A DNA stretch of 33,318 nucleotides, taken from the NCBI GenBank assembly GCA_002068935.1, contig MWBF01000007.1, positions 1-33,318 on the forward strand, in the 5' to 3' direction. Positions 1 to 33,318 of this stretch are shown here, piece by piece. Below the pieces are notes generated by a model, which was not told where the DNA came from, did no database searches, and saw only the letters and a list, made by a program, of their open reading frames with translations. The first letter of the stretch is position 1, and each line of letters starts with the position of its first letter. The DNA is from Chloroflexi bacterium ADurb.Bin325 (lineage in GTDB: Bacteria > Chloroflexota > Anaerolineae > CG2-30-64-16). The translations under genes and the position numbers were made by a program.

Positions 1-2314
1 CCCAGAGGATCTGCAGGCGGTTGAGCATGCCCGCGTTGATCTTCGCCTCCGGCCCCCAGCCAGCCCACGGCCCGGCCACATCGCGGCCGACCTCGTGATC
101 GATCAGTTGGTCCAGCGCGCCGGACTGTGGGTGGACGCGCAGCCGCAGCAGGCCGTTGTCGAGCGTGTTGGCCTGCGCATCCGCGACGACCCCGGCCGCG
201 GGCGCGGACTGCGGGCCGGCCGGCCGGTACACGCGCAGCCCCAGCGCGGGCATCTGCGCGGCGATGAAGAGCAGGTCGTTTGCGCCTTCCGGGCCGGGAC
301 AGAGCTGCACCGGGATGAACTCCCCCCGGTCGTCGAGCAGCCCCGCGGGGATGTCGCCGTTGAAGGACGCCACGGGCACGCGCACTACGTCATCGCGCTC
401 CCAGGCCAGCGGGTTGAACACAACGATGCGGACGCCGTCCCCCTCGCCCGTGTCCGCGGCCGCGGCCAGGCCGTCCAGCGCGGCCCGCGTGACCTGTTCC
501 GCGGCGTCGAGCGCCGCGCTCAGCCGCTCGTCGGCCTCGCGATAGGTCACGCCGATGGCGCAGCCGCAGAGGATGTCGTGGAACTGGTGGAAGCAGGTCG
601 TCTGCCAGGCCTCCGCTAGCTCCGCGGCAGGATAGCGCGCGCCGGTCAGCACGGTCGCCAGCGTCGCGGCCGTCTCCGCGGTCAGCAGGGCGTTCTCCGC
701 GTCGCGGTTGAGCCGCTTGATGTCACCGTGGCTCGTGTAGCAGCCCTCGAAGACGGTGTTGAGTTCCCCGCGCACGATCGGCAGCCCCAGGTGATGGCCG
801 GGCGTCTGCCCGCGGTCGAGCGCGTGCAGGCTCTCCAGCTCGGCCAGGGCCGCGTCATAGAAGCCGGCGGCCGCGCTCATGCGCACGCGCGGCAGGAACG
901 GCGCGGCGTCCAGCAGCCGCGCGGTCTCGATGTCGCGGGCCGTGCCGCCGCCGCCATGATCGCCCGCGCCGAAGACGTAAAGCCCCGCATGGATGCCGGT
1001 AGGCTCCGTGAAAGCGATCGTCGCATCCGCGATGTTCGAGGGTGTGATCTCGCCGTTGTAGCCGGCGGGATCCTGCACGGCGAGCACGCGCGAGCCGTCC
1101 GGCCCCTCCCACCAGAAAAAGGGATGCCGCCGCCCCGCGCGGCAGAAGTAGTAGTATTTGATGCCCGCCTGGACGAGAAGCTGCGGGATGGTGGCCGGGT
1201 GGCCGAAGGTGTCCGGCTCCCAGCAGATGACCGGGTCCACGCCGAAGCGGGCCTGGTTGAAGCGCCGGGCATGGAGCATCTGGCGGGCCGTCGCTTCGCC
1301 GGTCGCCATGTTCAGGTCGTTCTCGACCCAGGTGTTGGCGGTGACCTCCCAGCGACCCTCCGTGACGCGCTCCCGGATGCGCTCGAACAGCGCGGGGTCC
1401 GCGGCCTCGGTCATCGCATAGGTGGCCGTCTGGCTCTGCGAGAAGTGGTAGTCGGGGTACCGCTCCATCAGGCGATCCATTGTGTGAAAGTCGCGGCGGC
1501 ATACGTCCACGGTCTCGGCCATCGGCCAGAGCCAGTTCATGTCGATGTGGCTGTGGGCGATGACGAAGGCGGTGTAGCGCTTGGCCTCGTCGGCAAAGGG
1601 CGCAAGCTGCGTGCGCGCGGCGGCCGCGCCGGCGCGCCAGGCGGCCCAATCGTTTGCCGCCAGCGCGTCGAGCGGCAGCGCGGCCGCGGCCTGCTGCCAT
1701 GCGCGCTTGAGCTTCCGCGCCTCGGCGTCCCTGGCGCGGGCCGCGAGCGTGTGGGTGAACGCCATCTGCGCGGCCAGCAGATCCAGCTCGTAGATGGCGT
1801 CCGCCAGCGCGGAGGCGCGCAGGTTGGCGTGGACGAAGAAGCCGAAGCCATCCCCCGCGTTCGTGCGGACGGCCAGATGGAGGGGAGTGTCCGGCCGGTA
1901 GTCCTTCACCAGCAGGAGCGGCACCGGCCGCGAGTCGGTCCAGGATGGCTCGCTGAACCGCTCGACGCCGTCCACGTAGACCGATGCGCCGATGGTGAGG
2001 AAGACCTGCATCTCCAGCTGCGAGCCTGCCAGGGGCAGCCCCTCGATCTGTTCCGGCAACCGCACGGTCGTGCGGAACCAGGCCTCGCCGTCCAGCGACG
2101 ACCAGGTGTGGCCCAGCCGGACGACCGGCCAGGCGCTGTCGTCGTAGCCGGGCGCGGCCAGCGTCGCGGCGTTTGTGCCAGGCCCGGCCGCGGCGTCGGC
2201 CGGCACGACGCGGAACCGCCACATATCGTTGACCAGCGGCCCGTTGAGCGCCTTGATCTTCGCTTCGATCGCGGCCTTCAGTTCGTCCACGTCCGGCACA
2301 TGCTTCTTCGCCAT
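1..2314 (-). CDS. GH38 alpha-mannosidase, 3' end cut by window edge
   Basis: This frame is open from an ATG at 2314 to the window edge, giving about 771 residues of a family whose members are often around 1000. Residues 60-150 look like a beta-sandwich carbohydrate-binding domain. The catalytic domain then shows AHSHIDMNWLW (253-263, zinc ligands His256 and Asp258), WEPDTFGH (365-372, nucleophile Asp368) and HQFHDILCG (576-584). A C-terminal beta domain begins near FNPLAWERDDVVRVP. These are the hallmark blocks of retaining, zinc-dependent GH38 alpha-mannosidases, which release mannose from the non-reducing end. The start has an AAGGAGAA ribosome-binding site a few bases upstream. No signal peptide is seen, so it probably acts in the cytoplasm on imported oligosaccharides. 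It is the last visible gene of the leftward glycan array. The linkage preference cannot be read from the sequence. Confidence 0.95.
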   Translation of the reverse strand, partial: MAKKHVPDVDELKAAIEAKIKALNGPLVNDMWRFRVVPADAAAGPGTNAATLAAPGYDDSAWPVVRLGHTWSSLDGEAWFRTTVRLPEQIEGLPLAGSQLEMQVFLTIGASVYVDGVERFSEPSWTDSRPVPLLLVKDYRPDTPLHLAVRTNAGDGFGFFVHANLRASALADAIYELDLLAAQMAFTHTLAARARDAEARKLKRAWQQAAAALPLDALAANDWAAWRAGAAAARTQLAPFADEAKRYTAFVIAHSHIDMNWLWPMAETVDVCRRDFHTMDRLMERYPDYHFSQSQTATYAMTEAADPALFERIRERVTEGRWEVTANTWVENDLNMATGEATARQMLHARRFNQARFGVDPVICWEPDTFGHPATIPQLLVQAGIKYYYFCRAGRRHPFFWWEGPDGSRVLAVQDPAGYNGEITPSNIADATIAFTEPTGIHAGLYVFGAGDHGGGGTARDIETARLLDAAPFLPRVRMSAAAGFYDAALAELESLHALDRGQTPGHHLGLPIVRGELNTVFEGCYTSHGDIKRLNRDAENALLTAETAATLATVLTGARYPAAELAEAWQTTCFHQFHDILCGCAIGVTYREADERLSAALDAAEQVTRAALDGLAAAADTGEGDGVRIVVFNPLAWERDDVVRVPVASFNGDIPAGLLDDRGEFIPVQLCPGPEGANDLLFIAAQMPALGLRVYRPAGPQSAPAAGVVADAQANTLDNGLLRLRVHPQSGALDQLIDHEVGRDVAGPWAGWGPEAKINAGMLNRLQILW

Positions 2315-2503
2315 AACGCGTTCTCCTTGCTCGCTAGGACGTCGATGACGCTGATCGACGCCAGCAATCCCGAATACAGCCGAAAGCGAGGGCATCCTGA
2401 GCAGAGGCCGTCGCGGCCAGGCCCGGCCGTGACGGCCGCAGTCGAAGGACGCCGGGACAGGGGCTCGGTCGGAGACCGGCCCCTGCGCTTTTTGGACAGA
2501 TAT
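2315..2503. repeat. Intergenic hairpin with GGTCTCCGACC core
   Basis: The gap between the GH4 stop and the GH38 start holds a stem CAGGGGC (2458-2464) pairing with GCCCCTG (2479-2485), enclosing CGGTC-GGA-GACCG (2466-2478). A T5 run follows at 2489-2493 on the plus strand. Read rightward it resembles an intrinsic terminator, but no rightward gene precedes it. Read leftward it lies just after the GH4 stop and has no U-tract. It is best taken as a repeat-type hairpin that might trim or attenuate the message. Confidence 0.6.
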
Positions 2504-3832
2504 TTATGACTTGAACGTCGTGAACTGCGGGAGCCACGCGCGGTTCTGCTCCAGCATACGATCCACCATCTCCTTGATCTCAGCCAGCGACAGCACGGCC
2601 GCGGTCAGCGGGTCGTGCGCGACGGCCTGGTAGACGAGCCGCGGGTTGCCGGTCAGCGCGGCCTCGACCGCCATCTCCTCGATGGCCGAGCTCAGCCCGG
2701 TCAGCAGCGCGAGCTGCGGGGGCAGCGCGCCCACGTGCACCGCCTCCAGCCCCTTCTTGCTGGCCCACACGGGCACCTCGACGCACGCGCCCTGGGGCAG
2801 GTTGGTGACAAGCCCGGTGTTGGAGACGTTGCCGTTGAACTGGAACGGCTCGCCGCCCTGCAACGCGTTGATGATGGAGGCGGCGTACTCGTGCCCGCGC
2901 TCCAGCGAGATGGGGGTCTCCTTGGCGAACCACTGGCGCGCGTCGTCCTTCCAGGTGTCGTTGCGCTTCTGATACTCCTTGAGGATGTACGCATACTCGC
3001 CCGGGTTCCAGCCCGTGCCGTGGGTGCAGTACTTCTCGATGAGGTCGGGCCGCTTGCGGAACCACCAGTTGTACTCGGAGTTGTGGCCGCTCGACTCGGT
3101 GATGTAGTAGTCCAGCGCGAGGAACATCTCGTTGCGCACCTGCTCCTCGTTGTAGACCTCGGGCCGTTCGGTGATGGCCTGACGGATGAGCGGATAGGCG
3201 TCCTTGCCGTTCCACTCGTACTTGATGTACCAGGCCATGTGGTTGATGCCCGCGCAGGTGTAGGTGATCTCCTCGTAGGGCGCGCCGATCCACTTGGCCA
3301 GCATCATCGCGGTGCCCTGCACGCTGTGGCAGAGGCCGGTGAGCTGGATGGAGGTCTCGCGCTGCATGGCCCGGCAGAGCATCGCCATGGGGTTCGTGTA
3401 GTTAAGCATGGTCGCGTCCGGGCAGTAGCGTTCCATGTCCTTTGCGATGCCGACCATCACGGGGATGGTGCGCAGGGCGCGGAAGATGCCGGAGACGCCG
3501 CGCGTGTCGCCCACGTTGGTGTCGATGCCGTAGGTCTTGGGGATCTCGATGTCGTGACGCCAGACCTCGGTGCTGCCCGCGAGAATAGTCACGAGGACGG
3601 CGTCCGCGCCGTCGAGCGCGGCGGCCCGATCCATCGTGGTCTCGACCTTGGCCGGGTAGCCGCCCATATCGACGATCTTCTGCACCGACTTCTGCGCGAA
3701 CTCCAGCCGCTCGGCGTCGATGTCCATCAGGCTCAGCGTTGCGTCCTTGAGACGCGGGAAGGTCAGGATATCGCGCACGAGGCCGCGGGTGAAGCCCACG
3801 CTGCCCGCGCCGATGAATGCAATCTTGGTCAT
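2504..3832 (-). CDS. melA: GH4 NAD-dependent alpha-galactosidase (MelA-like)
   Basis: The 442-residue protein matches the usual GH4 length. It opens with a Rossmann motif GAGSVGF (8-14) and has [10 protein letters not shown] (143-152), GLCHSVQGT (166-174, with metal-binding Cys168 and the following His) and AGINHMAW (194-201, with His198). These are the alpha-galactosidase-type GH4 blocks seen in E. coli MelA. GH4 enzymes use NAD+ and a divalent metal, oxidise C3 of the sugar transiently, and cleave by elimination and addition. The ATG at 3832 follows AGGAGAATTCACC, a good ribosome-binding site. No export signal is present. It sits between a ThuA-like gene and an alpha-mannosidase, which fits intracellular oligosaccharide breakdown. 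Family assignment is firm. Galactoside specificity is likely, but glucuronide- or glucoside-active relatives exist. Confidence 0.93.
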
Positions 3833-3927
3833 GGTGAATTCTCCTGGAATCAGGTTCGTGACGGGCGCTCAAGCACAGGCTCGTAGTAGACGCTTCAGCG
3901 CCCGACGCGCCTACTACAAATGATCGG
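3833..3927. repeat. Two overlapping inverted repeats upstream of GH4 gene
   Basis: GGGCGCTCAAGC (3866-3877) pairs with GCTTCAGCGCCC (about 3892-3903) with one mismatch over 12. A second stem, GTAGTAG (about 3883-3889) with CTACTAC (about 3911-3917), interlocks with the first. The two folds cannot form together, so this 95-base gap could switch structures. It could also simply be a degraded intergenic repeat. Confidence 0.5.
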
Positions 3928-4572
3928 TCAGCGCGCGGCCCAGAGGAACCCGCGCGCCTGGATCTCGCGCGCCTCGGGGACATCGAAATCCTTCGCGACA
4001 TGGCCGAGCGACGAGTAGAACACGCGGCCCGCGCCCCACATGCGCTTCCACACCACCGGCATGACGCAGCCCTTGGTCCACGGCGCTTCGGGCCGGTCGA
4101 AGGTTGTCGTCGCCAGCACCTCGTTCGACGGATCCACGTGCATGTAGTACTGCTCGGAGTGCATGTCGAAGTCGTCCAGCCCCGCGGTGATCGGGTCGGT
4201 GTGGTTGATGATGTTCACCCGGTAATCGACGACCCCGCCGGGGTGCGCGACCCACTGGCCGCCGACCATCCACTGATACTCCGTGTTGTTGCGGAACGCA
4301 TCGCCCATGCCGCCGTGCCAGCCGGCGACGCCGACGCCGCTCTTGATCGCGTCGAGCAGGCCGGTCTCCTGCTCGTGGGTGATCGTGCCCATCGTCCAGA
4401 TCGGCACGATCAGGCTGAGGGCGTGCATCTTCTCCGCGTCGAGATAGGCGTCTAGCGTGTACGACACCTCCAGGTCGAAGCCCTGCGACCGCAAGATGGG
4501 GGCGAAGACTTCCGCGCACTGTTTCGGCTCGTGGCCTTCCCAGCCGCCGACAACCATCAAGGCTTTCTTCAT
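3928..4572 (-). CDS. ThuA-like protein (trehalose-utilisation family)
   Basis: A 214-residue protein with the class-I glutamine-amidotransferase-like fold of ThuA. It starts [16 protein letters not shown] and has a central [16 protein letters not shown] block (106-121), then [19 protein letters not shown] near the end, all typical of ThuA. In rhizobia ThuA works with the Gfo/Idh-type dehydrogenase ThuB on trehalose and related disaccharides through 3-keto intermediates. Many ThuA-like domains elsewhere have unproven function. No signal peptide is visible. The ATG follows an AGGAGAAC ribosome-binding site. Its neighbours are a GH4 enzyme and a URO-D-like gene, with three Gfo/Idh genes in the same array, so a role in keto-sugar turnover is plausible. 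That role is inferred, not shown. Confidence 0.85.
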
Positions 4573-4671
4573 AGATCGAGTTCTCCTGTGAACAGATTTA
4601 TGGGCCGGCCGGCTGGCGCTTGCCAGCTCTCGCCGCCGTCAGCCCGGGATGCGCCCGCGCATGTTCGCCCG

Positions 4672-5730
4672 TCACGTCCAGCCGTGCTCGTACGCCATCT
4701 CGTACATCGCGACGATGTTCTCCGCCGGGCTGACGGCCTGGATGTTGTGGCAGGGCGCGAGGATGTAGCCGCCGCCCGCGCCCAGGATGCGCAAGTTATC
4801 CAGCACCTCGGCGCGCACCTCGTCCACCGTGCCGAACGGCAGCGTGTACTGGTTGTCCATCGCGCCGTGGAAGATGACGTGCTGGCCGAAGTTGGCCTTG
4901 AGCCCCTCGCGCTCCATCCCCTTGCAGCGCCACTGGATCGGGTTGAGGATGTCGATGCCGAGCTCGATCATGTCGGGGAGGATGGGCCAGCATGCGCCGT
5001 CGTTGTGGTGGACGACGTATGCGCCCGCCTGGTGCGCCAGGTCGATGCTCCGCTTCATGCGCGGCAGCAGGAACTCGCGGATGTGCTTCTTCGAGAACAT
5101 CAGCCCGTCCTGGCCGCCCATGTCCTCCGCGACATAGCTCAGCATGACCTTGCCGGGGATCTGCTCGTAGATGCGGATGGAGTTCTCCCAGGCCAGCCCG
5201 AACAGCTTGTCGAGACAGTAGTGGACGATGTCGGGGTTCTCGACCAGGTCGATGAAGGCCTGCTCCTGCCCGCGCAGCTCCTTGTAGATGAGGAACGGCT
5301 CGGAGCCGCCGCCCTGGATCGGGTGGTGCTCCCAGCCCTTGATCTGGTCTTTCACCCCGGAGTAGTCGATCCAGTCGGGGGACGGCCAGGTGTAGTTCGC
5401 CTCGATCTCCTCGACCGACGTGTACTGGGCCAGCGGGTTGTAGACGCACTCCGGATAGGTGCCCGTCCCATAGTCGATATCCTCGAAGCGGCAGCCATAT
5501 ATGTTTGTGGCGGGCGGCAGCGGCGGGCCGACATAGCGGCCGCCCACGTGGACCACGAAGTCGACGTGGAGCGCGCGGAGCATGGTGCGCACGTCGCTGT
5601 GGCCGGTGTGCTGGAGCAGCTTGGCGTTGAACTCCGGGGTGGCCCAGTAGTCCATCGGTACGCGATCCGGCGTCTGGCGGGTCAGGACGGCGAGCCAGCG
5701 CTCGCGCGGGGACATGGTTTCCTTTGGCAT
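4672..5730 (-). CDS. URO-D/MtaA-fold protein, HxD-G subtype
   Basis: A 352-residue protein of the uroporphyrinogen decarboxylase-like superfamily, which includes HemE and the methylcobamide:CoM methyltransferases MtaA/MtbA. It has the usual N-terminal block SPRERWLAVL followed by a Pro-Asp-Arg-Val-Pro segment. VVHHNDGACWPIL (239-251) sits where MtaA has its HxC zinc motif, with Asp244 replacing Cys. ILNPIQWRCKGM and YILAPCHNIQ (322-331, Cys327) follow. Such proteins are often labelled uroporphyrinogen decarboxylase in databases, but the gene context here is carbohydrate catabolism, not haem synthesis. The start at 5730 is preceded by GGAGAGATCA. The true substrate is unknown. A small-molecule methyl- or carboxyl-transferring role is possible. 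Confidence 0.85.
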   Translation of the reverse strand: MPKETMSPRERWLAVLTRQTPDRVPMDYWATPEFNAKLLQHTGHSDVRTMLRALHVDFVVHVGGRYVGPPLPPATNIYGCRFEDIDYGTGTYPECVYNPLAQYTSVEEIEANYTWPSPDWIDYSGVKDQIKGWEHHPIQGGGSEPFLIYKELRGQEQAFIDLVENPDIVHYCLDKLFGLAWENSIRIYEQIPGKVMLSYVAEDMGGQDGLMFSKKHIREFLLPRMKRSIDLAHQAGAYVVHHNDGACWPILPDMIELGIDILNPIQWRCKGMEREGLKANFGQHVIFHGAMDNQYTLPFGTVDEVRAEVLDNLRILGAGGGYILAPCHNIQAVSPAENIVAMYEMAYEHGWT

Positions 5731-5743
5731 TGATCTCTCCGTA

Positions 5744-5837
5744 CTTGGAATTTATCCAAGAATTGCTCTGGCCTGCCTCACCCCCCAGCCCCCTCTCCTG
5801 ACGTGCGAACCGAAAGTTCGCCGATCAGGAGAGGGGG
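5744..5837. repeat. Intergenic repeat with two nested-type hairpins
   Basis: A small hairpin CTTGGA/TCCAAG (5744-5749 with 5755-5760) is followed by a strong one: 13 perfect pairs between 5789-5801 and 5825-5837, with an inner GCGAAC/GTTCGC stem (5805-5810 with 5816-5821). The stretch from about 5753 to 5774 nearly repeats 25747-25769 (see findings). The element fills most of the gap between the URO-D-like gene and the upstream Gfo/Idh gene. Confidence 0.7.
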
Positions 5838-5876
5838 AGTCGAGGGGAGGCGGGCGCTCAATAGTTTAGGCCGTTG

Positions 5877-6911
5877 TTACCCCGCGATCGTCACGCGCTG
5901 GCCTGAGTCCGCGCTTTCGATTGCGCCGAAGACCATCGCCAGGCTCTTGATGTTGTCGGTGCAGACCGTCTCGGGCGTCTCGCCCGTGCGGACGCAGCGC
6001 ACGAAATCGCGGATGCACCCGGCGTGGCCGCCGGTCTTCTCCGGCAGATCCACCGCGGGCAGCTCCGCCGGCTGTAGCTCCGAGCGGAAGCCGCCGCGCG
6101 CCTTGACCGTCTCCGCGCGGAAGCCGGTCCCGCCGTTCCAGTGCACGCTCCCCTCCGTGCCGATGATGCGCCAGTCCGACTCCCACGTGGTGTTGAGCCC
6201 CTCGGCGCACCAGCTTCCGCGGTAGGTGTAGACCAGGCCGCCGCTCATCTCGAAGAGCGCGACCGCGGAGGCGTCGTGGTCATACCACGAGCCGGCCGGG
6301 TTCCACTCGTGCGCATAGACCGCCAGCGGGTCTGCGCGCGAGATGAAGCGGGAGGCGTCGAAGGTGTGGATGGCCATGTCGAGCAGGAGGACGTGCTCCA
6401 TCCGATCGCGGAAGCCGCCGAAGTGCGCGCCGATGAAAAAGTCGCAGTGGATGGTCGTCACCTGGCCGATGGCCGCGCTGTCCAGGAACGCGCGCAGCCG
6501 CCGGATGTTGGGGTCATAGCGCCGGTTCTGCATCACGGCGTACAGCTTGCCGCTGGCCTGCGCCGCGGCGACCATCGTGCGGGCGTGGGCCATGCTGTCG
6601 GCCAGCGGCTTCTCGCCCAGCACGTGGCAGCCCGCGGCCAGCGCCTCGGTCGTGACCGAGACGTGCGCCTCCGGGACGGTGCAGTCGAAGACGATGTCGG
6701 GCCGCGTCGCAGCGAGCACCGGGCCGAGCGTCGCGCCGATGACGGCGTCCGTCCAGCCGTACTCCGCGGCGCGGCCGCGGGCCGCATCCTCGATCAGGTC
6801 GACGAAGCCGACCATCCGTAGGCCGGGGATGTCGCGCACCGCGTCGAGCCAGGCGCGGCTGATGCCGCCGCAACCGGCGAGGACGGCGGTGAGTGGGGCT
6901 TGTGCGGGCAT
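5877..6911 (-). CDS. Gfo/Idh/MocA-family oxidoreductase (copy 1)
   Basis: A 344-residue NAD(P)-dependent sugar oxidoreductase. The Rossmann motif is LAGCGGISRAW (11-21) and the catalytic-site marker GEKPLADS (99-106) places Glu-Lys-Pro at 100-102. The C-terminal half is the usual alpha/beta dimerisation domain. I start it at the ATG at 6911 because AGAAGGAGAACCG lies just upstream. An in-frame start 17 codons earlier would run into an Ala/Gly-rich non-family sequence. It ends TIAG at 5877. Family members oxidise or reduce C2, C3 or C6 of sugars, inositols and glycosides. Neighbours are an alpha/beta hydrolase 23 bases upstream and a URO-D-like gene downstream. The substrate cannot be read off. 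Confidence 0.92.
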   Translation of the reverse strand: MPAQAPLTAVLAGCGGISRAWLDAVRDIPGLRMVGFVDLIEDAARGRAAEYGWTDAVIGATLGPVLAATRPDIVFDCTVPEAHVSVTTEALAAGCHVLGEKPLADSMAHARTMVAAAQASGKLYAVMQNRRYDPNIRRLRAFLDSAAIGQVTTIHCDFFIGAHFGGFRDRMEHVLLLDMAIHTFDASRFISRADPLAVYAHEWNPAGSWYDHDASAVALFEMSGGLVYTYRGSWCAEGLNTTWESDWRIIGTEGSVHWNGGTGFRAETVKARGGFRSELQPAELPAVDLPEKTGGHAGCIRDFVRCVRTGETPETVCTDNIKSLAMVFGAIESADSGQRVTIAG

Positions 6912-6934
6912 CGGTTCTCCTTCTGTTGCGCCTC

Positions 6935-8080
6935 TCATGGCCGCAGCCGTTGCGCCAGCCATTCGAACGCGGACTCCTGCATCTCCAGGTCGAACTTATG
7001 CGGGCCGGGATAGAACTCGCCGGTGTATGCGCCGCGGTTGCCCGCGTGCGCATACAGGTCGGAGAGGCGCTCGTGCGCCGCGCGCATGCCGGCCACGGTG
7101 AACAGCGCATCCTCCAGGTCGTATTGTACCAGCAAAGGCGACGGCGCGCGACATGCGGCCAGATCCGGCCAGTCGCCGTAGCGCGGCCAGCCGTGGGGGA
7201 AGAGCATCCAGGTGTGCGTGACCTGTTTGTCGAGCAGCTCGGCGTAGGTGCTCATCAGCCCGACGATGACCGCCGCGGCCACGTGGTCGGATGTCGCCTG
7301 CAGCAGCGCGGCGCGGTTGCCGCCGCCCGACAGGCCGAGACAGCCCACCCCGCCCGCGCGCACATCGGGCCGGCTGCGCAGATAGTTGAGGGCGATCCGA
7401 TCCTCGTGGCTGACCATGCCCGCAAAGGTCGCGCCGAACAGCGCGCAGTACTTCTCGAGGACGTGGAACTCGAACAGCCAGGCCGCGTAGTTGTAGTCAG
7501 CGATCGCCTCGGCGTGCGCGGAGCCGTCCGTGGGCTGCCACGCGGGGTCGCGCCGCGCGGCCATCCGGCGGATGTTCTCCGGCATGGATTCGACCGGGAA
7601 GCGCCGCGAGCCCCACATGAAGGTGTCGTGGACGAGCACGGCAAACCCGCGCCGCGCCAGCGCGTTGGCATAGGCCCGGCCGCCGTAGGCGTCTTCGCGG
7701 AACGCGACGACGACCGGATCCGGCGGCTCCGGCCCGTCCGCGATCTTCTCCTTACCGTAGAACTTGAAGCCGCCATGATCGTGCAGCGCGACGACGCCGG
7801 GCAGCGGGCCCGTCGCGCCCGCGGGCTTGAGCAGCCAGGCCTGCGTGCGCGGGCCGTAGCCGACCGACCAGGAGAGCGCCTCGCCGGCCACGCCGTCGCG
7901 CTCCCACGCGGCCTCGCTGTGCACGTCCAGCGGCAGCTCCGGCTCCTCGCAGAAGCCCAGCGCCTCCTTCACGCGCTGTTGGGTCTCCGGGCCGGGGTAG
8001 GCCACGGGGAAAAGCTCGCGGCGGCGCATGGCCTCTTCGCGCCAGTCGTTGAACGGGCCGAGGTGAAACACGGGAAGCAT
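6935..8080 (-). CDS. Alpha/beta hydrolase, probable carbohydrate esterase
   Basis: The 381-residue protein has an alpha/beta-hydrolase core after an N-terminal extension of about 80 residues. VVALHDHGG (96-104) is the oxyanion-hole strand. GCLGLSGGGNRAALL (246-260) carries the nucleophile Ser251. Asp321 or Asp324 in LVQYDLEDALF, and His361 in GPHKFD, complete a likely triad. The layout resembles acetyl-xylan-esterase/dienelactone-hydrolase-like proteins of polysaccharide loci. It probably removes an ester substituent from an imported sugar, acting in the cytoplasm since no signal peptide is present. It lies between two Gfo/Idh genes in the same orientation. The ATG at 8080 follows GGAGGGACTTGCGCCC. 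The exact ester (acetyl, methyl or aromatic) is unknown. Confidence 0.82.
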   Translation of the reverse strand: MLPVFHLGPFNDWREEAMRRRELFPVAYPGPETQQRVKEALGFCEEPELPLDVHSEAAWERDGVAGEALSWSVGYGPRTQAWLLKPAGATGPLPGVVALHDHGGFKFYGKEKIADGPEPPDPVVVAFREDAYGGRAYANALARRGFAVLVHDTFMWGSRRFPVESMPENIRRMAARRDPAWQPTDGSAHAEAIADYNYAAWLFEFHVLEKYCALFGATFAGMVSHEDRIALNYLRSRPDVRAGGVGCLGLSGGGNRAALLQATSDHVAAAVIVGLMSTYAELLDKQVTHTWMLFPHGWPRYGDWPDLAACRAPSPLLVQYDLEDALFTVAGMRAAHERLSDLYAHAGNRGAYTGEFYPGPHKFDLEMQESAFEWLAQRLRP

Positions 8081-8091
8081 GGGCGCAAGTC

Positions 8092-8219
8092 CCTCCTTTG
8101 GCGCAGGCTGAGAAGGCCTCAGGACCCCGCTTTCAGGGCCGCAGCCGACAAAGATCGGCCGCGCCCCCTTCCTCCTGGCAGCCGAGCGGTTCTGGCCGCC
8201 AGGAGGAAGGAGGATGAGG
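8092..8219. repeat. Intergenic hairpin with 13-bp arms
   Basis: CCTTCCTCCTGGC (8167-8179) is perfectly complementary to GCCAGGAGGAAGG (8198-8210), with an inner CCG-AG-CGG. A second, weaker GC-rich pairing (GGCCGC/GCGGCC type) lies just before it at about 8136-8163. The element fills most of the gap between the esterase and the upstream Gfo/Idh gene. No U-tract follows on either strand. Confidence 0.65.
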
Positions 8220-9347
8220 TCAATCCGGCGTCGCGCCGGGCGTGCCGTGCAGGATAGGCAGCGGATGCGGCCGCACGAGCGCGCCGCCCTGCTCGTAGGA
8301 CTCCATCGCGGCCCAGGTGTACTCCAGCGCGGCCAGGCCGTCGCGGCCGGAGGCGCGCAGCTGATCGCGCGGCACGCCGTTGGTCACGTCCTCCAGGAAC
8401 GCGTGGATGCGCAGCGCAAAGGTCGCGTTGAAGTCCTTGATGCCGGTGTCGAGCACGTCGGTCACCGCGGCCATGCCCATCGTCATCGCGCCCGGGTTTG
8501 CGGCGCGCGTCGGGTCGGGGCCTTCCCAGAAGGTCACCTTCTCGATGCAGTTCTCGATGCAGAAGGCGCCGCGCGTGCCCGAAACCTCCACGCTCCACCA
8601 GCCGCCGAGGCCGAACGGCGCATCGCCGCGCTGGCTCAGCAGATAGCCGATGCCGCCGTTGGCGAACTTAACGTTGATGCCGTTGATGGAGAGCATCGCG
8701 TCGCCGGCCTTCTTGCGGAAGCTCGGCCGTTCGACGAACGCCTGCACGTGGGTGATGTCGCCGCAGAAGTGGCGCATCACGCTGAACGGATGGGTCAGGA
8801 ACGCCTTCATATGCGCATAGGGGAAGCCCCACCAGCGCCAGTTGGTGTTCGGCTGATACGCGGCCTCGCTGCCGTTGAAGCCGACCTTGTGCAGGCAGTA
8901 GACGAGCTCGCCCACCTGGCCCTTGGCGATGTACTCGTCCGCCCGGTCTGCGGTCGGGGTGAAGTAGTGGTTGAGGTTGACGCCGAGATAGAGCTGTTTC
9001 TCCGCGGCCTTCGCCACCATCTGCCGCGCCTCGTTGATGTCGTTGGAGATGGGCTTCTCGACCAGCACGTGCTTGCCGGCCTCCAGCGCCTCCATCGTGG
9101 GCTCGAAGTGCCAGCTACCGTTCTCGTAACCGCCGGTCGCGACATCCACGATGTCCAGATCCTCGTTGCGGAGCATGTCCGTCAGATTGTAGTAGGCCCT
9201 GACGCCGTACTTCTTCGCCGCGGCGTCGGCGCGTTCCTTCACGATGTCGCAGACCGCGACAAGGTTCGACAGGGGATCGGCCTTGTGCGCCTGGGCGTGG
9301 ACGTTGCCGATGCCGCGCAACCCGATGATACCGACTTTGAGTGGCAT
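8220..9347 (-). CDS. Gfo/Idh/MocA-family oxidoreductase (copy 2)
   Basis: A 375-residue protein starting MPLKVGIIGLRGIGNVHA, a Rossmann dinucleotide-binding motif at about 5-18. HVLVEKPISNDINEA carries Glu97-Lys98-Pro99. It has the full-length C-terminal Gfo/Idh domain and an alpha-helical tail. It is clearly a paralogue of, but not close to, the copies at 5877 and 15969: the glycine motif and the region after the EKP motif differ. The start is supported by AAGGAGCCAGAATC just upstream. It sits between the esterase and the sulfatase-fold gene, separated from the latter by 74 bases. It is likely one of the sugar-oxidising or keto-sugar-reducing steps of the pathway. The substrate is unknown. 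Confidence 0.92.
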   Translation of the reverse strand: MPLKVGIIGLRGIGNVHAQAHKADPLSNLVAVCDIVKERADAAAKKYGVRAYYNLTDMLRNEDLDIVDVATGGYENGSWHFEPTMEALEAGKHVLVEKPISNDINEARQMVAKAAEKQLYLGVNLNHYFTPTADRADEYIAKGQVGELVYCLHKVGFNGSEAAYQPNTNWRWWGFPYAHMKAFLTHPFSVMRHFCGDITHVQAFVERPSFRKKAGDAMLSINGINVKFANGGIGYLLSQRGDAPFGLGGWWSVEVSGTRGAFCIENCIEKVTFWEGPDPTRAANPGAMTMGMAAVTDVLDTGIKDFNATFALRIHAFLEDVTNGVPRDQLRASGRDGLAALEYTWAAMESYEQGGALVRPHPLPILHGTPGATPD

Positions 9348-9377
9348 GATTCTGGCTCCTTGTGGAATATAGGACAG

Positions 9378-9397
9378 GCCGGAGGCGAGCCTCTGGC
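9378..9397. repeat. Short inverted repeat between sulfatase-fold and Gfo/Idh genes
   Basis: GCCGGAGGC (9378-9386) pairs with GCCTCTGGC (9389-9397), with one G-T mismatch and a two-base loop. It is part of the family of intergenic hairpins in this array, and the smallest of them. Confidence 0.4.
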
Positions 9398-9421
9398 GGA
9401 AACCCGCCCCCGGTCAGCAAA

Positions 9422-10816
9422 CTACTGCTTGTTGCGGGCCTGCAACCGCTGGGCCTGGCCCGGATCGCCGATGTGCATGGTGTGATACGCCTCGTCCGAG
9501 CTGCTGAACGGCCCGTGCGTGCCCGACCACCACGCGCCCTGCGTGTCGATCGGGTTGGGCAGCCCGGTCTCGGCCTTGCGTTTCTCGATCCAGGCCTCCA
9601 TGCGTGCGCGCAGGAACGCCACGACCTCCGGCTCGCTGTCCGCCAGGTTGTTGTACTCGGTCGGGTCTTCGAGCAGGTTGTAGAGCTCCACCGGCGGCTT
9701 GTAGTGGAAGTCCGGCTCCAGCGCGACGATCAGCTTCCACTCCGGCGTGCGCCAGCCGTGCTTGCGCATCCACGTGCACTCGGTCAGATAGATCTCCGGC
9801 TTCTGCGAGGCCACGGTCCCGTCGATCATCGGCAGCAGGCTCTGGCCGTCGAACTGGACGCCCTCCGGCTTGACGCCGATCAGGTCGAGCAGGGTCGGCG
9901 TGGTGTCATACTGCCGCGTGATGCCCTTGATGCGGCGGCCCGCCGGGATCTTGCCCGGCCAGCGGATGATGAGCGGGATGACGAGCGTCGGGTCGTAGAG
10001 CCCGTGATGGTCGAAGTAGCAGTCGTGGTCGTTCAGCGTCTCGCCGTGGTCGGAGGTGACGACGATGATGGTGTCATCGGCGATGCCCAGCCGCTCTACC
10101 GCGGTGAAGAGCGTCTGGATGGCCGCGTCCATGTATGCGACCTCGCCGTCATACTGGGCGATGGCGTATTCGGCGTCGGTGCAGCCCGGCGGCAGCCAGC
10201 TCGCGATGTAGTCGCGGAACGGTTCGAAGGCCATCACCTTGTCCAGCGAGTCGTTGTTCGGGTCGGTCTCGTTCCCGTGATAGAACATGCGCTCGAAGGG
10301 CGCGGGCGGCAGATAGGGCGTGTGCGGGTCCATGTGACGGAGGAAGAGCAGGAAGGGCTGGTCTCCCTGCGCCAGCCGCTCCAGCTCCGGTATGGCGACC
10401 TCGTTCAGGTTCTGGGCCTTGGGCATCCGGCCCTGATCCCAGGTCTTCCAGCCGGCGTCGAATTCCAGATATTTGTCGAACCCGCGCGAGGCCGCGTTGT
10501 GGGTGAAGCCGATGCAGGTGCTCGTATAGCCCGCGTCGCGCAGCATCTCCGGCAGCGTCCGGATCTCGGGCCGCAGCGGGCCTTTGTGCGCCAGCGCGAC
10601 GACCTGCGTGCTGAAGACGTCCATGCCGGTGAGCATGTTGCTGTAGCCGCTGGTCGTCGGGATGTGCGGGCTGTAGTGACGCTCGAAGAGGGTCGCGCCC
10701 TGCGCAAAGCGATCGATGTGCGGCGTGGTCAGGCGGTGATAGCCGTAGGCGCTCATGTGATCCGCGCGCAGCGAGTCGATGCCCAGGAACAGGATGTTGG
10801 GGAGTTTGTTTGCCAT
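9422..10816 (-). CDS. Sulfatase-fold hydrolase with Thr at the formylglycine position
   Basis: A 464-residue alkaline-phosphatase-superfamily protein of sulfatase type. LFLGIDSLRADHMSAYGY (9-26) supplies metal ligand Asp14. FLRHMDPHTPYLPP (158-171) and TSDHGETLNDH (254-264, Asp256/His257) are standard sulfatase blocks. In the signature that should read C/S-x-P-S-R, this protein has T-S-G-Y before SNMLTG, and Thr54 falls on the modified Cys/Ser. It therefore cannot form formylglycine by the known route and may be a phosphodiesterase or phosphotransferase, or an atypical sulfatase. The start at 10816 is preceded by GAGAGG. The longer in-frame opening overlaps the next gene and is not used. No signal peptide is seen. 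Confidence 0.85.
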   Translation of the reverse strand: MANKLPNILFLGIDSLRADHMSAYGYHRLTTPHIDRFAQGATLFERHYSPHIPTTSGYSNMLTGMDVFSTQVVALAHKGPLRPEIRTLPEMLRDAGYTSTCIGFTHNAASRGFDKYLEFDAGWKTWDQGRMPKAQNLNEVAIPELERLAQGDQPFLLFLRHMDPHTPYLPPAPFERMFYHGNETDPNNDSLDKVMAFEPFRDYIASWLPPGCTDAEYAIAQYDGEVAYMDAAIQTLFTAVERLGIADDTIIVVTSDHGETLNDHDCYFDHHGLYDPTLVIPLIIRWPGKIPAGRRIKGITRQYDTTPTLLDLIGVKPEGVQFDGQSLLPMIDGTVASQKPEIYLTECTWMRKHGWRTPEWKLIVALEPDFHYKPPVELYNLLEDPTEYNNLADSEPEVVAFLRARMEAWIEKRKAETGLPNPIDTQGAWWSGTHGPFSSSDEAYHTMHIGDPGQAQRLQARNKQ

Positions 10817-10837
10817 ATGACCTCTCGTTGTTCTGTC

Positions 10838-10868
10838 GGGCCTTCGGAGATGGGTCTCCGGGAGGCCC
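10838..10868. repeat. Intergenic hairpin upstream of sulfatase-fold gene
   Basis: GGGCCTTCGGAGA (10838-10850) pairs imperfectly with TCTCCGGGAGGCCC (10855-10868) around a TGGG loop. The inner GGAGA-TGGG-TCTCC recalls the GGTC-TCC-GACC cores elsewhere in the window. It lies in the 59-base gap after the URO-D-like gene. Confidence 0.5.
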
Positions 10869-10875
10869 GGCCTTC

Positions 10876-11949
10876 TTACATTGTCCATGCCGTCTCGAAC
10901 ATGGCGACGGCGTTCTCCAGCTTCACGTCCCAGTGCAGCTCGGTCGTGGAGCCGAGGAAGTAACCGCGGCCGTTCGCCTCCGCGATGGCCTGGCGGCACG
11001 CGGCGCGCACCTCGTCCGGCGCGCCGAAGCTGAGCAACTGGCTCACGTCGATGCCGCCGGTCAGGAACAGGTGGGGATAGAGCTCGCGCACCTTGCCGAC
11101 CGTCATGCCCGCCAGCACCTCCAGCGGGTTCAGGCCGTCGATGTCCGCGGCGACGAGGGCGTCGAGCACCGGGAACAGGTTGCCGTCCGAGTGGAACAGG
11201 CAGACCGTGTCGCGGTCGTGCCAGGCCGCGTTGAGCTTCTTCAGCCGCGGCGCCCACAGCCGACGCAGCCAGGCGGGCGAGAAGAGCGGCGCGTTCTTGT
11301 AGGCGATGTCGTCGTAGGTGAGCGCGATGGGGATGAGGCTCGGGTCCGCGATGGCCGCGACGCGGCGCAGCTCTGCGCGGTTGCGCGCATCCAGCCACTC
11401 CTCGATCAGGCCCGGCTCGTCCGCCGACAGATAGACGAACAGCTCCATGCCGAGCATCCAATACATCTCGGTCAGGCCGACGCCGCTCTCGATGACCATC
11501 ACCGTCGGGTCGTCGCGGCCCGTCGGGTCGGCCGCGGCGTATTGGGCGAGCCAGCCGTGGATGTACTGCCGGAACCGCTCCGCGTAGGCCCGGTCGTAGA
11601 CCTGCGCATCCGACTTTTTGATCTGCCCCTTGACCCATTCGATCGCGGTCGGGATGTCATGAAAGGGCCGCTCGATGATCCAACTGGTCCACCGTTCGTA
11701 CTGGACGAGCAGGCCGTCGTCGTTGCGCACGGTGCGCGGCGCGTCGGGGCCCTCCGGCATGCGGGTCATGTCGAGCGTGCGGCCGACCGCGATCGACTTG
11801 ACGCGGTCGCCGTTCTCGACGGTCAGCGGCTCGCCGCCATAGTGTTCGATGATGGCGTCGTTCTGCAGGATGTCGTATACGGGCACACGATCCGTCTCCT
11901 GGAAGCGCACCGTGCGCATGACCCGTTCGCGTTTGGTGAGTTGCGTCAT
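10876..11949 (-). CDS. URO-D/MtaA-fold protein, HxD-G subtype
   Basis: A 357-residue URO-D-like protein beginning with a short lysine/arginine helix (KRERVMRTVRFQETDRVPV) that is standard for the family. The key block is CLFHSDGNLFPVLDAL (250-265), where His253-Ser-Asp255 replaces the HxC zinc motif of MtaA. It is followed by DGLNPLE (271-277). The sequence differs greatly from the neighbouring paralogues at 4672 and 14922, so the copies are not recent duplicates. It lies between the fucosidase and the sulfatase-fold gene, all leftward. The family spans decarboxylases and corrinoid methyltransferases, and a substrate cannot be assigned. Haem synthesis is unlikely given the context and the divergence. 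Confidence 0.83.
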   Translation of the reverse strand: MTQLTKRERVMRTVRFQETDRVPVYDILQNDAIIEHYGGEPLTVENGDRVKSIAVGRTLDMTRMPEGPDAPRTVRNDDGLLVQYERWTSWIIERPFHDIPTAIEWVKGQIKKSDAQVYDRAYAERFRQYIHGWLAQYAAADPTGRDDPTVMVIESGVGLTEMYWMLGMELFVYLSADEPGLIEEWLDARNRAELRRVAAIADPSLIPIALTYDDIAYKNAPLFSPAWLRRLWAPRLKKLNAAWHDRDTVCLFHSDGNLFPVLDALVAADIDGLNPLEVLAGMTVGKVRELYPHLFLTGGIDVSQLLSFGAPDEVRAACRQAIAEANGRGYFLGSTTELHWDVKLENAVAMFETAWTM

Positions 11950-12009
11950 TGTGGATCCCCGCGTCGCTGTTAGATTGGGCCCGTCCGCCGCGTGTCCGGC
12001 CCTCGGCGG

Positions 12010-13464
12010 CTATCGCAGCCGGATCTTGAACGTATAGGCATAATCGCACGGCCGCGCGTCCGGCAGCGCGATGTGCAGCCCGGCCGCGTCCTGGCGGAAG
12101 GAGAGCAGCCCCTCCGCGCCCAGCAGGCCGACGGACGCGACCTGGCCGGCCGCGCTGCCCAGCGATTTGACGACCGCCTCGCCCTCGGGCCAGCCGAGAC
12201 AGATCGCATACAGGGCGTCATCCCGCCGCGTGAAGCGGAAGTCCTGGCCGGTGAACGCGCTGCGCTTCGTGTCCGTGAAATAGCCCTCGGGCACCTCGGT
12301 CGGCCCCTCGCCGAAGGTCGTCCACGGCCGCGAGCCGTAGATGGCCTCGCCGTTCACCGCCAGCCAGCGGCCGATCTCGCGCAGCAGCGCCTCCTCCGGC
12401 TCCGGGATCGTGCCGTCGGCCCTGGGGCCGATGTTCAGCAGCAGGCAGCCGTTCTTGCTGACCACGTCCACAAGGTCGCCGATGATGTCGCCCGCGGTCT
12501 TGTAGTCGTGATCCTGGATGTAGCCCCAGGAGTTCTTGGAGACCGACGTGTCGTTCTGCCAGAGCAGCGGGCGGATGCCCTTGAGCTGGCCGCGCTCGAT
12601 GTCGAGGACCGCAGTCCCCTCCTCGTAGGCGGTGTTCTTGTAGTTGATGGCGACGCCCAGATCCCAGGCCATGCCGCGGTTGTAGTAGTAGGCGGCGAAC
12701 TTCTGCAAGTAGGGCTTGAACACGGTCTGGTTGATCCAGCCGTCGAACCAGACCAGTTGCGGGCGGTATTTCTCGACCAGCTCGACGGTGCGCGCGAGCC
12801 AGTCGTCCAGATAGTCGGCGTCGGGCCGCGGGGTCCAGTCGTGCATCCCCCAGTCGGTCGTCGAGCTGGGCATGGCCGGGCCGTAAAAGTCGGCGTACTG
12901 CGGGTCCTGCACGTCGGAGTCGAACTCGCGGCCGCCGTTCATGAACCACCAGTGTTCCTCGCGGTGGCTGGAGAGGCCGAAGACCATCCCGGCCGCGCGC
13001 ACCGCGTCGGCCAGCTCGCCGATGACGTCGCGCCGCGGGCCCATCTGCACCGCGCTCCAGCGCGAGAAGTCGCTGTCGTACATGGCGAACCCGTCGTGAT
13101 GCTCGGCGACCGGCACGACGAACCGCGCGCCCGCATCGCGGAAGAGCGCGGCCCAGGCCTGCGGGTCAAACCGCTCGGCCTTGAACAGCGGGATGAAGTC
13201 CTTGTAGCCGAACTGCGACTGCGGGCCGTAGGTCGCGACGTGGTGTTCGAACTCGCGCGACCCGCGGATGTACATGTTGCGGGGATACCATTCGTTGCCG
13301 AACGCCGGCACGCAGTAGACGCCCCAGTGGATAAAGATGCCGAACCTGGCGTCCTCGTACCATTCCGGCACGGCGTAGCCGCGCAGCGAATCCCAGGTCG
13401 CGCTGAAGGGGCCGGCGGCAATGGCGTCGTAGAGGCGGTCGAGATAGGCGCGTCGAACGTTCAT
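12010..13464 (-). CDS. GH29 alpha-L-fucosidase
   Basis: The 484-residue protein shows the complete GH29 catalytic barrel. FGIFIHWGVY (41-50), VAEHHDGFAMYDS (119-131, with His122/His123) and LVWFDGW (237-243, nucleophile Asp241) are the diagnostic blocks. GDLVDVVSKNGCLLLNIGPRADG is the conserved end of the barrel, and a beta-sandwich domain follows. GH29 enzymes are retaining exo-alpha-L-fucosidases. I place the start at the ATG at 13464, with GAGGAG just upstream. A TTG six codons earlier is possible. There is no signal peptide, so fucose removal should occur inside the cell. Presence of GH29 beside GH38 and GH4 suggests a fucosylated, mannose- and galactose-containing oligosaccharide. Confidence 0.95.
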   Translation of the reverse strand: MNVRRAYLDRLYDAIAAGPFSATWDSLRGYAVPEWYEDARFGIFIHWGVYCVPAFGNEWYPRNMYIRGSREFEHHVATYGPQSQFGYKDFIPLFKAERFDPQAWAALFRDAGARFVVPVAEHHDGFAMYDSDFSRWSAVQMGPRRDVIGELADAVRAAGMVFGLSSHREEHWWFMNGGREFDSDVQDPQYADFYGPAMPSSTTDWGMHDWTPRPDADYLDDWLARTVELVEKYRPQLVWFDGWINQTVFKPYLQKFAAYYYNRGMAWDLGVAINYKNTAYEEGTAVLDIERGQLKGIRPLLWQNDTSVSKNSWGYIQDHDYKTAGDIIGDLVDVVSKNGCLLLNIGPRADGTIPEPEEALLREIGRWLAVNGEAIYGSRPWTTFGEGPTEVPEGYFTDTKRSAFTGQDFRFTRRDDALYAICLGWPEGEAVVKSLGSAAGQVASVGLLGAEGLLSFRQDAAGLHIALPDARPCDYAYTFKIRLR

Positions 13465-13490
13465 GGGCTCCTCGTCAGGCAAGATGAAAG

Positions 13491-13554
13491 CTCACGCAAA
13501 GGCGCCAGGGGCGCAAAGAAGGACAACCTGGCCGCCCTTGCGCCCCTGCGTGAG
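13491..13554. repeat. Intergenic inverted repeat, 17-bp arms with an insert
   Basis: The right arm at 13538-13554 (TTGCGCCCCTGCGTGAG) is complementary to CTCACGCA (13491-13498) plus AGGGGCGCAA (13507-13516), with an eight-base bulge in the left arm. It occupies the gap between the fucosidase and the upstream URO-D-like gene. Confidence 0.65.
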
Positions 13555-13564
13555 ATTGAACTGC

Positions 13565-14800
13565 TCAGGACATCTTGGCCCGCACCATGTCGGCCCATCG
13601 GCGGAGGCGCGGGCGGTCGCCGCAGATGCGATAGACGTCGCGATAGACGATCTCCAAGTTGCAGTCGCGCGCGGCATCCAGCGTCACCGCGATGTCCGCG
13701 CTGAGCGCATCCCAGTCCGGGCTTTCGCCGCTGATGGGCGCGGGCCTGGGCTTGCGCGAGAAGACGCACGACCGGCCCAGCTTTTCGGCCATCCAGCGCT
13801 GGTCGCACCAGGGCGAGATGGAGACCGCGCGGACGTTCGGGATCTCGGCGCGGATGCGATCCCAGCGGTCGTGCACCGGCTCGCAGCAGCCGTAGTAGAC
13901 CAACCCGAAGCGGCGGCAGACGTCGGCCATGTAGGGCAGGAAGAAGTCGCCGAACATGCGCGGGGAGATCATGGTCGTCTCCTGCGACTCCATCCACACC
14001 CACAGGTCGGCCAGTTTCACAGGCCCGTCTGCGCCGTTCGCGACCGGCAGCGCGGTCGTGTAGCCGGGGCTGCCGGAACCGACCAGCTCCCACCCCGTGC
14101 TGTTCAACCCCAGCAGGCCCTCGCGCTCCAGCCAGTCGAAGTAGGCCAGCCGGTCGTCGCGGATATAGGCCATCAGGCGGTGCAGCGCGTCGGGCGCGTC
14201 GTATGTCCACAACAGCAGCCGGTCGTTGCCGATCATCTTGTAGAGATCCTGGGTCAGGCCGGACCAGAACGCGCCGGTGCCGTGCAGCACGACGGGCAGG
14301 ATGTCGCCGAAGAGGTCCTGCAACAGCTCGACGCGGCGCTCGGTGCGCGGGCGATCCACCTGCCAGGTGCGCGGGATCAGCCGGTCGATGTCGTCCGGCG
14401 TGCGGATGGGATAGTCGAAGGTGTAGCCGACGTTGCCGCCCTCCAGGTCGATGCCGTGCTCCGCCTGCAGATCTACCCCATAGCTGCTGGCCTCGATATG
14501 CCAGTAGACGCGGTAGAAGGGCTCCACCACGATATCGTCGCCGACCTCCTCGGCGTGGCGCACGTGCCAGAGCATCTGCCGCTCCAGCCGGCGCAGCTCC
14601 GGGTCGGCGCAGACCAGCTCGTTATCGGTCACGTAGTCCAGGAGGGTCCACGTCTCGAAGAGCACCATCGGTCGTTCGGCGTGCAGATCCTTCAGCGCGG
14701 TCCAGGCGCGGCGGCGCTCGGCCATGACGGGCCGGCTGGCCTGGGCCATCCAGCGGCCCGCAAGGCTGCGCAGCCGCTCGCGTTCACGGGGTTCGATCAT
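13565..14800 (-). CDS. URO-D-like protein, YYGCCEP subtype (copy 1)
   Basis: A 411-residue protein, distantly related to the URO-D/methyltransferase superfamily and clearly homologous to the product at 19687-20940. Shared markers are a central DILPVVLHGTG-type strand (166-175), the block LVYYGCCEPVHD (300-311, Cys305-Cys306-Glu307), the SISPW strand (327-331) and FSRKPRPA (347-354). Paired cysteines next to a glutamate suggest a metal site, perhaps zinc as in MtaA. That is an inference. Database entries of this subtype are often called uroporphyrinogen decarboxylase or corrinoid-related without evidence. The gene lies between the fucosidase and another URO-D-like gene. No function beyond the fold is claimed. 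Confidence 0.75.
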   Translation of the reverse strand: MIEPRERERLRSLAGRWMAQASRPVMAERRRAWTALKDLHAERPMVLFETWTLLDYVTDNELVCADPELRRLERQMLWHVRHAEEVGDDIVVEPFYRVYWHIEASSYGVDLQAEHGIDLEGGNVGYTFDYPIRTPDDIDRLIPRTWQVDRPRTERRVELLQDLFGDILPVVLHGTGAFWSGLTQDLYKMIGNDRLLLWTYDAPDALHRLMAYIRDDRLAYFDWLEREGLLGLNSTGWELVGSGSPGYTTALPVANGADGPVKLADLWVWMESQETTMISPRMFGDFFLPYMADVCRRFGLVYYGCCEPVHDRWDRIRAEIPNVRAVSISPWCDQRWMAEKLGRSCVFSRKPRPAPISGESPDWDALSADIAVTLDAARDCNLEIVYRDVYRICGDRPRLRRWADMVRAKMS

Positions 14801-14823
14801 GGGGCCTCCGGGGGCAAAGGCGC

Positions 14824-14869
14824 GCGCAGACGCCGGGAGCGCAACGAGAGCTTCGCTCGGCGTCTGCGC
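14824..14869. repeat. Intergenic hairpin with 11+5 bp arms
   Basis: GCGCAGACGCC (14824-14834) plus GAGCG (14837-14841) pairs with CGCTC plus GGCGTCTGCGC (14854-14869), leaving a two-base bulge and a 12-base loop. It lies between two URO-D-like genes of different subtype. Confidence 0.6.
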
Positions 14870-14921
14870 ACGCGGAACTGGCCCAGGTCACGACGGCGGA
14901 CGGGCCGGCCGGCGCGCGCGG

Positions 14922-15947
14922 TCATGCCGCGCTCCGCGCCAGCAGGGTCTGCGACAGCTCGCCGGCGCGCTCGGCGTATTCGCGGAACAGCCGCAGATAG
15001 ATGCGGTAATCGTCGATCGACACGCCGGGCGGCGTCTGGTGATCCACGCTGATGAGGAAGCCGCCCTGCGCCGCGATGGGCAGCAGCCGCTCGAACTCGC
15101 CGCGCATCGCTGCCTCGCCCTGGTTCATCACCATCTTGTCATAATGGCCGATGAAGCGCATCCGGGGATGCTCCGCGCGCAGCCGGGCCATGTCCACCCC
15201 GGCCTGCCGTTCCAGCGGCAGGATGCCGTCCAGGCCCGCCTCCTCGAACCAGTACGCGGGCCGGGTCACGTCGCCGTCGGAGTCGATGATGGTCGTGACG
15301 CCCAGTTCCTTGAGCCTGGGGACGACCTGGCGATAGTAAGGCAGCATGAACTCGTCGAACAGCTTCTTCGAGAGCATCGGCCCGTGGTTGTAGCTCATGT
15401 CTTCGGCGAAGGTCATGAAGTCGGGTATGCAGATCGAGCTCAGCTCGTCGATCACCTGGAGCTGCCAGTTGAGCAGATCGGTGTTGATCCGGTGCATCAG
15501 CTCGGCGTTATCGTAGAACGCGTAGAGGTGGCGTTCGATGCCGAGGAGGATGCGCGGGAACCAGAAGAAGCCGTCCAGCGTGAACCAGAGGACGATGTCG
15601 CCCTTCTCGCGGTCCGCGGCCCAGCGTCGCCACCGCTCCTTGTCGACGGCGGGGACGGGGTAGAGGTGCTCGCGGATGCGTTCGTAGTCCTCCGCGGTCG
15701 CGATGATGCCCGCGCCGTGGCTCGGCTCTACCGGACAGGTGCGCTTGCGGATGCGGATCCAGTCCTGGCGCATGACATCCAGGTCGAAGTAGCGCATGAC
15801 CTCTTCGTCCGTCCGCACCTCGGCGGGCATCCCCTCGCTGTGCCAGCGGTTGATGGTCAGATTCCACCACGTGGCCCACTCGATCATCGGCAGCCGATCG
15901 AAAGGTTGGAAGTTCAGGGCTGCGTGGAAGCGTTGGCGTGCGTTCAT
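14922..15947 (-). CDS. URO-D/MtaA-fold protein, DxD-G subtype
   Basis: A 341-residue URO-D-like protein with the normal start MNARQRFHAALNFQPFDRLP. TFAEDMSYNHGPMLS (179-193) matches the family's E-D-M-(A/G/S) block, and VTTIIDSDGDVTRP (217-230) has Asp222-Ser-Asp224-Gly where relatives have HxC or HxD. The end shows the SVDHQTPPGVSIDDY segment that replaces the substrate-closing PxNI loop. Loss of the histidine leaves an all-acidic site, so it would not bind zinc like MtaA. The gene follows a Gfo/Idh gene by 21 bases and is probably co-translated with it. The substrate is unknown. A distinct step from its two paralogues is likely. Confidence 0.85.
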   Translation of the reverse strand: MNARQRFHAALNFQPFDRLPMIEWATWWNLTINRWHSEGMPAEVRTDEEVMRYFDLDVMRQDWIRIRKRTCPVEPSHGAGIIATAEDYERIREHLYPVPAVDKERWRRWAADREKGDIVLWFTLDGFFWFPRILLGIERHLYAFYDNAELMHRINTDLLNWQLQVIDELSSICIPDFMTFAEDMSYNHGPMLSKKLFDEFMLPYYRQVVPRLKELGVTTIIDSDGDVTRPAYWFEEAGLDGILPLERQAGVDMARLRAEHPRMRFIGHYDKMVMNQGEAAMRGEFERLLPIAAQGGFLISVDHQTPPGVSIDDYRIYLRLFREYAERAGELSQTLLARSAA

Positions 15948-15968
15948 GAAAGCCCCTCGTATGAGTTA

Positions 15969-17069
15969 TCAGGCGGCCTTGCCCTTGAGCTCGGCCAGGA
16001 GCGCGGCGTAGCGGTCGCGATCCAGCGGGAGATCCACGGGCCGGCCGGTCTTGCTGGAGTAGATGATGGCGTTGGCGAGCTCCAGCGACTTGCGGCCCTC
16101 GACCGCGTCCGCGGAGATCGGCGCGCCATGCAAGATGGCAGCATGGAAGTTGCGATAGACCGCCGGATGGTCGCCGCTGCCCTCCGCCAGCTCGACGGGG
16201 ACCGCGTGCCAGGTGGGGCTGCCCCAGACCTGGTCGGTCTCGCGCAGGAACTGCGCGGCGTCCTGGTCGAAGCGCTCGAAGGTCAGGTCGCCCCAGCCGA
16301 GGCGCAGCATGCCGCCCGTGCCGACGAGCTTGACCTCACCCTTCGGCGCGCCCTCCGCGGTGGTGGCGTAGAGGAACCCGATCGCGCCGTTGTCCCATTC
16401 GAGCAGCGCGGCCGCGGTGTCCTCCACCTCGATGGCGTGGATGCGCGTGCGGGTCCAGGCGCTCACGCGCGCGGGCGAGCCGAACAGATGGCAGGCCAGA
16501 TCCAGGTCGTGCGGGGCCTGGTTCATCAGGACGCCGCCGCCCTCGCCCCACCAGGTCGCGCGCCACGTGCCCTGGCGATAGTAGGCCGCGGTGCGCGGCC
16601 AGGGCATGACCATCTCGAGCCGCTGCGGCGTGCCCAGCGCGCCCTCGTCCAGCAGCCGGCGCGCGGCCTGCACCTCCGGCCGCTGGCGGTGCTGGAAGTT
16701 GACGGCCAGCAGCCGCCCCGTCTCCTGGGTCGCGGCGATCATGGCGTCCGCCTCCGTCACCTCGAGGGCCATCGGCTTCTCGACCAGCACATGACAGCCG
16801 GCGCGCAGGGAGGCGATGGTGATCTCGGCGTGACAGTAGTGCGGCGTGATGATGACCGCGACGTCGGGGTGCAGCTCGTCCAGCATGGGCGCATAGTCGG
16901 TGTAGAACGGCACGCCGAGCTCCTCCGCGCGAAGCTTCCCGCGCGTGGGGTCGATGTCGCACAGGCCGACGACCTGCGTCGTCTCCAACTGGAACGCCGG
17001 CGCGTGCATGCCGTAGACGGATGCGCCCGCGCCGATGATCACGTGGCGCAACGGGGTGTTCTCTGCCAT
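15969..17069 (-). CDS. Gfo/Idh/MocA-family oxidoreductase (copy 3)
   Basis: The 366-residue protein has the Rossmann motif VIIGAGASVYGMHAPAF (10-26) and HVLVEKPMALEVTEA with Glu97-Lys98-Pro99. PHDLDLACHLFGSP is the conserved active-site helix that carries the catalytic His of the family, preceded by EGGGVLMNQ. That makes it the most canonical of the three Gfo/Idh copies. The ATG follows a GGAGGGAGAGACACC ribosome-binding site. It lies 24 bases from the TIM-barrel gene, so it forms the promoter-proximal pair of the array. Pairing of a Gfo/Idh dehydrogenase with a xylose-isomerase-like barrel is common for inositol and 3-keto-glycoside pathways. The substrate is not known. Confidence 0.93.
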   Translation of the reverse strand: MAENTPLRHVIIGAGASVYGMHAPAFQLETTQVVGLCDIDPTRGKLRAEELGVPFYTDYAPMLDELHPDVAVIITPHYCHAEITIASLRAGCHVLVEKPMALEVTEADAMIAATQETGRLLAVNFQHRQRPEVQAARRLLDEGALGTPQRLEMVMPWPRTAAYYRQGTWRATWWGEGGGVLMNQAPHDLDLACHLFGSPARVSAWTRTRIHAIEVEDTAAALLEWDNGAIGFLYATTAEGAPKGEVKLVGTGGMLRLGWGDLTFERFDQDAAQFLRETDQVWGSPTWHAVPVELAEGSGDHPAVYRNFHAAILHGAPISADAVEGRKSLELANAIIYSSKTGRPVDLPLDRDRYAALLAELKGKAA

Positions 17070-17093
17070 GGTGTCTCTCCCTCCTGCTGAAAG

Positions 17094-17888
17094 TTATGCC
17101 AGGCCCATCGCCCGCAGGTTGTTGTAGCTGATGCGCAGGCTCTCGAACGGGTCGCGGCGGCACACATCCTGCTCGACCGCATACCATTCCACCCCGGCCT
17201 CCTCGCAGGCGGCCAGGATGGCCGGCCAGTTGAGGTTGCCCTCTCCGATCTCGGCCATTGCCTGGGTGACGCCGGACCAGGTGTCCTGGCCGCCCTCGAC
17301 CATGACCATGTCCTTGAGGTGGATGACCGGCATGCGCCCCGCCAGCTTGCGGATCCAGGCCACAGGGTCGCCGCCGCCGTGCTGCACCCAGTAGGTGTCC
17401 AGCTCGGCCTGGAGGTAGCGCGGGTCCGCTTCCGCGTACAGCAGCTCCAGCGCGGTCTGCTGGCCGAAGCGGACGAACTCGAAGCTGTGGTTATGATAGC
17501 TGAAGGTCAGCCCGGCCTGGCTGAGGGTCTGGCCGACCCGGCTGGCCTCCTGCGCAAAGCGGCGATAGCCGGCCTCGCCCTCCTTGCGGTAGGCGGGCGG
17601 CATGCTGCCGATGGCGACGTGCCGGCAGTTCCAGAGGTGGTGCTGCTCGATGACGTCGGGCAGGTCGTTCCAGAGCCGGTCATGGGCGATGTGCGTGATG
17701 CAGCAGGCCAGCCCCGCATCGTCGAGCATGGCCTTCACGTCGGCGTGCGAGATGGGGCCGATGCCCGAAACCTGGACGGCCGTATAGCCGATGGCCCGCA
17801 CCTTTTTCAGCGTGGCGGCCAGGTCTTGTGGGGTTTGCGTGAATTCACGCACGGTGTAGAGTTGCGCCGCGAGACGAGATGTTGTCAT
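17094..17888 (-). CDS. Sugar phosphate isomerase/epimerase-like TIM barrel
   Basis: A 264-residue xylose-isomerase-like (AP-endonuclease-2 fold) protein. It starts TTSRLAAQLYTVREF. It has FSYHNHSFEF (129-138), LDTYWVQHGGGDP (163-175, Asp164), VIHLKDM (188-194), EIGEGNLNWPAIL (213-225) and YAVEQD (236-241, Glu239), which together form the metal-binding barrel end. Members isomerise or epimerise sugars and inososes, and some open 3-keto-glycosides. No signal or Tat peptide is present. It is the first gene of the glycan array. A near-consensus promoter (17913-17940) and an AAGGAGGA ribosome-binding site lie directly upstream. The specific reaction cannot be told from the sequence. Confidence 0.92.
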   Translation of the reverse strand: MTTSRLAAQLYTVREFTQTPQDLAATLKKVRAIGYTAVQVSGIGPISHADVKAMLDDAGLACCITHIAHDRLWNDLPDVIEQHHLWNCRHVAIGSMPPAYRKEGEAGYRRFAQEASRVGQTLSQAGLTFSYHNHSFEFVRFGQQTALELLYAEADPRYLQAELDTYWVQHGGGDPVAWIRKLAGRMPVIHLKDMVMVEGGQDTWSGVTQAMAEIGEGNLNWPAILAACEEAGVEWYAVEQDVCRRDPFESLRISYNNLRAMGLA

Positions 17889-17912
17889 GGAACTCCTCCT
17901 TGTGTCGATGAC

Positions 17913-17940
17913 ATTCTATCCTCGAAACGGTAAGCGTCAA
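17913..17940 (-). promoter_or_regulatory. Sigma70-type promoter for the glycan array
   Basis: On the minus strand TTGACG (17935-17940) and TAGAAT (17913-17918) are separated by 16 bases. Each hexamer matches the consensus at 5 of 6 positions. Transcription would begin near 17905, about 17 bases before the start codon of the TIM-barrel gene. This is the only clear promoter seen for the 14 leftward genes below it. Confidence 0.7.
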
Positions 17941-17988
17941 AACCGGCCGAGGCCATGTGAAGCGTAACATACGGGGCGCGCGCTCGGC

Positions 17989-19509
17989 TCAGTCGCCGCC
18001 GGACGCCTCCGAGATATTGGCCGGGACCTCCTGGCTGCGCCGCGCAATCCGGTCGCGGGGGGCCAGCATCGTCACGCCGAACGCCAGCACTGCCACGGCG
18101 AGCGAGGTGAGGAAGAGGTTGTGGATGGCGCCGCCCAGGGCGTCGCGCACCGCCAGATCCAGCACGCTGGCGGCCGTGCTCTGCGGCCCCAGGTTGATCA
18201 GCTCGTCCAGCGCGACGGTGTTCGTGTCGATCCCGGCCGCGGTCAGGTTGGCGGTCAGCCCCGCGGCCAGGATGACGCCCATGATGCTCACGCCGACGGT
18301 GCCGCCGATCTCGCGGCTGAACTGCACGCCGGCGGTGGCCGCGCCGAGCATCTGCCGCGGCACGCTGCTCTGCACGGCGATCAAGAACGCAGGGACCGAC
18401 AACCCCATGCCTACGCCCATCAGACCCAGGCTGAACATGACCAGCGGCAGCGCGGACGCGGAGGTGGTCGCGGCGGTCAGATAGGCCATCAGCAGGCTGC
18501 CGATGATCAGCGAGGCCATGCCGGCCAGCGCGATGGTGCGGTAGCCGAGGCGCAGCAGGAGCCGGCTGCCGATGATGCTGGCCGCGGTCCAGCTCAGCGA
18601 CATCGGCGTCAGGGTCACGCCCGCCAGGGTTGCGCTCACGCCCAGGATGGCTTGCCCGAAGAGCGGGACATAGTTCGTGCTGCCGAACATGGACCAGCTG
18701 GCGAGCAAGCCCTGGGCGGTCGTCACCGCAAAGAGGCGCTGGCGGAACAGCGCCAGCGGCAGCACCGGATCTGCCGCGCGGCGCTCGACCAGCATCAGGA
18801 CGACGAACAGGACGCCCGCGGAGATGATCAGCAGCGTGCCGTACAGCGTGCCGAGCTGGAACAGGCCGAGGAGCAGCGCCACGATGGCCGCGGTCAGCAG
18901 GACCGTGCCGGCGTAGTCCACCGCGGGCCGATCGGCGCCCGTGCGGCGCTGCACCTGCTCGCGCCACGCGCTGCCGACCAGCAGCGTGGCAAACAGGCCC
19001 GGCGCTACGTTGACGTAGAACACCCAGTGCCAGGTGAGCCGATCCACCAGGAAGCCGCCGAGCAGCGGGCCGATGATCGACGCGACGCCCCAGACGCCGG
19101 AGAAGAGCCCCTGCATCCGCGCACGCTGTTCGAAGGTGAACATGTCGCCGATCATGATGAACGCCAGCGGCATCAGGCCGCCCGCGCCCAGCCCTTGCAG
19201 CGCGCGGAACGCGATGAGCTGGCCCATGCTTGCGGAAAGCCCGCTCAACATGGAGCCGCCCAGGAAGAGCGCCATAGAGATGAAGAAGATGGGCCGCCGC
19301 CCGTAGATGTCCGACAGCTTGCCGTAGAGCGGAACCATGGTCGTGGCGGTCAGCATATAGGCGGAGAAGACCCAGCTATAGTGCTTCAGGCCGCCCAGCT
19401 CCGCGATGATCGTGGGCATGGCGGTGGCGACAACTGTGCCTTCGATCGCGGCCATGAAGAGGCTCAACATGATGCCGATGGTCACGACTTGCGTGCGTTT
19501 CGATGACAT
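17989..19509 (-). CDS. MFS transporter, DHA2 (EmrB/QacA) type
   Basis: A 506-residue protein with about 14 hydrophobic segments, the usual count for the DHA2 drug:H+ antiporter group. IEGTVVATAMPTI in TM1 corresponds to the family's D-x-T-I-V motif, here with Glu instead of Asp. GKLSDIYGRRPIF is the loop 2-3 motif A, and RALQGLGAGGLMPLAF is TM4-5 motif B. It should exchange protons for a small organic solute across the inner membrane. Its place between an importer operon and a sugar array may mean export of a by-product or uptake of a substrate. DHA2 homology alone points to efflux. It appears to have its own promoter (19566-19594). Confidence 0.92.
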   Translation of the reverse strand: MSSKRTQVVTIGIMLSLFMAAIEGTVVATAMPTIIAELGGLKHYSWVFSAYMLTATTMVPLYGKLSDIYGRRPIFFISMALFLGGSMLSGLSASMGQLIAFRALQGLGAGGLMPLAFIMIGDMFTFEQRARMQGLFSGVWGVASIIGPLLGGFLVDRLTWHWVFYVNVAPGLFATLLVGSAWREQVQRRTGADRPAVDYAGTVLLTAAIVALLLGLFQLGTLYGTLLIISAGVLFVVLMLVERRAADPVLPLALFRQRLFAVTTAQGLLASWSMFGSTNYVPLFGQAILGVSATLAGVTLTPMSLSWTAASIIGSRLLLRLGYRTIALAGMASLIIGSLLMAYLTAATTSASALPLVMFSLGLMGVGMGLSVPAFLIAVQSSVPRQMLGAATAGVQFSREIGGTVGVSIMGVILAAGLTANLTAAGIDTNTVALDELINLGPQSTAASVLDLAVRDALGGAIHNLFLTSLAVAVLAFGVTMLAPRDRIARRSQEVPANISEASGGD

Positions 19510-19539
19510 CCCTTATCCTTGACCAGGCCGGTGAGAATC

Positions 19540-19595
19540 TGGCAGTTTGCGGCTTGCGCGGCTCAATGATACTGCCAACGGGCGAATATTGCCAG
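19540..19595 (-). promoter_or_regulatory. Probable promoter and TGGCARTAT repeats upstream of MFS gene
   Basis: Minus strand TATCAT (19566-19571, 5 of 6) lies 18 bases from CTGGCA (19590-19595, 4 of 6). Around them TGGCAATAT and TGGCAGTAT recur as direct repeats 19 bases apart, and an inverted copy TGGCAGT/ACTGCCA lies at 19540-19546 and 19571-19577. Repeated boxes over a promoter suggest an operator, but no regulator gene is nearby. Confidence 0.4.
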
Positions 19596-19686
19596 TACGC
19601 GAGCCGAGGCTACAGCCGGTCCGGGCGTGCATGCACGCAGCCCATCTGACCGACCGCAGCCTCGACTGGCCCGTATGGCGTTCGGG

Positions 19687-20940
19687 CTACGGCTGATAAT
19701 CCTCCACGACCTCCATCGCGATGCGCGCCCAGTCCCACAGGCGTCGCGGGTCGTAGCGCACGGTGGAGATGTCCTTGAGGATGATCTCGACATGGCAGCC
19801 GCGCGCCCGGTCGAGGAAGTCCACCAGATCCTGCCGTGCGCGTTCGGGCCGCCAGATATCTTCGGCCAGCACTGCGGGGTTCGGCTTGCGCGACATGACA
19901 TAATCCGTGCCGACGTTGCGCACCGCGCGCTCGATGTCGATCCACGGGCTCATCGACAGCTTGCGCAGGTTAGGGATCCGGCGCAGGATGCTCATCTTGA
20001 CATCCAGCGGCTCGCAGCAGCCGTAGTAGGTCAGCCCCCAGCGCTCCAGCCAGCGCATTTCGTGTTTGAGCGCGAAGTCCCAGTGCATCCGCGGGGAGAC
20101 GGCGCCGAAGATCTGCGCGGTTGCGCAGCCCCAGAGGTTGCGCGGCCGCGGGTGTTGCGGATCGTAAGGCTCGCCGGGCAGGGCCTTGGTGTGGCCGTAG
20201 CCGCCCGACCCGATGCGCGTGTTGTCGTCGTTGCGGGTGAGCAGGTTGAGGGCCTCCCACTGATCCAGCATGGCGATGTAGCCGTCGACCAGGCGCGCGA
20301 TGGCGGCCTCGACCATCTCGGGACGATCCACCAGATCCTTCATCGCGGCCTCGACGCCCCACCAGCGGATCAGCTCGTCCCACGGCGCAAACCAGCTCCC
20401 TTTGATGCCCACCTTCACGACGGGCAGGATGTCGCCGAGGATGTCGGTCAGGGTCTGATAGCGCGCCTCGGTGAGCTCCGCGTCGTAGGTGATGACCGGC
20501 GACTTGATCTTGGCGATGTCCTCCGGCTCGACGATCTGCGCGTGGAAGTGGCGCGAGACGACGTCGCTGGTGTCGTCGGTCCTGACGATATCCACGTCCT
20601 CGCTCAGGCCGAAGCCGCTGTTGCGGATGACGAGGGGGCAGGGGATGTATGGATCGACGATCATGTCCGCGGGGAGGTGACGCCACTGGTAGAGCCGCGT
20701 GCGCAGCCCGAACTCGACCTCGCGCAGCCAAGGATCCGTGCAGCGCAACGTCAGCTCGTCGTCGACGTTCACCTCGTTCCAGCAGATTTCGTTGATCCAC
20801 ACCATCGGCCGGACCGACTCCAGGTCGTTGAGCCGCCGCCACATCTCGGCCTTCTCGCGGTGGACGGGCAGTTGCGCGATGGCGGCCTGCTCGGCCGCGA
20901 GGCGGCGGAGGGTCTCGCGATCGTGGGGTGAAACGGGCAT
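19687..20940 (-). CDS. URO-D-like protein, YYGCCEP subtype (copy 2)
   Basis: A 417-residue paralogue of the product at 13565-14800. It shares DILPVVKVGIKG (170-181), LTYYGCCEPLDV (303-314, Cys308-Cys309-Glu310), the SMSPW strand (329-333) and MSRKPNPAVL (349-358). I start it at the ATG at 20940 because ACAGGAGCCCAC precedes it. The longer frame reads through an intergenic hairpin. It follows the importer operon and a small membrane protein, about 94 bases after the latter, rather than lying in the glycan array. That links this protein type to the transported compound. Fold-level assignment only: decarboxylase, methyltransferase or other. Confidence 0.75.
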   Translation of the reverse strand: MPVSPHDRETLRRLAAEQAAIAQLPVHREKAEMWRRLNDLESVRPMVWINEICWNEVNVDDELTLRCTDPWLREVEFGLRTRLYQWRHLPADMIVDPYIPCPLVIRNSGFGLSEDVDIVRTDDTSDVVSRHFHAQIVEPEDIAKIKSPVITYDAELTEARYQTLTDILGDILPVVKVGIKGSWFAPWDELIRWWGVEAAMKDLVDRPEMVEAAIARLVDGYIAMLDQWEALNLLTRNDDNTRIGSGGYGHTKALPGEPYDPQHPRPRNLWGCATAQIFGAVSPRMHWDFALKHEMRWLERWGLTYYGCCEPLDVKMSILRRIPNLRKLSMSPWIDIERAVRNVGTDYVMSRKPNPAVLAEDIWRPERARQDLVDFLDRARGCHVEIILKDISTVRYDPRRLWDWARIAMEVVEDYQP

Positions 20941-20973
20941 GTGGGCTCCTGTAACCGCGTATCGGAAATTAAG

Positions 20974-21014
20974 CCCCTGCCCTGACCGGTCTCCGACCGG
21001 GCCAGGGCAGGGGG
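20974..21014. repeat. Large intergenic hairpin with GGTCTCCGACC core
   Basis: CCCCTGCCCTG plus CCGGTC (20974-20991) pairs with GACCGG plus CAGGGCAGGGG (20995-21014) around a TCC loop, with small bulges. It is the longest uninterrupted hairpin of its group, about 17 pairs. Leftward it is followed by TTAATTT, so it could also terminate or attenuate transcription after the small membrane protein gene. Confidence 0.65.
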
Positions 21015-21034
21015 CGTCCTTTGCATCAGCGAAT

Positions 21035-21442
21035 CTATGGTTGGCTGGGCGGGCTGGCTGGCGTCCCGGCGATCTCGGCGAATGGGCGCGCGGCCCACTG
21101 CTCCTGGATGCGCTCCAGCTCGAGCAGGACGTACTCGCGCGACTCACGATCCTCGAACGCGGGGGAGTTCTCCGCGTATTTGTGGAGCGTCTTCAGCTTC
21201 TCGATAGCCCGATCCCTCTGGCGCGCCTGCCACGCCGCGACCTGGGCCGGCTCGCGCGGGGCCGGGTCGAGCCACTCCGGCGGGATCTTCTCGGTGTCGA
21301 GGATCGCCTCCAGCATATGGTGCGTGGCGGAGACCTTCTGGCCCACGATGCGCCCGGCGAGCAACGTGCCGTAGCGCACCGCGATCGTGAACAGGAAGAT
21401 GAAGGCCAGAAAGACTACGATTGTGAGCAGAGTCTTGTCCAT
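21035..21442 (-). CDS. Small single-span membrane protein, unknown function
   Basis: I do not recognise a family for this 135-residue protein. Residues 4-30 (LLTIVVFLAFIFLFTIAVRYG, then TLLAG) form one transmembrane segment. The rest is charged and helical, with heptad-like stretches around 75-120 that may form a coiled coil, and a Pro/Ser tail. It starts six bases after the stop of the second ATPase gene, so it is very likely translated with the importer. The ribosome-binding site is weak (GAGGGGTG, rather far). It could be a small accessory subunit or a membrane anchor. That is a guess from position only. Tight gene spacing and lack of a better frame support it as real. Confidence 0.75.
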   Translation of the reverse strand: MDKTLLTIVVFLAFIFLFTIAVRYGTLLAGRIVGQKVSATHHMLEAILDTEKIPPEWLDPAPREPAQVAAWQARQRDRAIEKLKTLHKYAENSPAFEDRESREYVLLELERIQEQWAARPFAEIAGTPASPPSQP

Positions 21443-21448
21443 GGGCCG

Positions 21449-22474
21449 TTATGCGGGCACCCCTCTCAGGTTTAACTGGTCTGCAAACAGACATCTGGCA
21501 AAGTGGCCGGGACGAACCTCGCGCCAGTCCGGCTCGATCCGGCTGCACTCCGGCTGTGCGTAGCGGCAGCGCGGGTGGAAATAGCAGCCCGACGGCGGGT
21601 TGGCCGGGTTGGCGACTTCGCCCTGCAGCAGGATGCGCTCCTTCTTGGCGTCTGGATCCGTGGTGGAGACCGCGGACATCAGCGCCTCGGTGTACGGGTG
21701 CAGCGGCGTGAGATACAGCTCTTCGGTCTCGGCCATCTCGATCATCTTGCCGACATACATGACCGCGACCCGGTCGGAGACATGTTCGATGACGCTCAGG
21801 TCGTGCGCGACGAACAGGGTGGACAGGCGGAACTCCTCTTGCAGGTCTTGCAGCAGGTTGAGGATCTGCGCCTGGACCGATACGTCGAGCGCGGATACGG
21901 GCTCGTCCGCCACGATGAGCCGCGGGTTGGTTGCCAGCGCGCGCGCGATGCCGATGCGCTGGCGCTGGCCGCCGGAGAAGGCGTGCGGGTAGCGTTTCAG
22001 CGTTTCGATGCTCAGCCCGACCCGCACGATCAGATCGCGGACGCGATCTTCCAGCTCGGAACCGGTGGCGACGCCGGTGGCCCGCAGCGGCTCGCCGACG
22101 ATGTCGAGCACGGTCATGCGCGGGTCGAGCGATGCATAGGGGTCCTGGAAGATCATCTGCATGTAGCGGCGCTGCTTGCGGAGCTGTTCCTTGTCCAGCG
22201 CCATCAGATCGACCATCGTGTCCCCGTCGAGCCGGGCGCGGATGCTGCCGGCGGTCGGCTCGATGGCCCGCAGGATGCAGCGGCCCAGCGTAGTCTTGCC
22301 GCAGCCCGACTCGCCCACCAGGCCGAGGGTCTCGCCCTCGCGGATGTACAGGTCTACGTCATCGACGGCCTTCACATAGCCCGTGACCTTGCGGAAGAAG
22401 CCTTTTTCGATGGGGAAGTATCGCTTAAGCCCGGTCACTTCGAGGACGGATTGCTGACCATTGCTACTGCTCAT
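21449..22474 (-). CDS. oppF: Oligopeptide-type ABC importer ATPase (OppF/DppF)
   Basis: A 341-residue ATP-binding subunit of an Opp/Dpp importer. Walker A is GESGCGKTT (54-62), the Q-loop lies in [14 protein letters not shown] (107-120), the signature is FSGGQ (166-170) and Walker B is LIVADE (186-191). The C-terminal oligopeptide-transporter domain has the usual cysteine cluster ([14 protein letters not shown]). It pairs with OppD to drive import through the two permeases encoded upstream. Its ATG (22474) lies inside the end of the oppD gene, an 11-base overlap indicating translational coupling. The peptide name reflects the family. Given the neighbours the cargo is probably an oligosaccharide or glycoconjugate. 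Confidence 0.96.
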
Positions 22475-23498
22475 CGCCTACCCCCGAATCGCGGTAATGG
22501 AAGCATCGCACGAGATGCCCTGGTCTGGGCTGGTAAAACTCCGGCACGGCGGACTCGCACACGCCCGGTATGACCTGGGGACAGCGATCCAGGAAGGGAC
22601 ATTGCGCGCGCAGGTTGAGCGGGATGGGCACGTTGCCCTCGATGGCGTCGAGGCGCGTCCGCGCCTTGCGGCCGATCCGCGGGATCGATTTGAGCAGGAG
22701 CTGCGTGTAGGGGTGCAGCGGCTCGCGGAAGGTCGAGCGCACGTCCGCGTACTCCACGACCATCCCCAGATACATGACCGCGACCTCGTCGGCGATGTCG
22801 GCGATGACCCCCAGGTCGTGGGTGATATACATCATCGCCATGCCCATCTCGGCCTGCATCGAATGCATCAGGTCGAGGATCTGCGCCTGGACCGTGACAT
22901 CCAGCGCGGTGGTGGGCTCATCCGCGATCAGCAGGGTGGGGTTGCACGAGAGCGCCATCGCAATCATGGCGCGCTGGCGCATGCCGCCGGAGAACTGGTG
23001 CGGGTATTCGTTGTAGCGCTGCGGCGCGTTGGAGATGCCGACCTTGTTGAGCATATCGAGCGTGATCTCCTTCGCCTCGCGCTTGTTGCGTGTGCGGTGC
23101 AGGAGGATGACCTCGCTGATCTGGTCGCCGATGGTGTGGACGGGCGACAGGCTGGTCATGGGTTCCTGGAAGATCATCGAGATCTCGCGTCCGCGGATCG
23201 CCCGAATCTCCTCGCCGTCGGGGTGCAGATCGAGCAGGTTGACCGCGCGCCCGTCCTTGTGCCAGAAGGTGATCGTGCCGCCCACCGTCTTGCCGGGCGG
23301 AGGCACGATGCGCAGGATGGACTGGGCCGTCACGCTCTTGCCGCAGCCGCTCTCGCCGATTACCCCCAGGGTTTTCCGCGCGTCGATCTTGAAGCTGACG
23401 CCGTTGAGCGCCTTCAGCACGCCTTCGTCGATGAAGAAGTAGGTCGCTACGTCTTTAAGTTCTATGACTGTGTTGTTCATTGTGTTATCCGCTGCCAT
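22464..23498 (-). CDS. oppD: Oligopeptide-type ABC importer ATPase (OppD/DppD)
   Basis: A 344-residue ATPase with Walker A GESGCGKS (48-55), Q-loop [15 protein letters not shown] (108-122), signature FSGGMRQR (169-176) and Walker B LLIADE (189-194), plus the C-terminal oligopeptide domain with a [10 protein letters not shown] cysteine pair. M-R-Q-R after the signature is typical of OppD rather than OppF. The ATG at 23498 has AGGAGTGCGATGAG upstream, and an in-frame ATG six codons later is an alternative. The gene begins 12 bases after the permease gene and overlaps oppF. It works as a heterodimer with OppF at the inner membrane. Confidence 0.96.
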
Positions 23499-23510
23499 CT
23501 CATCGCACTC

Positions 23511-24644
23511 CTAGCGGTACGGATCAGCCGCATCGCGCAGGCCGTCGCCGAGGAAGTTGAACGCCAGCACCGTGATGATGACAAAGGCGCCCGGCCAGAG
23601 CAGCCACGGATACAGCATCACGACCGCGACCTGCTGCGCCTCGTAGAGCAACACGCCCCAACTTACTGCCGGGGCGCGGAGGCCCAGCCCCAGGAAGCTG
23701 AGCGCGGTCTCGCCCAGGATCATGCCCGGGACGGCGAGCGTCAGGTTGACGATGAGATAGCTCATGAACGCGGGCAGCAGATGGCCCACGATGATGTTCA
23801 TATCCTTCTGGCCGGACAGCCGCGCGGCCAGGACGTAATCCTCCTCGCGCAGGCTGATCAGCTTGCCGCGGACGACCCGCGCCAGGCCGCACCAGCCGAC
23901 CAGCGAGAGGATGATGGTGATGGCAAAGTAGACCTGATACTGCGGCCAGTTGCGCGGGATGGCGGCGGCCAGCGCCATCCACAGGGGGATGGTCGGTATC
24001 GAGATCAGGAACTCGATGATCCGCTGGACGAGCATGTCGATCGTCCCGCCGTAATAGCCGGAGATGCCGCCGATGAGACAGCCGAGGATGAAGCTCAGCG
24101 TCACGCCGATCAGGCCGATGGTGAGCGATACGCGGGCGCCGTACCAGATGCGCGAGAAGATGTCGCGCCCCAGCTTGTCGGTCCCCATGAGATAGAAATA
24201 GCCGGGCTTTTCTACGCCGAAGAGGTGGATATCGGACTTGAAGCCCAGGAGGCTGTAAGGCTCGCCCTTCATGAAGAAGTAGACGGGAAACATCTTCGTC
24301 TCGTCGACGGTCAATTCCAGCTTGAGGGTCTTCGGGTTGCGCTCGCGGTTGAAGCCGAAGACGTAGGGCCGCCAACCCAGATTGCCCTCGGGATCGCGGA
24401 AGGTGATGCGCTGCGGGGGGGCGAACAGATAGTCGGAATCGCGCTTGTCCACGCTGTAGGGCGCGATAAAGCCGCAGAAGATGGCCCCCAGATAGAGCAG
24501 GGCGAGGACCACCAGGCTGACGTTCGCAAGCCGGTGCTTCCTGAATTTGCGACGCATGAGCTCCCACTGGGAGGCCATGTAGTAGCGCTCTTCGGCGCTC
24601 GGCTTGCGTCGCGGCATGTTTGTGGTGAGTGCGGTATCCGTCAT
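23511..24644 (-). CDS. oppC: Oligopeptide-type ABC importer permease (OppC/DppC)
   Basis: The 377-residue inner-membrane permease has one N-terminal span (residues about 42-63) and then a roughly 90-residue extracytoplasmic insert. The core of five spans includes LMGTDKLGRDIFSRIWYGARVSL, the standard OppC entry block. The EAA loop near 282-295 (DYVLAARLSGQKD) contacts the ATPase, and GLGLRAPAVSWG is conserved. It starts three bases after the stop of oppB and is therefore coupled to it. The insert between spans 1 and 2 is long for OppC but seen in Chloroflexota and Thermotogota members. The cargo is not determinable from the permease alone. Confidence 0.95.
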   Translation of the reverse strand: MTDTALTTNMPRRKPSAEERYYMASQWELMRRKFRKHRLANVSLVVLALLYLGAIFCGFIAPYSVDKRDSDYLFAPPQRITFRDPEGNLGWRPYVFGFNRERNPKTLKLELTVDETKMFPVYFFMKGEPYSLLGFKSDIHLFGVEKPGYFYLMGTDKLGRDIFSRIWYGARVSLTIGLIGVTLSFILGCLIGGISGYYGGTIDMLVQRIIEFLISIPTIPLWMALAAAIPRNWPQYQVYFAITIILSLVGWCGLARVVRGKLISLREEDYVLAARLSGQKDMNIIVGHLLPAFMSYLIVNLTLAVPGMILGETALSFLGLGLRAPAVSWGVLLYEAQQVAVVMLYPWLLWPGAFVIITVLAFNFLGDGLRDAADPYR

Positions 24645-24647
24645 GAC

Positions 24648-25640
24648 TTACCCCGCTCGCTCGAATCTGATTCTCGGGTCCACGATCATCAGCAGCATGT
24701 CCGAGACGAAGGTGCCGATGATGGTGAGCAGGCCGAGGAATAGCACCAGGGTGCCGGCCAGATACATGTCCTGGCTGCTCAGGGCGAAGTAGAGCAGGGG
24801 CCCTACCGTTGGCAGCGAAAGGACGATTTCGACGATAGTGCCGCCGGAGACCAGGGCGGGCAGGATCCAGCCGACGGTGCTGATGACGGGGTTCAACGCG
24901 ACGCGCACCGGATATTTGAACAGGACCTTCTGTTTCGGCAGGCCCTTCGTGCGCGCGGTGATGACATATTGCTTGCGCAGCTCGTCCAGCAGCGTGCCGC
25001 GCACGACGCGGATCAGCCCGGCGGTCTGGCCGAAGGCGATGATGACGATCGGCACGATCATATGTTTGAGCAGATCGATGACCTTCGCCTGGCTCCACGG
25101 CTCCATCGCATACTTTTGCGAGAAGAGGCCCCCTACGCTGAGGCCGAAGACCTGGTTGAAGAAGACCATGACGACGAGCGCCAGCAGGAAGCCGGGCGTT
25201 GCCAGCCCGATAAATCCTAATGTGGTGAAGGCGTAGTCCCCCACCGAATACTGGTGCGTCGCCGAATAGATGCCGATGGCGATCGCGATGATGTAGGTGA
25301 ATCCCAAAGAAAAAATGTTGAGGAGCATCGTCAGATAAAGCCGGTCGCCGATGATCTCCACCACGGGCCGCTTCCATTGGAGCGAGGTCCCGAAGCGCCC
25401 CTGGAACATGCCCGTGAACCAGCGGAGGAATTGCACGTACATGGGTTGGTCGAGCCCGTATTGCCGCTTAAGAGAGGCGATCTCCGATGCATCGACCTTC
25501 TTGCCGCTTTGTTCCAGGCTATGGATGTATTGCGTGAGATAATCCCCAGGCGGCAGTTGGATGATGATAAAGGTCGTGACGCATAGCAGGAAGAGCAGCA
25601 CGATCATGTACAGAAAACGTCTTACGATGTATGCGAACAT
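24648..25640 (-). CDS. oppB: Oligopeptide-type ABC importer permease (OppB/DppB)
   Basis: A 330-residue permease beginning MFAYIVRRFLYMIVLLF, the usual OppB first span. FIIIQLPPGDYLTQY follows, then five more spans and the EAA loop YVITARTKGLPKQKVLFKYP. It forms the pore with OppC. The ribosome-binding site is weak (GGGGGCGTC just before the ATG). It is separated from the solute-binding gene by a 210-base gap that holds a complex repeat element, unlike the 3- to 12-base gaps downstream. The binding protein may thus be expressed more strongly than the membrane parts, as is usual for such importers. Confidence 0.95.
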   Translation of the reverse strand: MFAYIVRRFLYMIVLLFLLCVTTFIIIQLPPGDYLTQYIHSLEQSGKKVDASEIASLKRQYGLDQPMYVQFLRWFTGMFQGRFGTSLQWKRPVVEIIGDRLYLTMLLNIFSLGFTYIIAIAIGIYSATHQYSVGDYAFTTLGFIGLATPGFLLALVVMVFFNQVFGLSVGGLFSQKYAMEPWSQAKVIDLLKHMIVPIVIIAFGQTAGLIRVVRGTLLDELRKQYVITARTKGLPKQKVLFKYPVRVALNPVISTVGWILPALVSGGTIVEIVLSLPTVGPLLYFALSSQDMYLAGTLVLFLGLLTIIGTFVSDMLLMIVDPRIRFERAG

Positions 25641-25658
25641 GACGCCCCCAATGGAGGG

Positions 25659-25687
25659 GTGCCGGGCAGCTTTTCGCCGCCCGGCAC
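25659..25687. repeat. Intergenic hairpin near oppB start
   Basis: GTGCCGGGC (25659-25667) is perfectly complementary to GCCCGGCAC (25679-25687) across an 11-base loop containing TTTT. Together with the element at 25706-25837 it fills the gap between the binding-protein gene and oppB. Confidence 0.55.
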
Positions 25688-25705
25688 GCGGTCAACGGAG
25701 TATCT

Positions 25706-25837
25706 ATCTGAGGGGCCGTTTGAAAGGTTCCTCGGCGATTCAGAACCTATCCGAGAATTGCTCTGGCCGGTCTCCGACCGTGCCCTCCGGCCGCGCCGGA
25801 GGCTGTCAGGGCAGGTTTCTCGGATGGCCCCTCAGAT
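25706..25837. repeat. 132-bp intergenic element with 12-bp terminal inverted repeats
   Basis: The ends ATCTGAGGGGCC (25706-25717) and GGCCCCTCAGAT (25826-25837) are perfectly complementary. Inside them ATCCGAGAA (25749-25757) pairs with TTCTCGGAT (25817-25825). Further in are the CGGTC-TCC-GACCG hairpin (25768-25780) and CCTCCGGC-CGC-GCCGGAGG (25784-25802). No coding potential is seen. It resembles a non-autonomous mobile repeat (MITE/REP type) or a processed operon spacer. No target-site duplication is obvious. Confidence 0.6.
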
Positions 25838-25850
25838 CGAATACTCGCGT

Positions 25851-28013
25851 CTACTTCCAGTAGAACTGTTCTGCCAGCTCCATCGCGGAGATGCTGTAGT
25901 AGCCGCGCTCTCCGGCGATGGCGACGTTGCCCAGATTCTTATCATATACGAACGGAATCGGGGTGTCCGCAACCGTGCCGATGACCCACACGTTGTCGGC
26001 ATGGAGCTGGAAGATCTCGTTGCCGACCCGCAGCCGCTCCTCGTCCGAGGTGGCCGCGCGGATCTGCTTGTAGAGGTCGAACAGCTTGAGGACGGCCGGG
26101 TCCGCGGGCTCCTCGCCGGTCTGGCCGTCGGAGTTCTGCCAGCTCCACCAGGGGCTGGTCATGAGGAAGCCGCCGACGAAGACCTGGTCCGCGGGCGAGA
26201 GGCCGTTGGCCCACCAGATCGTGCCGTGGTTGTCGGATGCGCCCTGCATCTCCCAGTAGAGCTGGCCGCTGACCTGCTTGACCTGCGTATCGACGCCGAT
26301 CACCTTCCAGAATTCGCGAACCAGCTCGCCGCCGGGCGTAGCAGGCGGGGTCACGTCGTAGTAGTCGATGGGCAGGATCAGCCGCGAGCCGTCTTCGTAC
26401 ATGCGGAACTCATGGCTGGCGTCCCACTTGAGGCCCATCTCGTCGAGGAGCGCGTTGGCCTTGTCCACGTCAAACTGAGCGTAGGCGTCGCGGAACTCGT
26501 CCTTATACCAGGGGCTGCCCGAAACCGGCGCAAAGGCGCTGGGCGTGCCGAAGTCCAGGAAGATGGACTTCTTGACTTCCTCGCGGTCGATGGCCAGCGA
26601 CAGCGCCTGGCGGAACCGCACGTCGTTGAGGGCCTTCTTCAGGTTCTCGTCCTTCGGCAGCATGTTGAAGGGGAAGATCAACATCTGATCCTGCCAGGCG
26701 GGCAGGGCCATCAGGTCGTAGCCGGCCTTGTCCGCGTTCTCCGCAAACATGGGGTAGTCGGAGAGGCGGGTGAACTGGCACTGGAGATCGGTCTCGCCGG
26801 AGATGATCTTCAGGTTTTCGGCCTGCAGGTCCGCGACCAGGCTGCGGGAGAGGGTGTCGATGTAAGGCAACTGGTTGCCCATCGGATCGACCTTGTAGAA
26901 GTACGGGTTGCGCTCCATGAGCAGGTCGCCCTGCTGCGGCTCGCTCTTCCAGACGTAGGGCTGGAGCACCGGCGCATCACGGTACTCCTTGATGCGGCCA
27001 AAGTACTCGCCGTTGGTCCAGGAGGTGTCGATGCTCAGATACCAGCGGGCCCAGTCTTCGCTCGTCAGCCCCGCCTTCTCGATGGCCGGGACGAGTTCCT
27101 CGAGGCCGGTGTAGGCGGTGTGGAACTGCTTCAGATAGTGCGCCGGCCGGACCATCTGCGGCCAGGACCAGCCCACCATCTGCGGCAGGAAGAAGCCGTA
27201 AGGCTCGCCGAAGGTCAGCGCGACCTTCCGATCATCCAGGACCTCGAACTTGGTGGGCTTGCCGCCCCAGTTGAGCCACTGCGGGACCACGGGGGTGAGC
27301 TCCGTGTTCAGGAGGACATCCTCGATGGTGTAGCGGATGTCTTCGCTGGTCACCGGCTCGCCGTCCGACCACCTCAAGCCCTCGCGCAGGGTGAAGGTGA
27401 ACTTGGTGGCGTCGTCGCTGACCGTCCAGGCCTCGAAGACGCCGGGCATGATCTTGCCGCCCATCCACTTGTAGATCGCGAGACCCTTCTCGGGGACCAG
27501 CTCCAGCAGGTGGACGTCGTTGAGGTGGCGCAGGTAGTGGTCGTAGTCGATGGTGTACTCGACCCAGTGAAGGTCGCCACCGTACTTGCCGATGTCCATC
27601 AGCGGGATGGAGACGACCGGATTCTTGGGCAGGCGCTCCTCGACGGGCGGGAGCTTGCCGGCTGCGACCTGTTCGGCCAACATCGGGGCTTCGCTATATT
27701 GCGCGATGGGGCCATACTCCGCCACGAAATCGGCCAGGTTGAAGTCACGGCCGGAGTTTGGGTCGTTGACGAAGGCGCCAGGGGCGAGGAAATCGCTGGC
27801 AGGGGCGGCTGCCGGCGCTTCAGCCGCGGGCGCTTCGGCTGCCGGCGCTTCGGCTGCCGGCGCTTCGGCGGCGGGCGCTTCGGCGGCGGGCGCTTCGGCG
27901 GCGGGCGCGGCCGGCTCGGCGGGGGCCGGGGCCGGAGCTGCTCCGCCGGAGCAGCCGCTGAGCAGGAAGACCGGGATCAGCAGGAGCAGGAACAGCAGAT
28001 ACAGACGTTTCAC
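25851..28013 (-). CDS. Family-5 ABC solute-binding lipoprotein
   Basis: A 720-residue extracytoplasmic binding protein. I start it at GTG 28013 because AAAGGAGGTCCTC lies just upstream and the product then begins with a proper signal: KRLYLLFLLLLIPVFLLSGC, with lipobox Cys21. A Pro-Ala-Glu repeat linker (about 37-66) follows. The family-5 fold (OppA/DppA-like) is recognised by FTFTLREGLRWSDGEPVTSEDIRYTIEDV and FRQALSLAIDREEV. At about 650 mature residues it is long, like family-5 proteins that bind oligosaccharides or large ligands. It is the first gene of the importer operon, with its own promoter (28244-28272). Ligand identity is inferred only from the neighbouring glycosidases. Confidence 0.93.
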   Translation of the reverse strand: MKRLYLLFLLLLIPVFLLSGCSGGAAPAPAPAEPAAPAAEAPAAEAPAAEAPAAEAPAAEAPAAEAPAAAPASDFLAPGAFVNDPNSGRDFNLADFVAEYGPIAQYSEAPMLAEQVAAGKLPPVEERLPKNPVVSIPLMDIGKYGGDLHWVEYTIDYDHYLRHLNDVHLLELVPEKGLAIYKWMGGKIMPGVFEAWTVSDDATKFTFTLREGLRWSDGEPVTSEDIRYTIEDVLLNTELTPVVPQWLNWGGKPTKFEVLDDRKVALTFGEPYGFFLPQMVGWSWPQMVRPAHYLKQFHTAYTGLEELVPAIEKAGLTSEDWARWYLSIDTSWTNGEYFGRIKEYRDAPVLQPYVWKSEPQQGDLLMERNPYFYKVDPMGNQLPYIDTLSRSLVADLQAENLKIISGETDLQCQFTRLSDYPMFAENADKAGYDLMALPAWQDQMLIFPFNMLPKDENLKKALNDVRFRQALSLAIDREEVKKSIFLDFGTPSAFAPVSGSPWYKDEFRDAYAQFDVDKANALLDEMGLKWDASHEFRMYEDGSRLILPIDYYDVTPPATPGGELVREFWKVIGVDTQVKQVSGQLYWEMQGASDNHGTIWWANGLSPADQVFVGGFLMTSPWWSWQNSDGQTGEEPADPAVLKLFDLYKQIRAATSDEERLRVGNEIFQLHADNVWVIGTVADTPIPFVYDKNLGNVAIAGERGYYSISAMELAEQFYWK
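27816..27905. repeat. 15-bp tandem repeat, six units, coding
   Basis: Six head-to-tail copies of CGCTTCGG(C/A)-type 15-mers (27816-27905), units 4-6 identical, encode the Pro-Ala-Ala-Glu-Ala linker of the binding lipoprotein. Because the unit is a multiple of three, copy-number changes would only lengthen or shorten the tether. Confidence 0.85.
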
Positions 28014-28243
28014 GAGGACCTCCTTTGGAAAAGAAACAGAGACGATGTTTCGTGTTCGCGAATGGGGTGATGCGTGAGTTCGGGTTTGTGCTATGACACC
28101 TCCTGAAAGCCAACGCTGGGCGTTTCTTTGCGAGCCAGGGGCGGGCGCCGCCAGAGAGGCTCCGGCAAAACATAGGAATGTCCGCCGGAGCGCGAGTGCA
28201 GGCACGCGTAGATGAAGGGTTATGCGTAACAGGAACGTGCCTT
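28014..28243 (-). promoter_or_regulatory. Long 5' leader of the importer operon
   Basis: Between the predicted transcription start (near 28237) and the GTG start is a leader of about 220 bases with no gene. It contains a hairpin CTCCGGC/GCCGGAG (28160-28166 with 28184-28190), with inner ACAT/ATGT pairing. On the minus strand there is also a strong Shine-Dalgarno-like AGGAGG about 85-90 bases before the real start that is not followed by a usable start codon. No known riboswitch class is recognised. Confidence 0.45.
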
Positions 28244-28272
28244 ACACTAGCATAAGCGGTTGCCCCTGTCAA
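28244..28272 (-). promoter_or_regulatory. Sigma70-type promoter for the importer operon
   Basis: On the minus strand TTGACA (28267-28272, perfect) is 17 bases from TAGTGT (28244-28249), which is weak but preceded by an extended TG element. The remaining stretch to the LCP gene stop at 28324 is about 50 bases with nothing else notable. Confidence 0.65.
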
Positions 28273-28323
28273 ATCTTTTGAATCCCCCGAGAGCGCACCG
28301 CATCCCTTGCGCGGGGGTGTCGG

Positions 28324-29496
28324 CTAGAAGCCGGGCGGCTTGGGCGGGCAGGCCGTCGGGTCGCTGCGGCCCAGCGCGGAGAGCGGCCGCGCGTCGAACA
28401 GCTCGCTCAACCGTTTGCGCAGGGCCATCTGATCCTTGAACCGCAGCACGGACGCGCCGCCCTTGGTCACGAACGGCTCGACCACATCCCGGTCGAGCGC
28501 CGCGCCGTGGACATCCTCCGCCTTCAGCCCCAGCCCCAGCCGGGCCAGCCCGACCACGTCCAGCAGGCTCAGGTCGGTCTCGAATGTGCCGGAGAGCGCA
28601 GTCCACAGCTCGGGGATGCGCGGCAGGATGCTCAGGCTGCTCGCCCGGTCGCGGATGGCCCAGATGAGCTGCTGCTGCCGTTGGGCGCGGCCGAAGTCCG
28701 TCGTGATATAGCGGTAGGTGGCGAACTTGCGCGCGGTCGCGCCGTCGAGCTGGACATCGCCCGCGGGCAGCGTCCAGTTGATCAGCCGGTTAGGGTCTTT
28801 GGGGTCGGGCGTCTGCTCGTAGAGCGGGCAGTCCAGGTGCACCGTCACCCCGTCGAGCGCATCCACCAGTTGCGCCAGCCCGTCCATCTTGATGAGCACG
28901 ACGTGATGCACCGGCACGCCCAGCGTCTCCTCGACCACGCGCTTCGCCAGCGCCGGGCTGCCGCCCGGATAGTCGGTGTAGCTGCCCAGGAAATAGGCCG
29001 AGTTCAGCCGGTCCGCGCCCCAGTTCGGGATCTCCACCCACAGGTCGCGCGGGATGCTCAACACGCCGACCTGGCCCGCGGCCTTGTCGATGGCGACGAG
29101 CATGATCGAATCCGTGTGCATCATCCACGGCCCCGGCCGCACGTCCGCGCCGAGGACGAGGAAGTTCTGCGTCTGCTCCAGCCGCAGCGGGGCCGACGGG
29201 TCGAAGGTCGGCGTCGCGGTCGCGGTGCCGGTCACCTCGACCGTCGGCGTGAGGGTCACGGTGGCCGTTGCAGTGGCGGTCGGGGTGTGCGTGGCGGTCG
29301 CGCTCGCCGTCGCGGTCGCGGGCACGGCCGTGGGCTCGTGCGTCGCGGTCGCCGTGGGCTCGTCGGTCGCGGCGGCCACGACGATGGGCGTGATCGTGGG
29401 CTGCGGCTGCCGGCCGCGCGGCCCGCAGCCGGCCAGCAGGGCCAGCAGCAGGAGGAACAGGATCGTCCGTCTGACAGAAGTTTGTGTGATATGCAT
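28324..29496 (-). CDS. LCP (LytR-CpsA-Psr) family lipoprotein
   Basis: The 390-residue protein has a lipoprotein signal (FLLLLALLAGC, Cys24). A Thr/Ala/Pro-rich linker runs from about 33 to 98, then an LCP domain: FLVLGADVR (112-120), TDSIMLVAID (128-137, Asp129), VLSIPRDLWVEIP (145-157, Arg150) and DRLNSAYFLG. LCP enzymes transfer lipid-linked glycopolymers to the cell wall or other acceptors on the outer face of the membrane. Here it is lipid-anchored rather than anchored by a transmembrane helix, as in several Chloroflexota. I start at the ATG at 29496. A TTG five codons earlier is possible. It lies 18 bases after ilvE, likely in one transcript, although no functional link to valine metabolism is evident. 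Confidence 0.9.
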   Translation of the reverse strand: MHITQTSVRRTILFLLLLALLAGCGPRGRQPQPTITPIVVAAATDEPTATATHEPTAVPATATASATATHTPTATATATVTLTPTVEVTGTATATPTFDPSAPLRLEQTQNFLVLGADVRPGPWMMHTDSIMLVAIDKAAGQVGVLSIPRDLWVEIPNWGADRLNSAYFLGSYTDYPGGSPALAKRVVEETLGVPVHHVVLIKMDGLAQLVDALDGVTVHLDCPLYEQTPDPKDPNRLINWTLPAGDVQLDGATARKFATYRYITTDFGRAQRQQQLIWAIRDRASSLSILPRIPELWTALSGTFETDLSLLDVVGLARLGLGLKAEDVHGAALDRDVVEPFVTKGGASVLRFKDQMALRKRLSELFDARPLSALGRSDPTACPPKPPGF

Positions 29497-29514
29497 TCGT
29501 TTCCCGGCCAAATC

Positions 29515-30594
29515 TCAGGCCTTCGGAACCTTGATCGTATGCGTCCAGCCGTAAGGGTCGGCGGCGCGGCCGTACTGAATGTCGGTGAGCGTCTGATACA
29601 GGCGGCGCGCGACCGGCCCGGCCTCGCCGCTGCCGATGGCGATGGTGTCGCGGCCGTCGCCGAGCCTGTTGACCGGCGCGATGACCGCGGCGGTGCCCAT
29701 GCCGAACATCTCGGTGATGCGGCCGGCGCGGATATCGTCCCACGCCTGGCCGATGTCGATGCGATCCTCGCTGATCGTGTAGCCCAGGTCGGGCGCCATG
29801 CGGATGACCGAATCGCGCGTGATGCCGGCCAGGATGCTGCCCGACAGCGCGGGCGTGCTGATATGGCTGCCCTCATAGACGAACGCGATGTTCATCGCGC
29901 CGACTTCCTCGACATAACGATGCTCGATCGCGTCCAGCCAGAGCACCTGCTGATAGCCCTGGGCCGCGACCCGCTCCGCCACGTACAGGCTCGCCGCATA
30001 ATTGCCGCCCGTCTTGACCGCGCCCGTGCCGCCGCGCACCGCGCGCACGTGCTCGCGCGACACATACACCGCCACCGGGTTGAACCCGGTTGCAAAGTAA
30101 GGCCCGACCGGACCGGTGATGATGTAGTGGATGTAGTCGTGGCTGGCGTGGACGCCCAGCCCGACATCCGCCGCGATGAGCGTGGGCCGGATGTAGAGCG
30201 ACGCGCCGTCCTCGGCCGGCACCCACTCGTGCTCCAGCCGCACCAGCTCGGCGATCGCCTCGAAGTGATCCTCGGGGTCCACCTGCGCCATCGCCATCCG
30301 CTCGGCGGAGCGGTTGAAGCGGAGCGCGTTATCCCAGGCGCGAAACAGGTTGATGTGGCCGTCGGGCCGGCGGTACGCCTTCAGGCCCTCGAAGATCTCC
30401 TGCGCATAGTGCAGCACCGCGGCCGCGGGGTCCATGCTGAAGGGCCGGTACGGGCCGATGACCGCATCGTGCCAGCCCAGGGCCGGCGTGTAGCGCTGGC
30501 TGAACATCCGGTTGCTGAACGTCTTGCCGAAAGAGAACTCCCTGGGCGCCGCTTTTATCTGTTCGGCGGCCAGCGGTTCGATGGTGATCTTCAT
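29515..30594 (-). CDS. ilvE: Branched-chain amino acid aminotransferase
   Basis: A 359-residue fold-type IV PLP enzyme of the longer BCAT group. Substrate-loop blocks HYAQEIFEGLKAYRRPDG (62-79) and LYIRPTLIA (133-141) are present. The Schiff-base lysine is Lys194 in GAVKTGGNYAASL, and the end shows ITEMFGMGTAAVIAPV and GEAGPVARRLYQTLTDIQYG. It transfers amino groups between leucine, isoleucine or valine and 2-oxoglutarate. The start at 30594 has GGAGGAAACAAGAGCC upstream. A well-matched promoter (30659-30687) precedes it. It diverges from the hydrolase gene to its right. Type is firm and the gene name is conventional. Confidence 0.96.
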   Translation of the reverse strand: MKITIEPLAAEQIKAAPREFSFGKTFSNRMFSQRYTPALGWHDAVIGPYRPFSMDPAAAVLHYAQEIFEGLKAYRRPDGHINLFRAWDNALRFNRSAERMAMAQVDPEDHFEAIAELVRLEHEWVPAEDGASLYIRPTLIAADVGLGVHASHDYIHYIITGPVGPYFATGFNPVAVYVSREHVRAVRGGTGAVKTGGNYAASLYVAERVAAQGYQQVLWLDAIEHRYVEEVGAMNIAFVYEGSHISTPALSGSILAGITRDSVIRMAPDLGYTISEDRIDIGQAWDDIRAGRITEMFGMGTAAVIAPVNRLGDGRDTIAIGSGEAGPVARRLYQTLTDIQYGRAADPYGWTHTIKVPKA

Positions 30595-30658
30595 GGCTCT
30601 TGTTTCCTCCAGTGCGAACGGGCAGCCCAAGCGCTGCCGCTGATGGGGATCACGGCGC

Positions 30659-30687
30659 ATTTTACATGAGGGCAGGGCAGATGTCTA
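30659..30687 (-). promoter_or_regulatory. Sigma70-type promoter for ilvE
   Basis: On the minus strand TAGACA (30682-30687) and TAAAAT (30659-30664) are separated by 17 bases, with TG directly before the -10 hexamer (extended -10). Both hexamers match consensus at 5 of 6. Confidence 0.7.
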
Positions 30688-30726
30688 ACCCGGCGGGCAC
30701 GGCGCGCGGCCCTGTCGGCCGCCGAT

Positions 30727-30738
30727 CCCGATATCGGG
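30727..30738. promoter_or_regulatory. 12-bp palindrome between divergent promoters
   Basis: CCCGATATCGGG is a perfect palindrome lying between the ilvE promoter and the hydrolase promoter. It is a candidate operator for a dimeric regulator acting on both genes. A chance or restriction-site origin cannot be excluded. Confidence 0.4.
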
Positions 30739-30770
30739 AAGCGCGGGCACAGCCGGACGCGCCGCGATCA

Positions 30771-30778
30771 TGTAAAAT
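30771..30778 (+). promoter_or_regulatory. Extended -10 promoter for the lipoprotein hydrolase
   Basis: TGTAAAAT (30771-30778) is identical to the -10 region of the divergent ilvE promoter. No good -35 hexamer is found at the usual distance, which is acceptable for an extended -10. The start codon lies about 30 bases downstream. Confidence 0.5.
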
Positions 30779-30808
30779 CGCCCGTACCGATTTACGAGGA
30801 TGGACTGG

Positions 30809-32029
30809 ATGATGAAACGTTTAGCGATATTGGTTGTTTTGGTTCTGGTCGCGGCGCTGGCCGCGGCATGCGCGGTGGGCATCGCAAAGGCGCGGCCAGC
30901 GGCCGCGGGGATAGCCATCGCGGCTGCCAGCATCACCCCCGCGGCCACGGCCACGTTGCAGCCGCCCACCCTGACCGCGTCGCCGACGGCCACCGCCACG
31001 CCTGAGCCGACGCAGACCGCGTCGCCGACGGCATCGCCGACCGCGTCGCCGACCTTGTCGCCCACGCCCAGCGCGACCCCCAGCCCCACGCCGACGCCGC
31101 TGCATCCGCTGATGATCGAGGCCATGCGCCAGGGCCAATACCCCGGCAGCGACATCCAGATCGAGCAGTTGCTCCAGCCCGGCGTAAACTATCAGCGTTA
31201 TCTGGCGTCGTATCGCTCCGAGGGGCTGAAGATCTATGCGCTGCTGACGATCCCCAACGAGAACGGGCCGAACGGCGAGAAGCCCGCGACCGGCTGGCCC
31301 GTGATCATCTTCAACCACGGCTATATCCCGCCCGCGCAGTATCGGACGACGGAACGCTATGTCGCGTACGTAGACGCGTTTGCGCGCAGCGGGTACATCG
31401 TCTTCCGGCCCGACTACCGCGGGCACGGCAGCTCAGAGGGCGAGCCGGAGGGCGGCTACGGTTCGCCGGCCTACACGATCGATGTGTTGAACGCGGTCAG
31501 TTCGATGAAGCGCTATGCCGACGCGGACCCCGACCGCATCGGCATGTGGGGCCACTCGATGGGCGGCCACATCACGCTGCGCGCGATGGTGACCAGCCGT
31601 GATATCAAGGCGGGCGTCATCTGGGCCGGGGTGATCGCGTCCTATCCGGACATGATCCGCAACTGGCGACAGCCGGGCAGCGTCCCGCCGCCCGACATCC
31701 CGAATCGACAGCGGCGCTGGCGGGAGGAGCTGACCGAGATATACGGCACGCCGGAGCAGAACCCCGCGTTCTGGGCGTCGATCTCGCCCGCGGATTATCT
31801 GGCGGATCTGTCCGGCCCGCTCCAGCTGCACCACGGGACCGCGGATACGGATGTGCCGGTCGCGTTCTCGCGCAACCTGTATCAGCAGGCGCAGGACGAG
31901 GGGATCGCGATGCCCGTCGAGTATTACGAATATCCGGGCGATAACCACAACCTGTCGAACAACCTCGGCCTGGCGTTGCAGCGGTCGGTGGAGTTCTTCG
32001 ATCGCTATGTGAAGAACGCGACGAACTGA
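30809..32029 (+). CDS. Alpha/beta hydrolase lipoprotein (S9/prolyl-oligopeptidase-like)
   Basis: The only rightward gene, with 406 residues. It has a lipoprotein signal (LAILVVLVLVAALAAAC, Cys21), then a Thr/Ser/Pro-rich tether to about residue 98. A catalytic alpha/beta-hydrolase domain follows with the oxyanion strand VIIFNHGYIPP (165-175), nucleophile Ser250 in MWGHSMGGH, an acid in GTADTDVP (Asp346 or Asp348) and His380 in GDNHNLS. It probably works as a peptidase or esterase on the cell surface. I start at the ATG at 30809 because GAGGA sits eight bases upstream. An ATG at 30800 is too close to that site. The substrate is unknown. It faces hslO convergently with only 28 bases between the stops. 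Confidence 0.88.
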   Translation: MMKRLAILVVLVLVAALAAACAVGIAKARPAAAGIAIAAASITPAATATLQPPTLTASPTATATPEPTQTASPTASPTASPTLSPTPSATPSPTPTPLHPLMIEAMRQGQYPGSDIQIEQLLQPGVNYQRYLASYRSEGLKIYALLTIPNENGPNGEKPATGWPVIIFNHGYIPPAQYRTTERYVAYVDAFARSGYIVFRPDYRGHGSSEGEPEGGYGSPAYTIDVLNAVSSMKRYADADPDRIGMWGHSMGGHITLRAMVTSRDIKAGVIWAGVIASYPDMIRNWRQPGSVPPPDIPNRQRRWREELTEIYGTPEQNPAFWASISPADYLADLSGPLQLHHGTADTDVPVAFSRNLYQQAQDEGIAMPVEYYEYPGDNHNLSNNLGLALQRSVEFFDRYVKNATN

Positions 32030-32057
32030 GGGCCGCGCGGGCAGCCGGGCGGACGCA

Positions 32058-32939
32058 TCACTCGGCTGCCTCGCGCTCGCGCAGGATGCCCTCCAGATCC
32101 TCCGCGCTGAAGTGATAGCGCTCGTAGCAGAAGTGACAGTCCACCACCGCCTCGCCCTCGGCCAGCAGCGCAAGGAGGTCCTCGGGCTCGAGCATCTTGA
32201 GCGCCTGCCGTGAGCGCTCCCAACTGCAAGTGCAGCGGAACTCGACGGGGCGCTCCTCCAGGATCTCGTACTGCGCGGGGCCAAAGATACGATCCAGCAG
32301 CTCGCGCGGGCCGAAGTCGTCCGCCAGCAGCGTCTCCAGCGGCGGCAGGTCGGCCAGGCTGACGGCGAGCCGTTCGACCGCCTCGCGACCGCGGCCGGGC
32401 AGGGCCTGGATGAGCAGGCCGCCGGACGCGGCAACAGCGCCGGCCTCGTCCATGCGGACGCCGATCCTCACCAGCGACGGGATCTGCTCGGAGGCGTTGA
32501 GGTAGTGCTCCAGCTCCGGCGCAAGCTGCCCGGTGTCGAGCGCGACGACGCTGCGGTAGAGGTCCTTGAGCCGCAGATCCTTCACCACGGTCAGGACGCC
32601 CTCGCCGCCGAACGCCTCGCCGACCGCCTCCGCGCCCAGGTCATCGCCCGACACGGCATCGGGCACGGCCACGTAGCCGCGCACGCGGCCGTAGGCGTCC
32701 GCCTCGATGACCATCTTGCGCAGCCGGCCGTCTCCCTCGATCTTGAGCGCGATGCGCTCCTGCACCTTGAGCAGCGCGCCCAGGAGCACGCCCGCGGTCA
32801 GGCCGTGCGCCAGCGCGGCCGCGGCGATCGGATATGCGGCATGGCGCCGCGCCGCCTCCTGCGCCAGCCCGGTCGTCACACACGCCAGCGCGCGCACCCC
32901 GGCGTCCTTGGTCAGCGCACGCAGGATAAAGTCACCCAT
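32058..32939 (-). CDS. hslO: Hsp33 redox-activated chaperone
   Basis: The 293-residue protein opens MGDFILRALTKDAGVRALA, the standard Hsp33 start. It has the chaperone-domain blocks AAALAHGLTAGVLLGALLKVQERIALKIEGDG and SGGLLIQALPG. The C-terminal redox switch has the zinc cysteines as Cys236-x-Cys238 and Cys268-x-x-Cys271 (RCTC and DCHFC). Oxidation of these releases zinc and activates the holdase in the cytoplasm. I begin at the ATG at 32939, preceded by GGAGAGAAAC. Ten further in-frame codons upstream do not fit the family. It lies 77 bases after glnA, possibly in the same transcript. All four cysteines are intact, so it should be functional. Confidence 0.97.
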   Translation of the reverse strand: MGDFILRALTKDAGVRALACVTTGLAQEAARRHAAYPIAAAALAHGLTAGVLLGALLKVQERIALKIEGDGRLRKMVIEADAYGRVRGYVAVPDAVSGDDLGAEAVGEAFGGEGVLTVVKDLRLKDLYRSVVALDTGQLAPELEHYLNASEQIPSLVRIGVRMDEAGAVAASGGLLIQALPGRGREAVERLAVSLADLPPLETLLADDFGPRELLDRIFGPAQYEILEERPVEFRCTCSWERSRQALKMLEPEDLLALLAEGEAVVDCHFCYERYHFSAEDLEGILREREAAE

Positions 32940-33016
32940 GTTTCTCTCCCGTTCGATCGATCGGCCCACCTATCGAGGCTCGGGTGGCCGTCAGCTCTCC
33001 GGCCTGTCGGCCAGGC

Positions 33017-33318
33017 TCAGGCGTCGAAATAGAGCGTGAACTCGTGCGGGTGGGGGCGCATGCGGATCGGGTCGACCTCGGTCTCGCGCTTGTACGCGAT
33101 ATAGGTGCGGAGCATGTCCGTGGTGAACACGTCGCCCTTGAGCAGGAACCCGTGATCCGCCTCCAGCGCCTGCAAGACCGCGTCCAGCGAGCCCGGCACC
33201 TGCTTGACGAGCCTGGCCTCCTCCGGCGGCAGGCCGTAGAGATCCTTGTCCATCGGCTCGCCGGGGTCGATGCGGTTCTGGATGCCGTCCAGGCCGGCCA
33301 TCAGCAGCGCGGCGAAGG
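33017..33318 (-). CDS. glnA: Glutamine synthetase type I, C-terminal end only
   Basis: About 100 residues run off the right window edge. They match the end of Gln[22 protein letters not shown], then [35 protein letters not shown], and the closing [15 protein letters not shown]. The enzyme makes glutamine from glutamate, ammonia and ATP. The adenylylation-loop motif lies outside or at the edge of the window, so the GSI-alpha or GSI-beta subtype and its regulation cannot be judged. It stops at 33017 and is followed by hslO. Confidence 0.95.

Follow-up and report, generated by a model that had tools for sequence, protein, structure and literature searches.

Within the window, the 33,318-nt stretch of Chloroflexi bacterium ADurb.Bin325 DNA (contig MWBF01000007.1) that we analyzed, a gene for an extracellular solute-binding protein of family 5 (25851..28025, minus strand; Pfam PF00496, 191.9 bits) lies next to a gene for an ABC permease (24648..25640, minus strand; Pfam PF00528 and PF19300). 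The binding-protein gene ends in a TAG stop codon at 25851-25853 on the minus strand, as read from the ORF; its start was our choice, and the listed ORF extends to 28205. The permease gene is the first past a gap of 210 bp (25641-25850). By the ORF coordinates, no other spacing among the ABC genes at the locus is as wide, the rest being 3 bp, 12 bp and one overlap, in agreement with the original prediction of one wide gap in a tightly packed operon.

The inverted repeats that had been predicted for this gap are all present. The outermost is a perfect 12-bp pair with a left arm, ATCTGAGGGGCC, at 25706..25717 and a right arm, GGCCCCTCAGAT, at 25826..25837 (both plus strand), which the repeat tool scores as 15 nt at 93%. 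Nested within it are a second, perfect 9-bp pair (25749-25757/25817-25825) and two internal hairpins, one perfect with 8-bp arms (25784-25791/25795-25802), the other imperfect (89%) with 9-bp arms (25722-25730/25743-25751). The outer pair is above chance: when the 210-bp gap was dinucleotide-shuffled 300 times, a perfect inverted pair of at least 12 bp, with arms at least 50 bp apart, never arose; the longest perfect pair in the shuffled gaps averaged 7.0 bp, with a maximum of 11. Folding of the gap transcript predicts a free energy of -120.6 kcal/mol (z -8.0). Inverted-repeat search and folding also revealed a separate hairpin, GTGCCGGGCGGC/GCTGCCCGGCAC, at 25659..25687 on the minus strand, upstream of the permease start and without a U-run, which we refer to as the native hairpin. 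No tandem repeat was found at the gap, and a search of 25600-25900 for an intrinsic terminator, defined as a hairpin followed by a T run, gave none, so that this reading was dropped. The single match from an Rfam search of the gap, to PtaRNA1 on the native hairpin, was dismissed at 18.7 bits, below the threshold of 47.

Searching the host genome (a draft of 3.96 Mb in 582 contigs) with the element returned at least 49 matches, with 40 of 341 candidates scored. Besides the window itself, most of these span only query positions ~37-86, which correspond to the left half of an inner unit. A motif from this left half occurs 225 times on the two strands of the host genome with three or fewer mismatches, as compared to zero for the backward control; hence, the absence of other copies, which the original prediction had named as grounds for giving up the idea of a mobile repeat, did not apply. 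From the search loci and 38 fetched regions we assembled 60 complete copies with their flanks, a subset of the 225 places, setting aside 31 left-half matches that lack a right end (overlapping loci being counted more than once). The 53 copies of equal length gave an 88-bp consensus, to which copies are 85-100% identical (median 97%) and which is predicted to fold as one long hairpin (-57.6 kcal/mol). In the aligned copies, the terminal inverted repeat TATCCGAAAA marks either end of the consensus; beyond each lie five variable bases, and between the repeats two hairpin units face each other. The repeat thus has the features of a MITE: it is short and non-coding, with 88-89 bp and a single length in 53 of 60 complete copies, and it has terminal inverted repeats, a target-site duplication and many dispersed copies.

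Several other arrangements of related sequence were noted along the way. A second MITE core type, CTCACCCCC...CCTCTCCTGACGTGCGAGCC..., with the same kind of ends, is found at L061, L066, L069, L074, L077 and other host loci. Between two ORFs of the window, at 5745-5870, lies a degenerate relative that combines a MITE-like left end, GAATTTATCCAAGAATTGCTCTGGCC, with an interior of this second core type, CCTCACCCCCCAGCCCCCTCTCCTGACGTGCG.... At L017/L018 (G000:C40:15776-15951), half a MITE sits within a 128-bp direct repeat alongside other sequence.

The copy between the transporter genes is an 89-bp unit, GAACCTATCCGAGAA ... TTTCTCGGATGGCCCC, at 25743..25831 (plus strand), with the terminal inverted repeats ATCCGAGAA/TTCTCGGAT. 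It is flanked by the direct repeat TCA at 25740..25742 and 25832..25834, the left and right target-site duplications, as in other copies. Its ends, its left half (mostly 90-96% identical to the listed copies over 40-49 bases) and its first hairpin unit, GCTCTGGCCGGTCTCCGACCGTGCC (25760..25784, plus strand), are retained; the centre and right half are private and match the consensus poorly. Inverted-repeat search and alignment to the consensus place a second hairpin, CCTCCGGC/GCCGGAGG, at 25784..25802 (plus strand), in a centre private to this copy, where other copies have the facing second unit. Membership in the family is therefore a matter of the left half, the ends and the TCA/TCA flanks, as far as the alignments go. 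The 132-bp limits that had been predicted do not hold: the TCA-flanked repeat unit is 25743-25831, the left outer arm lies outside it, and the right outer arm covers the right end of the MITE, the TCA duplication and 3 bp beyond. Taken together, we consider it very probable that 25743-25831 is an old copy of a non-autonomous, IS5-type MITE inserted between transporter genes.

The flanks of the complete copies bear out a 3-bp target duplication. Identical 3-bp flanks were found in 37 of 60 copies (TAA in 15, TTA in 15, TCA in 3 and four others once each), so that TAA, TTA or TCA make up 33 of the 37 identical pairs; in the remaining 23 copies the flanks are not identical. When flanks were randomly re-paired, the mean number of identical pairs was 12.5 and the maximum in 10,000 trials was 24, versus the 37 observed. 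The insertion at locus L009 provides a paralogous empty-site case, for another copy and not for that in the window: here the MITE lies inside a repeat of a second type, with TGA on both sides of the element, and three other second-type repeats (L004, L045 and L068) have a single TGA, with TAA at the insertion site in a further one (L072). For the window copy itself, the comparison available is with four distant orthologous operons that lack the element, which belong to another family and do not represent a strict empty site.

An element with ends of the same kind was found together with its transposase in a genome of the same family as the host. A search for DUF4096 covered 41 genomes, 13 of which gave a match, and 27 new loci were fetched. 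One of these, L263 in genome G006, holds an element of 944 bp that has GAACCTATCCGAAAACTC and GAACCTATCCGAAAACTG as its ends and is bordered by TTA on either side; its protein, with DUF4096 and DDE_Tnp_1 domains, scores 201.8 bits with the NCBIfam model transpos_IS5_3 (NF033580; cut-off 110). Its end agrees with the MITE end in its GAACC form at 15 of 15 bases, and at 14 of 15 with both the majority consensus (GAATC...) and the window copy; the MITE and an autonomous IS5-family element therefore have their ends in common. With three or fewer mismatches, facing pairs of such ends also bracket the DUF4096 genes of L261, L262, L273 and L259/L269, of which the last two cover a single element. A lone end is present in L270 and in L274/L277, which show the same end twice, and the remaining 18 of the 27 loci are without any at this threshold.

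The host assembly itself yielded no autonomous partner, which in a draft of 582 contigs is weak evidence of absence. No intact DUF4096 gene (PF13340) was detected there, the two matches being a stop-containing fragment (48.3 bits) and a weak match (21.9 bits), and a PF01609 search of the host genome found one other DDE gene, at C267, which we take to be of the IS1182 type. None of these three loci has a MITE-type end within three mismatches, and the DDE gene was rejected as a partner since matching ends are absent. The mobilizing transposase now seems to have been lost from, or to be missing in, the host assembly. Because the host yields only a fragment, a weak match and a DDE gene without such ends, it is by inference that we propose mobilization of the MITE in trans, by an IS5-family transposase that works on GAACCTATCCGAAAA-like ends. 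The window copy would then have inserted at a TCA between the stop codon of the binding-protein gene and the native hairpin, duplicating the TCA, at a site beside or inside the end of a repeat of the second type. One of the two readings in the original prediction, a non-autonomous mobile repeat, is in this way supported: the copies are dispersed, the target is duplicated, one copy has a paralogous empty site, and an insertion sequence has ends of the same kind.

The left outer arm calls for a separate account. Most of it is held by a second-type repeat end at 25709..25739 (plus strand; GGGGCCGTTTGAAAGGTTCCTCGGCGAT from 25712), which is similar to CTGAGAGNCTGTTTAAAAAGTYYCCCGGCGACTGA from a different repeat of the genome and is not part of the TCA-flanked MITE copy. 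It is conceivable, but in our view unlikely, that the whole of 25706-25837 is one chimeric mobile unit, with a second-type left end and a first-type right end, that inserted as such. The outer arms are indeed perfect over 12 bp, with a private GGGGCC in common, and in L069 a second-type left end and a first-type right end enclose a different core. However, this outer unit would be flanked by TGA and TCA, with no direct repeat, whereas the inner unit has TCA on both sides; moreover, in L009 the distance from CTGAG to the first-type element within its second-type repeat is likewise 35 bases, although the orientation is the other one. With the inner unit taken as the MITE, the perfect pairing of the outer arms may reflect kinship of the two repeat ends together with the TNA target.

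A different view of the same gap, also contained in the original prediction, is that of a built-in mRNA device. The folded element would protect the 3' end of the binding-protein mRNA and allow more binding protein than permease to be made, as has been described for E. coli malEFG. For malE and other ABC binding-protein genes, such protection by hairpins is described in passages of PMC5927463. The very stable predicted fold of the gap (z -8.0) and its lack of an intrinsic-terminator pattern are what such a device should look like, and a run of at least 12 paired bases was predicted in 28 of 28 gaps from relatives (32 loci tried, four without a binding-protein gene in reach); yet this survey folded binding-protein gaps alone, and their z-scores spread from -1.1 to -8.5. 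A motif match in one gap (L118) proved on reading to be an unrelated hairpin. A further comparison is with orthologous operons. In a search of 396 genomes of the class, host included, at an E-value of 1e-140, four orthologues passed, all in one genus of another family, with permeases 72-73% identical and binding proteins 65-66% identical over the part within the fetched loci. Their gaps measure 77-86 bp and lack the MITE core, and each has one strong hairpin at the place where the window has the native hairpin, 25659-25687. Hence the four closest orthologues that the search gave have a hairpin but not the element, and the window has a hairpin of the same kind in addition to the MITE. Furthermore, the left half of the element occurs at 225 places in the genome, and its core was seen, at two or fewer mismatches, in none of five other host permease loci with a binding protein upstream. 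The sixth of the six other permease loci, on contig C17, was dropped as a parallel, its upstream gene having many CXXCH motifs and resembling a multihaem cytochrome. As an observation in its own right, this locus (L318, G000:C17:9500-14500) carries two MITE copies, one upstream of the CXXCH-rich gene and one placed precisely on its TGA stop, with TGA and TAA as flanks; next come a hairpin and then the ABC permease gene.

The role of the mRNA device is thus improbable for the repeat itself, the feature common to the orthologous operons being a separate hairpin. Because the orthologous gaps without the MITE still hold a hairpin, the protective reading attaches to the native hairpin at 25659-25687, which it fits better. 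The MITE copy would today be a transcribed, non-coding hairpin spacer of little effect; at best it would reinforce the protection that the native hairpin may provide for the 3' end of the binding-protein mRNA.

That the repeat is a REP element and owes its mobility to a Y1 (RAYT) transposase is highly improbable. The core unit is indeed short, palindromic with an unpaired base, high in copy number and often arranged in inverted or tandem pairs; however, the copies read begin with GCTC or GCTG and have no 5' GTAG beside the hairpin, and the MITE copies have 3-bp duplications and IS5-type ends. Of 30 Y1_Tnp loci fetched (21 genomes searched, 15 with matches), one, L224, shows a diverged unit at a distance of ~0.9 kb from the transposase gene, whereas the other 29 have none at four or fewer mismatches, save for a poor match in L246. 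At the Y1_Tnp gene of the host (L233), the flanking palindrome is of another, GTAG type. With one diverged copy near one gene and no clear Y1_Tnp linkage, the REP/RAYT reading was rejected. The repeated GTAG-type palindromes around the host gene, GTAGTGGGCGCTTCAGCGCC ... GGCGCTAAAGCGCCTACTAC (G000:C174:6567-6782 and flanks), probably form, with that gene, a separate REP system; GTAG repeats have been reported from Chloroflexi (PMC3733652).

The TNA-type target of the MITE may have a bearing on where its copies lie relative to genes. In 11 of 31 copies with identical, stop-type flanks and enough sequence, the duplication falls exactly at the stop codon of an open frame of at least 150 codons. 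A matched background, in which 14.1% of TAA and 6.5% of TGA are at such stops, gives an expectation of 4.1 (28 copies of the TAA kind and 3 of the TGA kind; P ~0.0015, copies treated as independent); these open frames are not proven genes, and the background was drawn from the same, partly overlapping loci. The counts at thresholds of 100, 200 and 300 codons are 12/32, 10/30 and 9/29, respectively. The same excess might also arise if insertions within genes are selected against. The copy in the window does not count as a stop-codon case. A 108-codon frame ends at its TCA, out of frame with the binding-protein gene, and is counted in the 100-codon row (12/32) but not in the 150-codon row (11/31), on which we rely here.

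The hairpin unit within the MITE extends well beyond the host. With two or fewer mismatches, its core GCTCTGGCCGGTCTCYGACC occurs 457 times in the host genome and 19 to 243 times in each of seven of nine other genomes of the family, and a single time in each of 4 of 50 other members of the class, no more than the backward control gives. An exact 21-base form is present in 22 of 396 class genomes, host included. Among the named stretches listed, 74 of 76 have Chloroflexota-type titles, the others being titled Pirellulaceae and Arcobacter. In 38 of the 76, a pair of exact copies lies within 100 bp on the same strand; the spacers vary from one genome read to another. Tandem arrays of the unit, again with genome-differing spacers, were seen in the Chloroflexota-titled records L145, L147, L148, L161, L166, L183, L192 and L214. 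Elsewhere in the window, at 2458-2488 and 20974-21014, are two hairpins, probably intergenic, with a GGCCGGTCTCCGACC-type core and no MITE ends.

Literature searches on REP and MITE elements in Chloroflexi and Anaerolineae returned no description of the hairpin unit GCTCTGGCCGGTCTCYGACCGAGCC, and text searches found its motif letters in no paper. A possible, if still speculative, scenario is that GCTCTGGCCGGTCTCYGACCGAGCC represents an undescribed repeat superfamily of Anaerolineae-type Chloroflexota that spreads on its own, as single units and as tandem arrays whose spacers are genome-specific, and was here captured between IS5 ends. These TNA-favouring ends would often land on stop codons, where the duplication restores the stop, such that hairpins are loaded onto the 3' ends of genes while the genes stay unbroken. 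Should the preference for stop codons and the broad distribution of the unit be confirmed, they would provide a testable case of small elements colonizing gene 3' ends in Chloroflexota. At the present locus, what appeared to be a regulatory device of an operon is better viewed as a dispersed mobile element, set apart from the hairpin that is common to the orthologous operons.

Three known systems invite comparison with this locus. REP/BIME elements with their RAYT transposases are, like the MITE described here, short inverted or tandem hairpins in hundreds of copies, some of them between operon genes; unlike them, the MITE lacks GTAG and a clear Y1_Tnp link and has terminal inverted repeats and a target duplication. 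IS5-family insertion sequences (NF033580; DUF4096 and DDE_Tnp_1) and the MITEs derived from them have ends of the same kind, GAACCTATCCGAAAA, and IS5-derived MITEs likewise are non-coding and present in many copies, with a 3-bp, mostly TNA duplication. The present MITE differs from these relatives in its interior, where two hairpin units face each other, an arrangement absent from the single insertion sequence read through (L263), and from IS5 systems in that the search of the host assembly gave no intact autonomous partner. Finally, the protective hairpin in the malE-malF intercistronic region resembles the window in being a U-run-free hairpin between binding-protein and permease genes, but here, judging from sequence, that role would fit the native hairpin at 25659-25687 better than the mobile copy.
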